IMG/VR virus record: IMGVR_UViG_3300035182_002389
Coordinates: 1-64,000 of that record
Length of the DNA: 64,000 nucleotides
Direction: 5' to 3' (one strand)
DNA from: a virus
A program made the position numbers and the translations under genes. Below, piece after piece: positions 1-64,000 of this stretch (positions are counted from its first letter, which is position 1; every line of letters begins with the position of its first letter). The notes under the pieces were generated by a model, which saw only the letters and a program-made list of their open reading frames with translations, did no database searches and had not been told where the DNA came from.

Positions 1-3
1 CGG

Positions 4-23
4 CCCCCCCCCCCCCCCCCCCC
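4..23. repeat. 20-base poly-C tract
   Basis: An uninterrupted run of about 20 C residues sits at the left edge. No other homopolymer of this length was seen in the window. It could be a real slippage-prone tract or an assembly artefact. It lies just before a partial family A palindromic element. Confidence 0.8.
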
Positions 24-30
24 ACAATAG

Positions 31-80
31 CCCCACCGCAGGTGGTCCGGGAGGGTTTGGGAGGGGCGGACAGCCCCTTC
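31..80. repeat. Partial family A palindromic element
   Basis: The stretch holds CCACCGCAGGTGG followed by CGGGAGGGTTTGGGAGGGG and a GGGGCGGACAGCCCC hairpin. It matches the right half of the family A elements at 3701, 3994 and 11259. The left half is missing here. Confidence 0.7.
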
Positions 81-107
81 CAAGTGAACGCGGAGAAAGG
101 ACGTAGG

Positions 108-224
108 ATGATGTCGGGCCTCGAAACGATCGACGTGCGCCTCGCAACCTGCACGGGCTGGGTGGAGGAAAAGCCCTGCGTCTGCTTCTTGGGCAAGGAC
201 CGGCCTACCATCGTGCGATGGTGA
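108..224 (+). CDS. Hypothetical 38-residue protein
   Basis: A short reading frame begins at a double ATG and follows a GGAGAAAGGA ribosome-binding site. It has no recognisable domain; two cysteines lie near the middle. The stop is followed four bases later by the next GTG start. An upstream in-frame ATG at 42 would read through the palindromic element, so 108 is preferred. Confidence 0.55.
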   Translation: MMSGLETIDVRLATCTGWVEEKPCVCFLGKDRPTIVRW

Positions 225-228
225 GGCG

Positions 229-432
229 GTGAGCGTCTCCGCCGAGATCGTGAGCTGGCTCCGAGAGTGCGCGAAGAACACGAGCGCCTTCGTCGGTCCG
301 AAGAATCGTACGAAGAACCAAGCGATCATCGAGTTCGCTGAGGAGCTGGCTCTGGAGATCGAACGCCGCTGGCCCGAGCCTGTGGCCCCCTACCGAGAGG
401 TGCAGGAAGATGGGAACGCTGAAGGCTCGTGA
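229..432 (+). CDS. Hypothetical protein, 67 aa
   Basis: Small predicted alpha-helical protein with a GTG start. The central segment IIEFAEELALEIERR looks like a charged amphipathic helix. Its 3' end overlaps the next gene by 23 bases, which suggests translational coupling. I recognise no family. Confidence 0.65.
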   Translation: MSVSAEIVSWLRECAKNTSAFVGPKNRTKNQAIIEFAEELALEIERRWPEPVAPYREVQEDGNAEGS

Positions 433-625
433 ACCGGAAGACGTCGAGATGGAGTACGCGCTCGGCCAGCGTCGGTCGGCGAGCGACGAGTGCATGATCT
501 GCACGAGCAACATGGCCGAGGACGGCGTGAAGGTGGACTTCAAGCTCGCCGACGGCTCGAAGGGCTTCTACTGCCGACCGTGCATCCTGCGCCTCGGCCG
601 CGTGCTGAAAGCGAAACTGCTCTAG
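410..625 (+). CDS. Small zinc-ribbon protein, 71 aa
   Basis: Two cysteine pairs, CMIC and CRPC, are about 30 residues apart, as in a small zinc ribbon. An AGGAAG ribosome-binding site lies just before the ATG, inside the end of the previous gene. Similar tiny CxxC proteins recur across the window and are typical of phage and plasmid accessory gene arrays. The function is unknown. Confidence 0.7.
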   Translation: MGTLKAREPEDVEMEYALGQRRSASDECMICTSNMAEDGVKVDFKLADGSKGFYCRPCILRLGRVLKAKLL

Positions 626-633
626 GAGGCCAC

Positions 634-903
634 GTGATAGAGCCGCAGAACGACCGAGAATGCGCCGAGCTGGAAAAGGGCAAACGGCTCCTTGGTTTGC
701 TCGCCGTCGAGCGCGACGCGCAGCTCACCTTCCGGGCCATGGCCCTTGGCTTTCAACAAGCCACTCCCGCAGAGGTTGCTGCGGCCAAGCGCGCCTACAT
801 CGACGCGAACGCGAAGGTGGCCGCTCTCGTGCCCCGCGCGACGGACACTCTCGTCGCCTACTTCAAGATGATCGAGCAGCAGCGCCTCGCGATGCGCCTG
901 TAG
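634..903 (+). CDS. Hypothetical helical protein, 89 aa
   Basis: The GTG start is chosen because a GGAGG site lies five bases upstream. An earlier in-frame ATG at 490 would overlap the preceding gene in a shadow frame. The product is predicted to be almost entirely alpha-helical (AELEKGKRLLGLLAVE and a later KRAYIDANAKVAAL). No known family was recognised. Confidence 0.65.
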   Translation: MIEPQNDRECAELEKGKRLLGLLAVERDAQLTFRAMALGFQQATPAEVAAAKRAYIDANAKVAALVPRATDTLVAYFKMIEQQRLAMRL

Positions 904-913
904 GAGAAGTCCG

Positions 914-1150
914 ATGACCATTCGCAAAATCGACGACGGTGAGGTCTGGCGCAAGAAGGCCATCTGCCGCGACCGTGAGCACAACGTGCCGAGCATGATC
1001 TCGCTTCCTCCGGGCACCTACGAGCACGAGTGCCCGAGCTGCCACAAGCGCACGATCTTCCGCGTCGACAGCACGCAGATGAAGAGCAGCGGTTGGAGCC
1101 TCAAGCTGCCCGAAGACGTGACGAAGACCTACGCTTCGGCGCGGCCATGA
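914..1150 (+). CDS. Small zinc-finger-like protein, 78 aa
   Basis: It contains one CPSCHKR knuckle and an upstream C-x6-H pair, so a single zinc site is plausible. A GGAG site precedes the ATG. The last four bases overlap the start of the next gene. The function is unknown. Confidence 0.65.
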   Translation: MTIRKIDDGEVWRKKAICRDREHNVPSMISLPPGTYEHECPSCHKRTIFRVDSTQMKSSGWSLKLPEDVTKTYASARP

Positions 1151-1359
1151 AGACGGAACTGTTCGGCCCGCACGAGATTTTCATGGGAGGGTTCGCGCTC
1201 GCGGCGGCCATCAGCATGCTGGCGCTCCTCTCGGTAGCAGCGCGCTCCGACAACGTCGCCGTGGTCTGCTGGATCTTCATCGCGCTCCTCAGCCTGATCA
1301 CCTGCGACATCTACTTCTTTCTGCGTCTGAGGGCCGACCGGCCGAAGAGGGCGCCATGA
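1147..1359 (+). CDS. Small membrane protein, two helices, 70 aa
   Basis: The ATG overlaps the upstream stop by four bases. Two hydrophobic segments (residues about 11-31 and 36-58) are followed by a basic C-terminal tail, so it is probably a two-pass inner-membrane protein. Holins and small phage membrane proteins look like this, but nothing identifies it as either. Confidence 0.7.
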   Translation: MKTELFGPHEIFMGGFALAAAISMLALLSVAARSDNVAVVCWIFIALLSLITCDIYFFLRLRADRPKRAP

Positions 1360-1688
1360 GCGACAAGCTGCTCCGAAGAACCGAATACCTCGCGGCCGAG
1401 CAAACGGCACGTGAGAAGGAGCAGGCCGACCGCTTTCGCGCGATGGTCGCCGACGTGGAAGCGTCAGCGGCGGCAGCTACCAATGTCGGCCTGACGAAAC
1501 ACGGTCGCAAAAGCTCGGAGGCGCAACGGACTCCGTCCTGCGTGTGCGGCGCGATCGGCGAGCACGACGACAAGCACGACGCCCACTACTGCCCTGTGAG
1601 CGGTACGTGGCTCGAAGAGTCGTGCGCGGACCGCATGTGCGTGTACTGCTTCAACCGCCCATCCTGCAAGATCCTGGAGACCCCGTGA
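1356..1688 (+). CDS. Cysteine/histidine-rich protein, 110 aa
   Basis: The N-terminal half is a charged helix. The C-terminal half holds CVCGAIGEHDDKHDAHYC and then CVYCFNRPSC, which look like two zinc knuckles. Start and stop overlap both neighbours by four bases. The CxCG-x2-EH pattern recurs in phage proteins of unknown function. Confidence 0.7.
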   Translation: MSDKLLRRTEYLAAEQTAREKEQADRFRAMVADVEASAAAATNVGLTKHGRKSSEAQRTPSCVCGAIGEHDDKHDAHYCPVSGTWLEESCADRMCVYCFNRPSCKILETP

Positions 1689-2137
1689 AGATCAACGTCC
1701 AAGAACGCGTGCGCGAGATTCTCGACCTGCTCGAAGACTTCTCGCCTGGCATCGAGCGCGACGTCCGCATGGAGTGCAAGGAAGACTGGACGGCCGACTA
1801 CGCGATCTTCGCGCTCGACATCGTAGAGCCCTCGGACCACGACGAGCGCCGCTACCTCGACACGTTCCGGTTCATGCGCGACGTTGCCTCCTTCGTACAA
1901 GGGAAAGTGAGCAAGAACGCCATCCTCGCCGTCGGCCGCAACGGCGGCGCTGCTGCGCCGAACGGGACGCTGGTCGTGCACCTTCACGCGCAAAGCAACG
2001 GGTGGGGCGCGGAGATCGAGGTCTATCGCGTGATCCCGAAAGCTCTGAAGGGTGAGTACGTGGCGCCGAAGGTCGCTCCCGAGGTCGAAAAGGTCGCTCC
2101 GAAGCCCAAGAAAAAGGCCTCGAAGAAGAGGGCTTGA
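1685..2137 (+). CDS. Protein with lysine/proline repeat tail, 150 aa
   Basis: The GTG start overlaps the previous stop. The first 115 residues form a mixed alpha/beta domain that I cannot assign. The tail repeats VAPK, VAPEVEK and VAPKPKKK and ends in KKASKKRA, a histone-H1-like basic tail that may bind nucleic acid. Similar tails are on the genes at 53538 and 59425. The stop codon overlaps the -35-like TTGACG of the next promoter region. Confidence 0.7.
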   Translation: MKINVQERVREILDLLEDFSPGIERDVRMECKEDWTADYAIFALDIVEPSDHDERRYLDTFRFMRDVASFVQGKVSKNAILAVGRNGGAAAPNGTLVVHLHAQSNGWGAEIEVYRVIPKALKGEYVAPKVAPEVEKVAPKPKKKASKKRA

Positions 2138-2173
2138 CGGGTCTATAAAGGCGTGTAGTACATGTTTATGGAC
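2134..2173 (+). promoter_or_regulatory. Promoter region with GTACATGTTTATGGAC element
   Basis: TTGACG at 2134 precedes a 16-base element GTACATGTTTATGGAC (2158-2173). The element is identical at 8796-8811 before the VWA gene, and its ACATGTTTATG core recurs at 53149. Each copy lies roughly 40-60 bases upstream of a start codon. It may be a -10 region or an activator site for a shared regulon. Confidence 0.5.
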
Positions 2174-2229
2174 GCGGCGCGCAGGGCGAACATCGCCGGC
2201 TCGCTTTCTCCTTGGATGAAGGAGCCCTC

Positions 2230-2727
2230 GTGAAGACCATTCGCCAGTGCGTGCACGACTACATCCGCGTCCAGATCGCGGACCCGTCCTCCGGCGCGGT
2301 CTGGGAGCGCGACACGCCGACGAGCCTCGCCGGTTTTCGTGACATGGTGATCAACCTCGCGCACGAAGAGCGGTGCGCGCCGATCAACATCGACTACGAT
2401 TGGGACGCAGCCCGGCGCCGAACGATCCTCTCGATGCTGCTGGTCGGCGGCGCTCGGCTGGTGTTTCGCCTGAACCCGGAGAAGGAATACCCGGACGCGC
2501 TTCTCGGGGCAGAGCACGCATCGTTCGACCAGGGCTTTTCGGCGGGCGTTCACGCCGCTGCGAGCATGGCCCTGCGCGCCTACCACGATCAGTCGGACGT
2601 CCGCTTTCGCGACCTCAGCGACGCGATGCTCCTGCGCCTCTTCAAGTGGCAGGAAAATGAAGGCGTCGTCTATCGCTCGAAGCTCCCCGAGAGCTGGGTC
2701 GGGATGGGCGACGAGGTGAAGCCGTGA
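2230..2727 (+). CDS. Hypothetical protein, 165 aa
   Basis: GTG 2230 is preferred over ATG 2212 because AAGGAG lies seven bases upstream of it, as for many genes here. The product is mixed alpha/beta with no recognised motif. It is the first gene after the promoter region at 2134 and overlaps the next gene by four bases. Confidence 0.65.
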   Translation: MKTIRQCVHDYIRVQIADPSSGAVWERDTPTSLAGFRDMVINLAHEERCAPINIDYDWDAARRRTILSMLLVGGARLVFRLNPEKEYPDALLGAEHASFDQGFSAGVHAAASMALRAYHDQSDVRFRDLSDAMLLRLFKWQENEGVVYRSKLPESWVGMGDEVKP

Positions 2728-3113
2728 GCAGCGTCGGCAGGCGCATCAAGCGCGCGATGGACGGTCAGCACAAGATTTCCGTCTGGAGGTCGAAGCGCGA
2801 ACCGTTGCCGCTCTTCCCCGTCTCTCCGAACCCCGAGGCCTACCTCTTCCCGATCGAGTATTGGGCCGAGAGGCAGCTCGATGGGGGCGTCGAGGCGCGC
2901 GGAGGAGGATCGCCGCGTCGCAGAGCGATTGCGGGCCCTGGAGATTCGGGATCGCTGCTTCGCGAGGGGCTCGTCACGCTCCGAAGGGACGACTTGAAAC
3001 TCATCGGCGAAGACGACAAGGCCCGCGCCGATCTCATCGCGCGCATCAAGGAGGTCCTCGGCTCGGACTTCCAACAGGGCGTCCTCGATTCCGCGCCGAA
3101 GAAGGAGCCGTGA
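2724..3113 (+). CDS. Hypothetical protein, 129 aa, possible double frame slip
   Basis: The GTG start overlaps the previous stop. Residues about 53-80 are glycine/arginine-rich and unnatural. The +1 frame of the same stretch (2882-2998) reads as a normal helix containing RRAEEDRRVAERLRALEIRD. Compensating one-base indels at GGGGG near 2884 and GGGG near 2967 would explain this. The function is unknown. Confidence 0.55.
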   Translation: MSSVGRRIKRAMDGQHKISVWRSKREPLPLFPVSPNPEAYLFPIEYWAERQLDGGVEARGGGSPRRRAIAGPGDSGSLLREGLVTLRRDDLKLIGEDDKARADLIARIKEVLGSDFQQGVLDSAPKKEP

Positions 3114-3646
3114 TGCGCTTCTACAAGCACAAGGACCCGAACACCACGTTCGACGCTCCCTCGCACAAATGGCTCGTCGAGGCCGCGCCGGGCAAGTTCT
3201 TCTTCGTCCTCAAGGAGTCGGATCGCCCGACGGCGCCGCCGAACCTCGACACGTTCGACCTCGTGCCCGCAGGGGAGGTGCCGCTGCACGTTCGCAGGCT
3301 CGCAGCTTCGCGGTGGGGCGGTTTCTGCCGGCAAGAGAACGTCGAGCGCATGGCCCGTGTCGACGTGAACAAGCACGGTTTTGGTGTGAACGAGTACGGC
3401 CAGAACCTCCACAAGCCCGCCGAACACGTCCTTCACGCGAACCTGCGACGCGCGAGCTTCGAGAGCCCGTTCCGTTCGGTGTGCCCCGTGTGCGAGCGAG
3501 GACTCTTGCTCGTCGCGCGCCACCCCGAGACCTTCGATCTGGTCGATCGAGATCGCTGCGTCCGCTGCGGGCAGCTCTTCATCTACGAGGACGCGATGAT
3601 CGGCGGCGAGCCCGTACTGAAGATGAAGGCTGGAGAGACGCTATGA
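3113..3646 (+). CDS. Zinc-ribbon protein, 177 aa
   Basis: The ATG overlaps the upstream TGA by one base. The C-terminal third contains CPVCERG and CVRCGQLF about 30 residues apart, a typical four-cysteine zinc ribbon. The N-terminal domain is unassigned and aromatic-rich (WLVEAAPGKFFFVLKE). Such proteins often bind nucleic acid, but the role here is unknown. Confidence 0.75.
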   Translation: MRFYKHKDPNTTFDAPSHKWLVEAAPGKFFFVLKESDRPTAPPNLDTFDLVPAGEVPLHVRRLAASRWGGFCRQENVERMARVDVNKHGFGVNEYGQNLHKPAEHVLHANLRRASFESPFRSVCPVCERGLLLVARHPETFDLVDRDRCVRCGQLFIYEDAMIGGEPVLKMKAGETL

Positions 3647-3858
3647 CCTCCAAGGAAGTGCTGAAGAAGGTCTGCAAGACCTGCAAGGTCGAGTTCGGCG
3701 GGGAGTCTGAGGGGCGCGCCGAGAGCGCCCCTCAGCGGGGGTTCGGGGGCAGAGCCCCCGACGAATGGTGCAGCGGAACGCTGCCTCGGGAGGGTTCGGG
3801 AGGGGCGAGCAGCCCCTTCCGAGCGGGTGAAAAACGTTCGCGTCAGGTGCTGCCGTGA
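3643..3858 (+). CDS. Zinc-knuckle protein truncated by a palindromic element
   Basis: The first 18 residues (ending CKTCKVEF) nearly match the start of the next gene, so the two are tandem duplicates. After residue 19 the frame runs through a 120-base family A element and stops 12 codons beyond it. The original C-terminus is lost. It may be a decaying copy of its neighbour. Confidence 0.6.
   Translation: MTSKEVLKKVCKTCKVEFGGESEGRAESAPQRGFGGRAPDEWCSGTLPREGSGGASSPFRAGEKRSRQVLP
3701..3820 (+). repeat. Family A palindromic element, copy 2
   Basis: It consists of GGGAGTCTGAGGGGCGCGCC, GCGCCCCTCAGCGGGGG, GGGGGCAGAGCCCCC and GAGGGGCGAGCAGCCCC modules, each a short hairpin. It is 120 bases long, a multiple of three, inside the coding region. 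Nearly identical copies are at 3994-4110 and 11259-11374. Confidence 0.85.
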
Positions 3859-4319
3859 CGTCCAGGGAAGTGCTCAAGAAGGTGTGCAAGACCTGCAAGG
3901 TCGAGTTCGTCATCCCGCCAGACATGGAGGCTTTCTACGTCGGCAAAGGTCTGCACCTTCCCGCGCGATGCAAGGCTTGCCGTAAGCCCGGCAGGGAGTC
4001 TGAGGGGCGCGCCGGAAGCGCCCCTCAGCGGGGTTTGGGGCAGAGCCCCAACGAAAGATGCAACGGAACGTTGCCTCGGGAGGGTCTGGGAGGGGCGAGC
4101 AGCCCCTCCCAGGCGCACGAGTGGAGAGAAGAGGCCACCAAGAACAAAGCCCTCATGGCCGCGAACGGTGGCAGGCCGCTCGTTCCGACCGACGCCGAGA
4201 TGGCGCCTGACTGGAAGAAGGGTTGCGAGGTGTGCGGCCAGAAGCCCACGCTACCGCTCACGGGGCTCTGCGGCCCTTGCACCTTCGGCGAGGCTGACAC
4301 GGCAGGCGGCAACTGGTGA
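3855..4319 (+). CDS. Zinc-ribbon protein with in-frame element insertion, 154 aa
   Basis: It is a paralogue of the gene at 3643. Its zinc cysteine pairs are CKTC, CKAC, CEVC and CGPC. Residues about 47-85 are encoded by a 117-base family A element between CKACRKPG and HEWREEATKNKALM, and the frame is kept. Without the insert the protein would be a compact two-ribbon protein of about 115 residues. The function is unknown. Confidence 0.7.
   Translation: MTSREVLKKVCKTCKVEFVIPPDMEAFYVGKGLHLPARCKACRKPGRESEGRAGSAPQRGLGQSPNERCNGTLPREGLGGASSPSQAHEWREEATKNKALMAANGGRPLVPTDAEMAPDWKKGCEVCGQKPTLPLTGLCGPCTFGEADTAGGNW
3994..4110 (+). repeat. Family A palindromic element, copy 3, inside a gene
   Basis: A 117-base copy carries the same modules as the one at 3701 and keeps the host frame open. 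The encoded segment is rich in Gly, Arg, Ser and Pro. Its length is 39 codons exactly. Confidence 0.85.
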
Positions 4320-4329
4320 GGAGGCGATC

Positions 4330-4644
4330 GTGAAGTACAGCGACGAGATGCGCGCGGAGATCAGCAAGGACGCGGTGGGCAAAGTCGTCGAGTCGCTCGA
4401 CTGGTGCCCCGATTTTGTCGGCGGCTATTGGGTGATGGCCTTCAAGGACAACACCGAAATCTGCTTTCGGATGACGGGCGAGCCGATGTACACGCGCGAG
4501 TCGACCAGCGAGCAAGCGAAGAACAAGGTCGTCGAGTCGCTCACGTGGGACGCCGGGGGCCGTGGAGGGGGCTACTGGACCATGAGGCTGAAGGGCGGCG
4601 CGGAGTTCTGGTTTCGGCTTCGCCTGATGGCCGAGCTGGTTTGA
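4330..4644 (+). CDS. Tandem-repeat protein, 104 aa
   Basis: The GTG start follows GAGG. The protein holds two related units of about 32 residues, each beginning KVVESL-x-W and containing GGYW and an aromatic FWFR/ICFR end. It looks like an internally duplicated small beta-rich domain. I do not recognise the family. Confidence 0.7.
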   Translation: MKYSDEMRAEISKDAVGKVVESLDWCPDFVGGYWVMAFKDNTEICFRMTGEPMYTRESTSEQAKNKVVESLTWDAGGRGGGYWTMRLKGGAEFWFRLRLMAELV

Positions 4645-4657
4645 ACGGAGACGATTG

Positions 4658-5431
4658 ATGCCGACGACGAGGAATGACATTCGAGCGTGGCTCAAAGAGG
4701 CGGAGGAAAAAGGAGCGACCCATCTCATCGTCGCGACCGACGACTTCGGCCACGACGACTACCCCATCTACGTGATGCCGGGCGAAGACCCTCACGTGAG
4801 GGCGCAGAGGCTCGGCGATATGCAGAGGGTCATGGAGGTGTACGCGATGCACCTCGACCTCGGAGATCAGCTCGCCGAGCGCCGTTCGTTCCACTACGAG
4901 AGCGCTGAAGAGACCGCCCGCGCCATCTCGGCGGGGATGCCGAAACCGTCTAAAGGACCCACCATGCCAGGCCCCGGCCCCGCCCCGAAGCAGCCCCCTC
5001 CGAAGAAGCCGACCGCCGAGCAGGAGATCGAGACCCTCACGCGCGCGAAGGCGGAGTGGGAAGCCGCCTATCACGGCGCGCGGTCCGAGATCGAAACGAT
5101 GCGGGTCGGCCTCACGATCGCGGAGAACGATCTTGCGAAAGCGCTCGCCAAGAACGCGGACCTCGCGAGCCGCGTCGGCAAGCTCGAACTCGCCCTCCAG
5201 GTCAACAGGGGCGCCGCCACGACGCACAAGGAGATGGTCGAAAAGATGGTCGGGTCCGCTCGCGAGATGATCGAGCAGGCCCAAGCCGTCATCAAGGAGC
5301 AGACCGCCACCATGGCGAGCCAGCGCGAGCAGATCGGCAAGCTGCTCGACATGAACAAGCAGCTCATCGAGATGGCCCCGCGACGCGAGACGCGATCGAC
5401 GCTCGGCAACCCCGTGCTCGGCGAGGAGTGA
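4658..5431 (+). CDS. Phage-type GATHxIV domain protein with coiled coil, 257 aa
   Basis: The N-terminal 90 residues (TRNDIRAWLKEA, GATHLIVATDDF, DDYPIYV) resemble a small domain common in phage hypothetical proteins. A proline-rich linker (PGPGPAPKQPPPKKP) leads to a long coiled coil from about residue 125 to 245. The ATG at 4658 is preferred over the TTG at 4655. The domain's role is not established to my knowledge. Confidence 0.75.
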   Translation: MPTTRNDIRAWLKEAEEKGATHLIVATDDFGHDDYPIYVMPGEDPHVRAQRLGDMQRVMEVYAMHLDLGDQLAERRSFHYESAEETARAISAGMPKPSKGPTMPGPGPAPKQPPPKKPTAEQEIETLTRAKAEWEAAYHGARSEIETMRVGLTIAENDLAKALAKNADLASRVGKLELALQVNRGAATTHKEMVEKMVGSAREMIEQAQAVIKEQTATMASQREQIGKLLDMNKQLIEMAPRRETRSTLGNPVLGEE

Positions 5432-5432
5432 G

Positions 5433-5798
5433 ATGTCCGACGTCGAAATCGTGCACCTTGGTGTCGCCCCCGATCGGGTGAAGAAGCTCGTCGACGAACG
5501 CCTCTACGACACCTACTGGCGCGCGGTCGAACATTTCGGAACGACGGACCTCGTGGTGTTCCTCGAAACGGAGCGCGTCGAAAACGCCGTGAACGTTCTG
5601 CTTCGCAAGACGGTGATCGAGGACTTCGATGCTTCGTCTCGAATCGTGGAGATGATGTCCGTGCCCGCGTCAGAAATGGGTAATCCGTTGGGCGAAGGCG
5701 CGAGCACGTTCTGGTTCGTCGCGATCTTTTCCGACGGCGCGAGCGTCGTGAGGGTCGTGGCAAAACGGTTGAGCGGCGATTCTTCGGTTTCGTCGTAG
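5433..5798 (+). CDS. Hypothetical protein, 121 aa
   Basis: The ATG follows the previous stop by one base (GAGTGAGATG). Mixed alpha/beta product with an N-terminal VEIVHLGVAPDRVKKLVDE segment. No cysteines and no membrane segment. Family unknown. Confidence 0.65.
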   Translation: MSDVEIVHLGVAPDRVKKLVDERLYDTYWRAVEHFGTTDLVVFLETERVENAVNVLLRKTVIEDFDASSRIVEMMSVPASEMGNPLGEGASTFWFVAIFSDGASVVRVVAKRLSGDSSVSS

Positions 5799-5806
5799 GG
5801 TGGGCC

Positions 5807-6541
5807 ATGAACGACATCGAAGCGACCAAGTTCTACATCCGCCACCGTGACGGCTATCCCGAGATGGAGATGCAGGACTGCGCGCGGCGCGGTTTCCACG
5901 CGCTCAACGTCGAGACGGTGCCGTATCACTGGATCGACGACATCGACGACATGAAGGATCTCGGGCCGACCGTCGGCGTGGCCGGGTACATCGGCGACGT
6001 TTGGAAGGCGCTCAAGAAGCTCGGCAAGCCGATTCCGCCCGCCCTCGACTACCCGAAGGAGCTGGAGGAGTTCCTCGGGCGCAAGGTGTGGCCCTCGACG
6101 CTCGGGGAGCTGCGCGGGCGCGTCTCGACGACCTTCGTGAAGCCCGTCGAGCAGAAGGCGTTCTCGGGCTTTCTGTGGAGCCCTGACGGGCAGAGCCGCA
6201 TGCGCCTCGTCGCGCACGACGACGAGACCCCCGTCTGGTGCTCGGAGCCGGTCGAGTTCGTCTCGGAGTATCGAGCATTCATCCTCTACCGGAAGATCGT
6301 CGGCTGCCGTCTCTACAAGGGCGACTGGTCGGTGGTCCCCGCGCGCGCGACGGTCGAGGCCGCCGTCAAGGCGATGGGGAGGAAGGCTCTACACGCCTAC
6401 GCCCTCGACTTCGGGGTCACGCGAGACGGTCGCACGCTGCTCGTCGAGGCCAACGAAGGCTACGCCCTCGGCCACTATGGGCTGCAAGACGTCACGTACG
6501 CGCGAATCCTCTCCGCCCGCTGGCACGAGCTGACCTCGTAG
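5807..6541 (+). CDS. ATP-grasp (R2K-like) ligase, 244 aa
   Basis: The C-terminal half has ATP-grasp features: a lysine in TTFVKPVEQKAFSG, EYRAFILYRKIVG, and the metal-binding strand LLVEANEGYALGHYGL preceded by ALDFGVTRDGRT. This arrangement matches the R2K/DUF4343 ATP-grasp clade found in phages and conflict systems, which is predicted to ligate amino acids or peptides to an unknown carboxylate. A GGTGGG site precedes the ATG. The substrate cannot be read from sequence. Confidence 0.8.
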   Translation: MNDIEATKFYIRHRDGYPEMEMQDCARRGFHALNVETVPYHWIDDIDDMKDLGPTVGVAGYIGDVWKALKKLGKPIPPALDYPKELEEFLGRKVWPSTLGELRGRVSTTFVKPVEQKAFSGFLWSPDGQSRMRLVAHDDETPVWCSEPVEFVSEYRAFILYRKIVGCRLYKGDWSVVPARATVEAAVKAMGRKALHAYALDFGVTRDGRTLLVEANEGYALGHYGLQDVTYARILSARWHELTS

Positions 6542-6550
6542 GAGAAGGCC

Positions 6551-6754
6551 ATGCAGATCAACGTGTCGTGGAAGCTCGGGGCGACGGACGTCGTCAGGAT
6601 CCTGGCTTTCGAGAAGTCGAACCACGGGCGGGCCCTGCCGACCTCTCGCAAGCGGACGATGGAGATCGTTCGCAATCATCTCCGCGCGTACGGCGACGGC
6701 GCTTCGTACGAGGAGATCCAGGACGAAGACGACGCTGCGGCGAAAGGAGCTTGA
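6551..6754 (+). CDS. Hypothetical protein, 67 aa
   Basis: The ATG follows GGAGAAGGCC. A basic N-terminal half is followed by an acidic tail (EEIQDEDDAAAK). No known motif. It lies between the ATP-grasp gene and a string of zinc-ribbon genes. Confidence 0.65.
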   Translation: MQINVSWKLGATDVVRILAFEKSNHGRALPTSRKRTMEIVRNHLRAYGDGASYEEIQDEDDAAAKGA

Positions 6755-6755
6755 G

Positions 6756-6923
6756 ATGAGCGGCAAGAACAAGCCGGGCGCAAAGAAGCCCCGCTGCGAA
6801 ATCTGCAAGACGACCGAGAATGTGACCCTCGCGCCCGACCCCTTCAACGTCGACGTCTATGACGACGCGTCGCCGCGCTACCTGTGCGACGAGTGTCGTT
6901 TGCGACGTCGCGAAGACATCTGA
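6756..6923 (+). CDS. Mini zinc ribbon, 55 aa
   Basis: A short frame begins at the ATG after AAAGGAGCTTGAG. It encodes CEICKTTE, then about 23 residues, then CDECRLRRRED. This is a complete four-cysteine zinc ribbon with a basic N-terminus. It resembles small phage zinc-finger proteins of unknown function. Confidence 0.7.
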   Translation: MSGKNKPGAKKPRCEICKTTENVTLAPDPFNVDVYDDASPRYLCDECRLRRREDI

Positions 6924-6929
6924 GGCCGC

Positions 6930-7154
6930 ATGACCGAACCGAAGACGTTCAAGGCCCATCCGGGATGTCCCCTCTGCGACATCCTCGTCAACCCTCCCCC
7001 GAACGACGCGTCGCTGCCCCTGCACGTCTCGGGCTTCACCCTCGCGCTCATCGCGGTGCAGGAGTTCACGCTCCCCGTGCTCCTCGCGACTCTCTGCCCG
7101 ACCCACGCCGACTTCTACAAGCGCGCTCGCGCGAGCGTCAGCGAGAAGCCGTGA
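6930..7154 (+). CDS. Hypothetical protein, 74 aa
   Basis: It contains an N-terminal CPLC knuckle and a later CPTHADFY, enough for one zinc site. The middle is hydrophobic (LALIAVQEFTLPVLLA) and could be a buried helix or a single membrane pass. The stop overlaps the next ATG. Confidence 0.65.
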   Translation: MTEPKTFKAHPGCPLCDILVNPPPNDASLPLHVSGFTLALIAVQEFTLPVLLATLCPTHADFYKRARASVSEKP

Positions 7155-7480
7155 TGGCCGCCAAGAAAGCGCAGAAGGCCAAAGTTCCTCGGGCGAAGAA
7201 GGTGAAGGAGTACGTCCCCTCTTCGCCGCCCGAGCTGGCTGCGCAGGGTTCGTGCTGCCCGCACTGCGACACGGTGCACAGCTTCCCCATCTACGCCGCA
7301 GGCGTCGAAGACTGGCAACGTAGTCGCCGTCGCGGCGACAGCAACGATCGCTGGATCCCCTGCGGCGCATGGCGCGCGGTTGCGTGCGAGTCGCCCTACG
7401 ATTGCGTCCGATCGCTCCGCAACACGATCGAGAGCATCCAGGCCGACGTGGAGAGCTTGAACGAATGGCGGAGACGATAA
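7154..7480 (+). CDS. Basic zinc-knuckle protein, 108 aa
   Basis: The ATG overlaps the previous TGA by one base. The N-terminus is lysine-rich (AAKKAQKAKVPRAKKVKE), and CCPHCDTVH may bind one zinc. The C-terminal 40 residues form a helix. DNA or RNA binding is plausible from charge alone. Confidence 0.65.
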   Translation: MAAKKAQKAKVPRAKKVKEYVPSSPPELAAQGSCCPHCDTVHSFPIYAAGVEDWQRSRRRGDSNDRWIPCGAWRAVACESPYDCVRSLRNTIESIQADVESLNEWRRR

Positions 7481-7490
7481 TCGCCCGAGG

Positions 7491-7551
7491 ATTCGTGCTT
7501 GGATCGATGGATAACGAATAGTCTTGATCCTTACATCACCTCGTGTAGCAT
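7491..7551 (+). promoter_or_regulatory. Sigma-70-like promoter with upstream inverted repeat
   Basis: TTGATC (7524-7529), a 16-base spacer and TAGCAT (7546-7551) lie in the AT-rich gap before the gene at 7585. The CCTCGTG just before the -10 is shared with the promoter at 16621. ATTCGT (7491-7496) and ACGAAT (7514-7519) form an inverted repeat upstream of the -35 that could be an operator. Confidence 0.6.
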
Positions 7552-7584
7552 CTCGCTATCGAACGGGGCGAAAGGCGGGCGTCG

Positions 7585-7833
7585 ATGATCTGCAAGCTCA
7601 AGGTCGAGGCCGTAGAGCGCGAAGGGACGTGCGTGCGCGCGACGGTCTTCATGGGAGAGACCGAGGCAACGCTCATGAACTGCGGCGTGCTCACGTTGCG
7701 GCTCGGCGCCTATCAGCTCCTCGGCGCCGCCCTCGGCCTCGGCGCACAAGAGACGATGGGACGCCTCTCTTTTGTCTCTGAGGACGACGTGTTCGTCGCA
7801 TGGGTCAAGCGCTGCGCGTCGGAGGCGTCGTGA
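7585..7833 (+). CDS. Hypothetical protein, 82 aa
   Basis: First gene after the promoter at 7524, with a weak GGCGGGCG site. The product is a compact alpha/beta protein (ICKLKVEAVEREG, LRLGAYQLLGAALGLG). Its TGA overlaps the GTG of the next frame. Function unknown. Confidence 0.65.
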   Translation: MICKLKVEAVEREGTCVRATVFMGETEATLMNCGVLTLRLGAYQLLGAALGLGAQETMGRLSFVSEDDVFVAWVKRCASEAS

Positions 7834-8040
7834 GCCGTCTGCAACGCTACCTGCTCTCCGCGCACTTTTCGAGGAAAGAAGCTAACTGCCGCGAAAGTTG
7901 AGACGATTGTCCGTCTTGCTCGCACGGGAAAGTGGACTGCTGTGGCGTTAGGTGAGCGATACAAGGTGTCGTCGTCGGCGATCTTGCACGTGGCAAAACA
8001 GTTCGGCGTTCGGTTCAAGAAGGGTCGGCCGAAACAATGA
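7830..8040 (+). pseudogene. Small helix-turn-helix gene with a one-base frame break
   Basis: A GTG at 7830 starts MSRLQRYLLSAHFSRK in one frame. From about 7876 the next frame continues with KLTAAKVETIVRLARTGKW, ALGERYKVSSSAILHVAKQ and a basic end, GRPKQ, stopping at 8040. The second part is a typical resolvase- or sigma-like HTH. The 211-base length is one more than a multiple of three. The extra base probably lies in the AGGAAAGAAG run. It could be an assembly indel, a broken regulator or a programmed shift. Confidence 0.6.
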
Positions 8041-8777
8041 TCGTTGGTATTTCGGGCAGCGCAGGAGCGGGCAAAGACGCGGCTGCGGATTTTTTGGTGC
8101 GCGATTTCGGGTTCGCTCGCGTGGCGCTCGCCGATCCTTTGAAGCGCTTCATCAAAGACGTCTTCGATTTCGAGGACGACGCCTTGTGGGGGCCAAGCGA
8201 GGCGCGCAGCCGCCCTGACCTCCGCTACCCGAGACCGTGCCGCCCGTGCCGACAAACAGGTAAGGTCGCGGTCGGTGGCACCGTGGAGAGTGAGACGGGG
8301 CTCTACGTTGGCGGCGCGGAGAAAGACTGCGAACTCTGCGAAGGGCTCGGCCTTCTGTTCCTTGACGTTCGATATGCCGCCCAGAAACTCGGGACGGAAT
8401 GGGGACGCGACTGCTTCGACAGCGTGTGGGTCTGGTACGCACTTCGGATGGCGAAGGAAGTCCTCTCGGGGTGCTACGTCTACAGCCCGCAGCAGGGACT
8501 GATCCGAACCGTGTCGTGCGTGGCCGGCGTGGTCATCCCCGACGTCCGGTTCCGAAACGAGATCGTCGGCTTGCGGCAAGCCGGTGCGGTTCTCATTCGC
8601 ATCGTGCGGCCGGGCGCGGGGCTGCAAGGCGAGGCGGCGGCCCATCTCTCCGAGGCCGAACAATCGAGCATCGGCGACGAGGAGTTCGACGCCGTCATCC
8701 TCAACGACGGCAACCTGTCCGACCTGCAAACGAAGGTCGTAGAGACGGTTTCGAGGCTCCGCAAAGAGAGTCGTTGA
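8037..8777 (+). CDS. Deoxynucleoside monophosphate kinase, phage type
   Basis: The N-terminus has a P-loop, GISGSAGAGKDAAADFL, followed by VALADPLKRFIKDVFDF, the adenylate-kinase-like arrangement of phage dNMP kinases. AQKLGTEWGRDCFDSVWVWYALRMA matches the conserved GTxxGR helix of that family. A cysteine-rich insert, CRPCRQTG to CELCEG (residues about 66-102), looks like a DnaJ-type zinc loop and is unusual. The enzyme would phosphorylate dNMPs to dNDPs for replication, alongside ThyX and MazG encoded further on. Confidence 0.88.
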   Translation: MIVGISGSAGAGKDAAADFLVRDFGFARVALADPLKRFIKDVFDFEDDALWGPSEARSRPDLRYPRPCRPCRQTGKVAVGGTVESETGLYVGGAEKDCELCEGLGLLFLDVRYAAQKLGTEWGRDCFDSVWVWYALRMAKEVLSGCYVYSPQQGLIRTVSCVAGVVIPDVRFRNEIVGLRQAGAVLIRIVRPGAGLQGEAAAHLSEAEQSSIGDEEFDAVILNDGNLSDLQTKVVETVSRLRKESR

Positions 8778-8811
8778 CATGCTTCACGTGGTGATGTACA
8801 TGTTTATGGAC
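8774..8811 (+). promoter_or_regulatory. Promoter with ACATGTTTATG element
   Basis: TTGACA at 8774-8779 and TACATG at 8797-8802 are 17 bases apart. The latter belongs to GTACATGTTTATGGAC, identical to 2158-2173. The VWA gene starts about 42 bases downstream. It is one of the clearest promoters in the window. Confidence 0.65.
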
Positions 8812-8852
8812 TCGCAGGCGAACCGGGCGATCACAAGGGGCAAGGCGAACAC

Positions 8853-11255
8853 ATGAGCAAGGCGAAAGCGGCGGGCGGCAAGGGCAAGACGGTCGTGGTG
8901 GAGGTCACCTCGGCGAAGATCGCGGACGCGCTCTACCTCGTGAGCCACCCGCTCCCCGAGGACGCGGTGAAGGCGGCGCCTCCGAAGCCGCCTCCGACGC
9001 ACCACATCGTCGTCGTCGACTGTTCGGGCTCGATGTACGGCGAGCTGCCGAAGCTGCGTGAGCAGCTCAAGAAGAAGCTGCCGAAGATGATCGGCGAGCA
9101 GGACACGTTCTCGTGCATCTGGTTCTCGGGCAAAGGCCAGTGCGGCGTGCTGCTCGAAGGCGAGAAGATCGGCAAAGCGACCGACCTTCAGACCGTCAAC
9201 AAGGTCATCGACAAGTACCTTCAGCCGATCGGGCTCACCGGCTTCAAGGAGCCGCTGGAGCTGGCCGCGGATCTGTGCGCGAAGCTTCTGAAACGCGATG
9301 AAGAATCGCGTGGGGGGCTGCGCACCCCCCACGCCCCCGCGCCACCTGCGGTGGGGCAAATGTTGGGGGAGGGGGCCGCCCCCCTCCCCCAAACCCCCTC
9401 TGCGTTCAGCCTGCTCTTCATGAGCGACGGCTGCGACAACCAGTGGCGCAAGGACGAGATCCTCACGGCGGTCGAGAGCGTCGGTGGCAAGGTGCAGGCG
9501 GCGACCTTCGTCGAGTACGGCTACTACGCCGATCGAGCCCTGCTCGCCGAGATGGCGGCGCGCTCCAGCGGCGCGCACATCTTCGCGGCCGACTTCGACG
9601 CGTTCGTCGTCGAGCTGGAGAAGAACCTCGGCAAGCACCCTTCGGGTCAGCCGCGTATCGACGTGCGCCTCGGCGGCGACGTCATCGGGGGGTTCGCCTT
9701 CGCGCTCGACGCGGGCGACGGCAAGACGTCGGGCGACGTGCTCGCGCTCGCCGCCAACGGCGAGACGGTCTACGTGCCCGACTCGATCAGGACCATCTGC
9801 TACCTGTCGCCGACGCCCGTCGGCACGGTCATCGAGACGCGCAACGATTTCAGCGCGCACTACGCCGCGCTCGGCCTCTACGCGACGCGCATGAAGAGCG
9901 ACGTCGTGTTCGCGATTCTGAAGGACCTCGCGGACGTCGACTTCATCGACAGCTACTGCAACTGTTTTGGCAAGCAGGCCTACTCGGCGTTCACCGCGCA
10001 GGCGAACGAGGCCGCGTTCGACGCGAAGAAGCGCTTCCTCAAGGGCCGTGACCCGAACCGCCTCCCGCGCGAGGACGCGTTCACGGTCGTCGAGCTGCTC
10101 GATCTGCTGAAAGAGAGCGGGAGCCGGCTGCTGCTCGACAGCGACGCCTTCGTCTACTCGAAGATCGGTCGGGCTCGCGTCGACACCGACCCGGACGCGC
10201 TGAAGTTCGAGCGCATCGCAAAGCCCGACGGCTACGTGATCCGCGGGCTCACGTGCAACCAGGAGCGCCCGAACGTGTCGGTGCTCGTGATCCGGGAGGG
10301 CACGGTCGACCTCACGAAGAAGAACCCGCCGGAGCAAGAGCCCGGCAAGATGGCCCTGCCGTCGCCGTTCCCCACGATCCAGTACAAGAACTACGCGATC
10401 GTGGAGGGAGGCCTCGTGAACGTGCGGTTCCTTCCCGCGCGCATCAAGGGAAAAACCTTCAAGGAGCTGCTCGCAGTCTACAAGGACGAGCGCCTGAAGT
10501 TCGGCGTCTTCTCGAACCTCGACCTGACCAAGCCTCCCGTCGTCGCCGACGACGCGGACCTCGACGTCACGTTCGATCTGCTCGCGATGCCGATGATGAA
10601 CCGCAAGAGCGTGAAGGAGACCAGCGCGGTCGACTACTTCACGCAGTGCTACGCGCTCATCGCCCAGAAGGCGCGCCAGAAGGTGTTCAACGCCTACGCC
10701 GAGGAGCTGCTGCCCGAGAAGATCGGCAACGAGGGCTTCGCCTTCATGTACGGCGAAACGGTCGCGGCGTTCCTCAAGAACGTCGGCATCGACCAGAAGA
10801 ATGGCCATCGCGCGCTGCACACGACCGGCGCGGTGAAGAGCGGCGACTTCTACATGGCAAAAAAGCTCGCGGGCGCCCTGAAGGGCCTCGGCACGCCGGC
10901 GAAGGCCTCCCTTCCGACCCTCGCGGAAGCGAAGGCGGGCAAGGGCGGCGCCGGCGGCAAGCTGATGAAGCCGATCGTCGACGAGGTGGAGAAGTTCCTC
11001 GCCTCGAACGCCTACAAGAAGTCCGCGAACCCGACCGCCGTGCTCACCGCGTGGCTCGATGCGGAACGTAAGGCCGCCATCGCCGCGACGCGGGCGGGGA
11101 TGCTGTCGCTCTCGAAGCTCACGTTCAACGTCATCGTCGGCCAGGTCTGGTTCTCGGAGTTCAAAGACTTGAGCGAAACGACCATGACGCTGAAGCTCGG
11201 CGGCGTCGACATCGCCTGCAACGCGAAGCTCGAAGAGGAAAAAATCGAGCTGTGA
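8853..11255 (+). CDS. Large von Willebrand factor A domain protein, 800 aa
   Basis: The N-terminal third is a VWA domain with the metal-ion-dependent adhesion site DCSGS (56-60), T129 in GLTGFKE and D192 in MSDGCD. A family A-type element encodes residues about 153-183, inserted before the SDGCD strand. The rest is beta-rich to about 330, then helical, with a hydrophobic-poor C-terminus ending KLEEEKIEL. There is no signal peptide or membrane helix. VWA proteins often scaffold complexes with AAA ATPases or act in metal-dependent adhesion; no partner is evident here. An upstream promoter suggests that it heads its own operon. Confidence 0.85.
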   Translation: MSKAKAAGGKGKTVVVEVTSAKIADALYLVSHPLPEDAVKAAPPKPPPTHHIVVVDCSGSMYGELPKLREQLKKKLPKMIGEQDTFSCIWFSGKGQCGVLLEGEKIGKATDLQTVNKVIDKYLQPIGLTGFKEPLELAADLCAKLLKRDEESRGGLRTPHAPAPPAVGQMLGEGAAPLPQTPSAFSLLFMSDGCDNQWRKDEILTAVESVGGKVQAATFVEYGYYADRALLAEMAARSSGAHIFAADFDAFVVELEKNLGKHPSGQPRIDVRLGGDVIGGFAFALDAGDGKTSGDVLALAANGETVYVPDSIRTICYLSPTPVGTVIETRNDFSAHYAALGLYATRMKSDVVFAILKDLADVDFIDSYCNCFGKQAYSAFTAQANEAAFDAKKRFLKGRDPNRLPREDAFTVVELLDLLKESGSRLLLDSDAFVYSKIGRARVDTDPDALKFERIAKPDGYVIRGLTCNQERPNVSVLVIREGTVDLTKKNPPEQEPGKMALPSPFPTIQYKNYAIVEGGLVNVRFLPARIKGKTFKELLAVYKDERLKFGVFSNLDLTKPPVVADDADLDVTFDLLAMPMMNRKSVKETSAVDYFTQCYALIAQKARQKVFNAYAEELLPEKIGNEGFAFMYGETVAAFLKNVGIDQKNGHRALHTTGAVKSGDFYMAKKLAGALKGLGTPAKASLPTLAEAKAGKGGAGGKLMKPIVDEVEKFLASNAYKKSANPTAVLTAWLDAERKAAIAATRAGMLSLSKLTFNVIVGQVWFSEFKDLSETTMTLKLGGVDIACNAKLEEEKIEL
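9310..9400 (+). repeat. Family A-type element inside the VWA gene
   Basis: GGGGGGCTGCGCACCCCCC, CCACCTGCGGTGG and GGGGGAGGGGGCCGCCCCCCTCCCCC hairpins are arranged as in the reverse-oriented copy at 58888. The frame is preserved through the element. It adds a Gly/Ala/Pro-rich loop to the protein between two VWA elements. Confidence 0.75.
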
Positions 11256-11258
11256 GCA

Positions 11259-11374
11259 GGAGTCTGAGGGCGCGCTGAGCGCCCTCAGCGGGGGTTCGGG
11301 GGCAGAGCCCCCCGACAGAAGATGCAACGGCACGTTGCCTCGGGAGGGTTCGGGAGGGGCGAGCAGCCCCTCCC
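11259..11374 (+). repeat. Family A palindromic element, intergenic copy
   Basis: A full-length copy (AGTCTGAGGGCGCGCTGAGC to GGGGCGAGCAGCCCCTCCC) fills the gap between the VWA gene and the next gene. It contains four hairpin modules. In RNA it might act as a transcript-end stabiliser. Confidence 0.85.
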
Positions 11375-11396
11375 GGGCGAAAGATAGGGTGCCCAA

Positions 11397-11560
11397 GTGA
11401 GCGTCGACAACGAAGACGATGAGGACGCGGATTTCAGCAAGAAGCGTGGCGAGCCTCTCGCGTTCTCGGAAGAGGACATGGACGCTCGTAAAGAACCGGG
11501 CTTCGTCGCTCAACGTGTCGACGCCGCTGCGGACAAAGGCGCGAGCGGCAGGTGGGGTGA
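11397..11560 (+). CDS. Small acidic protein, frame break at its end
   Basis: The GTG start encodes an acidic N-terminus (SVDNEDDEDADFSKK) and continues naturally for about 54 codons to GASGRWG. The frame then lacks a stop and becomes a shadow of the following genes. One additional G in the GGGG run at 11554 would give a TGA overlapping the next GTG, the usual arrangement in this window. A one-base deletion would instead fuse it to the next gene. Confidence 0.5.
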
Positions 11561-11955
11561 GCAAGAGCATGGGCTTCACCCAGCAAAACCTCGGCAACGC
11601 ACGGAGGGCCACGGGCGTGAGCGAAGAGGCGCTCGTCGCCGGCGCGGCCGACCAGGGAGGCGGCGAGCTGAGCGAGGAGGTCCAGGCGACGCTCAAGCGC
11701 ATGGGCCGGCGCGCCGCGAACGAGAGCAAGCGCAAGGAGAAGCTTCGCGAGAAGGTCGAAGAGGCCGTCAAGGAAGTGCTCCGAGCGGCCGACGCGCGTT
11801 CTCGCGAACTCTCCGCGCGCTCCGGCATGGGCAGCATGACCGTCACCGACAGCATGACGCAGGCGATGCGGGCGATGGCCGAGACGATGGGCATCCTCGC
11901 CGACGAGGTGCTCGGCAAGCGCTGGGCGCTCGAAGACCCGCCCGAACCGAAGTAG
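11557..11955 (+). CDS. Hypothetical helical protein, 132 aa
   Basis: GTG 11557 is suggested by the GTGA overlap model; ATG 11569 is the alternative. The product is mostly helical and charged (RKEKLREKVEEAVKEVLRAA). A methionine-rich stretch near the C-terminus (SGMGSMTVTDSMTQAMRAM) is notable. Function unknown. Confidence 0.6.
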   Translation: MSKSMGFTQQNLGNARRATGVSEEALVAGAADQGGGELSEEVQATLKRMGRRAANESKRKEKLREKVEEAVKEVLRAADARSRELSARSGMGSMTVTDSMTQAMRAMAETMGILADEVLGKRWALEDPPEPK

Positions 11956-12005
11956 GCATCTGGCGGCTACCCAACGAAGTTCTGACGTTTCAACAGGAGA
12001 TTCCG

Positions 12006-12515
12006 ATGACCGACGCAGCCGAGACGATCGAGACGACTTCCGAGCAGACCAACGGCAAGAAGAGCACGGCGCACGACGCCTTGCGCGAGAAGGTTCGCGA
12101 GCTGTCCGTGCGCACGCGCGGCCTCAACGATCTCATCGCGCTCGCGGAGACCGAGGACGCCGCGCAGAAGGCCGAGATCGATCGGCTGCGCCTCATCGCC
12201 GACCAGAACGACGGGCTGCGCTCGCAGGCCGAGACCCTCAGCGCCGAACTGAAGGCCAACAAGGCCGACAAGAGCGCCGGGGCGAAGGCCGAGATGCAGA
12301 AGTCCGTGCTCAACGAGGAGCGTCGCTCGGGCCGCCAAGAGGTCATCGACGCCATCAAGACGCTCATCACCGCGCACCAGGAGAAGGTCCGCGAGGCCGT
12401 CGCTCTGCGCAGCGACCGCAACACCGACCGCTCGATCGCCCAGAAGGCCAACGCCGACGAGCGCGCCTTCATGCTGAAGGTCGAGACCCTGGAGGAGCTT
12501 CTCCGCTCGCTCTGA
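12006..12515 (+). CDS. Coiled-coil protein, 169 aa
   Basis: The ATG follows ACAGGAGATTCCG. After a polar N-terminus, nearly the whole protein is heptad-like helix (REKVRELSVRTRGLNDLIAL, ERRSGRQEVIDAIKTLI). It is probably an oligomeric scaffold or a partner of a neighbouring protein. No family recognised. Confidence 0.7.
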   Translation: MTDAAETIETTSEQTNGKKSTAHDALREKVRELSVRTRGLNDLIALAETEDAAQKAEIDRLRLIADQNDGLRSQAETLSAELKANKADKSAGAKAEMQKSVLNEERRSGRQEVIDAIKTLITAHQEKVREAVALRSDRNTDRSIAQKANADERAFMLKVETLEELLRSL

Positions 12516-12549
12516 CCGCGACGCGACCTCGACCACGGAGACACGACCT

Positions 12550-13083
12550 ATGCGCCCCGCCGAGTCCCTCTCGAAGCTCCTCGATGCCCTTCACCGCAAG
12601 CTGCGCGCTGTTCAGCGCGTGAGCTTGGGGCGTCATCTGCCTCGCGGGGTTACGCTCGGCGAGGCGAAGGTCGTGCGCGCGGTCGAGCGCGTCGGCAACT
12701 CGGGCGTCTCCGTCATCGCGCAGTACCTCGATCTCTCGCACCCCTCGGCCGCGAGCCTCATTGGCAAGCTGCGCGAACGCGGCCTCATCGCGATCCAGCA
12801 AGCGGGCGCCGCCGATGGGCGCAAGAAGCGCCTGCGGCTCACGGTGAAGGGTGCCGAGGTCGAAGAAGCCCAGGCGACCGCCGAGCGCGAGGCGGCCGAG
12901 ATGCTGCTCTCCGCGCTCAACAAGGAGGAACAGATCGCGTTCGTCCTGTTGCTCGAAAAGGTCGTCGCCGGCAAGGACGGGTTCCTCACGCCCGAGCAGA
13001 AGGACGCCGCGCCGAAGACCAAACCCATGAGCTTCTCGGCGGGCCCGCCGCCTGCCCCACGCGCCTCCTCGGCAGGAGCCTAG
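12550..13083 (+). CDS. MarR-like winged-helix regulator, 177 aa
   Basis: Residues about 35-105 form a winged helix: VIAQYLDLSHPSAASLIGKL is the helix-turn-helix and DGRKKRLRLTVKG the wing. Helices on both sides match the MarR dimer layout. A Pro/Ala-rich tail follows residue 145. It would bind DNA as a dimer; no operator can be assigned. Confidence 0.8.
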   Translation: MRPAESLSKLLDALHRKLRAVQRVSLGRHLPRGVTLGEAKVVRAVERVGNSGVSVIAQYLDLSHPSAASLIGKLRERGLIAIQQAGAADGRKKRLRLTVKGAEVEEAQATAEREAAEMLLSALNKEEQIAFVLLLEKVVAGKDGFLTPEQKDAAPKTKPMSFSAGPPPAPRASSAGA

Positions 13084-13326
13084 ATGTCCGACTTGCCGCA
13101 AGCCACGACCCTCGCGGGAGGGATCTTCGATGCGCCCGAGGTCCGTGCCGCGATCAAGGCCGCCATCGTCAAGAACGTCGAGCCGGCCGAAGTGTGGGGC
13201 GACCCCGCCTACGATCCCGAGTTCGGCGGGTGGGTGGCCGTCGTCGCCGTCACGCCCACGGGGCCGCTGGTTCGGGCAGGGTTTCGCCTGAGCCTCGCGA
13301 GCGCGAAGTCGGAGCCCCTCGGATGA
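13084..13326 (+). CDS. Hypothetical protein, 80 aa
   Basis: The ATG immediately follows the MarR stop codon (TAGATG). Small alpha/beta protein with a central WGDPAYDPEFGGWVAVVAV segment. Co-transcribed with the regulator. Function unknown. Confidence 0.65.
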   Translation: MSDLPQATTLAGGIFDAPEVRAAIKAAIVKNVEPAEVWGDPAYDPEFGGWVAVVAVTPTGPLVRAGFRLSLASAKSEPLG

Positions 13327-13496
13327 CCGGCGCAGCCTCGAAGTACGGACACGAGCACGTCTGCTACGCGTGCGAGCTGTCGTTCGACAAAGAGATCGAG
13401 CGGCTGACCGAAGAGCGCGACGCGGCCATCCTCCGCGCCGAACGCGCCGAAAAGGCGCTGAAGACCTACCTCGACGAGCTGCGGAGCAAACCATGA
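13323..13496 (+). CDS. Small CxxC coiled-coil protein, 57 aa
   Basis: The ATG overlaps the previous stop by four bases. A CYAC pair near the N-terminus precedes a charged helix (IERLTEERDAAILRAERAEKA). It may dimerise through the coiled coil. Function unknown. Confidence 0.65.
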   Translation: MTGAASKYGHEHVCYACELSFDKEIERLTEERDAAILRAERAEKALKTYLDELRSKP

Positions 13497-13771
13497 TCGC
13501 CGTTTACAAATACGTCCTCGCCGAGACGGACGACCAGACGATCCTCATGCCCAAGGGCGCGAAGATCCTGAGCGTCGGCGCGCAGCGAGACCTCATCTGC
13601 CTCTGGGCGCTCATCAACGACGGAGAACCGATGATGGGCCATCGCTTCTACATCGTCGGCACGGGCTACCCGGCCTCGCACGTGGTCAGGTCGACGTTCC
13701 TCGGCACGGTCTCTCTGCACAACGCGGAGCTGATCTTTCAGGTCTTCCAGGACAACGCGGTGAACAAGTGA
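13493..13771 (+). CDS. DUF7352-like phage protein, 92 aa
   Basis: Starts MIAVYKYVL and continues with KGAKILSVGAQRDLICLWALI and GHRFYIVGTGYP, a pattern I associate with a small beta-rich domain of phage and plasmid proteins (DUF7352-like). Its function is not known. It overlaps both neighbours by four bases. Confidence 0.75.
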   Translation: MIAVYKYVLAETDDQTILMPKGAKILSVGAQRDLICLWALINDGEPMMGHRFYIVGTGYPASHVVRSTFLGTVSLHNAELIFQVFQDNAVNK

Positions 13772-15174
13772 CTTCTCTCAAAGAGACCGTCGTGAAGGCA
13801 GGCGCGGCGCACTACGTGCTACCGAAGACGGGCGACATGAAGGTCGAGGCGCACGCGTTCCTCTCGGAGCCGCTGTTCGAGGCCTCCGAAGAGAACGTCT
13901 GGACGCAGATCGCGACCGGCGCCTCGTTCGACACCGTCACGGGCGCGTACCTGATGCCCGATTGTCACTCCGGCTACGGCGTGCCCATCGGCTCGGTCAT
14001 CGTGACCGACAATGTCATCATCCAGGGCGGCTCGGGTTACGACATCTCGTGCGGCGTCCTCTACATGAAGGCGTCCATGAAGGCGCATCAGGTCGCGGAC
14101 CGCGTGAAGCGGCGCACGTGGATCTCGGAGATCGAGCGCCGCATCTCCATGGGCAAGGGAAGCCACCGGGCCGACATGATGCCCTCTTTCACGACGGACA
14201 AGGCGCAGGAGATCCTCCGCTATGGAGCGAAAGCGCTCGGCGTCGACGAGATGCTCTGCGAGCGGCAGTACATCCCCGTCGCGGAGGGCTACGACCTCGG
14301 CAGCATCGAGCGCGCGGCCAAGCTCGTGCAGCCGCAGCTCGGGAGCGTCGGCGGCGGCAACCATTTCATCGAGATGCAGTGCGACAAGGAGACCGGCGAG
14401 GTCTTCATCATGATCCACTGCGGCAGCCGCGGGTACGGCTGGCAGACCGCGAACCACTTCTTCCACGAGGGCGCGAAGGTGCGTGGCCTGCCCGACAACC
14501 GTCGCGAGGACTCGTGGCTCTACGCCGACGAGCCGCTCGGCAAGGCGTATTGGGCCCACCACAACAGCGCCGCGAACTTCGCCGTCGCAAACCGTCACAT
14601 CATCGTCGACGGCGTGAGCCAGGCGACGCGCGTGGTCTTCGGCGGCGAGGTCGAGGTCTACTACGAGATCAGCCACAACCTCGTGCAAGAGGAGACGCTG
14701 GCGCTCCCCGACGGCGCAACCAAGCGCGGGTTCGTGCACAGAAAAGGCGCAACGCGGGCGTTCCCCGCGGGCCACCCCGACCTCGCGGGCACGCGTTGGG
14801 CGGAGACCGGCCACCCGTGTCTCATTCCCGGCTCGATGTACGAGGGCGCGGCCATCCTGTTTCCCTTGCAGGGCGCGTACAAGACCGGCTGCTCGGTCAA
14901 CCACGGCTCGGGACGGATCCTCGGACGCAAGGAGGCCCAGCGCCAGCTTGGGAGCAAGCAGGCCGACATCAACGAGGAGATGGCCACGGTCAAGCGCACG
15001 TTCAACGGCGTGCCCATCGAGGGCATCCTCTCGAACCACCGCCAGATCCCCCTCGACGAGTGCGCTCACGTTTATAAGGATTTGGACGCTGTCCTCGACG
15101 TGCTCAAGGTTGAGGGCATCGCGCGCGTGAAGAACCGCCTCTACCCGATCGCGAATCTGAAGGGCGCGGACTGA
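13768..15174 (+). CDS. rtcB: RtcB-type RNA-splicing ligase, 468 aa
   Basis: All RtcB signatures are visible: MPDCHSGYGVPIG (63-75), DISCG (92-96, metal-binding Asp and Cys), GGGNHFIE (195-202), HCGSRG (217-222), SHN (302-304), HRKGAT (324-329) and NHGSGR (378-383) with the histidine that is guanylylated. RtcB joins 2',3'-cyclic phosphate and 5'-OH RNA ends using GTP and Mn2+. In phages it may repair tRNAs or other RNAs cut by host anticodon nucleases. GTG start overlapping the upstream stop. Confidence 0.93.
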   Translation: MTSLKETVVKAGAAHYVLPKTGDMKVEAHAFLSEPLFEASEENVWTQIATGASFDTVTGAYLMPDCHSGYGVPIGSVIVTDNVIIQGGSGYDISCGVLYMKASMKAHQVADRVKRRTWISEIERRISMGKGSHRADMMPSFTTDKAQEILRYGAKALGVDEMLCERQYIPVAEGYDLGSIERAAKLVQPQLGSVGGGNHFIEMQCDKETGEVFIMIHCGSRGYGWQTANHFFHEGAKVRGLPDNRREDSWLYADEPLGKAYWAHHNSAANFAVANRHIIVDGVSQATRVVFGGEVEVYYEISHNLVQEETLALPDGATKRGFVHRKGATRAFPAGHPDLAGTRWAETGHPCLIPGSMYEGAAILFPLQGAYKTGCSVNHGSGRILGRKEAQRQLGSKQADINEEMATVKRTFNGVPIEGILSNHRQIPLDECAHVYKDLDAVLDVLKVEGIARVKNRLYPIANLKGAD

Positions 15175-15176
15175 CC

Positions 15177-15476
15177 ATGTGCGATCCACTTCGGTTGTCG
15201 ACGAGGCAGATGCGCGCGGCGACAAGGCGCTGCGCGGCGAAACCCACGAGTCGGAACCTGCGGACGCTTTTGAAGTGGTATCTGCGCTGCTGCAACGCAT
15301 GGACGAGGGTTCACCAGCCCTACCTTCCCGACCATCGTCAGGGCGTTTCTCGAAGTGTTCGTCACGACGGCAAGAAAGCGTTCAATCTCTCGGCGGCTCG
15401 GCAATTTGTCGAAGCGATGAATCGCACGCGTCAACAAGAGGCTCCGACCTGTCGCGAATCTGAAGGAGCGAACTGA
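15177..15476 (+). CDS. Basic hypothetical protein, 99 aa, frame uncertain
   Basis: The ATG follows the rtcB stop by two bases and the TGA overlaps the next ATG, which supports this frame. The C-terminal part (GKKAFNLSAARQFVEAMNRT) looks natural. An overlapping ORF in another frame starts at 15179 and also looks plausible for its first 45 residues, so one or more indels cannot be excluded. Codon use is less GC-biased than in rtcB. Confidence 0.5.
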   Translation: MCDPLRLSTRQMRAATRRCAAKPTSRNLRTLLKWYLRCCNAWTRVHQPYLPDHRQGVSRSVRHDGKKAFNLSAARQFVEAMNRTRQQEAPTCRESEGAN

Positions 15477-16066
15477 TGGAGTCGCCTCCCTACTGGATGG
15501 TCTTCGACGTCGAAGCGGTCGGCCTGCACGGCGAAGGCTTTGCCGTCGGTTACGTGGTCATCGACACCAAGACCGGCGAAGAGGTCGACAGCGGCATCGC
15601 CATCGCGCACGAAGACCTCTCGCCGGGCCTGCCCGACGACAGGGACTGGATCAAGAAGAACGTCGTGCCCGCGCTCGAAACGTACGTGCCTCGGGTGCGC
15701 GCATCAAAACCCGTCGCCACGATGACGGCGCCCGACGTGCGCCTGTTCTTCTGGGAGCTGTGGCGCTTCTGGCGAGCCCAAGGCGCCTGGCTCGCGGCCG
15801 ACGTCGCCTGGCCCGTCGAAGCACGCTTCCTCGCCGCCTGCGTCGATGAGAGTCGAGGGCGCGCCGAGAAGGGCCCCTACCCCCTCATCGACATCGCTTC
15901 GGTGCGTTTCGGCGCCGGGCTCGACCCTCTCGCGCACGAAGACCGCTGGCCGACCGAGCTGCCCGCCCACAACCCCCTCGCGGACGCGAGGCAGTCGGCC
16001 CGCCTGCTCCTCAAGGCCCTCGCGAGCGGTAAGACCTGTGAAGACGGAGCCGACGATGCCCGATGA
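15476..16066 (+). CDS. DnaQ-like 3'-5' exonuclease, 196 aa
   Basis: An RNase H-fold exonuclease layout is visible: VFDVEAVGL (Asp/Glu motif I), AADVAWPVEARFL (motif II Asp) and HNPLADARQSARLL (motif III, H-x4-D). This is the DEDDh pattern of DnaQ/RNase T-type enzymes, close to small phage 3'-5' exoribonucleases. It lies just after RtcB, so RNA end trimming before ligation is a possible role, but that is inference. Confidence 0.78.
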   Translation: MESPPYWMVFDVEAVGLHGEGFAVGYVVIDTKTGEEVDSGIAIAHEDLSPGLPDDRDWIKKNVVPALETYVPRVRASKPVATMTAPDVRLFFWELWRFWRAQGAWLAADVAWPVEARFLAACVDESRGRAEKGPYPLIDIASVRFGAGLDPLAHEDRWPTELPAHNPLADARQSARLLLKALASGKTCEDGADDAR

Positions 16067-16460
16067 GAAGTCCGACACGGTCTGGAGCTACGCGGACAGC
16101 GAGCACGCCGAAAGTCTCGACGGCGACTGCAAGACGCCTGAAGAAGCGATTGCCGAAGCACATCGCGAGTACGAGGGTCGCGAGTTCTGGCTGTACGAGT
16201 GCCGGCGCTGCGACGTGCGCGAGTTCGTCCCCGACCCGTCGGACATCATCGAGATCATGCGCGAGCGCGCGTGCGACGTCGCAGGCGACGCGGCGGAGGA
16301 CTTCCCCGACGTCAGCGACGCGGCGGCGAGCGAACTCGAAGGGCTCCTCGACGCGTGGGCCGAGAGGCACTGCAAAGCGCAGTTCTGGACCCACAGCGGG
16401 TGCGCCGACGCCGAGTACATCGCCGTCGACGATCCGCGCAGGTTTCCGAAGGAGTCGTGA
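16056..16460 (+). CDS. Hypothetical acidic protein, 134 aa
   Basis: It overlaps the exonuclease gene by 11 bases. It contains YECRRCDVREF, a single CxxC, and long acidic helices (ACDVAGDAAEDFPDVSDAAA). The layout resembles phage proteins of unknown function with a C-terminal aromatic FWTHSGCADAEYI segment. Confidence 0.7.
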   Translation: MPDEKSDTVWSYADSEHAESLDGDCKTPEEAIAEAHREYEGREFWLYECRRCDVREFVPDPSDIIEIMRERACDVAGDAAEDFPDVSDAAASELEGLLDAWAERHCKAQFWTHSGCADAEYIAVDDPRRFPKES

Positions 16461-16624
16461 GCGAGCCGTCAAGCCGCCCTCACATGCTCCGCCTGGAATC
16501 TGCGTCTGATTCCACGCCCCCACCACCGGCCCCCTCGGGCGCCCCCGCGGCCTCCGCATTCGACTGTGAGCGCGAGGATGAGGCTGTGCATGCCCTCTGC
16601 CCCAAGGCTTGCCCGTTAGATTGA
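16457..16624 (+). CDS. Proline-rich small protein, 55 aa
   Basis: The GTG overlaps the previous TGA. A proline/alanine-rich middle (DSTPPPPAPSGAPAA) is followed by CEREDEAVHALCPKAC. Its TGA lies inside the TTGACA of the next promoter, so it would end the operon. Existence is moderately supported. Confidence 0.45.
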   Translation: MSEPSSRPHMLRLESASDSTPPPPAPSGAPAASAFDCEREDEAVHALCPKACPLD

Positions 16625-16648
16625 CACGTAATGAACCTCGTGTATTAT
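16621..16648 (+). promoter_or_regulatory. Sigma-70-like promoter
   Basis: Perfect TTGACA (16621-16626), a 16-base spacer and TATTAT (16643-16648). CCTCGTG precedes the -10, as at 7539. The ATG is only nine bases beyond the -10, so the mRNA would be nearly leaderless. Confidence 0.7.
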
Positions 16649-16656
16649 CTGCCCAC

Positions 16657-16980
16657 ATGAAGACCGTCGAGCTGACGCGCGAGAGCTTGCGAACCCTCCT
16701 CGACGACGAAGCGCACGAGAGCGCCCAGGTCACCGACCTGCAATCGCAGCTCACGCGTCACGTCCTCGAAGCCCGCACGATGCGCGAGGAGCTTCAGAAG
16801 GCCCGCGAACATGTCGACACGATGGAGGGCGTCATCCAAGACCAGTCGCGCCACATCGAGGGCCTTCGCGCGCTCGTGATGGAGCTGGGCAAGGAGGGGA
16901 AGGTCACGATCAAGCAGCTCGTCATCCTCTCCGAACGCCTCGGTGTCCACCTCTCGTTCATCGCCCGCAAGGCTCGCTAG
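16657..16980 (+). CDS. Coiled-coil protein, 107 aa
   Basis: ATG 16657 is chosen because it follows the promoter; an upstream in-frame start at 16609 would overlap it. Residues 20-75 form a long coiled coil (SQLTRHVLEARTMREELQKA). The C-terminus ends in a small hydrophobic/basic segment, VHLSFIARKAR. Function unknown. Confidence 0.7.
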   Translation: MKTVELTRESLRTLLDDEAHESAQVTDLQSQLTRHVLEARTMREELQKAREHVDTMEGVIQDQSRHIEGLRALVMELGKEGKVTIKQLVILSERLGVHLSFIARKAR

Positions 16981-16987
16981 GAGATCG

Positions 16988-17878
16988 ATGAAGACCTTCC
17001 GCATCTACGCCCACGCCTCGACGGCCATCACGATGTACGTGCATGCGCCGAACGAAGACCTCGCGCTCGGCAGGGCGCGCGAGCGGCTCGCGGTCGACCT
17101 CTCGCCCACGCAGTACCGAACGGTGAGCCAGCCGACGGCGATCGGCGCGTGGGAGGCCGAACGGTTCGGCGTGAAGGAGCCGCGCGAGGTCGCCGACGGT
17201 CGCAAGCTTCGCGTGGGCGAGGTCGAATACTGCCGGATGCGCAGCTACGACGTCGGCTACGACATCGACGCGTTCCACGGCATTCAGTGGCGCCACATCG
17301 TCGACGATTCGGTGGCGCTGTGCCGGACCAACTCGCTCTGGGGCTCGGGCGGCACGATCGACGCGGACGTCAGGATCAGTTGCCCGTTCTGCCTCGACAT
17401 CCTGCACGCGGAGATGCGCTACCCGCATCCCGAGCTGATGGCCTACTACCGCCGCATGGGCAACCGCGCGGTCGCGGAGCTGTCGCCGGAGAGCGTGACG
17501 GGCAAGGTCTCGCTCCTGGTCAACGGCGTCGAGATCAAGAGCGTCTTTCGCACCGAAGGCTTGAACCCGAGCGTCTACGACGAGGCCTTCGGCGTCGCCT
17601 ACGGGCAGCTCCGTACGCTGTGCGAGACCATCAACAAAGCGGAAGCTCCTACCCCCGTCGAGCCCTCTCGCCCGCGCAAGGAGCTGCCCCTCGCGCGAGA
17701 CGACAACGCTCTGCGCGCGACGTACATCGCCCTGCGCTTGCAGATGGAGAACGCCGAGTCCGAAGGCCAGTTTGTCGCGCGCGACGTGCTCGCCGAGCGC
17801 CTCGCCGCCGTGGCAAAGGAGCTGACCGTGCCGATGCGTGAGGACGTCGAAGCCTACTTCGACCGAGACGACGAATGA
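16988..17878 (+). CDS. Hypothetical protein with CPFC knuckle, 296 aa
   Basis: The ATG follows AGGAGATCG. The N-terminus (MKTFRIYAHASTAITMYVHA) is a beta-rich domain, a CPFCLDILHAEM segment lies mid-protein, and the C-terminal third is helical after a proline linker. The protein is soluble. I do not recognise the family. Confidence 0.7.
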   Translation: MKTFRIYAHASTAITMYVHAPNEDLALGRARERLAVDLSPTQYRTVSQPTAIGAWEAERFGVKEPREVADGRKLRVGEVEYCRMRSYDVGYDIDAFHGIQWRHIVDDSVALCRTNSLWGSGGTIDADVRISCPFCLDILHAEMRYPHPELMAYYRRMGNRAVAELSPESVTGKVSLLVNGVEIKSVFRTEGLNPSVYDEAFGVAYGQLRTLCETINKAEAPTPVEPSRPRKELPLARDDNALRATYIALRLQMENAESEGQFVARDVLAERLAAVAKELTVPMREDVEAYFDRDDE

Positions 17879-18111
17879 ACGCCATCCACGAGTTCGGCTA
17901 CTTCAACGAGAAGGACGGCCTCTTCCTCCGGTACACGAACGACCGATGCCTCATCGTTCGGCGTAACGAAGGCGTCGACTGCGCGCTCGAAGAGCTGCCG
18001 CATCCGCCGGCGAGAAACGATCAGGTCGGCATGACCACGTGCCTCAGCGGCTGGTCGAACATGTTCCTCTGGCTCGGGCGGATCCAAGCACGCCGGAAGG
18101 AGAAGCGATGA
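17875..18111 (+). CDS. Hypothetical protein, 78 aa
   Basis: Starts with a four-base overlap. The N-terminal half is beta-rich and aromatic (EFGYFNEKDGLFLRYTND); the C-terminus is basic (RIQARRKEKR). No known domain. Confidence 0.65.
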   Translation: MNAIHEFGYFNEKDGLFLRYTNDRCLIVRRNEGVDCALEELPHPPARNDQVGMTTCLSGWSNMFLWLGRIQARRKEKR

Positions 18112-18446
18112 GCGACAAGGGCGTCGGTGGACCCTCGCAGTCCGACCAAGAGATCCTGGAGAACGCGCAGAAGTGGGATCTGCTCGCGCGCGTCGTCGGC
18201 TACAACGAGCTGGTGAAGACGGCCGAGACCCTTGGCGAGAAGATGTACCTGCGCCTCGCGCGCGACAGCGCGCTCGCGAAGTACGCGTCGCTTGGCGGGC
18301 AGTTCGACGTCGAGCAGGACGAGCCCGTCCTCATCGTGCAGACGCGCCCGCCCTTTCTCGTGCTCTCCGACGACGACATGAAGCTGATGCGCGAAGCCGT
18401 CGCGGCCCACGACGAGCGCGTGGCTTCTCGCAAGTCGACGGAGTAA
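18108..18446 (+). CDS. Hypothetical helical protein, 112 aa
   Basis: The ATG follows GGAGAAGCG and overlaps the previous gene. Predicted helices (QEILENAQKWDLLARVVGYNE) surround a short beta segment, EPVLIVQTRPPFLVL. Family unknown. Confidence 0.65.
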   Translation: MSDKGVGGPSQSDQEILENAQKWDLLARVVGYNELVKTAETLGEKMYLRLARDSALAKYASLGGQFDVEQDEPVLIVQTRPPFLVLSDDDMKLMREAVAAHDERVASRKSTE

Positions 18447-18456
18447 TCTCTTTGCC

Positions 18457-19578
18457 ATGAAGGGCTCCGAGTTCGTCGCCACCGTCAAGAACGTCCGAGG
18501 CCCGCAGCTCTCGCGCATGGCCTTGCAAGCCATGTTCGACGAGGAGACGCCGAACTTCCTCGACGAGCGTCGCGAGTGCTTCACCGAGGCCATCATCGAC
18601 GGCGGCTACTACCGCTGCGACTACGAGGTGATGCCGAACTACCTCGCCATCGGCACCGACGACGATTTCGTCACCTGGCCGCTGTCGATCGTCGACCTGC
18701 AAGAATACTGCGACCGCGCGCCGATCGCGTGGACGGGCGCGGGCGGCGGCACGGTCAACGAGTGGTTCATCCCGCCAAAAAAGATCGTCTTCACGACGTG
18801 GGTCTTCAGCGACTGCAAGATCGTCCCCCAGGCGTTCGGCGCCATGGCGACGATGACCTGGCCCGAGACCATCCTCGCCGAGCAGGAGCGGATCAACGGC
18901 GCGATGGAACGCAATGGGTGTCTGCTTCGCGCGTTCGTGCGCGCGAAGAAGGCCTACATCACGGCGCCGAACGTGAAGACGGAAGGCGGCCCGAACGGCA
19001 ACGGCACGCTGCACTTCACCGGCTGGTACAGCTTCGATCCCATCATCCCCGAGGAGCGTACGGTCGGCACGCTCGACGGCAAGCTCGTGTACGCGGTGCA
19101 AGCGGGCGATGAGATCGGCGGCAAGATCGGCCACGAGCCCGAATACTTCGACTACTCGCACGGCTGCGACCTCGTCTACCACGAGGTCCTGATCAACGGA
19201 GAGCGGTTCACCTTCGACGAGGTGTGCAGCCATCCAAAGCTGTGCGTGCTCGTCTCGGACCAAGGCCCCTTCAACCCGCGCTACCCGAACGTCGGCGTGA
19301 GCGTTCCGCCGGCGCGCAAGACCTCGCGGATGCCCGCAGCGGCGCAAGTGCCCGCCGGCGCAAAGCCTCCCACGTTCGTGACCAAGGGCGGCGTCGCGAC
19401 GCTCGTCACGCCCGGGACCATCGGGCCGCACGTGGCGATGGACGTTTCGCCGTCGCAGGCCGCGCCCGTCGCCCTTGCGCCGACCGGCATGAGCGGCTCG
19501 ACGAAGCTCGCGATCGTGCTCGCGGCAGGGATCACCGGCTACGCGGCCTGGTACTTCTACAAGACGAGGGCGAGGTAG
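18457..19578 (+). CDS. C-terminally membrane-anchored protein, 373 aa
   Basis: A soluble domain of about 285 residues rich in aromatic beta strands (GGYYRCDYEVMPNYLAIGTD, KIVFTTWVFSDCKI) is followed by a Pro/Ala-rich stalk and one membrane helix (LAIVLAAGITGYAAWYFY) with a KTRAR end. The topology is tail-anchored. The soluble domain is not recognised. It may be a host-envelope or virion-associated protein. Confidence 0.75.
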   Translation: MKGSEFVATVKNVRGPQLSRMALQAMFDEETPNFLDERRECFTEAIIDGGYYRCDYEVMPNYLAIGTDDDFVTWPLSIVDLQEYCDRAPIAWTGAGGGTVNEWFIPPKKIVFTTWVFSDCKIVPQAFGAMATMTWPETILAEQERINGAMERNGCLLRAFVRAKKAYITAPNVKTEGGPNGNGTLHFTGWYSFDPIIPEERTVGTLDGKLVYAVQAGDEIGGKIGHEPEYFDYSHGCDLVYHEVLINGERFTFDEVCSHPKLCVLVSDQGPFNPRYPNVGVSVPPARKTSRMPAAAQVPAGAKPPTFVTKGGVATLVTPGTIGPHVAMDVSPSQAAPVALAPTGMSGSTKLAIVLAAGITGYAAWYFYKTRAR

Positions 19579-19584
19579 AGGATC

Positions 19585-19869
19585 ATGTCTCAGCCCTATT
19601 GCTACGCGGCCTCTCCCGTCTACATGCGAACGACCCTCGTCGCGCACACGAACGAGACCTACGTGCCCTCGTCGACCGTTCCCGCAGCGACGCCGCTGCC
19701 GATGGGATGGACCGTTCTTCAGTCGACGTCGCTGCCTCCGCGCTGGAAGCCGTGCATCGGCTGTGGCGGCACGGGCGGCTCCATGCAACCTGTCGATTGG
19801 GCCGTTCGGCCGCAGTGGATCACGTGCATTCACTGCGGCGGAGGGTGCGGGATGTTCTTGCCGGGCTAG
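19585..19869 (+). CDS. DnaJ-type zinc-motif protein, 94 aa
   Basis: Two CxxCGG motifs (CIGCGGTGG and CIHCGGGCG) resemble half of a DnaJ cysteine-rich domain. The N-terminus is Thr/Pro-rich. It lies just downstream of the tail-anchored gene. A family B element begins right after its stop. Confidence 0.65.
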   Translation: MSQPYCYAASPVYMRTTLVAHTNETYVPSSTVPAATPLPMGWTVLQSTSLPPRWKPCIGCGGTGGSMQPVDWAVRPQWITCIHCGGGCGMFLPG

Positions 19870-19870
19870 C

Positions 19871-20046
19871 CCGTTCCCGTTCCCGTTCCCGTTCCCAGCG
19901 CGCCGAAGGCGCGCGTTCCCGTTCCCGAATCTCGTGCCGAAGGAGCGTCGAGAGCGAGAGCGAGACGAGATCGGGCAGCGGGAACGCTCGCTGCGCTCGC
20001 TGGGAACGGGAACGGGAACGGGAACGGGAACGGGAACGGGAACGGG
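19871..20046. repeat. Family B palindromic element, copy 1
   Basis: The element is bounded by (CGTTCC)n on the left and (GGAACG)n on the right, forming long terminal inverted repeats. Internal hairpins are GCGCGCCGAAGGCGCGC and GCTCGCTGCGCTCGC. It fills the gap between the genes at 19585 and 20116. Related copies: 27906, 54498, and partial copies at 28661, 47541 and 53459. Confidence 0.85.
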
Positions 20047-20115
20047 TGAGAATCGAGGAGCTGGGATCGAGGCGCGAGTGTGACGAGGCGACGGGGGTCG
20101 CCCGCGGGAGAGACC

Positions 20116-20307
20116 ATGAAGGCGAAGTTGAAATGCGGCGCGCCCACGCGCACCGCGCAGTTGCATCCATCGATCCGCATCGGCGGCGTCGCGCTCGAAC
20201 GCTGCGAGCGCGACGTGCTGCCAACCATGACGGTGTGCGAGCTGCACGCGTCGCCCGACGCCGTCCGCATCGCGATGACCGCACTCGCGGCGCGGAGGAC
20301 GCCGTGA
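20116..20307 (+). CDS. Hypothetical protein, 63 aa
   Basis: The ATG follows GGGAGAGACC. It contains CERDVLPTMTVCELH, a possible zinc site. Small and basic. Overlaps the next GTG by four bases. Confidence 0.6.
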   Translation: MKAKLKCGAPTRTAQLHPSIRIGGVALERCERDVLPTMTVCELHASPDAVRIAMTALAARRTP

Positions 20308-20522
20308 AGGTCCGTCTGAAGGTCGAGATGAGCGCGGACGTCGTCGTCGAGATGACCGCAGAGCAGTTCGCGGCGCTGGAGGAGAACCTTCCCTGCTGCG
20401 AAGACGGTCTCCCCGGCACGATCCAAATCGACTGGAGCGAGGCGATGAACGGTCTCACTGACCTGGAGATCGTCGACGCGGACGAGGTGAAGCCTCCAAA
20501 ATCGAAGGCGGTCGAACCGTGA
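20304..20522 (+). CDS. Hypothetical protein, 72 aa
   Basis: It starts MKVRLKVEMSADVVVEMTAE, a beta-hairpin pattern, and ends with an acidic segment and a KPPKSKAVEP tail. GTG start with overlaps on both sides. Function unknown. Confidence 0.65.
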   Translation: MKVRLKVEMSADVVVEMTAEQFAALEENLPCCEDGLPGTIQIDWSEAMNGLTDLEIVDADEVKPPKSKAVEP

Positions 20523-20695
20523 TCCGGCTCGCCGACCTCGTGAAGAGGGAAGGTTCGCTGAGCCCGAGGCAGGTCGGCCAGGTCCGAAGGTGGCTCGCGG
20601 ACGATTGGGAGACCGCGGATCTCGGCCGAGACGTCGTCAAGCTCATCAAGAGGATGCTCGCGACCATCGACCTCGCAGCGTCCCGCCCGAGGTAG
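20519..20695 (+). CDS. Small helical protein, 58 aa
   Basis: The GTG overlaps the previous TGA. The frame encodes MIRLADLVKREGSLSPRQVG and a second helix, RDVVKLIKRMLATIDL. The size and helix-rich layout suit a small DNA-binding or antitoxin-like protein, but no motif confirms it. Confidence 0.6.
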   Translation: MIRLADLVKREGSLSPRQVGQVRRWLADDWETADLGRDVVKLIKRMLATIDLAASRPR

Positions 20696-20698
20696 CCC

Positions 20699-21022
20699 GT
20701 GCATTTCCTCGAAGCGGCAGTGCGCCGTGGAGAGCTTCGCCACCTCCTGCTCAACCAGCGCCACGCAGCCGTCCTCGTGCACGTCCGCGCGAAGGAGAAG
20801 GTCCTCGTCCTCGATCCCGGGCTCCACATCGCCAAGGGCGACGTGCAGTGGCTCGTGCTGCCCGAGGAGTGGCGCATCGTCAGCCCCGACGGCGACGTCA
20901 TTCGCCCTTCAGGGACCTTTCTTGTCACCGTAGAGACCTTCGACCCGTGTCACATGGTTGCCGACGTTCGCGACGATCTCATCCCCTTCTACCTTCGACC
21001 CAAGAAACGGCGCGCGAGATGA
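20699..21022 (+). CDS. Hypothetical protein, 107 aa
   Basis: The GTG begins four bases after the previous stop. Beta-rich centre (AAVLVHVRAKEKVLVLDPG) and a basic C-terminal RPKKRRAR tail. No family assigned. Confidence 0.65.
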   Translation: MHFLEAAVRRGELRHLLLNQRHAAVLVHVRAKEKVLVLDPGLHIAKGDVQWLVLPEEWRIVSPDGDVIRPSGTFLVTVETFDPCHMVADVRDDLIPFYLRPKKRRAR

Positions 21023-21267
21023 CCGTTCCCGAAGAGTTTCCGCTCGACCTCATTCGCCTCTGTCGCAAGCACGATGTCGCGATCACGTCATGTCGGTGTG
21101 GCGATGGAATCAAGGCGACGCGCGCGAGCGAAGATGGACCCTTCCTCTGCGGCATCCTTGTTGACGCCGATCATGCCGAAGCGCACACGGGGTACTACAG
21201 CGGCGACGAGATTCGCGTGTCGCTCGACGAGATCGTGGTCGTCGAGCTACGAAAGGAGGAGCCATGA
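21019..21267 (+). CDS. Hypothetical protein, 82 aa
   Basis: It contains SCRCGDGIKATRA and a later FLCGILVDADHAEAH; a zinc site is possible. Ends with a beta strand, RVSLDEIVVVELRKEE. Overlaps both neighbours by four bases. Confidence 0.65.
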   Translation: MTVPEEFPLDLIRLCRKHDVAITSCRCGDGIKATRASEDGPFLCGILVDADHAEAHTGYYSGDEIRVSLDEIVVVELRKEEP

Positions 21268-21680
21268 TCTCTTCCTTGCTCGCGACCGCATCCTCTTTCG
21301 ATTCCACGACTTACGCCCCGGAGGCCTACCCGTCGTGGAGGACGATCGTCTTGATCTTGACCGCCACTCTCTTGCCGATGCTCGCCGCGATGGTCGTGGT
21401 CATCTGGGCCGTGCTCGCAAAGCGCAAGGTGGTGGTCGCAGCGCCGCCCGTGAGCGCGAACTACAAGATCGAACGCCTGATTGTGCACGGTCCTCGCTGC
21501 CAAGCGTGCGACAAGGCGTTCGTTGACGACGATCTCGTGCTCGCGCTCGAAGGTCGCCCCCTCGCCCATGCGCGCTGCCTCGCGGTGGAAGCGAACAAGC
21601 GCCCCGGCAAGGCAACAGCCCTGCCGCTTCCGCGCACCGACGACGAGCCTTCCAGACCCTCCTCGGAGCGCGTCGTCTGA
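21264..21680 (+). CDS. Single-pass membrane protein with CxxC domain, 138 aa
   Basis: One strong membrane helix (residues about 27-51) is followed by a cytoplasmic-type domain with CQACDKAFVDDDLVLALEG and HARC. This treble-clef-like CxxC...HxxC pattern could bind zinc. An N-out, C-in topology is suggested by the RK-rich flank. Confidence 0.7.
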   Translation: MISSLLATASSFDSTTYAPEAYPSWRTIVLILTATLLPMLAAMVVVIWAVLAKRKVVVAAPPVSANYKIERLIVHGPRCQACDKAFVDDDLVLALEGRPLAHARCLAVEANKRPGKATALPLPRTDDEPSRPSSERVV

Positions 21681-21907
21681 TGGCCCGCGGACGCGTCAAG
21701 GGACGCCCCTACCGCTTCGCTGGCGCCCGCATCGCAGCGAGTGACAAGCTCGCGTGCATGGTCGAGAGCCCGTCGTTTCCGTTCTACTGCTGCTCGCGCG
21801 TGAAGAGGCACCCAGGCGATCACATCGCCTGCGTGTTTTCCGAATCGACCGACGAGCCATCGAGAACGGTCGCGCAATGGCCGCGCCGTGAGGAGCCCAA
21901 ATGGTGA
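21680..21907 (+). CDS. Basic Cys-containing protein, 75 aa
   Basis: Begins MARGRVKGRPYRFAGAR, a strongly basic N-terminus. FPFYCCSRVKRHPGDHIACVF may bind a metal. The C-terminus overlaps the next ATG by seven bases. Function unknown. Confidence 0.6.
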   Translation: MARGRVKGRPYRFAGARIAASDKLACMVESPSFPFYCCSRVKRHPGDHIACVFSESTDEPSRTVAQWPRREEPKW

Positions 21908-22146
21908 AGCCGGACCGGCCGTTGAACCTCGACAAGCTGAGCCACCGCTTGCGAGCGAGCAAGCGCATCGGCGTCTCGATGACGTTCATCGATCTCGACG
22001 ACTTTCAGAAGCTCATCGATCTCGCCGAGAAGGTGGAGCTGCTCGGCGCGCTCTACGAGACGCGCAAGACCGATCGCACGACGTACGACGACGTGGCCGC
22101 CGAAGTGATCCGCGCAGGTCGCAGCCTCGCCAAAGGCTCTCTCTGA
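21901..22146 (+). CDS. Hypothetical protein, 81 aa
   Basis: A mixed protein with a FIDLDDFQKLIDLAEKVELL helix. Last gene before an intergenic promoter region. No motif recognised. Confidence 0.65.
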   Translation: MVKPDRPLNLDKLSHRLRASKRIGVSMTFIDLDDFQKLIDLAEKVELLGALYETRKTDRTTYDDVAAEVIRAGRSLAKGSL

Positions 22147-22283
22147 CCGGCTCGTCGTAAGTCGCATAAGCCGCCGGATTCATAAGCACGTACTTTAGGT
22201 CGTCGATTGGCGTTGCGTTCGAGCCGTTGTGGTGTATTCTCGACATCTGATCTTCTCAGGCGAGGGAAGATCGATTCGGCGAG
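22147..22283 (+). promoter_or_regulatory. Promoter region before the 22284 operon
   Basis: TTGCGT (22213-22218), a 16-base spacer and TATTCT (22235-22240) form a sigma-70-like promoter. Upstream, CGTAAGTCGCATAAGCCG resembles TTGTAAGTCGAACAGG in the gap at 35890. A CTTTAGG at 22193 matches the core of the repeats at 43629. These may be shared regulator sites. Confidence 0.55.
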
Positions 22284-22763
22284 ATGGGGCACATGGCGAA
22301 GAAGGCGGCGGACGAAGGTCTGACGGAGGGGCTGCTTGCTCCGAAGCGGACTCCCATGTTCGAGGCGAGGCTCACGGGCTTTCGCGATGCGCAGCGCGTC
22401 TGCCTTCGCGAGTCCGCGGCCTCGTTCGTCGAGTGGGGAAAACTCCGTGCGGCAGGGGAGCAGGCGAAGCTTGGGCCCGTCCAGGTCCGCTACCAGGCCA
22501 TCCGCGCGCTGCGTGAGAAGATCGAGGAAGCGAGCCGCTGGGCGTGGAACGAGACGACGCTGACGACCGAGTGCGACCACGACCTCACCGTGGACGAGAC
22601 CATCACGAGCGCGAAGTTCTGCCGCCGGTGCGGCGTCGTCGTCGCGGCCGAGTCGCACGAGAGCGTGCTCGAATGGCTGCTCGACAAGCTGAGGAAACGC
22701 GGCGACTCCGAAACTCTCGTCGCTGAAGCTGAAGCCCGCCTGCGTACAAGGAGCGCACCATGA
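22284..22763 (+). CDS. Zinc-knuckle helical protein, 159 aa
   Basis: First gene after the promoter at 22213; ATG 22293 is an alternative start. The N-terminal two thirds are helical. ECDHDLTVDET and KFCRRCGVVV supply zinc ligands in the C-terminal third. Overlaps the next gene by four bases. Confidence 0.7.
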   Translation: MGHMAKKAADEGLTEGLLAPKRTPMFEARLTGFRDAQRVCLRESAASFVEWGKLRAAGEQAKLGPVQVRYQAIRALREKIEEASRWAWNETTLTTECDHDLTVDETITSAKFCRRCGVVVAAESHESVLEWLLDKLRKRGDSETLVAEAEARLRTRSAP

Positions 22764-24274
22764 GGCGACGAGAAGGACTGCTTTCGACCGCGTTCGCCGC
22801 GCTCGCCGTGCCCGGATCGGGTTCGTCCATTCAGCACGTGATGGGCGAAACGCTGAAGTACCAGGATCGCTTGGAGGCCGCGGAGCATCTCCCCGACCCG
22901 CCGACGATGCCCCTGTGGGACATCTTCCTCGGGCTCGACACGCTGGACCTCGTCAAGCTCGTGCTCCTCATGAACGTGCAGAAGATTGTCGTCGAGAACG
23001 TTGCGAAGGCCGAAAAAGTCGGCAATCGGACGGTCGGCGAGGTCTGGGAAATGTGCGTTATGGCCGTGTCCAGTCGGAAGCTTCCGAAGCAGGCGGTGAT
23101 CGACGCGAAACGCATCATGACCAACGGCGCGAACATGGAGTCGCAGAACCAACTTCGATACGGGTGTCTGACCGCGATTCGATCTTTGCAAGAAGAGCCC
23201 GAGCGCCAGATCGAGGCGGCGCGCGCTCTTGCCAAGAGCGACTCGACGCTGATGGACGAAGAGACGCGCGAGGTGATCGAAGCGGTCGTCGAAGAAATCG
23301 AGCGCAACATGCGCAAGGACGGCAAGCTCGGAGCTTCGTCGCCAGCGCAGGCTTTTGCTTCCGCGGTGAATAGGAAGCTGTTGCAAAGGCCCACGTCGAC
23401 GATTCGGCAGCCCGCACGTCTCGTGATGATTGAGTGGGGGGCGCACGCGCTGGCCCTCTCCAACGCGGGCGAAGCCGACGGTCTCGACCGATCCGCATTC
23501 GAGCTGACGCGGGCAAGCCTCTCGGATCAAGAGCTGCGAGATGGTTCGGAAGAATCCGAAAAAATGGCCCAGGCGGCTGAGATTGCAGTCTTCATGGGCG
23601 TCGCTTGGGCCGCGTGCGGCTTTCCACAAATCGTACCTTCCCACAAACTCGCCGCCGCTCTCATGGCTACGGACTTGCCGGAAAACGTCGAACTTCACCT
23701 GCCGTGGAACTCTTTCGCCGTGGTTGTGCCTGACGGTCTTTTGCCCGAAGACGCTTCCAGTTCGCGTTACAAGTCGGTCGATATGATCGGCTTGGCGATC
23801 AGCGGAGAAGCGAAAATCGGCGTGTGGATTGGGCACAAAAACCACGGCATCATCGGGGTCGATACATTTCCTTCGCTTGGCGAGATGCTCGCCTGCAAGA
23901 GCTATGAGCCGGAGCAGGAGCTGCTCATGCGCCTTCTCATCGGCTGCATTTTGGAGATGGATTCGCCTCGCGCGCGCGAAGGTGTCCGCACAAGTGCCAT
24001 CGCAAGGAAGAAAAGCAGGGAAGACAAGCGTCCGACCGCGTGGAGTTTCGAGCTGAAGCGAGACGTGAAGGTCGACTGTCGCTCGTGGGTGCGCGACTAC
24101 GTCTCCTCGGGCGGGACTTCTCCGTCGGTCCGATCGCTTGTGCGCGGACACCAGAAGAGGCAACGCTACGGCCCCGGCGGAGCGCTCCGAAAGTGGATTC
24201 ACATCGAGCCTTATTGGAAGGGGCCGCTCGACGGCCCGATTGCTGTGCGAGCGCACAAAATCGGAGCCTCGTGA
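22760..24274 (+). CDS. Conserved phage/plasmid-type protein, 504 aa
   Basis: The long N-terminal part is helical, with a central domain containing EWGAHALALSNAGEADGL. The C-terminus, SVRSLVRGHQKRQRYGPGG followed by WIHIEPYWKGPLDGP, is a motif I have seen in phage and integrated-element proteins of unknown function. Codons are noticeably less GC-biased than in neighbours (more TTT, AAA, ATT), which suggests recent transfer. No catalytic motif is visible. Confidence 0.72.
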   Translation: MRRREGLLSTAFAALAVPGSGSSIQHVMGETLKYQDRLEAAEHLPDPPTMPLWDIFLGLDTLDLVKLVLLMNVQKIVVENVAKAEKVGNRTVGEVWEMCVMAVSSRKLPKQAVIDAKRIMTNGANMESQNQLRYGCLTAIRSLQEEPERQIEAARALAKSDSTLMDEETREVIEAVVEEIERNMRKDGKLGASSPAQAFASAVNRKLLQRPTSTIRQPARLVMIEWGAHALALSNAGEADGLDRSAFELTRASLSDQELRDGSEESEKMAQAAEIAVFMGVAWAACGFPQIVPSHKLAAALMATDLPENVELHLPWNSFAVVVPDGLLPEDASSSRYKSVDMIGLAISGEAKIGVWIGHKNHGIIGVDTFPSLGEMLACKSYEPEQELLMRLLIGCILEMDSPRAREGVRTSAIARKKSREDKRPTAWSFELKRDVKVDCRSWVRDYVSSGGTSPSVRSLVRGHQKRQRYGPGGALRKWIHIEPYWKGPLDGPIAVRAHKIGAS

Positions 24275-24468
24275 AGCTCTACTTCAAGGTCGGCACGATG
24301 CCGGCTCGCTACTACGACGTCTACCGCAAGAGGAAGGCGCCTGTCGTCGGTGACGTCTTCAAGATCATCGACACCGCCGTCGCCGGCAGCAAACCGTTCC
24401 AGGTGCGTCTCACCGAGATCAAGCTGAACCCGTTTGCGGTCGCCATTTACTTCGTCGAGCAGTGGTGA
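24271..24468 (+). CDS. Small basic protein, 65 aa
   Basis: GTG start overlapping the previous stop. Encodes a beta-rich basic protein (KLYFKVGTMPARYYDVYRKR). Overlaps the next start. Function unknown. Confidence 0.6.
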   Translation: MKLYFKVGTMPARYYDVYRKRKAPVVGDVFKIIDTAVAGSKPFQVRLTEIKLNPFAVAIYFVEQW

Positions 24469-24755
24469 AAGGAAACCGTTCGTTGGCCCTCATCGACCTC
24501 AAGCTCTCCCACAACGCGCTGCTCAGCATCTTCGACCTCCGAGGCGTCGGCGTCGACGGATGGCTCTCCATGAAGCGGGGAGAGGTCACGGCCCGCGACA
24601 CCATCCACGTCGACGAGGCGGTCACGATGGACGTCCTCTACATGCTCGTCGAGACGCTCGTGCGCGCCTCGCCGCCCATCTCCGAGCTGTTCGCCGTGGA
24701 GGTGTCGGAGAGCCGCGCTCGGGAGCTGTCCGGCGGCAGCGAGGAGCCATCATGA
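24462..24755 (+). CDS. Hypothetical protein, 97 aa
   Basis: Starts at GTG inside the preceding gene. Alternating strands and helices; an acidic C-terminus, SRARELSGGSEEPS. No motif. Confidence 0.6.
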   Translation: MVKGNRSLALIDLKLSHNALLSIFDLRGVGVDGWLSMKRGEVTARDTIHVDEAVTMDVLYMLVETLVRASPPISELFAVEVSESRARELSGGSEEPS

Positions 24756-25006
24756 GCGAGAAGGACGAGTTCATCGCTCTGCCCGTCGACATCTCGAAGG
24801 TCGAGTTCGTTCCGATCGCTATCCATCTCTCGGCGGAGACGGTCCGCGGCATGTGCCGTCACTGTCGCGCGATGCGTGAGCAAGGGGCGAGCGAGGAGGA
24901 GATCAAGGCCTCCCACGACGCAGGGCTCAAGAAGCTCTTCAACGAGGGCGACGTCTACTACTGCGACACCGATCGCGACGACAGCAACAAGGAGGAACCT
25001 TCGTGA
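24752..25006 (+). CDS. Hypothetical protein with CRHC, 84 aa
   Basis: Contains RGMCRHCRAMREQGASEEE, a single CxxC, and a late VYYCDTDRDD acidic tail. Four-base overlaps at both ends. Function unknown. Confidence 0.65.
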   Translation: MSEKDEFIALPVDISKVEFVPIAIHLSAETVRGMCRHCRAMREQGASEEEIKASHDAGLKKLFNEGDVYYCDTDRDDSNKEEPS

Positions 25007-25308
25007 AGGTCATCGAACGCGCGCCGGCGAAGAAGCCGTGGTCGGCCGAAGCGGAGTGCATCGGCTACGGCAACGGCAGCCCGAAAGGCTGCGGCTCGAA
25101 GCTTCTGGTCGAGGAGGGCGACCTCTACAAGACGTACAGGGACTACTCCCGTGAGAACGCGGCCTCGGGCATCTACCCGACGTTCACGTGCCCGGTCTGC
25201 CACGCCGAGACCGACGTGCCGCTCAAGGGCTTCTCTTCGCATCTGCTCGCGAGGCTTCCCGCGAGGGGTGAACACCCTCTCTACCAGGCGGCGAGGGACG
25301 AGCGATGA
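25003..25308 (+). CDS. Zinc-ribbon protein, paralogue pair member 1, 101 aa
   Basis: Has GYGNGSPKGCGSKLLVEEGD, YKTYRDYS and CPVCHAETDVP, forming a four-cysteine ribbon with C-x9-C and CxxC halves. The next gene is a clear tandem duplicate. These resemble small phage proteins that carry a C-terminal CxxC ribbon. Confidence 0.75.
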   Translation: MKVIERAPAKKPWSAEAECIGYGNGSPKGCGSKLLVEEGDLYKTYRDYSRENAASGIYPTFTCPVCHAETDVPLKGFSSHLLARLPARGEHPLYQAARDER

Positions 25309-25604
25309 AGGTCCTCGAAAAAGGGCGCCCGCAGGCGGGCTGGTCGGTCGAGACCATGTGCACGGGCGCAGGCAACGGCAACGGAGGTTGTCGCGCGAAG
25401 CTCCTCGTCGAGCAGGGCGACCTCTACAAGACCGAGAGCAGCGCTCGGGACGAGACGACGACGTACACCACCTTCACGTGCGCCGACTGCGGCGTCGAAA
25501 CCGACCTGCCCTCGCACATGGTCCCCGGACGCGTGCAGAACCTTCTGCCGAAGAAGTCCAATCACCCGATCTACCGCGACCAGAAAGACAAGGGCCTCCT
25601 ATGA
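25305..25604 (+). CDS. Zinc-ribbon protein, paralogue pair member 2, 99 aa
   Basis: Shares GxGNGxxGCxxKLLVExGDLYKT and a CADCGVETDLP knuckle with the upstream gene. The conserved order of motifs shows a recent tandem duplication. Function unknown. Confidence 0.75.
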   Translation: MKVLEKGRPQAGWSVETMCTGAGNGNGGCRAKLLVEQGDLYKTESSARDETTTYTTFTCADCGVETDLPSHMVPGRVQNLLPKKSNHPIYRDQKDKGLL

Positions 25605-25903
25605 GCATCGACGGCAGCAAATACGAGTGGAAGCTCTGGGTCGGCCAGGACGAGACGATCAAGATCGAGATCGTCGGTGAGTTCGACGACGCCGGGCCCA
25701 TGCCGATGCCGAACCTCGGCCACACGGTCGACGCCTCCGTCTACGCGCAAGAGGAGACCGTCTGCCACGACAACCTCGACATGGAGAACGCCGTCGCGCT
25801 CTGGAACGCGATCGGCCTCGCGATCCTCCAGGCGGGCGGCAAGCTCGAAGTCGAGGATGCCATTCGTCAGGCCGTCCTCGAAGACCGTTTGTCCGACAAC
25901 TGA
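25601..25903 (+). CDS. Hypothetical protein, 100 aa
   Basis: Beta-rich N-terminus (YEWKLWVGQDETIKIEIVGE) and helical C-terminus (VALWNAIGLAILQAGG). The ATG overlaps the previous stop by four bases. No family assigned. Confidence 0.65.
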   Translation: MSIDGSKYEWKLWVGQDETIKIEIVGEFDDAGPMPMPNLGHTVDASVYAQEETVCHDNLDMENAVALWNAIGLAILQAGGKLEVEDAIRQAVLEDRLSDN

Positions 25904-25915
25904 GGGAGCGTCGTC

Positions 25916-26353
25916 ATGAAGGAAGAAGTGAGAGCCCAGGTTCGAGAGATCGACGGACAGCTCGTGCTCGATGACCCCGACGCCCTCGCGGTCCTGAAGG
26001 TCGTCGCGAAGCTCAACTGCGCGGCCCTCTTCGACGACAGCAAGGAGCGCGTCGCCCACTTCGCGAGGCGCGTCGTCGAGCGCGGCCTCAAGTCCGAGGA
26101 CGTGGTCATCACGATCCTCAACGTCGACGACGTGCACGGCGGCCCCATCGCCGACATCCTCATGCCGAACCACCCGTGGGAGGAGTACCGAGCGCGCGGC
26201 GAGCTGCCCGTCGCGCGAGGGCTCGCCGGGCGCGAAGGCATCCAGGCCGTCCTCGAAGACTTCGACAAGGAGGCCGCGGCGAAGCTCCGGGCCTACAAGG
26301 GCGTCGCGGTCGTGGTCGTCGACCACGGCGTCGCCGAAGTCTACCCGACGTAG
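25916..26353 (+). CDS. Conserved hypothetical protein, 145 aa
   Basis: Follows a GGAG site. Begins with VREIDGQLVLDDPDALAVLK, continues with a KERVAHFARRVVERGL helix and IADILMPNHPWEEYRARGE, and ends in a hydrophobic strand, GVAVVVVDHGVAEV. The layout suggests a single alpha/beta domain. Function unknown. Confidence 0.7.
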   Translation: MKEEVRAQVREIDGQLVLDDPDALAVLKVVAKLNCAALFDDSKERVAHFARRVVERGLKSEDVVITILNVDDVHGGPIADILMPNHPWEEYRARGELPVARGLAGREGIQAVLEDFDKEAAAKLRAYKGVAVVVVDHGVAEVYPT

Positions 26354-26363
26354 GAGGACGACC

Positions 26364-26603
26364 ATGCACACCCTCGAAGTCAGTCACGGCTCGATCCGCG
26401 AAGGTCTCGCGACCATGCGCGTGCACCACAACAGCGATTGGTCGGGCACCGCGATCGTGCACATCGGCCGCAACGACTCGACGTACGATTTTGAGATCCC
26501 GGGCGAGATCCTCGTCAAGCTCGCCTCCTCGATCCTCGGCCCTTCGCTGCACAGCTCGCTCGACGACATGCTCGACAACCTCGTCCGAAGGGCGATGGAG
26601 TAG
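26364..26603 (+). CDS. Hypothetical protein, 79 aa
   Basis: The ATG follows AGGAGGACGACC. Beta-rich then helical (DFEIPGEILVKLASSILG). No cysteines. Last gene before a short gap with a hairpin at 26621. Confidence 0.65.
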   Translation: MHTLEVSHGSIREGLATMRVHHNSDWSGTAIVHIGRNDSTYDFEIPGEILVKLASSILGPSLHSSLDDMLDNLVRRAME

Positions 26604-26620
26604 AGCGTCCGAGGTAAGGT

Positions 26621-26637
26621 CGGCTTTCGACAAGCCG
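26621..26637. repeat. Short palindrome CGGCTT-TCGAC-AAGCCG
   Basis: A 6-base stem with a 5-base loop lies between genes. The identical 17-mer recurs at 48522-48538. Near variants are at 8567, 35963, 37988 and 45100. It resembles a REP-like unit. Confidence 0.6.
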
Positions 26638-26639
26638 GG

Positions 26640-27230
26640 ATGGGCAGAGCAACGGTCATGGTGGACACCTGGCATCAATGCGTCGGTTGCCGGCGCTGGT
26701 TCTACGACGAGGAAGATCACGACGGCCACATGCCGTGCCCGGGGATGATGATGGAGCTGTTTCCCGAGACCTGTTCTCACGCGAAGCCCGACCTGCGAGC
26801 CCTCGACGATCTGCTGCTCGGCATCCAACGGGGCCGCGTCACCCTCGTGCGCGCGAAGGCGACCCTGGCGCGTTGGCTCGCGGGCGAGGACGTGAGGAAC
26901 GAGGTGCAGCTCGACGCGCCCATCCACGTCGACCCGGACTCGCCGCGGGCGGTGCTCGAATGGCTCATCGACACGCTCGGCCGACACATGTGGGCTTACC
27001 CCAAGTCGCTCGCAAAGCAGGCGGCCGAGGCCATCATGCGCAGCGACGCTGCCCCCTACCAAGCGTTCCCCGTCACGTCGCCCGATCTTCTCGACCGCGC
27101 GCTCGACCAGCTCGAACGCTCGAATGAGCAAGACCGCGAGCACTTCTTCCTCCGGCTTCGGGCGCGCTTCTGCCTCGCGTGCGGGAGCAAGACCGACCAC
27201 CGCCCCTGTTTCTGCGAAAACGATGAGTGA
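26640..27230 (+). CDS. Zinc-ribbon-flanked helical protein, 196 aa
   Basis: ATG 26640 or 26658 could be the start; neither has a strong ribosome-binding site. An N-terminal CVGCRRWFYDEEDHDGH...CPG and a C-terminal CLACGSKTDHRPCFC bracket a helical core of about 140 residues. Two separate zinc sites are likely. Function unknown. Confidence 0.7.
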   Translation: MGRATVMVDTWHQCVGCRRWFYDEEDHDGHMPCPGMMMELFPETCSHAKPDLRALDDLLLGIQRGRVTLVRAKATLARWLAGEDVRNEVQLDAPIHVDPDSPRAVLEWLIDTLGRHMWAYPKSLAKQAAEAIMRSDAAPYQAFPVTSPDLLDRALDQLERSNEQDREHFFLRLRARFCLACGSKTDHRPCFCENDE

Positions 27231-27239
27231 AGGAGAACC

Positions 27240-27875
27240 ATGTCGAACGTTCGCACCCTTTTCGGAGGCGGCCCGAACAGTCCGCCTCGCACGGCCAAGC
27301 GCCCTCGCGGCAAGAAGCTCGACCCGGACTTCGGCAACATGTCCGCGCCGTCTTTTGTCCGCCTCTACATGCGTATTCAGGAGTCCCTCATGATCACCTT
27401 GCCCACCTGGCGCGAGAAGCTCCAGGCCCAGATCCCCCGCGTCATCGGCGTTCTCAACCATCTCCAGCGCGGCGGGCCGACCGACCCCATCACGCTCGAC
27501 GCTTCCTACCGCCAGTCCGAGAAGGACGGCTACGGAGGCGACGGCCCGAAGAAGGTTTCGCCGGGGCAGAACGTGTCAATCGAGATCGAGTGCGAGCTGG
27601 GCTCGTTCGAGCCCGTCGACATCGTCGTCGACGCGTCCATCGCGCGCTACTTCGACATCATCTCGTTCAAGGTCGGTCGCGACGAGCAGCTCTGCTCGCA
27701 GAAGCCCGTCTCGGCGACGCACTACGCGAGCGATCAGGCTCTCCGGCGCCCGAACAAGATGATGACGTGCAAGACGCACCTCAAGATGTGCCTCGTGGTG
27801 CGCAACATCGGCCAGAAACCGCACACGTTCCGGGCAGTCGTCGTCGGCCGGCTCATGCCGACGCCGTGGGTGTAG
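27240..27875 (+). CDS. Beta-rich hypothetical protein, 211 aa
   Basis: An arginine/proline-rich N-terminus (PPRTAKRPRGKK) leads to a beta-rich C-terminal domain (NVSIEIECELGSFEPVDIVV, KMCLVVRNIGQKPHTFRAVV). The C-terminal domain recalls beta-sandwich domains such as those in the minus-strand proteins at 47-51 kb, but similarity is weak. A virion or surface role is possible. Confidence 0.68.
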   Translation: MSNVRTLFGGGPNSPPRTAKRPRGKKLDPDFGNMSAPSFVRLYMRIQESLMITLPTWREKLQAQIPRVIGVLNHLQRGGPTDPITLDASYRQSEKDGYGGDGPKKVSPGQNVSIEIECELGSFEPVDIVVDASIARYFDIISFKVGRDEQLCSQKPVSATHYASDQALRRPNKMMTCKTHLKMCLVVRNIGQKPHTFRAVVVGRLMPTPWV

Positions 27876-27905
27876 CAGGGTCCGGGGCGCGCTCGATTTC
27901 GTCCT

Positions 27906-28025
27906 CGTTCCCGTTCCCGTTCCCAGCGCCGAAGGCGCGTTCCCGTTCCCGAAACCCGCCGAAAGCGAGACGAGATCGGGCAGCAGGAACGCTCGCTGCG
28001 CGAGCTGGGAACGGGAACGGGAACG
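27906..28025. repeat. Family B palindromic element, copy 2
   Basis: CGTTCCCGTTCCC on the left and GGGAACGGGAACGG on the right enclose GCGCCGAAGGCGC and GCTCGCTGCGCGAGC hairpins. It lies directly upstream of the promoter and operator at 28030. Confidence 0.85.
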
Positions 28026-28029
28026 GAGC

Positions 28030-28067
28030 TTGACGAGATGGATAAGGTCATATAGTATGGCCTTATC
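28030..28067 (+). promoter_or_regulatory. Promoter overlapped by a 27-bp operator palindrome
   Basis: TTGACG (28030-28035), a 17-base spacer and TAGTAT (28053-28058) make a near-consensus promoter. GATAAGGTCATA-TAG-TATGGCCTTATC (28041-28067) is an inverted repeat with 11 of 12 bases matching in each arm, covering the spacer and -10. A dimeric repressor bound here would block transcription of the gene at 28094. Confidence 0.8.
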
Positions 28068-28093
28068 AACGTTCGAGGCGAGGAGAGCGGACC

Positions 28094-28594
28094 ATGGCGA
28101 CGCGTAGGCCCACCATCCACAACGAAGAGGTCGTCGGCCTCGCGGCGAGAAACCTCGTCGCCAAAGCCGTGCGCGAAGATGCGAACTTGGAGGGTCGAGA
28201 GGACGATTTTCTCGTCGGCGTTTCCCACGCGATCCAGTACAACGACGACGGCTACGACATCTGCCGATCGCTGGAGAGCGACGGTTGGGAGCCCGACGCA
28301 AAGCTCGTCGAGATCATGGACCAAGCCATCTTCGAGAAGATGGAAGCGCTCTCGACCGCCGAGCAGGTGTGGGCGGCGAAGGAGAAGATCGTCATGCGGT
28401 TCGGCGTGCGGGAAGCCGTCACGTTCGCCGACCGCACCGGCGCGTGGCAGAGGGGCGTGATCCTCTCGGTGGACGAGCGCCGCGCGAAGTACACGGTCTT
28501 CTGCGAAGCGCTCGGACACGTCCCGCAAGGTCAGAGCGGTGTGAGCGGCGTCATCCTGAACGAAGAAGAATGTTCGGCCGCGGAGGGCGTGTGA
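28094..28594 (+). CDS. Hypothetical protein, 166 aa
   Basis: ATG after GGAGAGCGGACC, about 30 bases beyond the regulated promoter. The N-terminal half is helical (VVGLAARNLVAKAVREDANL); the C-terminal half contains an SH3-like KEAVTFADRT-type stretch (EAVTFADRTGAWQRGVILSV). It may be autoregulatory, but no HTH is obvious. Confidence 0.7.
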   Translation: MATRRPTIHNEEVVGLAARNLVAKAVREDANLEGREDDFLVGVSHAIQYNDDGYDICRSLESDGWEPDAKLVEIMDQAIFEKMEALSTAEQVWAAKEKIVMRFGVREAVTFADRTGAWQRGVILSVDERRAKYTVFCEALGHVPQGQSGVSGVILNEEECSAAEGV

Positions 28595-28726
28595 AAGCCG
28601 GGAAGACTGCGAAGCCTGCGAAGCTGCCGACGCTCGCCGAGATCGAGGTCGCGCTCGGCGAGGTCGGGCAGCGGGAACGCTCGCTGCGCGAGCTGGCAAC
28701 GGGAACGGGAACGGGATGGAGAAGCC
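28591..28726 (+). pseudogene. Gene start truncated by a partial family B element
   Basis: A GTG overlapping the previous TGA encodes about 25 natural residues (KAGKTAKPAKLPTLAEIEV). The frame then enters a partial family B element at 28661 and has no stop before running through the next gene in a shadow frame. The original gene appears to have been cut by the element. Confidence 0.5.
28661..28716. repeat. Partial family B element (right half)
   Basis: Contains GGGAACGCTCGCTGCGCGAGC and (GGAACG)n, the right half of the elements at 27906 and 54498. It ends 10 bases before the ATG at 28727. Confidence 0.75.
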
Positions 28727-29299
28727 ATGAAGCCGACGACGATCCTGGTGGAAGTGCCGCAAGCGATGATGGACGCCGCGCTCGCGGACGAGCACGGCGA
28801 CGACATCACGATCCTGACCAACCACGTGCTCGAAGCGGGCGCGCTGCGAAAGCGTCAGCACGCGTTCGTCGAGCCGGGGCTCTCTGCGCTCGAAGGACTC
28901 ACGATCAAGGGCGTCTACATCGGCGTGCTGCGCGACGAGCTGACGTTCGTCACCGAAGAGAAGGGGCTCATCTCCTTTCGCACGCACAACGGCCCCTGCG
29001 TGCGCACGACCTTCGCGGCCCAAGGTGCCGCGCACCTGCACGGCAAAATCTCGCACGTCGTCGCGATGCACGACCCGGCTCCCGGCGAAGAGCCCCACTA
29101 CAACGGCCGGTACGAGTGGTCGCTCGTGACCGTGAAGGGCAACCACCTCATCAAGATTTGGATCGAGGGTCACGGCGCCTGGGAGTCGTCGATGATGCCG
29201 GGCTACGAGGCCGACTACGAGCACGTCCCGCAGACTGTCGAACGACGCCTGCGCGGCGACTCGCCTCCGGTCGAGCTGAAGAAGCGAGCGACGCTGTGA
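28727..29299 (+). CDS. Hypothetical protein, 190 aa
   Basis: The ATG follows GGAGAAGCC. Beta-rich middle (YIGVLRDELTFVTEEKGLIS, YEWSLVTVKGNHLIKIWIEG). No cysteine cluster or membrane segment. Unknown function. Confidence 0.7.
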   Translation: MKPTTILVEVPQAMMDAALADEHGDDITILTNHVLEAGALRKRQHAFVEPGLSALEGLTIKGVYIGVLRDELTFVTEEKGLISFRTHNGPCVRTTFAAQGAAHLHGKISHVVAMHDPAPGEEPHYNGRYEWSLVTVKGNHLIKIWIEGHGAWESSMMPGYEADYEHVPQTVERRLRGDSPPVELKKRATL

Positions 29300-29595
29300 A
29301 CGAGCTGGGCGGCGTGACGGTCGATCTCATCGTCGAGATCAAGGTCGAGGACCGGCGCGCTGCCGCAGCCGCTTTCTACAAGGTTGCCCCCGACGCGACG
29401 TTCTCCGGCGCCGTCGAGCGTTGGATCCTCACGGGCGAAGCTGGTCACGTGCCCACCATCCTCATCGCCATCGCGAAAGCCATCGCCGAAGCGCACGCGC
29501 AAAGCTTCCGCCGCGGCTACGAGTGCGGCCACGAACACGCGCGCGCCGACCGCGAAATCTCGGAGCGAATGAACAAGCTGAGGATCAAACGATGA
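29296..29595 (+). CDS. Hypothetical protein, 99 aa
   Basis: GTG start with a four-base overlap. Mixed N-terminus and a long basic helix at the end (RADREISERMNKLRIKR). His/Cys in GYECGHEHAR could bind a metal. Function unknown. Confidence 0.65.
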   Translation: MNELGGVTVDLIVEIKVEDRRAAAAAFYKVAPDATFSGAVERWILTGEAGHVPTILIAIAKAIAEAHAQSFRRGYECGHEHARADREISERMNKLRIKR

Positions 29596-29918
29596 CCTCC
29601 CGGATGCACTACGAAGCCGCCGTCGGCCGCGCCGCGATCAAGACGCAGAAGGCGAAAGACGCCCTGCGAAGCTTCCTCGTGAGGAAAGCCCTGGAGCAGC
29701 TCGACTACCGCTCGGACCCGAACTTCGCCGCGCCGCGCACGCTCAAACCCGTCGATCTCATTCGGGCGAGCACCTTCGATCTTGGGGTCATCGCCGCGAA
29801 CTTCGGACGTGGCGACTTGCACGACGCGCTGCTCGAAGCCGAGGTCGAGCTTGCGAGGGCCATCGACGCGCTGGAGAACGCCGAGAAGACCGAGACCTTC
29901 ACGGAGGAAGGGTCGTGA
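29592..29918 (+). CDS. Helical hypothetical protein, 108 aa
   Basis: Starts with a four-base overlap. Almost fully helical, with AAVGRAAIKTQKAKDALRSF and EVELARAIDALENAEK. Possibly a small coiled-coil partner protein. Confidence 0.65.
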   Translation: MTSRMHYEAAVGRAAIKTQKAKDALRSFLVRKALEQLDYRSDPNFAAPRTLKPVDLIRASTFDLGVIAANFGRGDLHDALLEAEVELARAIDALENAEKTETFTEEGS

Positions 29919-30085
29919 GCGCCGGATCGAAGTTCGCGGACGACTTTGCCATCGCGCTGCGAAGGGCGCTCGCCGCCCTCGCGGTCGGGATCGTGATGAT
30001 CGGCCTCGGCGCCTACCTCATCGGTTGGCACTTCGGGCACAAGAAGGCGTGCGAGATTCCGAGCACGTGTGGGAAAGCGCCATGA
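29915..30085 (+). CDS. Small single-pass membrane protein, 56 aa
   Basis: The GTG overlaps the previous stop and the TGA overlaps the next ATG. One hydrophobic helix (ALAALAVGIVMIGLGAYLIG) is followed by HKKACEIPSTCGK. Such proteins may be holin-like or subunits of membrane complexes. Confidence 0.65.
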   Translation: MSAGSKFADDFAIALRRALAALAVGIVMIGLGAYLIGWHFGHKKACEIPSTCGKAP

Positions 30086-32388
30086 CCATCAAGGACGACA
30101 ACTTCTACACGAACCCGATGTTCACCTCCCCCGAGGAGGTGAAGGTTGCGGACCCTCCCGCGCGAGGCGGCTTGCCACAAGTCGCCGTCGATCCGACGTC
30201 TGTGCCCGCGTCGAAGGATTTTTCGTGGTCGTCGTACAAGGGCCAGCTCGACTGGCTGCCGCGGCGGACGATCTATTTGACGAGGCACGGATCGCACGCG
30301 TACGGCACCTCGCTGCCGACGAGCGATCTGGACATCCGCGGCGTCGCGATTGCGCCGATGCACTACTACACGGGTTTCCTCGACCGCTTCGAGCAAGCGG
30401 AATCGAAGGACCCGGATCTCGTCGTCTTCGAGCTGCGCAAGTTCTTCTCGCTCGCGGCCGACGCGAACCCGAACGCGCTGGAGATCCTGTTCACCGACCC
30501 GTCCGATTACCTGCGCGTGACGCCGTTCGGCGATCGGCTCCTGTCGATTCGCAAGATGTTCCTGAGCAAGAAGGCGAAGCACACGCTCTCGGGCTACGCC
30601 ATCAGCCAGCTCAAGCGCATCAACACGCACTACCGCTGGCTGAAGAACCCTCCGAAGGCGCCTCCGACGCGTAAGGAGTTCGGACTGCCGGAGCGCACGG
30701 TCATCCCGCAAGACCAGCTCGCGGCAGCTCAGGCCGCCGTCGACAAGCAGCTCGCGGTCTGGAACTTCACGGGCCTCGACACCGTGGACCCCGCCACGCG
30801 CATTGCCCTGCAAGGTTCGATGGCGGAGCTGCTCGCCGAGATCAAGGTCTCGGCCGACCGGCTCCCCGAGGTCGCCGCGCGCGCCATCGGCTACGACGAG
30901 AACTTCATCGAGCTGCTCGATCGCGAGCGCCACTACACCGGCCGCAAGCGCGAGTGGGACAACTACCAGACGTGGAAGAAGACGCGCAACCCCGCGAGAG
31001 CCGTGCTCGAAGAGCTGCACGGGTACGACTGCTACACCGATGACACGGAGTTTCTCACAGACGGAGGCTGGAAGTATTTCGACTCGGTAACCGCCAACGA
31101 CAAGCTTGCGACGGTGTTTGTGAACTGGTCGGACGATGCCATGACTCACCGTCGAGAATTTGGCGTCGAATACCAAGCGTTCACGGAGCGATTCGACGGA
31201 ACTTTCACGGGCAACCTTTACCATTTCGAGGGCAACCATCTCGACGTGCTCGTGACGCCGAATCACCGCATGCTCATGCGCAAGCGCGAACGTGCTTCAA
31301 GAAAAACGTCGGAGTGGGAGCTTTCTGAAGCCGCTCACGTGCCGGACACGTTCGAGTTCCTCCATACGGTTGCAGCGAAGGAGAAAACGTATGGCACGTC
31401 TTCCGTTTTCGACGGGCTGCCCATCGGCGAAACGCCATACCTTCGTCTGATGGGCTGGTACTTGTCCGACGGATCTATGGCGTTTCGCCCGTCCGGTATT
31501 CCTGACGACATTCGCATCAGTCAGAAGAAAGGCGGGCGACTCTACGGATCGATGCTCAAGTTCGCCCGAAAGTACGCTGGCAAGGGCGTTCCCTGCACGC
31601 TGTACGAGTACGAGCGCGAACCGACGGCGTTCAGGCCTTACAAGATCACCGAAGCCGTGTTGTCCGTCAGGCACCTGCCTATGGCGGAACGAATGCTTCG
31701 CGATTGCGGCTGCACCGACGGGAAGCGGATTCCGAGATGGGTCTTCACCCTCTCGGAGAGGCTTATGGAGATTCTGTTCGACGCCATGGCCGCAGGCGAC
31801 GGAACCATTCGCGACACGTCTCTGAAGTCGACGATTTACTACACAAATCTTCCTGGCCTGGCCGATGACGTTCAAGAGCTTGCGTTCTTGTGCGGCTGGG
31901 AGACGTCTATTTACGGCCCCTACGAGCCGCATGGCATGTATCACGTGCATGTCCACAAACACGCGGCAAGGACGCGCACGCTGATTCGGTGTCAGAACTT
32001 GTCGAAAGTCGCGGTCGAGAACCGTCGCATCGTCTGCTTCTCCGTTCCAAACTCGACGCTCGTGGTGCGCCGCAAAGGACACGTCAGCGTGCAGGGAAAC
32101 TGCAAGCACGGCATGCACCTCGTGCGACTCATGTGGACGTGTCGCGACCTGCTTACGACGGGTGAGTACATCGTCCGCCGCCCCGACGCCGAAGTGCTGC
32201 TCACGATTCGCAACGGCGCGTGGAGCTACGACAAGCTCATCGAGTTCGCCGAGGCCGAAGACAAGACGCTCACCGAGCTTGCGAAGACGTGCACGATCTT
32301 GCCGAAGGAGCCTCCGCGAAAGCAGCTCAACGAGCTGTGCGCCGGGCTCATCGAGGAGTTCAACGTCGAGATCATGCAGGGGCGGTGA
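30082..32388 (+). CDS. YcgL-like nucleotidyltransferase containing an intein, 768 aa
   Basis: The host protein has the minimal nucleotidyltransferase motif GSHAYGTSLPTSDLDIRGV and the family helix FELRKFFSLAADANPNALEI. Removing residues 317-673 joins GYD to CKHGMHLVRLMWT, matching the conserved YDTKHAMHLVRL-type motif. The insert starts CYTDDTEFLTDGG, has LDVLVTPNH (block B), two LAGLIDADG-type motifs (GWYLSDGS, FDAMAAGDG) and ends HVSVQGN before Cys. It is therefore a full intein with a homing endonuclease. Such transferases modify nucleotides or protein targets in phages; the substrate is unknown. Confidence 0.9.
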   Translation: MTIKDDNFYTNPMFTSPEEVKVADPPARGGLPQVAVDPTSVPASKDFSWSSYKGQLDWLPRRTIYLTRHGSHAYGTSLPTSDLDIRGVAIAPMHYYTGFLDRFEQAESKDPDLVVFELRKFFSLAADANPNALEILFTDPSDYLRVTPFGDRLLSIRKMFLSKKAKHTLSGYAISQLKRINTHYRWLKNPPKAPPTRKEFGLPERTVIPQDQLAAAQAAVDKQLAVWNFTGLDTVDPATRIALQGSMAELLAEIKVSADRLPEVAARAIGYDENFIELLDRERHYTGRKREWDNYQTWKKTRNPARAVLEELHGYDCYTDDTEFLTDGGWKYFDSVTANDKLATVFVNWSDDAMTHRREFGVEYQAFTERFDGTFTGNLYHFEGNHLDVLVTPNHRMLMRKRERASRKTSEWELSEAAHVPDTFEFLHTVAAKEKTYGTSSVFDGLPIGETPYLRLMGWYLSDGSMAFRPSGIPDDIRISQKKGGRLYGSMLKFARKYAGKGVPCTLYEYEREPTAFRPYKITEAVLSVRHLPMAERMLRDCGCTDGKRIPRWVFTLSERLMEILFDAMAAGDGTIRDTSLKSTIYYTNLPGLADDVQELAFLCGWETSIYGPYEPHGMYHVHVHKHAARTRTLIRCQNLSKVAVENRRIVCFSVPNSTLVVRRKGHVSVQGNCKHGMHLVRLMWTCRDLLTTGEYIVRRPDAEVLLTIRNGAWSYDKLIEFAEAEDKTLTELAKTCTILPKEPPRKQLNELCAGLIEEFNVEIMQGR
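31030..32100 (+). mobile_element. Intein with LAGLIDADG endonuclease, 357 aa
   Basis: First residue Cys317, last residue Asn673, and the +1 extein residue is Cys. The penultimate residue is Gly rather than the usual His, which may slow splicing. The nucleotide composition is less GC-rich than the flanking extein. The insertion lies at the most conserved site of the extein, as expected for a homing intein. Confidence 0.9.
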
Positions 32389-32750
32389 TGGTAACCGACA
32401 CCTACACGCCCATCCCGCAAATGGTCGGCGCGATCTTCTTCACCGCGTGCCGAACGAAGAAGCGCCTGCGGCTCGACGGGGACGTCTGGCACGCCCTGTT
32501 GTCTGGCGCTGAAGAAGGCAGCGGCAACGACGTCAGTATCGATCTGGAAGACGTGAGCGGGGATCTCAACGATCTCCTCGACTCGCCCATCACGCTCGCG
32601 GAAGAGGCGGCGCGCGAAGGTGAGGACAAGGCATCGTCGTGGACCTTCTACCGGATCGGCACGGCGAAAGGGATCGTCACGCTCCGCTTCTGGGGCGAGT
32701 CGAACGGGTACTACAGCACCGCCGCGGACGTATCCGTGTGGCGAACGTGA
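32388..32750 (+). CDS. Hypothetical protein, 120 aa
   Basis: The ATG overlaps the upstream TGA by one base. Mixed alpha/beta with aromatic C-terminal strands (IVTLRFWGESNGYYSTAADV). No family recognised. Confidence 0.65.
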   Translation: MVTDTYTPIPQMVGAIFFTACRTKKRLRLDGDVWHALLSGAEEGSGNDVSIDLEDVSGDLNDLLDSPITLAEEAAREGEDKASSWTFYRIGTAKGIVTLRFWGESNGYYSTAADVSVWRT

Positions 32751-32784
32751 AGGGGTCAATCATGAACGTGAAGGGGTCAATCAT
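32743..32784 (+). repeat. 21-base tandem duplication of a translation start
   Basis: The unit GAACGTGAAGGGGTCAATCAT occurs twice in a row. Each copy contains a ribosome-binding purine run and ends at an ATG (32762 and 32783). Both ATGs are in frame. Confidence 0.85.
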
Positions 32785-33433
32785 GAGCGCGAAGGTCAAC
32801 GTTCGAGAGATGGACGCTCGTTACCGTCGCTACGAGTGGGGCTGCGGGGAGCTGGTCGAGGGGCTCACCGCCGACGAGATCAACGTCTGCTACTGCGACT
32901 GGAGCGGCTTCTGCCACGAGTCCATCGACAGCGGCAACCACTACAGGCGAATCTCGGGCGGCTGGACGCCGTGGGGCGTCTACGATCGCGTCGAGCGCCC
33001 CTTTGCGGAGGGCATCGAGTGCATCCGTCGGGGCACGCGCTTCAGCGAGCTGTACAACAAGCACTCGCGGGCTCGTTGCAGCGAAGGCTACACGAGCTTC
33101 ATCTTCCAGCCCGAGGTCGACACCGAAGCGCAGATTCGTGAGGGCGTCATCGAGATGCCGAACCTGCACCCCGTGCTGAAGGATCGCCTGCTCTACACGC
33201 TCGACATCGCGACGGGCAAGAAGGGAGGGTTCTACGCGACGCCCTCGCTCTGGGAGGAGACGCAAAACGCCGAGGGCGTCTTCTGCGACCGGATCGTGGA
33301 GCTTCATGGCGACGGCGCCTCGTTCGATCCCGCGCTGATTCGCGCGGGCATCGAGACCTCCCCGTTCCTCACCGAGAAGGCGCGCGAGAACCTCCTCTAC
33401 AACCTCGGCAACTTCGAGAGGAAGAGTGCGTGA
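32762..33433 (+). CDS. Hypothetical protein, 223 aa
   Basis: Two in-frame ATGs, 21 bases apart, each have a ribosome-binding site because of the tandem duplication; ATG 32783 may be the original. The product is rich in Cys and Tyr (YRRYEWGCGELVEGL, NVCYCDWSGFCHES) and has a helical C-terminus. Family unknown. Confidence 0.7.
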   Translation: MNVKGSIMSAKVNVREMDARYRRYEWGCGELVEGLTADEINVCYCDWSGFCHESIDSGNHYRRISGGWTPWGVYDRVERPFAEGIECIRRGTRFSELYNKHSRARCSEGYTSFIFQPEVDTEAQIREGVIEMPNLHPVLKDRLLYTLDIATGKKGGFYATPSLWEETQNAEGVFCDRIVELHGDGASFDPALIRAGIETSPFLTEKARENLLYNLGNFERKSA

Positions 33434-33882
33434 TGCTCAAGAAGTTCTTCTCGACCGTGAGCGCCGAAATGTTCATGGACTCGGCCGGGCGATACGTCTT
33501 CCCCTTTGCCTCGGGCAGCAAGATGATGTGGGGCATCGAGCTTGCCGTTCGAGGGATCAAGGAGGACGACGACGTTGGTCCCCTGACGACGTTCTCGGAC
33601 CTGCTCGTCTTCGCGTACGGGCATACGAACGATCGCCGATACCGTGAAGGTCTCGGCGCGAAGGTGTTTCACATCCCGGGGCCGACGCGCGAGCTGGCGG
33701 GCTACGCCGGCCTCTACCGCGGGCAGAAGGCCTTCCTCGAATGCGTGAAGCGCGTCTCCGTCTGCGAGGACCACAACCTCCCCGTGATGCTCGCAGAGCC
33801 CCTGCAAGAGCACCGCTGCCTCGTCATCGGCCCCGTCGCCTCTCTCGGATGCGACGCGTACTTCTCGGATGAAGAGCCATGA
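33433..33882 (+). CDS. Hypothetical protein, 149 aa
   Basis: ATG 33433 is preferred over GTG 33430; both overlap the previous TGA. Alpha/beta with hydrophobic segments too short for membrane spans. A pair of late cysteines (VSVCEDH, EHRCLVIG). Function unknown. Confidence 0.65.
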   Translation: MLKKFFSTVSAEMFMDSAGRYVFPFASGSKMMWGIELAVRGIKEDDDVGPLTTFSDLLVFAYGHTNDRRYREGLGAKVFHIPGPTRELAGYAGLYRGQKAFLECVKRVSVCEDHNLPVMLAEPLQEHRCLVIGPVASLGCDAYFSDEEP

Positions 33883-34114
33883 GCGGGGGCAAAGGCGCAA
33901 GCCTTACCACTGGTATTGGGACTTCCTCTGGCACGCGCACCCGCCGGCCATCGGCGTGTACGGCAACAGCTACCAGAACGTTCTCGCGACCTTCCCTGCC
34001 GACGATGCGGGTTTCAGGGCCGCCGACAAGTTGCTCGACGATCTGCGTTCCGGTCGGACCCGTGAGAAGGTCGTGCTCAACGACTCCCTCAAAGCGATGA
34101 TGAGGATTTCGTGA
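33869..34114 (+). CDS. Hypothetical protein, 81 aa
   Basis: Overlaps the upstream gene by 14 bases. Basic, aromatic N-terminus (RRKPYHWYWDFLWHAHPP) followed by a small alpha/beta region. No motif. Confidence 0.6.
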   Translation: MKSHERGQRRKPYHWYWDFLWHAHPPAIGVYGNSYQNVLATFPADDAGFRAADKLLDDLRSGRTREKVVLNDSLKAMMRIS

Positions 34115-34845
34115 TCGTGCACATCCTCCTCATCGTCCTCTGCGCCGTCTCGTACGTCCTCATCGGCTACATGACGGCCGACTTCTTCAAGCAGCTCGCG
34201 CCGCCGCCGCCCTCACGCAAGGCGGCGGCCAAGCGCGGCGCCCCGGCCATCGAAGCGCCGAACCTCTTCATGGTTCGCACGGCCGCGCACGAGGCCGGCC
34301 ACGCCCTGCTCGCGCTCTCGACGACCGCCGTTGCGCGCGTGACGGGCATCCGTGTCGACGACGACGGGCTCGCGGGCGTGATGAACTACCGCAAATCGCA
34401 CCTCGTCTACCTCGACGAGAGCCCGCGGGCGCTCTGGTGCTTGCTCGTGATCGATCTCGGCGGCATGGTCGCTGAGATGATGGTGTGCGGTTCGGTGAAG
34501 ACCAACCCGTGCCGCGACGATCTGCTCTCGGCGCGCGCCTACGCGAAACAGATCGTCGACGTCTCGACGCTCGGCCGCTTTCCGTGGTCGAGGCCGCGGC
34601 GCACCAAGGCGCCCGATTTCCACCGCATGTTCGAGGGCGGCTTGCCCGAGGTCGAGCACGAGGTGATGAGCCTCGCCTACGGCCTCGCGTGGGACCTCTT
34701 GGAACGCCGCCGTGAGCAGCTCGACGAACTTGCCGCGCTGCTCGCACACAAGAAGGTGCTCAGCGAGCACGAGGTCGAGCAGTGGTTTGGCAACCGCAAC
34801 CTCTTGCTCGGCCTCGGCAAGATCATCGGCCATCGGTTCGTGTGA
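34111..34845 (+). CDS. FtsH-like (M41) zinc peptidase without AAA domain, 244 aa
   Basis: One N-terminal membrane helix (residues 3-22) precedes the M41 motif TAAHEAGHAL (HExxH at 60-64). LGGMVAEMMVCG and CRDDLLSARAYA correspond to the conserved GGRxAEE and D-x6-A segments that complete the site. The AAA ATPase half of FtsH is absent. It may work alone on small membrane proteins or partner with the host FtsH or another ATPase; that is inference. Confidence 0.82.
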   Translation: MIVHILLIVLCAVSYVLIGYMTADFFKQLAPPPPSRKAAAKRGAPAIEAPNLFMVRTAAHEAGHALLALSTTAVARVTGIRVDDDGLAGVMNYRKSHLVYLDESPRALWCLLVIDLGGMVAEMMVCGSVKTNPCRDDLLSARAYAKQIVDVSTLGRFPWSRPRRTKAPDFHRMFEGGLPEVEHEVMSLAYGLAWDLLERRREQLDELAALLAHKKVLSEHEVEQWFGNRNLLLGLGKIIGHRFV

Positions 34846-34853
34846 GGAGCGCC

Positions 34854-34985
34854 ATGCACCTGCATCGAGAAATGTCGGCCTGCAAAACCTGCCAGCGATA
34901 CGCCGCCGCGATGGCGGTCTTGATCGTGGTCTTGGCCGCCCTCGCCGTCCTCTCCGCCGTCTACCCCAACGCGACGTTCCCGTAG
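34854..34985 (+). CDS. Tiny membrane protein, 43 aa
   Basis: Follows GAGGAGCGCC. CKTC is followed by one hydrophobic helix (AAAMAVLIVVLAALAVLSAV). It may be a holin-like or regulatory peptide; no family assigned. Confidence 0.6.
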   Translation: MHLHREMSACKTCQRYAAAMAVLIVVLAALAVLSAVYPNATFP

Positions 34986-34997
34986 AGGAGCTTGTCG

Positions 34998-35252
34998 ATG
35001 AAGCATGAAGCGCGAGGCTCCGGCCTCCTTCGGCAAGAGTGGTTCTCGGTCTGCTCGCGGCACAGGGCGCCTCACGAGGATTGCACGCTGTGCGATCAGG
35101 GCGAGTGGAAGTACGTCGCGTGGCTCGAAATCGAGCATGGCCTCTTCAGGCTCTCGCCGAGGCTGTGGAAGGCGTGGGCGAACCGGCCCTATCTGAACCC
35201 GAGCCGACGCTTCCTCGAAAGCGTGTTCCCCGGCCTGCGCAACAAGAGGTGA
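34998..35252 (+). CDS. Zinc-knuckle protein, 84 aa
   Basis: ATG 34998 follows GAGGAG by seven bases. CSRHRAPHEDCTLCDQGEW contains C-x3-H and CTLC ligands for one zinc. The C-terminal part is basic and aromatic. Function unknown. Confidence 0.68.
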   Translation: MKHEARGSGLLRQEWFSVCSRHRAPHEDCTLCDQGEWKYVAWLEIEHGLFRLSPRLWKAWANRPYLNPSRRFLESVFPGLRNKR

Positions 35253-35256
35253 CGAG

Positions 35257-35358
35257 ATGGACAGCGGCCTCTTCAACATCTTCCTCGTGGGCGGCGTGCT
35301 CATCGGCACGCTCACCCACACCATCTGGACCACGTACCGACAAGGACCCGCGAAATGA
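35257..35358 (+). CDS. Mini membrane protein, 33 aa
   Basis: ATG with GGTGACGAG upstream. One hydrophobic helix (IFLVGGVLIGTLTHTIW) and a short basic tail. Its TGA overlaps the next ATG. It may associate with the membrane-anchored MazG-like protein next door. Confidence 0.55.
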   Translation: MDSGLFNIFLVGGVLIGTLTHTIWTTYRQGPAK

Positions 35359-35882
35359 GCTACACGGCCCTCTGGTGGACCATCGGCATCCAAACGATCG
35401 TCATCATCGTCTACGACATCCTTTTGCGCGGCGCGAAGAAGGCCGGCGCGAAACAGGCCGTGAAGGAGCTGACGAAGGTCGAGGTTGTCGCAACGAGCCT
35501 CAACGACCTCGCAAAGCAGGTCCATGACCTGTCGTCGAGCAAGGGGTGGTGGGATGACCAGAAGGACAGCGAAGGCGTCCTCATCTACGACGAGGTCTGC
35601 GAGCAGGTCCCGCTCAAGCTCGTGCTCATCCACTCCGAGACGTCCGAGGCCGTCGAGGTCTACCGCGAGACCAAAGACCTCGCGGAGCTGCGCAAATCAA
35701 AGTTCGTCCTCGACAAGAACGGCGCCATGAAGCCCGTCGGATTTGACTCCGAGATTTCCGACGTGCTGATCCGCGCGCTCGACCTCACACACGCGCTCGG
35801 CATCGACATCGACAAGGCCGTCTCAGACAAGCACGCCTACAACCAGACCCGCGCGCATCGCCACGGCGGCAAGAGGGCGTAG
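35355..35882 (+). CDS. Membrane-anchored MazG-like nucleotide pyrophosphohydrolase, 175 aa
   Basis: An N-terminal membrane helix (residues 5-25) is fused to a helical domain. Its C-terminus, EISDVLIRALDLTHALGID followed by DKHAYNQTRAHRHGGKRA, matches MazG-like all-alpha NTP pyrophosphatases, which use acidic residues of the EIxDV helix to bind Mg2+. MazG enzymes hydrolyse (d)NTPs or alarmones. The membrane anchor is unusual and might place it near a host target. Confidence 0.75.
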   Translation: MSYTALWWTIGIQTIVIIVYDILLRGAKKAGAKQAVKELTKVEVVATSLNDLAKQVHDLSSSKGWWDDQKDSEGVLIYDEVCEQVPLKLVLIHSETSEAVEVYRETKDLAELRKSKFVLDKNGAMKPVGFDSEISDVLIRALDLTHALGIDIDKAVSDKHAYNQTRAHRHGGKRA

Positions 35883-35914
35883 AGACGCGGCTTGTTGTAA
35901 GTCGAACAGGCTGT

Positions 35915-35938
35915 GCTGCGCATCCTGTTTTGCGCAGC
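35915..35938 (+). promoter_or_regulatory. Intergenic hairpin GCTGCGCA-TCCTGTTT-TGCGCAGC
   Basis: A perfect 8-base stem with an 8-base loop lies between the genes at 35355 and 36008. It could be an operator or an mRNA hairpin. TTGTAAGTCGAACAGG just upstream resembles the gap at 22157. GGCAAG-TCG-CTTGCC at 35963 forms another stem. Confidence 0.55.
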
Positions 35939-36007
35939 GTATGCCGCGTAAGCCGGCCATTTGGCAAGTCGCTTGCCGCGGGCCCCACACAGGAAGAGGA
36001 TCTCGCC

Positions 36008-36349
36008 ATGCTCAAGGACGGCGCCGAGAACATCACGGTCAGCTTCAAGACGGAGGGTTCCGTCACCGCCGACGAGCTTGCACAGCTCGTCAAGGATTCG
36101 CCTTCGGGCATGGCGGGAGGCCAGGCGGGAGGCTGGAGCATCGTCTTCACGCGGCCTGGCTACAAGGCAAAGGCCGAGACGATCCACTACTGGTGCTTCT
36201 CGGCCCGCCGCATCGAGCAGGACGAGCCCTCGACGGAAGACCTGATGTTCATCCAGGGGTTCATCCGCAGCCTCGGCGGCCCCGACGTGCCGGGTGCGAC
36301 GACGACGCCGGGCGGCTGGTACTGGACGTGGGCGGTCGGCGGCGACTGA
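36008..36349 (+). CDS. Hypothetical protein, 113 aa
   Basis: ATG after AGGAAGAGGATC. Mixed N-terminus (ENITVSFKTEGSVTADELAQ) and a Gly/Trp-rich end (PGGWYWTWAVGGD). No family recognised. Followed directly by a long palindromic array. Confidence 0.65.
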   Translation: MLKDGAENITVSFKTEGSVTADELAQLVKDSPSGMAGGQAGGWSIVFTRPGYKAKAETIHYWCFSARRIEQDEPSTEDLMFIQGFIRSLGGPDVPGATTTPGGWYWTWAVGGD

Positions 36350-36572
36350 ATCCCGCCAAAGGCGACTGAATCCCGCCAAAGGCGCCCGATCCCGCGCCGA
36401 AGGCGCGCCCGATCCCGCGTCGAAGGCGCGCCCGGTCCCGGTCCCGATCGCCCGGCCCCGGCCCCGGTCCCCGAGACGAGACGAGACGAAAAGGACGACC
36501 TTCGGTCGAGCACGGGCTTTGCCCGAGGACGCGCCTTCGGCGCGAGGACGGCCTTCGGCCGAGGAAGGGAGA
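36342..36572. repeat. Composite family C/D palindrome array
   Basis: The array begins with a direct repeat of about 20 bases (GGCGACTGAATCCCGCCAAA twice). CGCGCCGAAGGCGCG-type hairpins and GGTCCCGGTCCCG runs (family C) follow, then GACCTTCGGTC, GCGCCTTCGGCGC and GGCCTTCGGCC hairpins (family D). Each D hairpin has a TTCG tetraloop. It fills the gap before the gene at 36582. Confidence 0.85.
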
Positions 36573-36581
36573 AGCGAGCCC

Positions 36582-36857
36582 GTGAAACGACAAGGCATCG
36601 ACTACATCCGGCCCTACATCGTCATCACGCGCGACCACGCCGAGGCCTTGTTCCCGGAGTGGCCGACACTTGTCGACGGGTGTGGCAAGGCCATCCTCGA
36701 CATGGGCGGCCCTGTCATCCTCCGCATTCACGAGCCTCGCGCGAAGGATAGGGGGCGCCACCACTTCACCTTCGAGGCCCCCTCGAACAACAAGACCCTC
36801 ACGATGTGGCGGTCGAGAGACGAGGTCGCCACCGCGGCCTTCAAGAACCCGCCGTGA
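36582..36857 (+). CDS. Hypothetical protein, 91 aa
   Basis: GTG start after GGGAGAAGCGAGCC. Basic alpha/beta protein (YIRPYIVITRDHAEALFPEW). The upstream frame through the repeat array is not considered coding. Function unknown. Confidence 0.62.
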   Translation: MKRQGIDYIRPYIVITRDHAEALFPEWPTLVDGCGKAILDMGGPVILRIHEPRAKDRGRHHFTFEAPSNNKTLTMWRSRDEVATAAFKNPP

Positions 36858-37033
36858 GCGGCCCCATTCCCATCACGAAGTACGTCGACGGCAAGAAGGT
36901 TCCCTGCTGCCCGTACTGCGACGAGGCTCCGCTCGACGCTCGCAAACCGTCGAAGGATGGCAGCGTGCTCTGGGACTGCTGCGGATGCCTCGGCGTCTGG
37001 TTGTTTCGAGAAGGCTACTGGATCGCATTCTGA
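36854..37033 (+). CDS. Zinc-ribbon protein, 59 aa
   Basis: GTG start overlapping the previous stop. CCPYCDEAPLD and CCGCLGVW, about 20 residues apart, form a compact zinc ribbon (possibly TFIIS-like). Directly precedes thyX. Confidence 0.68.
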   Translation: MSGPIPITKYVDGKKVPCCPYCDEAPLDARKPSKDGSVLWDCCGCLGVWLFREGYWIAF

Positions 37034-37044
37034 GAGGATTCGAG

Positions 37045-37722
37045 ATGATCATCGTAGAGCCCAGCGTCGTGATCGATGGCCCCGTGGACGGGGCCAAGAT
37101 GCTCCGCGATCTCGAATGGATCGCGCGCCACTGCTACAAGAGCGAAGGGCTCATCTGCGAGGGCAGCGCAGAGAAGATGGCGAAGAAGCTCTTCGAGAGC
37201 GACCCGCCCCACGTCGCCATGGGCGATCACATCACCCTGCGCTGCGTCTTCATCTGCGACCGCGGCGTCTCGCACGAGATGGTCCGCCACAAGATCGGCG
37301 TCGCCTTCGCGCAAGAGTCGACCCGCTACTGCAACTACAGCAAGGACAAGTTCGAGCGGCAGATCACGGTCATCCGTCCGCCGAACCTCAAGCGGCCCGA
37401 GCGATGGGAGAAGGCCATGCGAGACGCCGAAGAGGCGTACATGGAGATGCTCGACGCGGGCGACCCTCCCGAGATCGCGCGCTCGGTGTTGCCGAACGCG
37501 ACCAAGACCGAGGTCGTCTGCACGCACAACATCACGGCCTGGCGCCACATCTTCAACCAGCGGGCGGTGAGCAAGCGCGCGCACCCGCAGATGCGTCAGG
37601 TGATGGCGCCGCTGCTCTCGTGGTGCCGAGAGACGATCCCCGTCCTCTTCAACGACCGCGTCCCTGCGCCGCTCCCGGAGGGCGTGAAGCCCGCGATCGT
37701 CACCGTGGAGTGCCGGGAATGA
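37045..37722 (+). CDS. thyX: FAD-dependent thymidylate synthase ThyX, 225 aa
   Basis: The ThyX signature is present as RHKIGVAFAQESTRYC (81-96), close to the RHRxxSxxxxSxRY pattern. NATKTEVVCTHNITAWRHIF and a C-terminal histidine/arginine-rich region complete the fold. The enzyme converts dUMP to dTMP with methylenetetrahydrofolate, NADPH and FAD, and works as a tetramer. ATG follows GAGAGGATTCGAG. It fits with the encoded dNMP kinase and polymerase in a phage nucleotide pathway. Confidence 0.93.
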   Translation: MIIVEPSVVIDGPVDGAKMLRDLEWIARHCYKSEGLICEGSAEKMAKKLFESDPPHVAMGDHITLRCVFICDRGVSHEMVRHKIGVAFAQESTRYCNYSKDKFERQITVIRPPNLKRPERWEKAMRDAEEAYMEMLDAGDPPEIARSVLPNATKTEVVCTHNITAWRHIFNQRAVSKRAHPQMRQVMAPLLSWCRETIPVLFNDRVPAPLPEGVKPAIVTVECRE

Positions 37723-38126
37723 GCGACCGCGAGGAGATGCGCAAGAACCCGTGGATCTTTCACGTCTTTCCTCCGAAGGTCGAGACGTGCACGGTGTGCG
37801 GCGGCTGCAAGTGTCAGAACCACCCGAAGATGCTCGTCTACCTCGACGGGCCGAGCTGGTCGCGCGAGCAGATGGTGCCTCCAGGCACAACGGTGCAAGA
37901 GCTGTCGGACTGGTGCGACAAGCTCCCTCACGTTCGACCTTTCCCGGTCCCCTGGGAAGGCATCGAGCGCCTTCACGCCGTCCTCAACGGCTTGCGGCAA
38001 GTCGTGCCCCCGGACGACGAGCTTCAGGCCATGGGGTTCGAGGTCGAGGGGCTCCTCGTCATCGTCGTGCCTCACAAGGCCGCGCGCCGGCCGATCTCGC
38101 CGCCCACCGTGAGCCCCTTGAACTGA
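37719..38126 (+). CDS. Hypothetical protein with CxxC, 135 aa
   Basis: Overlaps thyX by four bases. CTVCGGCKCQNHP near the N-terminus suggests a zinc knuckle. The rest is alpha/beta with a Pro-rich end. Function unknown. Confidence 0.68.
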   Translation: MSDREEMRKNPWIFHVFPPKVETCTVCGGCKCQNHPKMLVYLDGPSWSREQMVPPGTTVQELSDWCDKLPHVRPFPVPWEGIERLHAVLNGLRQVVPPDDELQAMGFEVEGLLVIVVPHKAARRPISPPTVSPLN

Positions 38127-38127
38127 G

Positions 38128-38340
38128 ATGGACGCGAGGACCGCTTGGATCTTCGCGGGCGCAGTGTGGTGCTGCACCCTGCTCAGCATCGGCGTTACGC
38201 GGCTCTTGATCTGGAGGCTGCGCAAGAAGGTCGTCAGGCTCGAAAAGGCCGCCGCCCTGCACGACGAATGGTCGAAATCGAGGAAGGCGTCCGACAAAGG
38301 GACGCGCGTCCTCGACCTCGACCTTCACGACGAAGGCTAG
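38128..38340 (+). CDS. Small membrane protein, 70 aa
   Basis: One or two N-terminal hydrophobic stretches (IFAGAVWCCTLLSIGVTRLLIW) followed by a basic/acidic helix. ATG one base after the previous stop. Converges on the minus-strand gene. Confidence 0.65.
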   Translation: MDARTAWIFAGAVWCCTLLSIGVTRLLIWRLRKKVVRLEKAAALHDEWSKSRKASDKGTRVLDLDLHDEG

Positions 38341-38672
38341 TCGCGGTCTCGGAGCGCGCCGAGGACCGAGTAGGCCGCGCCGGCTGCGAGGCGGTCCATG
38401 TTCTCTTGGTGGCGGGCCTCTGGAGTCATCGAAGCGAGGCGGGTCTGGTCCTTGTTCCACATCCAGATGCCGACGCCCACCAGGCCGACCACGAGACCGC
38501 CGACGAGCAGGGTGCCGGTCGTGATCCCGGTCTGCTGCGGGGGCGCGGCATAGCCGATGGGCTGCGTGAACTGCGGGTCAGCGACGGGGACGACGGGAGC
38601 AACGACCGCTCCGGTGGAGGCGTTGCAAAGGAGGGGGCGACGGTACGGAGCGGCCATGGGCGGATCGTACAT
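38337..38672 (-). CDS. Proline-rich membrane-anchored protein, 111 aa
   Basis: The only minus-strand gene in the first 44 kb. Start M at 38672 is preferred to 38759, since the upstream part is unnatural. A Pro/Val/Gln-rich N-terminus precedes one membrane helix (GTLLVGGLVVGLVGVGIWMW) and a polar C-terminus, NKDQTRLASMTPEARHQ. The 3' end overlaps the + strand gene at 38128. Possibly an envelope or virion-attached protein. Confidence 0.6.
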   Translation of the reverse strand: MYDPPMAAPYRRPLLCNASTGAVVAPVVPVADPQFTQPIGYAAPPQQTGITTGTLLVGGLVVGLVGVGIWMWNKDQTRLASMTPEARHQENMDRLAAGAAYSVLGALRDRD

Positions 38673-38730
38673 GGCGTGAGATGACGCGACAACCGCGTCT
38701 ACGGGCAGGCGGCAGGAAAGGCGGGTGGCG

Positions 38731-40781
38731 ATGCTGAGTCGAATCACAGCGCAGCGCAAAAGGCGCTGTTTTATGGTCTACGACATGGAGTGGATCCCGG
38801 GCCAGTTGGAGGTCCGTCTCCTCGGCCTGTACGACGGCGACCGATACCGCGCGTTCCACAAGGTCGACGACTTCCTCAACGCGGTGCTGGTGCGTGAGAA
38901 CGCGGACAAATGGCTCTACGCCCACTACGGCGGCATGGCCGACGCGCAGTTCCTCCTCCAGCGCCTCGCCTCGCGCGCGGACGAGGGCTTTCAGATCGAC
39001 GCGTCCTTCTCGGGCTCGTCGGCCATCATCATCCACGTCACGCGCGGCGAGCTGAGCTGGCACTTCATCGACAGCTTCTGGCTGCTGCGCGATCGGCTCT
39101 CGAAGATCGGCGAAGCGGTCGGCCTCGAAAAGATGGGCGAAGAGTACGCCTGCGACAACTTCCCGAACTGCGGACACGTCGACAGCAACGAGATGAAGTA
39201 TCTCGATCCCTGCTCGTGCACGCACTCCTATGGAGCGCACGACAAGCAGCCGGGCACCAAGGACCTCGCGTGCCTCGCGTGCGGGTGCAGGAAATACGAC
39301 GGCGATCACCCCTACGCGATGTGCGTCTTCTGGGCGCCGATCGCCGAGCTGACGACGTACAACGAACGCGACTGCGTCATCTTGTACAAGGCCATCGAGC
39401 GCTTCGAGCAGACGCTGCTCGATCTCGGCGGCCAGCTCCAGATGACGATTGCCTCGTGCGCGATGCACCTCTTTCGTCGCAAGTACCTCCAAGACGACAT
39501 TCGCACCGTCGCCGCCGTCAACGGGTGGGCTCGAAAGGCCTACACGTCTTCACGCGTGGAGGTGTTCCAGACCCACTGTGAGAACGCTCACTATTTTGAC
39601 CTGAACTCGTCTTTTCCGTTCGCGATGACATTTGACTGTCCTGGCAACGTGAAGAAGATGCGCGCGAAGAAGCTGCCTCCCTACGGCAGCATCTACATCG
39701 CCGAGTGCGAGATCATCGTGCCCGAGATGTACCTGCCGCCGCTGCCGTTCCGGCACGACGGGCGCGTCTTCTTCCCGACGGGCACGTGGACGAGCTGGTT
39801 CTCGAACATCGACCTGGAGCTGCTTCAGAAGCGCGGCGGACGAATCGTGAAGGTGATTCAGTCCATCGAGTTCGAGAAGCAATCCTCTCTTCGCGAGTAC
39901 GCGATCGACATCTATGCAAAGAGAAAAGCCGCGACGACGAGCTACGAAAAGCTCATCCTCAAGTATCTGTTGAATAGCCTTGGGGGCGGGATGCGGATGG
40001 CGCCCTTGGCCGCATCCCGAGCCCCCTCTGGCGCCCATAGGAACTCTACGGAAAGTTCGGCGAGCGCACCGAGAAGACCTCGATGCTGCTCCATCCAACG
40101 TCGACCGACTGTCCTCACACGCCGAAGCATCGGTGCGACAGTTGGCCCATCTGCCCGCACGCCATCGAAGGCGTCGAGTGCAACCTCTGCATCCAGATGC
40201 TGTTCCCTGGGTGTTTGCTCGTCACCAACGAGGTCGAGCTGGCGCACGAGTGGGTGCCCATCGCGGTCCACATCACGGCCACCGCCCGCAAGAACCTCGA
40301 AGGTCACCTCTGGAATGCGCAGGAGGACATCTACTACTGCGACACCGACAGCGTCATCACGACCGTGCAGCTCCCGAGCGATCCGACCACCCTCGGCGCG
40401 CTCAAGCTCGAAGACGAGATCCGTAAGGGCGAGTTCATCGCCTGCAAAATCTACGCGGTCGAAGTCATCGACGAGAAGACTGGCCACGGTCACTGGAAGA
40501 CCAAAGCAAAAGGCTTCTCCAAGATGAACTACAGCAAGTTCGTCGACGTGAAGCTCGGCAACGACATCAAGCTCGCGCGCATGACGCGCATCCGCGAGCT
40601 GTATCGAAAGGGCAAGATCGTCCCCGAGGAGAACATCGTCGCCAAACGCCTCGTGCAGAAGTGCATGGCGAAGCGCTGCATGCTCCCGTCGGGACAAAGC
40701 CGCCCTTGGACGATCGAGGAAATCCAGAGAAACCGCATGGATCTCGGCATCGACATCGATCCCATGATCCTGTCGGATTGA
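38731..40781 (+). CDS. Family B DNA polymerase (protein-primed type), interrupted by a 65-base insertion
   Basis: The exonuclease motifs are YDMEW (Exo I, 17-21), HYGGMADAQFLL (Exo II) and TYNERDC (Exo III, 209-215). Polymerase motif A is DLNSSFP (290-296), motif B is split, NSL at 415-417 and YGKFGE after the insertion, and motif C is YCDTDS near 40340. The layout fits the viral/plasmid protein-primed branch (pfam DNA_pol_B_2). A Cys/His-rich insert, CSCTHSYGAHD to CLACGC, lies between Exo II and III. Frames differ before 39979 and after 40043, but both halves are open and conserved. Without frame restoration the polymerase would lack motifs B and C. Confidence 0.88.
39979..40043 (+). other. 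65-base hairpin insertion in polymerase motif B
   Basis: The insert begins right after AAT AGC (Asn-Ser) and ends just before CTC TAC GGA (Leu-Tyr-Gly). It folds as GGGGGC (39982) with GCCCCC (40021) and GGGATGCGG (39988) with CCGCATCCC (40010), with a 13-base loop. CT is repeated at both ends. Deleting the 65 bases restores KYLLNSLYGKFGE exactly. It may be a REP-like insertion, a translational bypass element or a tiny RNA intron. Confidence 0.85.
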
Positions 40782-40807
40782 CGTTCGCCCTGGGCGACAC
40801 ATATTAC
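40778..40807 (+). promoter_or_regulatory. Sigma-70-like promoter
   Basis: TTGACG (40778-40783), an 18-base spacer and TATTAC (40802-40807). The -35 overlaps the polymerase stop codon. A palindrome, GCCCTGGGC, lies within the spacer. It would drive the membrane protein genes that follow. Confidence 0.65.
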
Positions 40808-40831
40808 GCAGATCCGCAAAAGGCTGAACCG

Positions 40832-41416
40832 ATGGCGAAGATGAACCTGTCGACGCGCACCCTCTTGGCCGTGGGCATCACGATGATGGCGGTGGAAGCC
40901 GCCCGCATCCTGCTCGGCCTCACGGCAATCCTGTCGACGCGCCTCGTCGGGTTCATCTCCGTCGGTCTCGGCGCGTCCATCGTGATCGAGACCCTCGTCA
41001 TCGCGTTGCTGTCGCGCATCTCGTCGACGCCCAAGATCATGCGCTCGTTCGCGAACGCGGCGCTCCCCGGGCTCTGGATCGTCGCCTACTACTTCACGGG
41101 CGGGGCTCGCGCGGTCGCGGTCTCGCTCGGGATCTACTTCGTCATCTTGAACGCGATCGAGCTGTTCGGCGCGCGCAGCCGGAGCACCGCGAAGATTTCG
41201 ACGGCGGTGCAGCAATCCGGCGGGGTGACGATGGCGTGCAATGAGCTGTGCACGTGCGAAGCGTGCCAAGGCTACGACGACGCCGTTGAAGCGCTCGTCG
41301 CTGCGGAGGCGTCCCCGGACGACCTGCAAGACCCCGTGCGCCGATTCGTGCTCGCGAGAACGCGAATGGTGAAGGCCCACGAAGAAGACGAAGCTGTCGA
41401 ACCGCCGCTCGTGTGA
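40832..41416 (+). CDS. Multi-pass membrane protein with CxC-type tail, 194 aa
   Basis: ATG 40832, first gene after the promoter. Four hydrophobic helices between residues 8 and 118 are followed by a cytosolic tail with CNELCTCEACQGYDDAVEAL. The gene at 41576 is a paralogue with the same helix-plus-tail layout. Function unknown; could be a membrane-associated phage protein. Confidence 0.72.
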   Translation: MAKMNLSTRTLLAVGITMMAVEAARILLGLTAILSTRLVGFISVGLGASIVIETLVIALLSRISSTPKIMRSFANAALPGLWIVAYYFTGGARAVAVSLGIYFVILNAIELFGARSRSTAKISTAVQQSGGVTMACNELCTCEACQGYDDAVEALVAAEASPDDLQDPVRRFVLARTRMVKAHEEDEAVEPPLV

Positions 41417-41426
41417 GGAGAAGTCC

Positions 41427-41579
41427 ATGAAGATCCTTCAAATCGTCCGCCGCACCACCCGCACCATCGCCGGTTCGTTCTTTCTCGGCCTCGGGTCGAG
41501 CCTCCTCGGCGTGCCGAACGAGACCTTCGACGAGTGGATGAAGATGGCTCTTCTCCACGACGTCGTGAGCGCGCCGTGA
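41427..41579 (+). CDS. Small hydrophobic protein, 50 aa
   Basis: ATG after GAGGAGAAGTCC. Basic N-terminus (RRTTRTIAGSFF) and a moderately hydrophobic GLGSSLLGVP segment. Its TGA overlaps the next GTG. Probably membrane-associated. Confidence 0.55.
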   Translation: MKILQIVRRTTRTIAGSFFLGLGSSLLGVPNETFDEWMKMALLHDVVSAP

Positions 41580-42147
41580 GCAACGACGAAGCCTCCGCCC
41601 CGCCCTCGAACTCAAGCACAAGGTCGGCCTCGCCGTCCTTGGTGCGACGTGGTTCGTGCAAGCGATCGCGGCAATCTACTTCATCGCCGTCGTTCCCGCG
41701 CATCACGTTGGAGCCCTCTGCACTCTCATCGCAGCGATGTATCTGATTCGAGGTGCAAGCGTCACGTTTCTCACGACGACCGTTTCGTTCCGCCCGGTTG
41801 CGAACGAGATCCTTTCGGCGATCCTTCCGGCGCTCTGGGCCGTCGCGCTCTACAAGGGCTCGGACTCCCGAGCGATCGTCCTGGTCTCGGCGGCGTGGTT
41901 GCTTGTAACCGCCGCGCAAGCGATCGGCGGGACCACCGTGAAGGTGTGGAGGGTCATACGGATGATGCGCGGCGAGATCGACGAGGATGGCGATGACCCG
42001 AGCTGTCCCGACTGCGTCGAGACGGGGCTTGCTCACAAAGCGTTCTTGGACGCGGGCCGCCGTGGCGACGACATGGACGAGACGGGGCGCGCACTTTTTG
42101 AGGCTACGGCGAGGATGTACAAGGCGCACGGCAAGGAGGGGCCGTGA
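41576..42147 (+). CDS. Multi-pass membrane protein paralogue with N-terminal frame break
   Basis: A GTG overlapping the previous stop starts MSNDEASAP; the conserved body (LKHKVGLAVLGATWFVQAIA and three more helices) is in a different frame from about 41605. The 572-base length is one short of a multiple of three, consistent with a lost base in the CCCC/CCC run. The tail has CPDCVETGLAHKAFLDAGRR, similar in place to the tail of the 40832 gene. If 41656 is the true start, no frame break is needed. Confidence 0.62.
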
Positions 42148-42524
42148 AGACGCCTCCCATGCGCGTCGAGGGCATGCCTGAGAGCCCCGAGCGAACCGCC
42201 AAGCGGCTCGGCTTGTCGAAAGCCGTCGTCGATTCGCTGCGGCGTCTGCTTGGCATGGGGCCGAAGAAGAAGACCGCGCCGAAGAAGGTCCGCCAGTTGC
42301 TCGATCTCCTCCACGGCGGACATCAAGAAGTGTGGGTCTTCTGGGAGGACACCGTCAAACCGACGAAGAACGTCCGGTCGGCCGCAGAGTGGCACTGCCA
42401 CGTGACCGGAACGCGCACGTTCGACCGCCACTCGCTGTCGGCCTTCACGGGCGTGCCCGTCGAGGTGCTGATGTCGGACGACCTGAAGCTGCTCCTCCCC
42501 TACGGCATCCGTCTTGCGCGGTAA
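42144..42524 (+). CDS. Hypothetical protein with Lys-rich segment, 126 aa
   Basis: Begins with a four-base overlap. RTAKRLGLSKAVVDSLRRLL resembles an HTH-like helix pair, followed by GPKKKTAPKKVRQ. The C-terminal half (HRHSLSAFTGVPVE-like) is alpha/beta. DNA binding is possible but unproven. Confidence 0.62.
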   Translation: MKTPPMRVEGMPESPERTAKRLGLSKAVVDSLRRLLGMGPKKKTAPKKVRQLLDLLHGGHQEVWVFWEDTVKPTKNVRSAAEWHCHVTGTRTFDRHSLSAFTGVPVEVLMSDDLKLLLPYGIRLAR

Positions 42525-42538
42525 TGACAATCATGAGC

Positions 42539-42568
42539 TTGCCGCGCGAGAAGAGAGCCGCCTATTGC
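42539..42568 (+). promoter_or_regulatory. Possible promoter upstream of the 42592 gene
   Basis: TTGCCG (42539), an 18-base spacer and TATTGC (42563-42568) lie just upstream of the ATG. Matches to consensus are moderate. The leader would be short. Confidence 0.4.
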
Positions 42569-42591
42569 AAGCGTTCTGGTATCGTCAAAAC

Positions 42592-43584
42592 ATGTCACAT
42601 GCGCCCGTGATGTACACGCTGTCCGCGCCGAGCCTTTCGGCCCTCGGACAGATCCAAGGAAACTTCAACGACGGCGATCTTGGCGTCGTGGGCCGCGTGT
42701 TCTACGTCTATCGCTCGGCCATTCCTGCGCTGCCGCCCATAGGTGGAACCCTCGCCTACGGAAAAGGGTATTGGGCGCCGTTCAACGATGTCCCCCTCAG
42801 TGAGACGACGCGCGAAATCATCGTCGTGGCAAGCGGGACAACCTCAGCGTTTCGGACGCCCGTCGGCTCGTATTTCGCGGCTCATTCCGAAGACGTGCAA
42901 GTCGACATTTCGACCGACGGCGGTACGAACTGGATCGAGCAGCAATACGGTCCCGACTACAACGCCTACTACTCGGGCATGTGGAACCCGCCGTACGAAC
43001 AGCCGATGAGCGTGCGCGATGTTGCTTCTGGCATCTGGATTTCGGGGGGCTTCCCGCCCGCGGGCTGGCTCGTCCGAATCCGATGGATCGAGCGGACCGC
43101 GGTCTTCTTTCCGCGCACCGTGAGCCCGACGAGGTTCGACTTCAACGGGATCGCCTGGATCGTGAACAACGCCGTGTCGTGGACGACGAGCAACGAGTTG
43201 TACAATCCCAACGGGGTTATCGTTCCGCCTGGGCCCAGCGGGTTCGTTCCTGAGCTGTGGCGCGTAGGACGACATCGCGGAGGGCTCAACCGATCCACGG
43301 TCGGCAAAGACTTTCACGGGTCGGGCCGCCGCTTGCTGCCTTATTTCCGCGGCCCGCAAGCCATCGTGGCCGATCCCAACGGGCTGGTGTTCATCGGCAC
43401 GTCCGACATCGCGGGCCCGTCGCTTTGCAAGTTGAAGTTTCGCGTCTGCTACTACAGTCCAACGCTTCGCGCCCGTACTCCGTTCGCGCCCGGACTCATC
43501 ACGCGTTTTGCGAAGCTCGATCGGCATAACGGCAACTCCACCACCGTCCGCAAGGCGCAAACGATCTACGTGGATCCGTCCTGA
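42592..43584 (+). CDS. Beta-rich hypothetical protein, 330 aa
   Basis: ATG 42592 is chosen over 42514, whose extra N-terminus overlaps the promoter. The protein is rich in Tyr, Trp, Gly, Pro and beta strands (SEDVQVDISTDGGTNWIEQQ, WWNPPY-like segments), and its codons are less GC-biased than those of the membrane genes. This composition is typical of virion or surface proteins, but no family is recognised. Confidence 0.68.
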   Translation: MSHAPVMYTLSAPSLSALGQIQGNFNDGDLGVVGRVFYVYRSAIPALPPIGGTLAYGKGYWAPFNDVPLSETTREIIVVASGTTSAFRTPVGSYFAAHSEDVQVDISTDGGTNWIEQQYGPDYNAYYSGMWNPPYEQPMSVRDVASGIWISGGFPPAGWLVRIRWIERTAVFFPRTVSPTRFDFNGIAWIVNNAVSWTTSNELYNPNGVIVPPGPSGFVPELWRVGRHRGGLNRSTVGKDFHGSGRRLLPYFRGPQAIVADPNGLVFIGTSDIAGPSLCKLKFRVCYYSPTLRARTPFAPGLITRFAKLDRHNGNSTTVRKAQTIYVDPS

Positions 43585-43605
43585 TGAAGTGGTAGTCTTT
43601 TTTCC

Positions 43606-43702
43606 GATGCGACCGTGAAGCCGTGGTCCTTTAGCATTCCGGTCGGAGTTCTTTAGGGTGCCGTTCGGCGCCACTTTAGGATCACGCCTCCACGGTCGCA
43701 TC
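43606..43702 (+). ncRNA. CTTTAG-repeat structured element (RNA or iteron-like)
   Basis: GATGCGACCGTG (43606) pairs with CACGGTCGCATC (43691), a 12-base perfect stem. Inside are three CTTTAG boxes at 43629, 43651 and 43674 (spacing 22 and 23). Between them lie ATTCC-GGTC-GGAGT and GGTGCC-GTTC-GGCGCC hairpins. It does not look coding. A structured RNA or a set of two-turn-spaced protein sites both fit. Confidence 0.6.
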
Positions 43703-43712
43703 TGAGCTTTTG

Positions 43713-43856
43713 ATGCTCCCCGCAGATTCTCTCCATCGCCCCATCACGCTCGCGCCCCTGACGGGGGCGGCGTGGAGGACGCCATGGGAGATCGAAGCCG
43801 TTGCAAAGATCGTGGTCGAGGGGATCGTCGAGACTGCACGCGCGCGTGCGCGCTGA
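43713..43856 (+). CDS. Small hypothetical protein, 47 aa
   Basis: ATG 43713, eleven bases after the structured element. The frame encodes natural sequence (DSLHRPITLAPLTGAAW, AVAKIVVEGIVETARARA). Downstream frames also look partly natural (ERLEALDARHG), so the end may be distorted by an indel. Confidence 0.45.
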   Translation: MLPADSLHRPITLAPLTGAAWRTPWEIEAVAKIVVEGIVETARARAR

Positions 43857-43933
43857 GCGCCTGGAAGCTCTGGACGCGCGTCATGGGCTCAACGTGGCCC
43901 GTGCCCGCAGGGAAGTTCAAGAAGCGTCAGGCG

Positions 43934-44089
43934 ATGAGCTGTCGGTGCCGCAAGCACCCCGTCGGGAGCCCCAAGGTCGGAGGGTCGCTCTGCCACGGGG
44001 GCGCCTATCATCCGGCGACCGTCGAGCGCATCGTCGGCAAGCGCCTCGCGCGCGATTGGCTACGCTTCGGTGAGACGGAGGAACGATGA
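43934..44089 (+). CDS. Cys/His-rich small protein, 51 aa
   Basis: Starts MSCRCRKHPVGSPKVGGS, followed by LCHGGAYHP, a likely zinc site. ATG 43889 is an alternative, adding 15 residues. Overlaps the next gene by four bases. Confidence 0.55.
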   Translation: MSCRCRKHPVGSPKVGGSLCHGGAYHPATVERIVGKRLARDWLRFGETEER

Positions 44090-44409
44090 AGCACGTGATC
44101 CTGGTCGGCCTCGGCCTCTACGTCGTCGTGATGTTCCTCGTCAGCGTCAACCGCACACGCTACGTGATGGCAGGGATGGCGAAGCTGAGGGGCGGAGCGA
44201 CGCTTCCCTTCGCTTGGGCCTACTGGAAGGGCTGGGTCGGGGTCGCGTGGTTCACGCTCTCGGGCATGGTCACCATCCCGTACGAACTCGCCCTCATCGC
44301 TCGCAAGTACGTCAAAGTCCGACGCTCGCAGGATGAGATGGGCGCTGTCGAGGTCCTCGCGGCGCCGAAGGATCCTCCGAGCGAGGAGCCGCCGAGCGAG
44401 GGCCCGTGA
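44086..44409 (+). CDS. Membrane protein, 107 aa
   Basis: An N-terminal helix (VILVGLGLYVVVMFLVSV) and a second hydrophobic segment around residues 45-70. The C-terminus has a short repeat, PPSEEPPSEGP. The next gene is similar in layout and probably a paralogue. Confidence 0.68.
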   Translation: MKHVILVGLGLYVVVMFLVSVNRTRYVMAGMAKLRGGATLPFAWAYWKGWVGVAWFTLSGMVTIPYELALIARKYVKVRRSQDEMGAVEVLAAPKDPPSEEPPSEGP

Positions 44410-44663
44410 TCAAGTACGCGATCCTCGCCTACGGGCTCGTCGGGATCACCAACGCGGTCTGGTGGTGCTGGACGGTGCTCGCATTTGCGGCGGCCAAGCA
44501 AGGCTACGACCGCATCCCCTTCGAGGATCTGACCGCACGAATGTGGTGGGGAGCCTTCCTGTTCGGGCTCAAGCAGGCGCTCACCTGGCCCGTGGACGTC
44601 GTGCGACGATTGCGCATGTACGCGTACGGGCGAGGGTGGGTGGACAGGCTCCCGCCCTCGTGA
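44406..44663 (+). CDS. Membrane protein, paralogue-like, 85 aa
   Basis: Two hydrophobic helices (residues 4-30 and 44-66) and a basic tail (VVRRLRMYAYGRGW). Overlaps the previous gene by four bases. Last + strand gene before the convergent unit. Confidence 0.66.
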   Translation: MIKYAILAYGLVGITNAVWWCWTVLAFAAAKQGYDRIPFEDLTARMWWGAFLFGLKQALTWPVDVVRRLRMYAYGRGWVDRLPPS

Positions 44664-44676
44664 GGCTCGCGAGGGT

Positions 44677-45078
44677 TCAGATGCTGGAGCGGCGGCGCGG
44701 CGGCGAGATCGCGAGCGAGCCCATCGAGACGGGGCCGCGCGCGATCGAGTACCTGCCGCCGACCGAGATCCCCTCGCTGCGCAGGCTCGATCGACGCTTG
44801 TCCGACTCGACCTTGTGGATGGCCGCGTCGATCGTCTGAACCAGATGCGTGCGCAGCCAGCCCTTGACCTCGGCGCGCTCGGCGACCGTGAACTTCGATC
44901 GGTAGCCGATGAACTCGACGTGCTGGACGGCGGCGGCCACGAGGTTGCGGCGGTAGTCGTGAAGGTTTCGCCACACCTCCGAGTTCAGGTCCACGGCGAC
45001 CTTGTGCCGCATGGACGCGAGGTAGTCTTTCGGGCTCTGGCCCATGAGGGCCTCGAAGACATCGTTGAAGTGGCTCAT
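44677..45078 (-). CDS. Hypothetical protein, 133 aa
   Basis: Minus-strand gene with ATG at 45078; a -10-like TATACT lies about 15 bases upstream on that strand. Mixed helical protein (FNDVFEALMGQSPKDYLAS, AERAEVKGWLRTHLVQT) with an unrelated basic C-terminus. Divergent from the gene at 45143. Function unknown. Confidence 0.65.
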   Translation of the reverse strand: MSHFNDVFEALMGQSPKDYLASMRHKVAVDLNSEVWRNLHDYRRNLVAAAVQHVEFIGYRSKFTVAERAEVKGWLRTHLVQTIDAAIHKVESDKRRSSLRSEGISVGGRYSIARGPVSMGSLAISPPRRRSSI

Positions 45079-45099
45079 GTGCGCGAGTATAGCTCCGAG

Positions 45100-45114
45100 G
45101 GCTTGGCGCAAGCC
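45100..45114. promoter_or_regulatory. Palindrome GGCTTG-GCG-CAAGCC between divergent genes
   Basis: A 6-3-6 inverted repeat lies in the 64-base gap between start codons of two divergent genes. It sits where both promoters must be. It also resembles the CGGCTT...AAGCCG palindromes scattered in the window, so it may be one of those. Confidence 0.45.
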
Positions 45115-45142
45115 AGCGCGCAAACGGTGGTACGCTGCGCTC

Positions 45143-45535
45143 ATGGACAGCACCTGGAAGTGGGCGGCCGGAGCATTGGGGCTCGGCGTGGTCGGCTACT
45201 TGGTCCTGCGGCCGGGCGCTTCCGCGGACGCTCCCAAGCTCGTGCTTCGGACCGAGTGGAACGCATCGCACCGCTCGCCGCTGCTCACCGAGGTCTCCGC
45301 CGCGGAACTCGCGGCGGCCTCGGCACACATCCCGAGGCTCCCCACGCAGGGAGAGCTTGCCGCGACCATCGTGCGCGGCGGCGTCGTTTCGGTGCGCCCT
45401 GTCGGCATCGAGTCCTACGACGCGAGCACGGGCATCGGACAAATCTACGATCGCACCGATCTCGCCGCCCCGCAGTCGTGGTCGAACGTGCGCGTCGCCG
45501 ATTTCGTGGGCGCCGTTTCGTTCCTGATCCACTGA
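45143..45535 (+). CDS. Membrane-anchored hypothetical protein, 130 aa
   Basis: An N-terminal hydrophobic helix (WAAGALGLGVVGYLVLRP) could be an anchor or signal. The rest is a soluble alpha/beta domain (SAAELAAASAHIPRLPTQGE, YDRTDLAAPQSW). An extracytoplasmic location is likely. No family assigned. Confidence 0.65.
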   Translation: MDSTWKWAAGALGLGVVGYLVLRPGASADAPKLVLRTEWNASHRSPLLTEVSAAELAAASAHIPRLPTQGELAATIVRGGVVSVRPVGIESYDASTGIGQIYDRTDLAAPQSWSNVRVADFVGAVSFLIH

Positions 45536-45552
45536 GGCGCCAAGCGCCGTTC

Positions 45553-45918
45553 CTAGACCGTCGAAGCCTTGAGCACGAGGTTTCGCGGCAGCGGGCCCCG
45601 GTAGAGGATCTGCTCCAGGATGACGTCGTCGCCGTCGAAGTCGTACCCGATCGAACCGCCCGCCTTTCGCAGCGCCGCGACGTTGATCTCGACGAGCATC
45701 GGCGTCGACTTGTCGTGACACCCCGCGCTCTCGGCGTAGTCGCACGCCGTGTCCTCGTTGTTCGTGAGGTAGAGGCCTTCGGTCAACGCGGCGCTGCGAA
45801 GCTTCCTCAACCCCTTCTCGCTCGTCCCGTGCCACAGGCGCGTGGGCCAGATCCAGACGGAGACAGGCTTGTGCGAAGTCGACGTCTTCGCGCGGGCGGG
45901 CTTCTTCACGGCGCTCAC
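45553..45918 (-). CDS. ADP-ribosyltransferase-fold-like protein, 121 aa
   Basis: GTG 45918 overlaps the stop of the upstream minus gene. The sequence LWHGTSEKGLRKL, EGLYLTNNEDTACDYA, a central strand MLVEINVAALRK and an acidic ILEQILYRGPLP segment follow the order seen in ART/PARP-like folds (HGT motif, LYLT strand and late Glu). Two other genes nearby share the HGTS or YHLT theme. Catalytic residues are not certain. Confidence 0.55.
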   Translation of the reverse strand: MSAVKKPARAKTSTSHKPVSVWIWPTRLWHGTSEKGLRKLRSAALTEGLYLTNNEDTACDYAESAGCHDKSTPMLVEINVAALRKAGGSIGYDFDGDDVILEQILYRGPLPRNLVLKASTV

Positions 45919-46271
45919 CGCGGCAGATGGTCTTTTGCGAGCATCACGGTGCCGCCGAGGACCATCGCGGTGCCGGCGAGAAACCTCCACGACAGATCGC
46001 CCGCGGGCGAGTCGATCATGCCGCCGACGCCGAGTCCCGCGCCGGCGGTCGCGATCCCTGCGTAGACGAAATCGCTACGATGGGCGACGGTCCCGTAGAT
46101 GGAGAGCGCGGCGCCGGCGGCAGAGGCCACCATCGCGCCGGTCTTCATCCACGCCGGCAAGGGCGCGGGCGTCGTGGCCGGGGCGTCCGCGCCGACGCTC
46201 GCGCGGGCGGCGAGCGGAGCTGAACGAACCATCGAAACAGAGCGAGCGAGGGAGGGGCGGGCGTAGGACAT
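45915..46271 (-). CDS. Membrane protein, three helices, 118 aa
   Basis: Start M at 46271. Hydrophobic segments at residues about 43-60, 67-85 and 92-110 follow a Ser/Ala-rich N-terminus. Overlaps the downstream ART-like gene by four bases, so they are co-transcribed. Could be a membrane partner of that protein. Confidence 0.6.
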   Translation of the reverse strand: MSYARPSLARSVSMVRSAPLAARASVGADAPATTPAPLPAWMKTGAMVASAAGAALSIYGTVAHRSDFVYAGIATAGAGLGVGGMIDSPAGDLSWRFLAGTAMVLGGTVMLAKDHLPR

Positions 46272-46311
46272 GAGGGACCTCGACGTCGAGGCTACCATGG
46301 ACGCGGGCCTT

Positions 46312-46896
46312 CTACGAACGCCGCGCGTTGCTCGCAGCGATCCTTCGTGCCTCGCGCGCGGCAGCTCGGCGCACGTCGGAGAGCTGCTTCTTCAGCCTCG
46401 CGATCTCGGCCTGCGGCATCGCGCGGACGTCCGGGCCCGGGTAGTGGTAGCTGCGGTACGGGTAGACGGCCTTGGGCAACGGCAGACCCGTGTCGAACTC
46501 GCGGCCGAGACGCTCTTCGATCCAGCCCGGCGCGCCGTACTCCTCGCGCACGTACGCGTCGAGCGGAATGACGCGCAACAGGGCAAGCTTGCGGTACGAG
46601 GTCGCGGGCACGAACATCTCGCCGCCGTAGCGCCCGTGCACGCCTGCGTCGTGAACGATGGAGGGGTCGACCCTGAACTCGGCGAGGAAGGGGCGCATGT
46701 ACCCGTGCTCGTTCACCCACGTCTCCGGGCGCGGGCCGAGGTAGATGCCGGGCCTTCCCGAGCGGTCTTCGAGCGCAAACGCGTTGTCCTCGGGCGCGAA
46801 CTTCGCGTCGAGCTTGAAGCGTGCGCGCTCGGTCAGGTGATACCAGACCGGCTGCACGAGGGAGTGGCGTTGCGACAGGCTCGACACCGATGACAC
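46312..46896 (-). CDS. ART-fold-like protein with helical tail, 194 aa
   Basis: GTG start at 46896 or 46887. VWYHLTERARFKL, GIYLGPRPETWV, MRPFLAEFRVDPSIVHD and a later EYGAPGWIEERL resemble the YH-LYL-E order of ART-like domains. A basic coiled-coil tail (AEIARLKKQLSDVRRAAARE) follows. Start codons of this gene and 46963 face each other across a 66-base gap. Confidence 0.55.
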   Translation of the reverse strand: MSSVSSLSQRHSLVQPVWYHLTERARFKLDAKFAPEDNAFALEDRSGRPGIYLGPRPETWVNEHGYMRPFLAEFRVDPSIVHDAGVHGRYGGEMFVPATSYRKLALLRVIPLDAYVREEYGAPGWIEERLGREFDTGLPLPKAVYPYRSYHYPGPDVRAMPQAEIARLKKQLSDVRRAAAREARRIAASNARRS

Positions 46897-46934
46897 CTCG
46901 GAAGGGATCGTACCACGCGCCCAGACTCGAAGGT

Positions 46935-46946
46935 TGTCGGCCGACA
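46935..46946. promoter_or_regulatory. Perfect 12-bp palindrome TGTCGGCCGACA
   Basis: It lies between the divergent genes at 46896 and 46963, where both promoters should be. TAGACT at 46950 could be the + strand -10. A likely repressor site. Confidence 0.5.
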
Positions 46947-46962
46947 GCGTAGACTCGGGCGC

Positions 46963-47319
46963 ATGCTCCTGTTCCACGGCACGTCCAAGCGGCAGTGGAG
47001 TCGCCGCCTTTCCGGCGAGCAGACGCTCTACCTCGTGAACAGCGCGAAGGAAGCTTGGAGCTACGCGTACCACGCCGCAGAAGAGGACGAGCTGGAAGGC
47101 CGCACTCCCGAGCCCATCGTGCTCGCGATTCAGCTCGGCGATCTGCGAGGCCTCACGCGCCTGCCGGACGACGCCGCGATCCGTTCCGGCGAGCTGCCCG
47201 CGTCGGCGAGCTGGCGCGACACGCTTCGCGCGGTCGGCTCGTTTGCGGTCTTCGGGCGCATCGAGCGCTACAAGCGGTTCTTCGCGAGGGTCAGGCCCGC
47301 GACGAGCTTGCGCGAATAG
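46963..47319 (+). CDS. HGTS-motif (ART-like) protein, 118 aa
   Basis: Starts LLFHGTSKRQWSRRL, continues TLYLVNSAKEAWSYAYHAAE and IVLAIQLGDLRGLTRLPDD, then a C-terminal Glu-poor basic segment. The HGTS and LYL elements match the 45553 protein. It may be an ART-type toxin-like protein or inactive homologue. Evidence is motif order only. Confidence 0.55.
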   Translation: MLLFHGTSKRQWSRRLSGEQTLYLVNSAKEAWSYAYHAAEEDELEGRTPEPIVLAIQLGDLRGLTRLPDDAAIRSGELPASASWRDTLRAVGSFAVFGRIERYKRFFARVRPATSLRE

Positions 47320-47627
47320 CCCGCCGAGAGTCGAGGGCTCGGCCCGATGCGCGAGTCGGGTGAGGGTAGCGGTGAGGGGCCCGCACAACCTCCCCCTGAG
47401 CCCGCGCCCGTCCAGCGCACGCACGGCCTCGGGTGAAGGCTGCGGCGCCGGGGGCACGGGCACCCCACGGCGCTGCTGGCTCAGATTCTAGGTGGAGCGG
47501 GTGGCTGCGGGGCGCGTCCAGCGTGCGAAGCACGCGCTGCCCGTTCCCGTTGCCAGTGAGCGAAGCGAACGTTCCCGTTCCCGCTCTCGCTCTGCTGGCT
47601 GCGGGTGCGCCGACGCTCGCCCCAACG
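47320..47627. other. 308-base gap with mobile-element remnants
   Basis: No plausible gene on either strand. The region holds a partial family B element (47541-47582) and GC-rich imperfect repeats (GGGCACGGGCACC, CGTCCAGCGTGCG). It separates a + strand gene from the 3' end of the minus-strand gene at 47628. Confidence 0.7.
47541..47582. repeat. Partial family B element
   Basis: CCGTTCCCGTTGCC and CGTTCCCGTTCCCG flank GAGCGAAGCGAACG. It is a degraded or truncated copy of the elements at 19871 and 54498. Confidence 0.7.
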
Positions 47628-48452
47628 TCAACCGAGAACGCCGTAGAGCGTCACGTTGCGCGGCAGGCTGATCGTCTGGGGGCTGCCGTTCTTGAACTCG
47701 ATCGTGAAGGGCATGCCGCCGCCGAGAACGATCGGCTTGAGGTCCAGGGGCACCGAAATGGAATAGAACCCGTCGGCGATGGGCGCCATGAGCCCGTTGA
47801 CGCGCGTCTGATACATCGCCGCGGCGTTCGCGTTCTGCGTCTGCGCGGGAACGTTGGCGCTCGAAGGCGGCCAGACGATGTTACGCCCTGCTCGGACGAC
47901 GTCAGGCATCGCTGCCGCACCGTTTGCGTCGAACTCCCACGAGATGCCCGTCGGTCTGAACTGTCGACCGCTCACGAAGGCCATGATCGCCTGCGATCCG
48001 CCGTTGCCGGGAATGCTGGGAGCGATGCCCGGGGGCAGGTTCCACGCGAACGGAATGCTCGCGTCGAACGGGCCGAGCTTGGCACGCTGCGCCGGGTTGA
48101 GCGTCGCCCGCGCGGGAGCGCGCAGCGCCGCCGCGTTGAACGCCAGGGGCGCCGCGGTGCGCACGGGGGACGTTCCCTGCTGGCGAAGCGCAGCCATCGC
48201 CGCGCCGTCGGCACCGCCGAGGTGCGCGAGGGCGGAGGCCGCGTGGACGTCGGGCGTCACGAGGCCGCCGAAGGGCTGCACGCCGGCGGTGTGGGCGGCG
48301 TACATCGAGGCCGCGTGGACGTCCGCGGTGAGCAGGCCCGAGAGGGGATGGTTCGCCGAGCGACGGAGCTGCTCGGTGTACGAGAGGCCGCGCGCGGCGG
48401 GCGCGCCGCCGGTCTGGGCGTGGTTCTGACCGCAAGAGGGGCAATAGGGCAT
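47628..48452 (-). CDS. CPxC-headed repeat protein, paralogue 1, 274 aa
   Basis: Start M at 48452 gives MPYCPSCGQNHAQTG, a zinc knuckle shared by four genes in this cluster. Repeats of FGGLVTPDVHAASALAHLG type (also GLLTADVHAASMYAAHT) follow, then a beta-rich C-terminal domain ending LPRNVTLYGVL. There is no clear signal peptide. Probably a virion or surface structural family; function unknown. Confidence 0.68.
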   Translation of the reverse strand: MPYCPSCGQNHAQTGGAPAARGLSYTEQLRRSANHPLSGLLTADVHAASMYAAHTAGVQPFGGLVTPDVHAASALAHLGGADGAAMAALRQQGTSPVRTAAPLAFNAAALRAPARATLNPAQRAKLGPFDASIPFAWNLPPGIAPSIPGNGGSQAIMAFVSGRQFRPTGISWEFDANGAAAMPDVVRAGRNIVWPPSSANVPAQTQNANAAAMYQTRVNGLMAPIADGFYSISVPLDLKPIVLGGGMPFTIEFKNGSPQTISLPRNVTLYGVLG

Positions 48453-48521
48453 GGAGGATCTCCTTGCTGCCGAGGCTACCACTTTTGCTTCGACTCGTGC
48501 CAAAACAAGAAGACGCCCTCG

Positions 48522-48538
48522 CGGCTTTCGACAAGCCG
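48522..48538. repeat. Short palindrome CGGCTT-TCGAC-AAGCCG, second copy
   Basis: Identical to 26621-26637. It lies between the minus genes at 47628 and 48649, next to a family D array. Confidence 0.6.
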
Positions 48539-48557
48539 TGCGCCTCACACCTCGCGA

Positions 48558-48643
48558 GACGAAAAGGACGCGCCTTCGGCGCGAGCACGACCTTCGGTCG
48601 AGGACGCTCCTTCGGAGCGAGGACGCGCTTCGCGCGAGGCGAG
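48558..48643. repeat. Family D array of TTCG-loop hairpins
   Basis: Four hairpins follow each other: GCGCCTTCGGCGC, GACCTTCGGTC, GCTCCTTCGGAGC and GCGCTTCGCGC, separated by GAGGAC- or GAGCAC-type spacers. Most loops are TTCG, which gives very stable RNA hairpins. It lies just downstream of the minus gene at 48649. Confidence 0.85.
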
Positions 48644-48648
48644 AAGTC

Positions 48649-49131
48649 TCAGAAGCGGTTGTACGTGAGCTTGCCCGAAGGGAACGCGAGGGGCGCGTCG
48701 GTCGGGTTGTAGAGGATGACCGAGAGCTGCTTGGTCACAGGCCAGCCTGCGAACGCGGGGTTCAGGGCGACGTCTTGGTTCGCGCGGGCGAGGTAGAGCT
48801 GGCCCGCGCTCGTCGGCACGGGTTCGAGCGTGAGCTTGCCGAACGACCTGTGAGCCTTCGCACGGTTGATGACGTCGCGGCCGACCTTGATCTCGGCGAT
48901 GTAGAGGTCGGGGCTCTCGAAGGTCACCGTGACGGGCTTGATGGGCGAGCCCGTGTAGTAGATCGCCTCCTTGAACCCGTGCGCGGGGACGATCCCCGCG
49001 CCGGGCAAGGGCATCGCGTACGCCCCACGGTGGAACATGCTCTCGATCATCGCGAACGCTTTTGACGAGCGCGGCACGATGCCGGCGCCCGTTTGGGCGT
49101 GCGCGGTTCCACAGTGGGGGCAACGCTTCAT
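48649..49131 (-). CDS. CPxC-headed beta protein, paralogue 2, 160 aa
   Basis: Starts MKRCPHCGTAHAQTG. It lacks the VHAAS repeats but has the beta domain: VTFESPDLYIAEIKVGRDVI and KQLSVILYNPTDAPLAFPSG. Similar strands are in the 50541 gene (VTITSPGLQVSSVKVGRNEA). The shortest member of the cluster. Confidence 0.7.
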   Translation of the reverse strand: MKRCPHCGTAHAQTGAGIVPRSSKAFAMIESMFHRGAYAMPLPGAGIVPAHGFKEAIYYTGSPIKPVTVTFESPDLYIAEIKVGRDVINRAKAHRSFGKLTLEPVPTSAGQLYLARANQDVALNPAFAGWPVTKQLSVILYNPTDAPLAFPSGKLTYNRF

Positions 49132-49153
49132 GGTGCGGCCTTCTCTCGCGAGA

Positions 49154-50464
49154 TCAGGAGACCAAAGCCGAGAGCGTCACGTTCTGCGGGACGCTCGTGA
49201 GCGCGACCGGACCGGGCCCGCGGTTGACGAACTCGACCCAGAAGCCCGAGCCCGCCTGACCGGGCGCCGACTGACCGAGCTTGAACGCCTTGAGCGCGCT
49301 GAGCGAGACCGATCGGGTTGCGCGCTGCTTCGTCCCCTGCGACGCGGCCCGCGGACCCGCGCTGCCCGCCTGGTAGACGTAGCCGTTGTTCGCGTGGATG
49401 GCCGACAGCTCCCAGCCCGCCGAGGCCGCAGCGCTCTGCCACTGGAGCGTGTTCGGCTTGATGGTCTCGCCGTTCTCGGGCAGGTACACGCGGAAGTTCG
49501 CGCCGACGGGGTAGTTGGTCCCCGGCGGGAAATGCGGCACCGGCGGGTCCGGGAACGCGAGGGTCGCTTGATGCGGCGCGACCGTTGCGCGGGCAGGGAC
49601 TGCGACCTTGGCGGCCGTGTTGCCGATGCGCCGATACGCGACGGGCGCCGCGGTGCGCGCCGGAAGCGCGTTCGCCTGCTGCATGGCCTGGGGGACGCTC
49701 TGCATGCCGGCCGGGCCGCCGAGGTGCGCGAGGGCCGAGGCCGCCTTCACGGGGGGCGTGACCAGGCCGCCGAAGGGGTTTGGCGCGCCCATGTGCGCGA
49801 GCGAAGAGGCCGCGTGCACGCCGGGGGTCACGAGGCCGCCGAAGGGCAGCGCCGCGCCGGTGTGCACGGGGGTCCACGACGCCGGCAGGTGGAGCACCTC
49901 GCCGACCTTGAGGTCCATGAAGTTGCCGTCGATCTTGTTGGTCGCCTTCTGCGGGTTCGCAGCGGCCAGCGCCTTCCACATGTCCTTGCGGCCCGTGTGC
50001 TTGTGCGCGATGTGCGAGGGCGTGTCGCCAGCCCGCACGATGTAGACGTTGCCGCTCGCCTTCTGCTCGGCGGGCTGCACGGTGGCGGCCTGCGCGGCGG
50101 CCTTCTGCGCGGAGGCGATGAGGTTCTTCTTCGCCGTGGTCGCGCCGGTGTGCATGGGGACCGTGCCGTTCACCGACTGGCCGTAGCCGTGGCTCTGGGC
50201 GCTCGGGGCGACGGAGCGGGCGTTGAACTGCGACACGGGAACGGGCATCGCCGTGAGGTGCTGCGGGGCGCCTGCGTGCGCGGCCTGGTAGGACGGACGG
50301 CGCGCGTTCTCGATGGCCGCCTTCGCCGCCGCTTCCTGGAGGACGGCGGCTGCGTACACCTGCTGCGTCTGCGAGCGGTAGGGGCTCGCCTGGGGGAGCG
50401 CGGGCGCCCCGGTCGCGGCGTGGGGGAGAGGGTGGTTCGTACCGCAAAAGGGGCAGAAGGGCAT
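49154..50464 (-). CDS. CPxC-headed LysM repeat protein, paralogue 3, 436 aa
   Basis: Start M at 50464 gives MPFCPFCGTNHPLPH. A LysM domain is visible around residues 135-190 (VYIVRAGDTPSHIAHKHTGR, then GNFMDLKVGEVLHLP). Two FGGLVTPGVHAASSLAHMG-type repeats and a C-terminal beta domain ending NVTLSALVS follow. LysM binds peptidoglycan, so cell-wall contact is likely. It may act in adsorption, entry or structure. Confidence 0.75.
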   Translation of the reverse strand: MPFCPFCGTNHPLPHAATGAPALPQASPYRSQTQQVYAAAVLQEAAAKAAIENARRPSYQAAHAGAPQHLTAMPVPVSQFNARSVAPSAQSHGYGQSVNGTVPMHTGATTAKKNLIASAQKAAAQAATVQPAEQKASGNVYIVRAGDTPSHIAHKHTGRKDMWKALAAANPQKATNKIDGNFMDLKVGEVLHLPASWTPVHTGAALPFGGLVTPGVHAASSLAHMGAPNPFGGLVTPPVKAASALAHLGGPAGMQSVPQAMQQANALPARTAAPVAYRRIGNTAAKVAVPARATVAPHQATLAFPDPPVPHFPPGTNYPVGANFRVYLPENGETIKPNTLQWQSAAASAGWELSAIHANNGYVYQAGSAGPRAASQGTKQRATRSVSLSALKAFKLGQSAPGQAGSGFWVEFVNRGPGPVALTSVPQNVTLSALVS

Positions 50465-50540
50465 GGGAGAGCTTCCTTGGTGGATCGAGAACGAAGCGGC
50501 GGACCTCGCGCGCGAGTTCACGCGCGAGATCCGCGGAGGA

Positions 50541-51281
50541 TCAGGAGACGAAGCCGGTCGGCATGATCGCCGCGCCCGTCGCGTTGTGGAACACGATGTA
50601 GAGGTGGTTGCTGTTGATGGTCGCACCCATCGGCAGGTTCTTCGTCCACACCATACCGCCCGTGTCGAGCTGAATCCCTCGGCACACGCCATCGTTGGCG
50701 GCGGGAACGCCGATCGGGGTCGCCGAGCACGCGTCGTACGTGCCGGTGCGACCGGAGGCGTCGAGGGTCGGGAGCGCCTCGTTGCGGCCGACCTTGACCG
50801 AGGAGACCTGAAGACCAGGACTCGTGATCGTGACGCTGCGCAGAGCGATGTCGCTCGGCGTCTGATAGAGCGCGAACACGGTCGCGCCCGGGGCGATGGG
50901 CTTGTCGAGCGCGGGCAGTGCGATCGCGCTCGGCGGCGTCGGCGGCGTCGACGGCGTCGAGGAACCGCCGGAAGGCGCCGTGAGGTTTAGTCGGAAGCGG
51001 CGCGCGTTGAACAGGAAGGGCGCGCCGGTCGCGGCGCCGGCCATGAGACCGTTGACGGCGGCGCGCTCCTTCTGCTGCTGCGCCTGGATGACCGAGGCGG
51101 CCTTCTTCGCCTTGAGCTGCTGCTGCACGTGGAAGCTCGACGGGCGAGCCGTCAAGCCGTGCTGGGCCTGCTCGGCAATGGCCGCGGCGTAGATCCGCTG
51201 GACCTGCGAGCGGTAGGGGCTCGCCTGGGGGACGGCCCCGACGGCGGCGTGGTTCTGGCGGCAGTGGGGGCAAAGCGACAT
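50541..51281 (-). CDS. CPxC-headed beta protein, paralogue 4, 246 aa
   Basis: M at 51281 starts MSLCPHCRQNHAAVG and shares PQASPYRSQ-QRIYAAA with the LysM protein. A Gln/Ala-rich helix and a Ser/Thr/Pro linker (PSGGSSTPSTPPTPPS) lead to the C-terminal beta domain with VTITSPGLQVSSVKVGRNEA. First gene of the minus-strand cluster; its promoter must lie in 51282-51438. Confidence 0.72.
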   Translation of the reverse strand: MSLCPHCRQNHAAVGAVPQASPYRSQVQRIYAAAIAEQAQHGLTARPSSFHVQQQLKAKKAASVIQAQQQKERAAVNGLMAGAATGAPFLFNARRFRLNLTAPSGGSSTPSTPPTPPSAIALPALDKPIAPGATVFALYQTPSDIALRSVTITSPGLQVSSVKVGRNEALPTLDASGRTGTYDACSATPIGVPAANDGVCRGIQLDTGGMVWTKNLPMGATINSNHLYIVFHNATGAAIMPTGFVS

Positions 51282-51396
51282 GAGGACGGCTCCTGATCTC
51301 TCGGGTTCGTCTCGCATCGTACCACTGCCGTACGGGTCCGAGAACAGCTTGTCGCAAGCCGTGAAACCCTGAACGCTTTGCCAGCGACTAGATACA

Positions 51397-51425
51397 TTGA
51401 CAACTCATGTACGTTGTGCGATCCT
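51397..51425 (+). promoter_or_regulatory. Promoter region between divergent genes
   Basis: TTGACA (51397-51402) with a weak -10 (GATCCT at 51420) precedes the + strand gene. ACTCATGTAC nearby partly resembles the ACATGTTTATG element. The gap also must hold the promoter for the minus-strand CPxC cluster. Confidence 0.5.
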
Positions 51426-51438
51426 CACGTCTGACTCC

Positions 51439-53148
51439 ATGAAGAAACCGAACGCGGGAAGCGAAAAGAACGCGCCGTTGGCGCGAGCACGCGCTTCGCG
51501 CGAGGACGCTCCTGCGGAGCGAGGACGCTCCTTTGGAGCGAGCGGCGAGAAGCAAAAGTACGTCGCGGGGCGCCCCGTGCGGGTCGGCGACAGGTTCGGC
51601 GAGCTGACCGTCACCGAGCAGATCGAAGCGCCCGACCACAAGACCTACCAAGGTCGGCACTGGCTCTGCACGTGCGACTGCGGCAACCCTGCGATTCGCA
51701 CGACCACGACGCTTCAGCAAGCGCTCGCAAAAGGGCACGTCTCTTCCTGCCGAGAGTGCTGGCTGGAGCTGCTCCGATCGCGCACGGCGGAGACGTTCGA
51801 CCAGGAACGAACCAAGACGCGCACCGCGCTCGCATCGCTGTGGGCGCAGCATCGAACGCTCTACAGCGTCGCCTACGACGCGCGCGAAGAAGAACGGATT
51901 CGAGACGCCATCGAAGAGGACGGGATCCCGATCCGGTCGGAGGAGTCGCTCTCCGAGCAGTACGCCGTCGAGCCCTCACTGCTGAACGTCGACGCTCCCT
52001 CGTCGGCGGAGACGACCACGGCCCCGGTGCAGCGCGCCGCGTACCTCTATCCCGTCGGAGGCGGCGAGCTTTGCTGGGCGTGCATCACGTGTGGCGAGAC
52101 CTTTTCGCGAGGGTTCGGGTGCACGCTCTGCATCGAGCCCGTCTGCATGGACTGCGTGAGGAGCGAGGCGCACGTCCACACCGAAGACGAAGACGGCCTG
52201 ATGCTGCATCAGATTGCGGCGGAGTTCGATCGGAGCCGCGAGCGCGTCCGGCAGATGGAGACGCAGGGTCTCACCAAGCTGCGTCACCTCCACATGGCTT
52301 CACTCGTCAGGACCCTCGGGGCGGACTACGTGAGCGTGCACGCGTTTCTTCGCGCCTTGCACCCCGAGCTTCTCGACGTCGGCGAGATGCTTGCTGTGCT
52401 CGACTGGCGCGAGCGCATGGCGCGCGAAGCGAAGGTCGCCGCGTACAGGGCCGCAGAGGAGGCGGCCGAGAGGGCCGCAGAAACGCGGAGGATCATCGAA
52501 GAGCGTCGCCAGGCCAAGCGTGAAGAAGAACAGCGTCGCCGGGCCGAGCTTGCTGCCCAACCCGAGGAAGTGAGGGCGCTTCGTATTCAGCGCAACCTCG
52601 CGCGTCGTGAGACGGAGACGACGCGGCTGGCGAACGATCTCGCAGCCTGGCACGCGAACCTCGAAGCGTTGCGTGCGAGCGAGCCCGAACGAGATCGGCG
52701 CGCGGCCGAGGCGAAGAGCGCGCTCGAACTCGAACGCATCGAGAACGAGAAGAGGCGCAGCGCCGAGGTGATGGAAGAGGCCCGTAAGACCCTCGCCACG
52801 ACCTCCGCCGTCTTCGTCCCGAGCAAGCTCAGGGTCGCCGCGCGCAAGCAAGACCTCCTCGCGATCCTCATGCTCCCCGTCGGCGAGTTCGATTTCAGCG
52901 AGGAGGTGCGAGGCGCACTCGTCGAGGCCGGCGCCGAGTACATCGGCGATCTTCTCTGCGAGCTGTCGTGCCCGCCTTCGCGATGGGTCGGACCTCTGCT
53001 CGGCGCGGAGGTGCTGTTCGCGTTGCGAGAGGTCGGCCTCAACTTCGGCGTCAACATCTACGCGCTCACGGGCAGGAAAGGCTCGGAGCTGCCGTTCGCG
53101 ACCCCGTTCGTCAAGCGGATGGGGAAGGTTTCAACCAAAAAACATTGA
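51439..53148 (+). CDS. Sigma-region-4 / alpha-CTD-like fusion regulator, 569 aa
   Basis: After an N-terminal segment containing family D sequence, a GDRFGELTV...CTCDCGN...C zinc ribbon occupies residues about 45-107. Residues about 212-240 form a second zinc site (CWACITCG, CTLCIEPVCMDC). LMLHQIAAEFDRSRERVRQM and GLTKLRHLH (254-284) match sigma-70 region 4.2. A coiled coil spans about 320-455. The end (VRGALVEAGAEYIGDLLCEL and LFALREVGLNFG) resembles the RNA polymerase alpha-CTD helix-hairpin-helix. It is likely a transcription factor that contacts -35 DNA or polymerase. Confidence 0.78.
   Translation: MKKPNAGSEKNAPLARARASREDAPAERGRSFGASGEKQKYVAGRPVRVGDRFGELTVTEQIEAPDHKTYQGRHWLCTCDCGNPAIRTTTTLQQALAKGHVSSCRECWLELLRSRTAETFDQERTKTRTALASLWAQHRTLYSVAYDAREEERIRDAIEEDGIPIRSEESLSEQYAVEPSLLNVDAPSSAETTTAPVQRAAYLYPVGGGELCWACITCGETFSRGFGCTLCIEPVCMDCVRSEAHVHTEDEDGLMLHQIAAEFDRSRERVRQMETQGLTKLRHLHMASLVRTLGADYVSVHAFLRALHPELLDVGEMLAVLDWRERMAREAKVAAYRAAEEAAERAAETRRIIEERRQAKREEEQRRRAELAAQPEEVRALRIQRNLARRETETTRLANDLAAWHANLEALRASEPERDRRAAEAKSALELERIENEKRRSAEVMEEARKTLATTSAVFVPSKLRVAARKQDLLAILMLPVGEFDFSEEVRGALVEAGAEYIGDLLCELSCPPSRWVGPLLGAEVLFALREVGLNFGVNIYALTGRKGSELPFATPFVKRMGKVSTKKH
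51460..51548. repeat. Family D hairpin array inside the regulator gene
   Basis: CGCGCCGTTGGCGCG, GCGCTTCGCGC, GCTCCTGCGGAGC and GCTCCTTTGGAGC hairpins in tandem. The coding frame is kept, adding an Arg/Ala-rich segment to the N-terminus. Loops vary more than in the copy at 48558. Confidence 0.8.
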
Positions 53149-53158
53149 CATGTTTATG
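53145..53158 (+). promoter_or_regulatory. ACATGTTTATG element with TTGACA
   Basis: TTGACATGTTTATG lies right after the regulator's stop codon and about 50 bases before the next ATG. The ACATGTTTATG core is shared with 2160 and 8798. Here the TTGACA overlaps the element, so the element rather than a -10 box is the conserved part. Confidence 0.5.
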
Positions 53159-53207
53159 TAGTTGATCCAAACTGAGCGTTCCCTCGCGAGGGTCTGAAGG
53201 AGACGGT

Positions 53208-53441
53208 ATGGGCGAGACGTGCAAGCTGAGGGCGTGGGGGTCGGGCGACAAGGAAGACTGCGGCTCGCCGGCGGGCTCGCACGGCTACTGCCAGAAGTGC
53301 TACCCGCTCGTGCGAGGTGGCATCCTCGCGCGCATTCGAGAGGCCGAGCGCGACCTCGAATCCGACAGGTTGGAGCTGCGCCAGCTCGAAGCGGCAGAGG
53401 CTCGCGACATCGCCAAGCGCTGCTTCGGCGGAGACATCTGA
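53208..53441 (+). CDS. Cysteine-rich helical protein, 77 aa
   Basis: Starts MGETCKLRAWGSGDKEDCG, with SHGYCQKCYP, giving a possible zinc fold. A coiled-coil helix (ARIREAERDLESDRLELRQL) forms the C-terminal half. Downstream of the shared promoter element. Function unknown. Confidence 0.68.
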   Translation: MGETCKLRAWGSGDKEDCGSPAGSHGYCQKCYPLVRGGILARIREAERDLESDRLELRQLEAAEARDIAKRCFGGDI

Positions 53442-53458
53442 GGCAAGGCGAGACGAGA

Positions 53459-53523
53459 TGGGGAACGGGAACGCTCGCTTCGCGAGCTGGCAACGGGAAC
53501 GGGAACGCTCGCTTCGCGAGCTG
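53459..53523. repeat. Partial family B element
   Basis: GGGAACGGGAACGCTCGCTTCGCGAGC occurs as two tandem units with a CGCTTCGCG-type hairpin. It fills the gap up to the next gene. Confidence 0.75.
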
Positions 53524-53537
53524 TGGAGAAGGCCATC

Positions 53538-53927
53538 GTGGCGAGCAACCCCCGCAAATCGCAACACCTCTGCGTCCACAACCTGTGCAAGAACCTTCGC
53601 GAGCCCGGCAAGGCTCGCTGCTGGGTGCACCTCGGTTGGGCTGCGCGCCATTCTGCGACCTACCGGCAGCGGCGCGAGAGCCAGGGGCTCTGTCACCACT
53701 CGGCGTGCAAGAAGCGCCCGGTGAAAGACCGCCGCTTCTGCAAGCCCCACCTCAAGCTCCACGCCGAGAAGACCAACGAGTACCTGAAGCGCAAAGCGAA
53801 GGAGCGCGAGCGTCTGAACGCCGACATCTCGCGCGCGATGGCGCAGTCGAGCATCGCGCAAACGAAGGCGGCCAAGCCCGCGAAGAAGACCGTGAAGAAG
53901 ACCGCGAAGAAGAGGGCAAGCCGATGA
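53538..53927 (+). CDS. Zinc-finger protein with histone-like basic tail, 129 aa
   Basis: GTG 53538 follows GGAGAAGGCC. Repeated Cys/His pairs (LCVHNLCKNL, CWVHLGW, LCHHSACKKR, FCKPHLKLH) suggest two or three small zinc modules. The tail AAKPAKKTVKKTAKKRASR resembles histone H1 repeats. It may bind DNA nonspecifically. Confidence 0.7.
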   Translation: MASNPRKSQHLCVHNLCKNLREPGKARCWVHLGWAARHSATYRQRRESQGLCHHSACKKRPVKDRRFCKPHLKLHAEKTNEYLKRKAKERERLNADISRAMAQSSIAQTKAAKPAKKTVKKTAKKRASR

Positions 53928-54142
53928 CCGAGCACTCCGTGGACGTGTCGATGGGCAGTGGCGAGGTGGCGGCGCACGAGGACGGCTCGATCGAGCTTCG
54001 CGCCTCGTCGATCGAGACGGCCCTGCTCGTGCTCGCGAAGATGCTCTCCGACCAAGGCAAGGTCATGGTCCGGGTGAAGGGCGACGGCTCGATGGGGATC
54101 GTCGCGACGCTCTCGATCCACGAAGCGCCCAAGCCGTCGTGA
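53924..54142 (+). CDS. Hypothetical protein, 72 aa
   Basis: Starts with a four-base overlap. A small alpha/beta protein (SIELRASSIETALLVLAKML). No motif. Followed by a (GAGGAA)n tract upstream of the phosphoesterase. Confidence 0.65.
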   Translation: MTEHSVDVSMGSGEVAAHEDGSIELRASSIETALLVLAKMLSDQGKVMVRVKGDGSMGIVATLSIHEAPKPS

Positions 54143-54168
54143 GAGGAAGAGGAAGAGGAAGAGGAAGC
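54143..54168 (+). repeat. GAGGAA tandem purine repeat before a start codon
   Basis: At least four GAGGAA units in a row precede ATG 54173. Each contains a Shine-Dalgarno-like AGGAAG. It may be a slippage-prone ribosome-binding tract. Confidence 0.75.
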
Positions 54169-54172
54169 GACG

Positions 54173-55180
54173 ATGCGCCTTGGATGGATCACCGACCCCC
54201 ACATGAACTTCGTGAGCACGCTCGACTGGTGGCGCGAGCTGCTCAAAGAGGGCGACGACGCCTACCTCATCACGGGCGACATCGCGGAGGCCTCGTCCAT
54301 CATCCCGTCGCTCCAGGCGCTCGCGGCGGAACTGCCCGCCGGCAAGGTCATCTACTTCGTGCTCGGCAACCACGATTTTTACGGCTCCTCGATGCCGGGC
54401 CGTCCGAGGGCGACCATCGCGGACACGCGCGCGAGGGTCGCACACTTCGCGAAGTACGAGCCGAAGCTCGTCTACCTGCACGACCTCGATCCCTTTGCCA
54501 GCGCGCCGAAGGCGCGCGTTCCCGTTCCCGTTCCCGAATCCCGCGCCGAAGGCGCGTCTCGTCTCCCTGCGCTGGGACGAGACGAAATCGGGAAGGGGGA
54601 ACGCTCGCTGCGCGAGCTGGAAACGGGAACGGGAACGGGAAACGGGTACGTCGAGATCGCTCCGAACACCGCGCTGGTCGGCGTCGACGGCTGGTACGAC
54701 ACGCTCAACGGCGACGTGAAGAGGAGTCGCTGCGGACTCGCGGACTTCCACCTCATCCCGGACATGAACTGCCCGGCGAAGGAGAGGAACGCCCTCTGCC
54801 AGACCCTCACGATGATGGACGCCGTGCGGCTCCAGAAGATGATCGAGAACGCGCTCGGCGACAAGCGCGTCGTCGAGCTGGTCGTCGCGACGCACGTGCC
54901 GCCGTTTTCGGGCGCGGCGTGGCATCTCGGCGAAGTGAGCGACTCCGAGCACCTGCCCTACTTCTCGAACCGCCTCGTCGGCAAAGCCATCGTCGAGTCG
55001 ACCGAAGACTTTCGACAAGCCGGCGGCAAGGTGACGGTGCTGTGCGGCCACTCGCACTCGGAGGGGAAAATCTATCCCCACCACAACCTCAAGGTGCTCA
55101 CCGGCGCGGCCGAATACTACGCGCCGAAGAAGCACATGACGCTCGCGCTCGGCGAGCTTGTCCGTTCGGAGAACTGGTGA
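54173..55180 (+). CDS. Calcineurin-like metallophosphoesterase with in-frame element, 335 aa
   Basis: Metal-binding motifs are in order: TDPHMN (7-12), TGDIAEA (34-40), LGNHDFY (64-70), ATHVPPF and CGHSHSEG. Residues about 109-158 are encoded by a complete family B element inserted in frame before YVEIAPNTALVGVDGWYD, and the downstream motifs are intact. The enzyme probably hydrolyses phosphoester substrates (nucleic acid ends or cyclic nucleotides). The insertion adds an Arg/Gly/Thr-rich loop. Confidence 0.85.
   Translation: MRLGWITDPHMNFVSTLDWWRELLKEGDDAYLITGDIAEASSIIPSLQALAAELPAGKVIYFVLGNHDFYGSSMPGRPRATIADTRARVAHFAKYEPKLVYLHDLDPFASAPKARVPVPVPESRAEGASRLPALGRDEIGKGERSLRELETGTGTGNGYVEIAPNTALVGVDGWYDTLNGDVKRSRCGLADFHLIPDMNCPAKERNALCQTLTMMDAVRLQKMIENALGDKRVVELVVATHVPPFSGAAWHLGEVSDSEHLPYFSNRLVGKAIVESTEDFRQAGGKVTVLCGHSHSEGKIYPHHNLKVLTGAAEYYAPKKHMTLALGELVRSENW
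54498..54646. repeat. Family B palindromic element inside the phosphoesterase gene
   Basis: GCGCGCCGAAGGCGCGCG, (CGTTCC)n, GCGCCGAAGGCGC, CGCTCGCTGCGCGAGC and (GGAACG)n modules in the same order as 27906. The frame is retained through about 50 codons. The element is a complete copy, not a remnant. Confidence 0.85.
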
Positions 55181-55185
55181 CCTTC

Positions 55186-55290
55186 CCGGCGGGCGACCGA
55201 AGGTCGCGAGCCGCCCGATCCCGCACCGAAGGTGCGCCCGGTCCCGGTCCCGTTTTCCCCGGTTCCCGGTCCCCGCTTTCCCGTTTCTGT
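55186..55290. repeat. Family C palindromic element
   Basis: GCGACCGAAGGTCGC, GCACCGAAGGTGC and GGTCCCGGTCCCG runs, as in the array at 36342. It fills the gap after the phosphoesterase. Confidence 0.8.
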
Positions 55291-55301
55291 AGGAGGACTC
55301 G

Positions 55302-55406
55302 ATGGCGTTCGCGTTTCAGAAGATGGACGTCTACCGGGCCTCGATGGAGTTCGTCTCCTTCGCGAAGCTCACTGAAGAAGAACAGGCCGCGCTCGGGATC
55401 CGCTGA
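55302..55406 (+). CDS. Short S23/IVS-like protein fragment, 34 aa
   Basis: ATG after AGGAGGACTCG. FAFQKMDVYRASMEFVSFAK resembles the start of the four-helix 23S rRNA-intervening-sequence (S23) family, but it stops after one helix. It may be a remnant or a short peptide. Such proteins are common in myxobacteria-like genomes. Confidence 0.5.
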   Translation: MAFAFQKMDVYRASMEFVSFAKLTEEEQAALGIR

Positions 55407-55409
55407 CTC

Positions 55410-55748
55410 ATGCGCTTCAACAACGGTCTGATGGGCGACAAAGCCCCTTGCGACGACTGCAAGCGCCCGCGCAGTGAGCACGAGTGGCGATGTCGAAAGT
55501 GCGGGGCGCTCTCGGTCGAGAAGCATCCGTGCAACTGCGGCGCGCACTCGTTCCCGACGCCCGCGTGCGGGTGCAAGATCGGCAGCTCCCTCTACTGCGC
55601 GACTTCGGTGCGAAGGTTCACCGAGCACGACCGCCTCGAATGCGCGATGTACGACACGGTCGCGGTCAGTGCCGCGCTCGCGAAGCGGTGGCGCGACGAC
55701 ATGAAGTGGGAGCTGGACGAAGCCGCACGACTCAAGGATCTGCCATGA
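55410..55748 (+). CDS. Cysteine-rich zinc protein, paralogue 1, 112 aa
   Basis: Contains CDDCKRPRSEHEWRCRKCGAL, CNCGAHSF and CGCKIGSSLYC, forming two or more zinc knuckles, and a KWELDEAARLK helix. The next gene is a longer paralogue with the same arrangement. Function unknown. Confidence 0.7.
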   Translation: MRFNNGLMGDKAPCDDCKRPRSEHEWRCRKCGALSVEKHPCNCGAHSFPTPACGCKIGSSLYCATSVRRFTEHDRLECAMYDTVAVSAALAKRWRDDMKWELDEAARLKDLP

Positions 55749-56458
55749 AGTACAAATCGAGCCGGCCGGGCGGAGGGGGAGATTGCGCGACGTGCAAGCA
55801 GAGCACACTCGCACACGTGTGGCACTGCACGGGCTGCGGCAAAGAATCGAAGATCATTCGCCTGGACAAGCCCATGGCGGAGGCTGAGCCCGCGTGTTCG
55901 TGCGTCGACACTCTCATCCTTCCCTACTGCCCAAAAGACGTGCGAAGTCTGACTCAAGAGGACCTCGACGCCGACGATCTTCTGTCCGAGAAGCTCAGAC
56001 AACTCTTGTGCTTGGGCCCGGGGCCCTACGAGACCGCAATCTCGTGGATGCGATGGGAGCTGGAAGAGGTTGGACGGATGCGCGAGGAGATGGAAGAGAT
56101 CGCCCACCTTCGCAAAATGGAGGCGGCGCAGACCGACGAAGACCTCATCATGATCTTCCTTGGCGCGCTCTCCATCTTCCACGGCGCGACGACGGACGAA
56201 GCTTCCCAAACGTCGGCAAGCAAGAGCGTCGACGAGGCGCTCGATGCCCTTCGCGAGCGCATGAAGCGCCTTCGCGCGGTTGCCGTCGCCGCAAAGAAGG
56301 CGCGCCGCATCATCGAGTCTGAGGAGGATATTATCGACTCGTTGCGCGCGGGCTACGACGAAGAGAATGCGAGCCTCCGCTTCTCCAGGTTCCACGAGGC
56401 GCTCGCCGACCTGCGCGCGCACGACATGAATCCGATCGGATCGGTGAAACCAGCATGA
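55745..56458 (+). CDS. Cysteine-rich zinc protein with coiled coil, paralogue 2, 237 aa
   Basis: CATCKQSTLAHVWHCTGCGKE and ACSCVDTLILPYC match the upstream gene. The rest is a long helical region (MRWELEEVGRMREEMEEIAH, ALRERMKRLRAVAVAAKKA). A KWELDEAARLK-like helix is the shared join. Function unknown; DNA binding is possible. Confidence 0.7.
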   Translation: MKYKSSRPGGGGDCATCKQSTLAHVWHCTGCGKESKIIRLDKPMAEAEPACSCVDTLILPYCPKDVRSLTQEDLDADDLLSEKLRQLLCLGPGPYETAISWMRWELEEVGRMREEMEEIAHLRKMEAAQTDEDLIMIFLGALSIFHGATTDEASQTSASKSVDEALDALRERMKRLRAVAVAAKKARRIIESEEDIIDSLRAGYDEENASLRFSRFHEALADLRAHDMNPIGSVKPA

Positions 56459-57399
56459 GTGAAAAGTCCGAAGACCCTCGCGAGGATGAAGGTCGCTGGT
56501 CGCGCTACCGACCGGGCGGCAAGGAGTTCACTTCGGAATCCGAAGTGCTCCGCAAATGCACGAAGTGTGGCCACTTCGAGTGCCCTTTCTGCCGCATTTG
56601 GTGCGACACCTTCATTGACCATGAGGACGATCCGTCCATCGAAGAAGGCGACCACGAGATGTGCTGTGATGGGGAGTGCACCTACGACAGAGAGCCCGAC
56701 CCGAGGCTTGACGCCTTCCTCGGCGCGCACGAAGGTCACACTCTCGGCGAGCGTGAGGACGGGGCCGTCCTCGCCTACGAAGAACCGCCGCTGACGCCCG
56801 AGGAGCTGGCCGAAAAGGCTGCCCAGAAGGCGCGCGACGAAGCGGAACGACTCCACAAGAGAACGAGGCGAGCCATGCGTGAAGTTCTGAGCAAGACGGT
56901 CAAGGCGGCGCTCAAGGCAGTGGGCAAGGACGGCACGGGGATCTACCTCGTCGTCGACTTCGGGGAAAAGGGCGTGATGAGCGCCATCCTCAAGGACGAC
57001 CAGGACCCGACGGCCCTCGACCGCATCCACAAGAAGATCGACGAGGATTGGGCCAAGCCGCCCTCGGCCGATGCCGAGCGCTCGACGACGGTCGTCGTGC
57101 CGATGGACGAGCGCATCACGGACTCGGTCGCGCCTCCCCCGGGCCCGATGAAGGCCGACGACCCGATGAAGGCGGACGACCCGCTGAAGCCCGCCTGCGA
57201 CGCCACCATCGCGTCTGCGAAGGACGAAGAGGCCAAGCGTGAGGCGCTCATCGAGCACGCGCGCGCGTGGGTCAAGGACCCCGAGAAGAACGGCGGTCTC
57301 GAATGGCTCCAGAACACGGGCGCGGACGCGCTCGCCGCCCTCTTCACCGTCATCGACCGCGAACCCGAAGCGCCGGAGTTCGACGCGGACAGAGGATGA
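56455..57399 (+). CDS. Cys-rich plus helical protein, 314 aa
   Basis: An N-terminal Cys cluster (CTKCGHFECPFCRIWC, CCDGECTYD) is followed by acidic and helical regions and an alpha/beta stretch (GIYLVVDFGEKGVMSAILKD). A short repeat, MKADDPMKADDP, lies at residues about 226-237. No family recognised. Confidence 0.65.
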   Translation: MSEKSEDPREDEGRWSRYRPGGKEFTSESEVLRKCTKCGHFECPFCRIWCDTFIDHEDDPSIEEGDHEMCCDGECTYDREPDPRLDAFLGAHEGHTLGEREDGAVLAYEEPPLTPEELAEKAAQKARDEAERLHKRTRRAMREVLSKTVKAALKAVGKDGTGIYLVVDFGEKGVMSAILKDDQDPTALDRIHKKIDEDWAKPPSADAERSTTVVVPMDERITDSVAPPPGPMKADDPMKADDPLKPACDATIASAKDEEAKREALIEHARAWVKDPEKNGGLEWLQNTGADALAALFTVIDREPEAPEFDADRG

Positions 57400-57449
57400 A
57401 ACCGCGTGTTTCATGCGGCAAAAACTGCATGAACACGTCAATGGCTTGA
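57396..57449 (+). CDS. Possible 17-residue peptide
   Basis: ATG overlapping the previous stop encodes MKPRVSCGKNCMNTSMA. It overlaps two hairpins, so it could be a leader peptide for the gene at 57534 or noncoding. Weakly supported. Confidence 0.3.
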   Translation: MKPRVSCGKNCMNTSMA

Positions 57450-57460
57450 CCCCTTATCTA
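57406..57460 (+). promoter_or_regulatory. Two adjacent hairpins before the AP2/HNH-like gene
   Basis: TTCATGC (57410) pairs with GCATGAA (57427), extended by GTG/CAC with one bulge. GTCAA-TGGC-TTGAC (57437-57450) follows directly. TTGACC and an AT-rich CTTATCTATTTTGTG come next. This may be a promoter with an operator, or an attenuator. Confidence 0.5.
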
Positions 57461-57533
57461 TTTTGTGAAAGCCTCGGTTTCGCGGAACGGGCGGACCTGG
57501 GCACGGAGCGCTTTTGGCGCGAGGGGCAAGAGC

Positions 57534-58175
57534 ATGAGCGTTCACATCGGAGACCGTTTCGGGCGCCTGCTCGTCGTCGCGAACGGTACGGAGGGGCCGA
57601 AGCGGATCGTCACGGTTCTCTGCGACTGCGGGCAGAAGCGCGAGGTCCAGGCCGGCAACCTCACGGTAGGGCACACGACCTCGTGCGGCTGCTATCGCGT
57701 CGAGCAGGTCAAGAAGGCGACCACGACGCACGGACACCGCGCGGGCGAGGACACGACGCCCGAGTACGAGGCGTGGCGAAGCACGATCGCTCGCTGCTAC
57801 GACTCCGCGTGCGAGTCCTTCCCCCACTACGGCGGCAAGGGCGGCGGCGTTTGCCAGGAGTGGCAGTCGAGCTTCGCGGCGTTCCTCGAAGATGTCGGTC
57901 CGAGGCCCAGCGAAGATCACGTCATCAGCCGTCGCCGGCGCGACGAAGACTTCACCAGGGAAAACACGTTCTGGGCGACGCGCGCCGAGGCGGCTCGCAA
58001 CAAGTCGACCACGCGCATGTATGAGGTGAACGGCGTGACCAAGTGCCTCGAAGATTGGGCGACCGAGTACGGCATCGGGAAATCAACGCTCCACTATCGG
58101 CTCAAGAAGGGGCTCTCGATGCGCGAGGCCCTCGATCTTGGGCATGGTCGGTCGGGCCGCCCGCTCCACGCGTGA
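57534..58175 (+). CDS. AP2/HNH-like homing-type DNA-binding protein, 213 aa
   Basis: ATG 57534 follows GAGGGGCAAGAGC. The N-terminus, IGDRFGRLLVVANG and LCDCGQKREVQAGNL...SCGC, is the same zinc-ribbon module as in the regulator at 51439. A central EYEAWRSTIARCYD and YGGKGGGVCQEWQ region and a C-terminal CLEDWATEYGIGKSTLHYRLK NUMOD-like HTH are typical of phage homing endonuclease-like proteins. Catalytic residues are not certain. Confidence 0.75.
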   Translation: MSVHIGDRFGRLLVVANGTEGPKRIVTVLCDCGQKREVQAGNLTVGHTTSCGCYRVEQVKKATTTHGHRAGEDTTPEYEAWRSTIARCYDSACESFPHYGGKGGGVCQEWQSSFAAFLEDVGPRPSEDHVISRRRRDEDFTRENTFWATRAEAARNKSTTRMYEVNGVTKCLEDWATEYGIGKSTLHYRLKKGLSMREALDLGHGRSGRPLHA

Positions 58176-58184
58176 GAAGAGGTC

Positions 58185-58568
58185 ATGGACGAATCGAACG
58201 AACCGGACCAAGTCGTCATCCGCGTCTCGCGCGCGAAGCTGACGAACCTCATCGCCGCACGCGACGCGTATCGAAAGGCGCAGCGCGAGAACCACGAGCT
58301 GAGCGCCGCGTTCGAGAAGGCCGGCGAAGACCTCGACCACGCGACGATGGATCTTGTCGCCACCGTCGCGACTTCGATGCTGCTCGATGGCCTCGACCCG
58401 AGTGAGGTCCCCGAGGCCGAGCTTCAGCAGATCCGCGACGCGTACGACGCCGCCCTCAAGGTGCCGAGCCACGACACGATCCAAGAGCTGTTTCGGCTCG
58501 GCATCAACGCGCAGATCCAAGCGAACGCGCTCTCCAAACGCATCAACAAGCAGGAGCAGCTTCCGTGA
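58185..58568 (+). CDS. Helical hypothetical protein, 127 aa
   Basis: ATG after GAAGAGGTC. Almost fully helical (RDAYRKAQRENHELSAAFEK, ELFRLGINAQIQANALSKRI). Likely a coiled-coil or nucleic-acid partner protein. Function unknown. Confidence 0.65.
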   Translation: MDESNEPDQVVIRVSRAKLTNLIAARDAYRKAQRENHELSAAFEKAGEDLDHATMDLVATVATSMLLDGLDPSEVPEAELQQIRDAYDAALKVPSHDTIQELFRLGINAQIQANALSKRINKQEQLP

Positions 58569-58834
58569 AGCCGATGAGCGAAGAGGACCGGACCTCGTAC
58601 TTCGTGAAGCTCGCGTTCCTGAAGGGTCGAAGGGTCGCAACTCCATCCGAGGTCCCGAGGCGCGACTTCACCAATCCCGAGAACCGTCGCGCGAACGCGC
58701 GAGGGACCATCAAGGAGAACTCCAGCGGCCATGGGCTCTGCTTCCTCGTCGAGTACGACGACGGCGGCGAGGGGTGGTTCGATGCCGACGAGCTGAGCAT
58801 CGATCTGTCCGAGCTGATGGGGACCAGTCGGTGA
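58565..58834 (+). CDS. Hypothetical protein, 89 aa
   Basis: GTG start with a four-base overlap. A beta-rich segment, HGLCFLVEYDDGGEGWFDAD, is SH3-like. No known family. Confidence 0.65.
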   Translation: MKPMSEEDRTSYFVKLAFLKGRRVATPSEVPRRDFTNPENRRANARGTIKENSSGHGLCFLVEYDDGGEGWFDADELSIDLSELMGTSR

Positions 58835-58887
58835 GCGAGCGGTTCGCACAGCGGCGCTAAAACAAGACGAGACAAGACGAGACGAGA

Positions 58888-58993
58888 GTGGGGCTGCGCG
58901 CCCCACACCCGCGCCACCTGCGGTGGGGCTCCTGTTGGGGCTCTGCCCCAAACCCCGCTGAGGGGCGCTTCCAGCGCGCCCCTCAGACTCCCC
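58888..58993 (-). repeat. Family A element, reverse orientation, chimeric right half
   Basis: Reading the minus strand, the left half (GGGGAGTCTGAGGGGCGCGC) matches family A. The right half has CCACCGCAGGTGG and GTGGGGCGCGCAGCCCCAC like the copy in the VWA gene. It fills most of the gap between 58835 and 59025. Confidence 0.8.
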
Positions 58994-59025
58994 GCCGTTC
59001 AGATCAAGTGAAGGAGAGACCGTTC

Positions 59026-59421
59026 ATGGCTTCCAAGAAAATCACCCCCGCCGCGCCCCTGACCCCCGAGCAGCAGAGCAAGATGTTGGAGATCGCGGTG
59101 ACGGACGCTGTCGGTCACGCGATGGAGAACATTGTCGGCGCCCTGCCGAACGCCGTCTCGGTCGGCCTCGTCGTGAACTACATGACGCCCGCTGGCACCG
59201 AGGTGAAGAGCTTCCACGCGCTCGCCCAGCAGGGCGCGCACGACGAGAAGAAGGCAATGCTCGCGCTCGTCCAGAAATGGATGGAGCTGTCGGCGGAGCT
59301 GGCGAAGGCCGGCAGCCTGCCGAAGAGCGTCGTGCCCGTCGTCGAGACCGCCCTCGCGACGATCCGTGCGGCCTTCGAGTCGCCGGCGGCTACGCCCGTC
59401 GACGAGACGGAAGAGGCCTGA
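59026..59421 (+). CDS. Hypothetical protein, 131 aa
   Basis: ATG 59026 after AGGAGAGACC; an upstream extension through the palindrome is not considered real. Mixed helical (EIAVTDAVGHAMENIVGALP, MLALVQKWMELSAELAKAG) with acidic end. Function unknown. Confidence 0.65.
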   Translation: MASKKITPAAPLTPEQQSKMLEIAVTDAVGHAMENIVGALPNAVSVGLVVNYMTPAGTEVKSFHALAQQGAHDEKKAMLALVQKWMELSAELAKAGSLPKSVVPVVETALATIRAAFESPAATPVDETEEA

Positions 59422-59424
59422 GCC

Positions 59425-60126
59425 GTGGCCGACGCACTCGCCCTCTGCAAGCGGCAGATCCAGAACCTCACCCGCGGCTACGAGGCGTGCATGGCCTCGG
59501 GCTCGGACGACATCATCTACGTCGAGCGCCAGCTTCGCAGGCTCACGCGCCGGCGTACTTGGTTGCTCACGGACGCCGTGCGCCGCGAGCGCAAGCAGCT
59601 CGACATCCTCTACCGCACGGTCGATCAGATGCTGATGCTCGACCGCAAGCTCCCCGAGCCCGTGCGAGCCCCCGCCATCGCGCGCCTGCGCCGCCGCCAG
59701 ATGGCCCACAAGCGCACCATCAACCGCCTCTACGGCCCGTTCGCGGAGAAGGTGCAGCTCTCCTCCATGTACGACAAGTTCGAGTTCCAGAAGGAGGACG
59801 TTGCGAAGGCCGGAGAGGCCGTTCGCGCCTTCTACGAGGCCAAGCCCGCCGGAAATGGCGAAGTCGACATAGCGATCACCGTCGCCGTCAAGAAGGACGA
59901 CGGCGAACAGATCGAGGGCCGGTCGATGAACTACTACGACGTCTCGTCGAGCTTCCCCGAGGCGATGTCCTCCCAGAAGCCGAAGAAGCTCGTGAAGAAG
60001 GCCGCGACTTCCGACAAACCGGAGCCGAAGAAGCCGGCGGCGAAGAAGGCCGCGAAGGTCGAGGAGCCGGTGAAGAAGGCCGCGAAGCCAAAGGCGAAGC
60101 CAAAGGCGAAGAAGGAGGCACCGTGA
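59425..60126 (+). CDS. Protein with histone-H1-like lysine/alanine tail, 233 aa
   Basis: A helical, basic first 120 residues (QLRRLTRRRTWLLTDAVRRE) followed by alpha/beta. The last 40 residues are KPAAKKAAKVEEPVKKAA-type repeats ending KPKAKPKAKKEAP, very similar to bacterial histone-like tails. Nucleic-acid compaction is plausible. Overlaps the next GTG. Confidence 0.72.
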   Translation: MADALALCKRQIQNLTRGYEACMASGSDDIIYVERQLRRLTRRRTWLLTDAVRRERKQLDILYRTVDQMLMLDRKLPEPVRAPAIARLRRRQMAHKRTINRLYGPFAEKVQLSSMYDKFEFQKEDVAKAGEAVRAFYEAKPAGNGEVDIAITVAVKKDDGEQIEGRSMNYYDVSSSFPEAMSSQKPKKLVKKAATSDKPEPKKPAAKKAAKVEEPVKKAAKPKAKPKAKKEAP

Positions 60127-60575
60127 GCAAGAGCATCGAGATCATCGACGGCGAAGACGAAGACGACATCCTCGCGAAAAAGCTCGCCGACGAGCTTGCT
60201 GTGGATGAGGAGAGGGTCCGAAAGAGCGGCAAGCGCATCTTCCGGGTCCGCGTCGTCCTCGAAACCGACGTCCTCGTGTTCGCGAAGGACGCGGAAGAGG
60301 CGTCCGATCTCGCTGAAATCCACTGGAACGGTTTCGGGGATCAAGAACCCTTCACCGACTACGAGCCCATCTCTTCGGAGGCCGAAGAGGTCGCGAACTT
60401 CTCACAGGTCGAAGACCTTCGAGACGTCCTGATGTTCGTTCCCGTCATCGACCCCAAGGACGAGATCGAGGATGAGATCAACGGTCTCGACTTCACTGTC
60501 CACGAGTACCTGCGCGCTCTCAAGGTGCCGGGAGAACCCGACGAATCGGACGAAGACGACGAGTCGGAGGAGTGA
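60123..60575 (+). CDS. Acidic protein, 150 aa
   Basis: GTG start overlapping the basic-tailed protein by four bases. Strongly acidic ends (EIIDGEDEDD and ESDEDDESEE) around a beta-rich centre (RVRVVLETDVLVFAKDAEEA). Opposite charge to its neighbour suggests the two could interact. Confidence 0.62.
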   Translation: MSKSIEIIDGEDEDDILAKKLADELAVDEERVRKSGKRIFRVRVVLETDVLVFAKDAEEASDLAEIHWNGFGDQEPFTDYEPISSEAEEVANFSQVEDLRDVLMFVPVIDPKDEIEDEINGLDFTVHEYLRALKVPGEPDESDEDDESEE

Positions 60576-60760
60576 TGGAACACCCGACGTACATCCTGAT
60601 CGTCTTCATCCTCGCCGGGGTGTTCGCCGGGACCATCATCGCCACGATGTTCGTCTTCGCGTACCGCGAGCGCACCAAAGTCATCGAACGAGCCGGCCTC
60701 GATCAGAACGCCGCGCTCTACCGCATCGCCGCGGCCCTCACGCGTATGGAGCGGCCGTGA
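60575..60760 (+). CDS. Small membrane protein, 61 aa
   Basis: ATG 60575 overlaps the previous stop; GTG 60572 is an alternative. One N-terminal membrane helix (YILIVFILAGVFAGTIIATM) and a cytosolic basic helix. Similar to LapA-like or spanin-like small proteins in layout only. Confidence 0.6.
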   Translation: MEHPTYILIVFILAGVFAGTIIATMFVFAYRERTKVIERAGLDQNAALYRIAAALTRMERP

Positions 60761-60984
60761 AGCTTGCGTGCCCGTGCTGCGGGCGAGAGGTCGAGGAGAA
60801 GGAGCGGCCCGGCCTCTTTCTCAACGCTCGCCTCTCGCTCCGTAGCGATCTCGTGCAGCTCAAGGCCACGATCGAGCGGCTGCCCACAAAGGGCGCCGAG
60901 GCCATTCGCGAAGTCCTCCAAGGTCGCTACGAAGCCCACGTTCAACGTCTCCGGCTGCTCGGCGACGCCTCGGAGATTGCATGA
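60757..60984 (+). CDS. Zinc-knuckle helical protein, 75 aa
   Basis: GTG start with a four-base overlap. CPCCGREVEEKERP followed by a helix-rich tail (LKATIERLPTKGAEAIREVL). Function unknown. Confidence 0.65.
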   Translation: MKLACPCCGREVEEKERPGLFLNARLSLRSDLVQLKATIERLPTKGAEAIREVLQGRYEAHVQRLRLLGDASEIA

Positions 60985-61349
60985 ACGAGGCGCCATTCGG
61001 CGAACATGAAGAGTGGAGGCCGATTCCTTCCCTCCCAGCCGGCTACGAGGCAAGCGATCTCGGGAGAATACGTTCCTGGCGACATCGAAAAGGAACCGCT
61101 TCGTCGCCTCTGATTCGCAAGCCTGTGAAACATACGAAGTATGGGCACATGTCGATGATGTTCTACGTCGACAAAAAGTTCGTATGCCGCCTCGTTCATC
61201 ACCTTGTTCTCGACGCTTTCGGCATTGCTCGACTACCCAACACGGAGACGCGCCACATCGACGAGTCGGGCGTCGATGCTGCCAAACGATGTGGCGTAAC
61301 GCCGGCGGTGATTACTCGTATTCGGAGAAGCAGAGGCTATGTCCGCTAG
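60981..61349 (+). CDS. NUMOD4/HNH homing-endonuclease-like protein, 122 aa
   Basis: The N-terminus EEWRPIPSLPAGYEASDLGRIRS is a clear NUMOD4 motif. The following FVCRLVHHLVLDAFG and TRHIDESG resemble the HNH region, but the catalytic Asn/His triad is incomplete, so it may be inactive. A C-terminal VDAAKRCGVTPAVITRIRR HTH is present. Its 3' end overlaps dam. Confidence 0.78.
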   Translation: MNEAPFGEHEEWRPIPSLPAGYEASDLGRIRSWRHRKGTASSPLIRKPVKHTKYGHMSMMFYVDKKFVCRLVHHLVLDAFGIARLPNTETRHIDESGVDAAKRCGVTPAVITRIRRSRGYVR

Positions 61350-62181
61350 ACCGTTCATCAAATACGTGGGGGGCAAGACGCAGCTTCTGCCAACGCTGCT
61401 CCCTCTCTTCCCTCCCAAGTTCAAGCGCTACATCGAGCCGTTCGTGGGCGGCGGCGCCGTGTTCTTCGCGCTCGCGGGAGAGAACCGATTCGAGGAGGCG
61501 GTCCTCAACGACTGGAACGCCGAACTGGTGCTTCTCTACGCCATCGTGAAGTTGGAGCCGGCAGCGCTCATGCGAGCGCTCGACGAGATCGAGGCGCAGT
61601 ACGTCAAGCAGCCGAGTGAGACCTACTACACAATCCGAGCGCTCGACCTGGCCGCGATGAGCGAAGTTGCGCAGGCGGCCCGCTTCATCGCGCTCAATAA
61701 AATGGGTTTCAACGGCCTGTACCGCGTAAACAAGGCGGGCAAGTTCAACGTGCCGTGGGGCAAGAAGGAGAAGGTCTCGACCTACGACGAGGCGAACATC
61801 CGCGACTGCTCGGCTGCGCTCCACCTCGCGACGGTGTTCGAGGGGGACTTCTCGCACGTGATGGACAGGGCCGACGAAGGCGACGTCATCTACCTCGACC
61901 CGCCCTACCTGCCCATCAGCGCGACGTCCGACTTCACCGCGTACACCGCCCGGGGATTCGACGTCTTCGCCCACGAGCGACTCGCGAACGTCGCGGAGGC
62001 CGCCGCGAAACGGGGAGCGCTCGTCATCGCGTCGAACTCCGACCACGCCGAGGTGCGCTGTCTCTACGAAGCGCGAGGGTTCTCCGTGACGGAGGTGCTC
62101 GCGAAACGCAACGTCAACAGCCAGGGCGACGGGCGCGGCAAGATCAAGGAGTTGGTCTTCGTGCGCGACGGGCGCGCGTAG
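61339..62181 (+). CDS. dam: DNA adenine methylase (Dam type), 280 aa
   Basis: Motif I region KYVGGKTQLLPTL (8-20) and FVGGGAVFFAL, motif IV YLDPPYLPIS (186-195) and a long target-recognition middle fit D12 class N6-adenine methyltransferases. Predicted to use S-adenosylmethionine and methylate adenine, probably in GATC or a related site; the site cannot be read from sequence. In phages such enzymes protect DNA from host restriction. Its start overlaps the NUMOD4 gene by 11 bases. Confidence 0.9.
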   Translation: MSARPFIKYVGGKTQLLPTLLPLFPPKFKRYIEPFVGGGAVFFALAGENRFEEAVLNDWNAELVLLYAIVKLEPAALMRALDEIEAQYVKQPSETYYTIRALDLAAMSEVAQAARFIALNKMGFNGLYRVNKAGKFNVPWGKKEKVSTYDEANIRDCSAALHLATVFEGDFSHVMDRADEGDVIYLDPPYLPISATSDFTAYTARGFDVFAHERLANVAEAAAKRGALVIASNSDHAEVRCLYEARGFSVTEVLAKRNVNSQGDGRGKIKELVFVRDGRA

Positions 62182-62190
62182 GAGGTCGTC

Positions 62191-62736
62191 GTGCCCTCGC
62201 TCTTTGCGGTTCTCACCGTCATCTTCGCGATCTGGTTCTTCTTCGGCGATGTCGTCGACGCATGGCTGCTGCTCACGATCAAGGAACGCCTGAAGGCGCG
62301 CGACGCAAAGAAGAAGGCAAAAGCGCTCGCCGACTCCATGGCCAAACCGAAGGACCATGGCCGCTGGCGCGTACTCGGCCGCTACGTGATCAAGTCCGAG
62401 AGCGCGCCGAAGACCTTGAGGGCGCCGAAAGAGAAGCGCAACTACCGCATCGGCCGCGACGCGTTCGGGCGCTACACGAGGGTCTACGAGACGGATGCTC
62501 CGCACGACCCGGAGCACCTCGCGCGCATCGAGGCGGAGCTGGACGCCGAGCTGTCGGGGCGCCGCGTCGACGACGAGGTCAAGAAGCTCTACCAGCCCAC
62601 CAAGAGCGCGTCTTCGCCGTTCATTCGCGTCGTCGAGAAGTTTCCGACCGACGTGGTGCAAGGCGACCTCATCGTCCGCCGCGGCGTCTACTACATGTTC
62701 GACGGCGGGCGCTTTCAACGGATGGACAAGGAGTAG
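62191..62736 (+). CDS. Membrane-anchored hypothetical protein, 181 aa
   Basis: GTG start nine bases after dam (GTAGGAGGTCGTCGTG), giving an N-terminal membrane helix (LFAVLTVIFAIWFFFGDVVD). The rest is basic and soluble, with a C-terminal beta segment, VQGDLIVRRGVYYMFDGGRF. Role unknown. Confidence 0.65.
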   Translation: MPSLFAVLTVIFAIWFFFGDVVDAWLLLTIKERLKARDAKKKAKALADSMAKPKDHGRWRVLGRYVIKSESAPKTLRAPKEKRNYRIGRDAFGRYTRVYETDAPHDPEHLARIEAELDAELSGRRVDDEVKKLYQPTKSASSPFIRVVEKFPTDVVQGDLIVRRGVYYMFDGGRFQRMDKE

Positions 62737-62739
62737 CTC

Positions 62740-62982
62740 GTGAACGTCGCCGACCTGATGCACCAGCTCTCGAAGCTGCCGCCGCACTACAAGGTGTTCT
62801 TCGCCGATCCGGGCGGCCGAAGCGCGCCCCACCAAGTCGCGCCCGTCCACGGTCTTCGGCAGGGCCACTATCTGAACTACGACGGCCATCAAGTTCTGCC
62901 TGCCGCCGCGGCCGACGACCCCGAGGACGAGGTCGACGCAGTGGTGTTTCTCCGCGTCGCGCCTGAAGAGAAGAGGCGCTGA
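62740..62982 (+). CDS. Hypothetical protein, 80 aa
   Basis: GTG start three bases after the previous stop. Short alpha/beta protein (NVADLMHQLSKLPPHYKVFF) with an acidic end. No family assigned. Confidence 0.6.
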   Translation: MNVADLMHQLSKLPPHYKVFFADPGGRSAPHQVAPVHGLRQGHYLNYDGHQVLPAAAADDPEDEVDAVVFLRVAPEEKRR

Positions 62983-62985
62983 ACC

Positions 62986-63903
62986 ATGAGCTTCACCGAA
63001 CCTCCCAAAGCCCATGCGGAGCCCGTTGCCACCGACGAAGAGCCGGCGAAAGAGCGGCACGGCAAGCTTACCCTCGTCGAGCCGCTGTTCATCGACCCCC
63101 GGCGCCGCTGCAAAATCTACCTGTGGCGGTGCGACTGTGGCAACGGCGTGCGCGCTTCGTTGAAGGACGTCCGCCACAAGCTCATCGCCTCTTGCCCGTC
63201 GAAAAGGTGCACGGGCGCGATGACTCCAAAACGCGTTCGTCGCGCGCCCGAGATCATCGCGTCGGCGCCCGAGATCATTGCGCCAGCGCCCAAGGCAGCA
63301 CCAGCGCCCAAGGTTGCGCCAGCGCTTGACTCTTCGCCGCCGACTCCCGATCGAGTGAGAAGCAAGAAGGTTGCGAGCAACGCCGAGCCCTCCGAGGTCG
63401 CCACGCGGTTTCAAGCTCTTCGGCGCCGCAAGCACTTCCTCGATCGCCTCCACGGCCTCCTTCAGCAGTACGAGCTGACCGTCGATGAGCAAGAGCAGCT
63501 CCTCTACGATCTCCTCTTCGACGTCACGACGCCCTCGAACGGGGCCGCACCTTCCACCGCTGCAACCCCTTCGGATGCGGCTCCGGCTCCGATCTTTACG
63601 CCCAAGGCGTCCTCGTGGCGCCTCATACCACCAACGTTCCCGCCTGTTAGGACCACCTTTCCCCCGATCCCGCGGTATCACGTCCTCGAATACTTGGTCC
63701 GCGAGGGGTGCACGAGGACTGCGGATGAGATGACCGTCGCCTTCTTCGGCGTGAGCCGATGCGACGTCCGATCCCGCGTCAAGACGCAGATCAAGGCCCT
63801 CTTCACCGCGGGCTTTTTGGAGCGCGTCGAAGACGGGTGGCGCGCGACGGAAAAGGGACGCAATCGGATCCACAACACATACGACTGGAAACGCTCGCTA
63901 TGA
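62986..63903 (+). CDS. CDCG zinc-ribbon plus winged-helix-like protein, 305 aa
   Basis: A zinc-ribbon start (KLTLVEPLFI, WRCDCGNGVRASLKDV, SCPSKRC) is the third copy of the module seen at 51439 and 57534. A Pro/Ala repeat linker (APEIIASAPEIIAPAPKAAP) leads to a helix and a C-terminal HTH or winged helix (VLEYLVREGCTRTADEMTV, KTQIKALFTAGFLERVEDG). Likely DNA-binding. Confidence 0.72.
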   Translation: MSFTEPPKAHAEPVATDEEPAKERHGKLTLVEPLFIDPRRRCKIYLWRCDCGNGVRASLKDVRHKLIASCPSKRCTGAMTPKRVRRAPEIIASAPEIIAPAPKAAPAPKVAPALDSSPPTPDRVRSKKVASNAEPSEVATRFQALRRRKHFLDRLHGLLQQYELTVDEQEQLLYDLLFDVTTPSNGAAPSTAATPSDAAPAPIFTPKASSWRLIPPTFPPVRTTFPPIPRYHVLEYLVREGCTRTADEMTVAFFGVSRCDVRSRVKTQIKALFTAGFLERVEDGWRATEKGRNRIHNTYDWKRSL

Positions 63904-64000
63904 CAGAAGCCAGCGCTGAGATTCGAGAGTTGATCGCGCGCGCAGAGCGCCGCCGCGTCGTCGCCGCGCATCTGCGCAAAGCCTTCAACACCTCGACGCT
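63900..64000 (+). CDS. Partial gene at the window edge
   Basis: ATG overlapping the previous TGA. The visible part encodes a helical start, TEASAEIRELIARAERRR. The rest lies outside the window. Confidence 0.5.
   Translation, partial: MTEASAEIRELIARAERRRVVAAHLRKAFNTST

Follow-up and report, generated by a model that had tools for sequence, protein, structure and literature searches.

What is the function of P0001, a viral protein in which a first-pass annotation had seen zinc ribbons fused to sigma-70 region 4 and to a domain resembling the C-terminal domain of the RNA polymerase alpha subunit (alpha-CTD)? Its gene lies in the window, i.e. the whole stretch of DNA that was analyzed, which comprises the leading 64 kb of a virus record 202,518 bases long, and is, as annotated, one open frame on the plus strand (Table 1). 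The ATG at 51439 is the likely start, because the alternative TTG at 51397, which we considered and dropped, itself falls in the −35 box of the promoter of P0001. P0001 is a real, unusual fusion of known modules and an orphan in the databases reached: its domain order, from zinc ribbon through Cys/His finger, region 4.2 and spacer to the alpha-CTD-like domain, was matched nowhere among the data searched.

Table 1. Features in and around the P0001 gene and the second promoter of its family, in window coordinates.
Feature	Position	Strand	Basis or remark
P0001 promoter, TTGACAACTCATGTACGTTGTGCGATCCT	51397..51425	+	five-site family; ATG 13 nt past the −10-like hexamer
P0001 fusion protein gene	51439..53148	+	open frame of 569 aa
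Palindromic-repeat DNA translated in frame, EKNAPLARARASREDAPAERGRSFGASGEK	51463..51552	+	~residues 9-38; similar repeat near 48605-48626
N-terminal zinc ribbon, C77/C79/C81...C104/C107	51583..51759	+	phrog_374, 9.9e-8
ZZ/B-box-like Cys/His cluster	52072..52179	+	spacing; weak profile matches
Sigma-70 region 4.2 helix-turn-helix	52192..52287	+	residues 252-283; PF04545, 1.1e-7
E/R/A-rich, probably helical spacer	52381..52833	+	~residues 315-465; 43% charged
Likely alpha-CTD-like domain	52876..53064	+	residues 480-542; hhalign P 6.5e-6
TTGACATGTTTATG, weaker relative of the promoter family	53145..53158	+	overlaps the P0001 stop codon; 50 bp ahead of a small gene at 53208
Second family promoter in the window, before the HNH endonuclease gene (start 57534)	57446..57474	+	five-site family

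Repeat or palindromic elements that are translated in frame occur within genes of this virus (window 48605-48626 and 51463-51552; L010 156-1124), and the 'RSSAERDRERSPSASWEREREREEDRF' stretch is an in-frame repeat within a 5'-3' exonuclease gene. These elements resemble the Rickettsia palindromic elements.

No viral RNA polymerase beta subunit was found by the Rpb2_6 signature, so the virus presumably uses the polymerase of its host. It encodes an ECF-type sigma factor of its own (record 150287-150865, minus strand, corresponding to L011 6287-6865; Sigma70_r2 4.8e-10, Sigma70_r4_2 1.1e-8). A myxobacterial host is likely for this large virus, because one of the two closest relatives found for its RtcB RNA ligase (window 13768-15174, 1.1e-84) is a 62% identical copy in an uncultured Myxococcales genome.

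A VWA-type protein (window 8853-11255) matches phrog_2426 at 8e-152 and has kin in Dickeya, Klebsiella and Salmonella phages. Tracts of GGGAACGGGAACGGGA are found in 34 places on both strands throughout the record (e.g. window 53460-53510 and 54603), as are many GCTCGC-GCGAGC hairpins, and a nucleotidyltransferase-like ORF (window 29782-32388) is apparently interrupted by an intein (CYTDDTEFLTDGGW... ...VRRKGHVSVQGNC), which may itself have a LAGLIDADG-type insert. Many proteins encoded in L008-L013 (e.g. L010 10187-14168, L012 8041-14337) start at the N-terminus with a single membrane helix, after which comes KK (GGAAAVYAFTKKK type), and there are also Gly/Thr-rich proteins of repetitive sequence, which suggests a membrane-containing or otherwise unusual virion. 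Three diverged paralogues with a conserved DYSHGCD motif (41-43% identical; window 18457-19578, L011 16377-17492, L013 11672-12799) yielded no relatives in our searches. Neither this three-copy paralogue nor the VWA gene led to a sister virus, so that structure prediction had to do without aligned true relatives.

Residues 49-135 of P0001 match the HNH-associated zinc ribbon of phrog_374, with the pattern CxCxC...CxxC. A gene 4 kb downstream that encodes a true HNH nuclease (57465-58175) has a ribbon of the same type ahead of the nuclease, and a 43% match precedes the remainder of a GIY-YIG type protein of another virus (L004). These likenesses, together with the repeat insertion within the P0001 gene, would be expected if P0001 were a derived part of phage mobile endonucleases, i.e. 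a nuclease-less site-binding protein (an accessory factor, a repressor of mobile genes or a decayed element) whose ribbon came from an HNH or GIY-YIG homing endonuclease and whose region 4.2 helix acts as a generic DNA binder. We nevertheless consider this origin unlikely: Pfam, PHROGs and NCBIfam detect no nuclease domain in P0001, and the phrog_374 match ends at residue 135, so that the protein shares with the phrog_374 endonucleases the N-terminal ribbon and lacks their HNH nuclease; region 4.2 and an alpha-CTD-like domain are transcription modules, which are unexpected in an endonuclease accessory; and the gene has its own promoter, belonging to a family that serves DNA-metabolism genes.

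The second zinc module lies at residues 212-247 and consists of C212, C215, C218, C228, C231, C236, C239, H245 and H247. Its pairs C215-C218, C228-C231 and C236-C239, together with H245/H247, are of cross-brace type and their spacing fits ZZ and B-box domains, yet the profile matches are weak and all below cut-off (Pfam zf_RING-like E 0.037, zf-B_box 6.1, CBP ZZ domain 2.1-2.4). Of the zinc ribbons in the first-pass annotation, one is well matched, and the other corresponds to a weakly matched Cys/His cluster. Between the DNA-reading modules it had placed a long coiled coil; what is found is a charged E/R/A-rich stretch, probably helical, in which the heptad signal barely exceeds that of shuffled sequences (P 0.03-0.08) and does not convince.

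The match of P0001 to Sigma70_r4 (PF04545) clears the cut-off of 24.1 bits with 31.7, and an own-genome search recovers the region at 2.7e-9. It spans only positions 19-50 of the 50 in the model, so that the assignment to sigma-70 region 4 holds for the helix-turn-helix of region 4.2 and fails for the region as a whole. In a PDB RpoD alignment, the recognition helix of P0001, SRERVRQMETQGLTKLRH, lies opposite TRERIRQIEAKALRKLRH from E. coli sigma-70, with SRERVRQME in P0001 matching TRERIRQIE, and it is nearest to helices of the RpoD/RpoH type. It retains R584, E585, R586, R588 and Q589 of E. coli RpoD, which we take, in this numbering, to be the residues that read the −35 element. The equivalents of K593, R596 and R603, which activators and the alpha-CTD use in sigma region 4, are not conserved. 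Upstream of the match, the Cys/His finger stands in place of region 4.1, so that full region 4 is absent, and Pfam finds no region 2 (PF04542). As judged by its domains, P0001 is not a sigma factor, being without region 4.1 and without regions 1-3.

This has consequences for what the helix-turn-helix could do. In sigma factors, the helix-turn-helix of region 4 binds the −35 element, and parts in or near H1, H2 and H5 bind the beta-flap of the polymerase (T4 review, PMC2988021). Since P0001 has kept the former and carries a zinc finger in place of H1 and H2, it plausibly reads TTGACA but would be unable to dock in the manner of sigma. The proposal that it stabilizes host polymerase is weakened accordingly, as P0001 lacks, or has in unrecognizable form, the flap-binding parts in and near H1, H2 and H5 (PMC2988021).

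For the C-terminus, we built an alpha-CTD profile from 45 distinct CTD sequences, taken from loci of two bacterial phyla. Aligned to it with hhalign, residues 480-542 cover the full domain (63 columns, probability 84.8) with a score of 33.9, compared to maxima of 20.2 in shuffled sequences (0/500 reaching the score) and 20.4 in segments of the virus's other proteins (0/665); the remaining parts of P0001 score below 10. A HMMER search with our own alpha-CTD model had been suggestive (6.6 bits, reached by 1/2000 and 0/5000 shuffles) and is superseded by the hhalign result. Pfam reports no alpha-CTD in the P0001 C-terminus, so that the resemblance noted in the first-pass annotation stands by profile comparison with clean nulls and finds no counterpart in Pfam. 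In structure prediction, AlphaFold on the single sequence was uninformative (pLDDT 42), and AF2 guided by an alignment of remote alpha-CTDs reached pLDDT 72 with alpha-CTDs as top PDB matches, which is compatible with such a domain, albeit at Foldseek E > 0.1 and with a bias from that alignment.

Could the resemblance be a convergence of short helical domains, through a generic HhH/SAM-like fold or by chance, leaving P0001 as simply a zinc-finger and helix-turn-helix DNA-binding protein? The negative results with Pfam and in a search of the virus's own genome with PF03118, an identity to RpoA CTDs of at most 32%, and the loss of functional alpha-CTD residues described below would all be compatible with this. 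We regard it as rather improbable, given an alignment that spans the entire domain and whose score of 33.9 compares with a null maximum of about 20 across 1165 controls, and we consider an alpha-CTD-like domain at residues 480-542 likely.

The DNA-binding determinant of the RNAP alpha-CTD is, we assume, formed by R265, N268, G296, K298, S299 and E302. At these positions P0001 has E489, G492, G518, L520, L521 and E524, and only two of the six are kept. Binding of UP-element DNA by this tail is therefore unlikely, and the suggestion that the alpha-CTD of P0001 holds DNA does not agree with the replacement of the contacts R265, N268, K298 and S299 by E, G, L and L. The acidic positions D259/E261, which face sigma in RNA polymerase, are retained as E483/D485.

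Which promoters might P0001 act on? Upstream of its gene lies one of five near-identical sites with the consensus TTGACA-N4-ATGTACgTTGTG-n-GAnnnT, the others being at window 57446 and at record 66993, 67432 and 76095. In leave-one-out searches each of the five was top-scoring in 202 kb on both strands (17.1-35.0 bits, with at most 13.8 elsewhere), and a matrix made from three TTGACA sites that have a longer element in common picked up another two, scoring 28.1 and 22.6 bits, whereas 20 simulated genomes gave no more than 17.7. TTGACA itself occurs 16 times in 202 kb; five copies are in the window, four of them on the plus strand, and two flank P0001. In effect, the family combines a −35 box with, at a distance of 17 bp, a −10 hexamer that is poor (such as GATCCT, GAGTCT or GACTAT) and comes with an extended TGn. 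The genes that follow are P0001, the HNH endonuclease, a small gene, a UvrD-like helicase and an SMC/RecF-like ATPase. At several of these promoters the start codon is only 9-17 nt past the −10, a sign that their mRNAs may be leaderless.

The first-pass annotation had instead looked, tentatively, to ACATGTTTATG as a mark of the virus's promoters, one copy of it directly following the P0001 gene. That copy is indeed present (53148-53158), as one of three exact copies in 202 kb, but these lie at differing positions relative to TTGACA. We rejected ACATGTTTATG as a promoter motif; the solid family is the one defined above, whose five members include the promoter of P0001 itself.

The same annotation had suggested that P0001 might hold −35 boxes and stabilize host polymerase at viral promoters. 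Spelled out, this model would be a promoter-bridging co-activator, with region 4.2 on −35 boxes and the alpha-CTD on UP-like DNA, recruiting or stabilizing host polymerase. Both types of domain are found in P0001, the sigma-facing acidic residues are kept, and strong −35 boxes with hexamers as poor as those listed could need help. However, a zinc finger replaces the flap-binding region 4.1, the residues that would grip UP-like DNA have changed, ACATGTTTATG is not the common motif, and an extended TGn accompanies the −10-like hexamers, so that host sigma could suffice. We find such co-activation possible, although quite unlikely; a DNA-binding protein that competes or autoregulates is the likelier reading. 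Turned against the host, P0001 might occupy the TTGACA of housekeeping promoters and shut off host transcription, or act as a decoy of host sigma. The proximity of its helix to the RpoD/RpoH type points in this direction, as does the fact that the virus's ECF-type sigma factor reads other boxes, yet the virus's own family of TTGACA genes would suffer too, and we judge such a takeover very unlikely.

The reading that we favor, tentatively and with a little less than even confidence, is that P0001 would be a viral, sequence-specific DNA-binding regulator of transcription from TTGACA promoters, its own included, which competes with host sigma or modulates it. Assembled from shuffled modules, it would bind TTGACA-type −35 boxes through the region 4.2 helix, as suggested by the preserved series arginine-glutamate-arginine...arginine-glutamine that reads the −35 box in sigma-70. 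Additional DNA affinity or dimerization may come from both zinc modules and from the helical spacer, and the alpha-CTD-like domain may serve as a protein contact, to host sigma region 4 or RNAP, rather than as a binder of UP elements. Without the part of region 4 that binds the flap, P0001 would act as a competitor or modulator of host sigma at these promoters, not as a replacement of sigma in the holoenzyme. Acting on its own promoter as well, it could autoregulate and shut off early-type genes.

We infer the binding of P0001, the direction of its effect and its partners from sequence features. Its link to the promoter family is circumstantial: the TTGACA sites are explicable simply as promoters of host sigma-70, and our searches gave no homologues in which to compare the recognition helix or the connection between promoters and protein. 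Two further points speak against the favored reading, namely the loss of the K593, R596 and R603 equivalents and the occurrence of helix-turn-helices like that of region 4.2 in proteins that have no role in transcription initiation. A related but improbable variant would make P0001 a stand-alone viral adaptor, in which modified copies of sigma 4.2 and of the alpha-CTD on one flexible chain, held by zinc modules at viral TTGACA promoters, recruit host polymerase or lock it out without being a sigma factor. If the favored reading is true, the virus would have made a regulator from both DNA-reading modules of bacterial RNA polymerase, but without what makes a sigma factor. Five near-identical promoters form a defined set on which the proposal is directly testable.

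Relatives of the whole protein were found neither in IMG/VR nor in a GTDB scan, searches that mostly require exact 8-residue peptides and may miss distant relatives. In scans mostly of the same kind, 189 genomes of one bacterial phylum matched P0001 in region 4.2 only, and INPHARED matched it in the ribbon or region 4.2 only.

With sigma-70 region 4 (PF04545) of the RpoD/RpoH type, P0001 shares the recognition helix, above the Pfam cut-off, and has only the second half of the region. With the RNAP alpha-CTD (PF03118) it has in common YIGDL, the hairpin G, GLxxG and the acidic positions of the 261 determinant, but its domain remains below Pfam thresholds, has replaced the DNA-contact residues and is not carried on an alpha subunit.

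The first-pass annotation knew of no standard protein that has both modules. The combination does exist, as a bacterial ORF of 1324 aa (L082, 2235-6206) passes the curated cut-offs for RNA_pol_A_CTD (5.3e-10) as well as for Sigma70_r4 (6.1e-10), in a stretch that also matches the BREX PglW model NF033442. A second large bacterial protein that combines alpha-CTD/HhH domains with sigma region 4 (L083, 801 aa) has the alpha-CTD above cut-off and region 4 below it (22.6 vs 24.1 bits), and a further protein that is not an RpoA (L081) joins NERD, kinase and alpha-CTD domains. L082 and L083, which with BREX PglW are among the closest known systems, resemble P0001 in having an alpha-CTD and sigma region 4 in one chain, the latter sub-threshold in L083, but differ from it in that region 4 is complete, the alpha-CTD lies upstream of it, zinc ribbons are lacking and the proteins are far larger.

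A different likeness is offered by Cys-rich proteins with region 4.2 only, which are present in 35 of the 58 genomes sampled from one phylum, likely related to that of the host. Their representative L019 (143 aa, CPYVSCKYHLYLDV) has a Cys-rich part followed by a helix-turn-helix that covers Pfam positions 20-50 of 50, and the family (L019, L084, L085) has no Pfam or NCBIfam name beyond the region 4 domain. As in P0001, a cysteine-rich module directly precedes a helix-turn-helix of region 4.2 only; in contrast to P0001, the cysteine module is another one, and neither an HNH ribbon nor a spacer nor a tail like the alpha-CTD is present. P0001 thereby points to a widespread and apparently undescribed bacterial class of DNA-binding proteins with region 4.2 only. 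The analogy to gp33 is purely functional, namely that of viral proteins which step into the −35/region 4 place on host polymerase. In sequence gp33 does not resemble sigma, and what it binds is the flap, whereas P0001 corresponds to the DNA-reading half without the flap-binding half.
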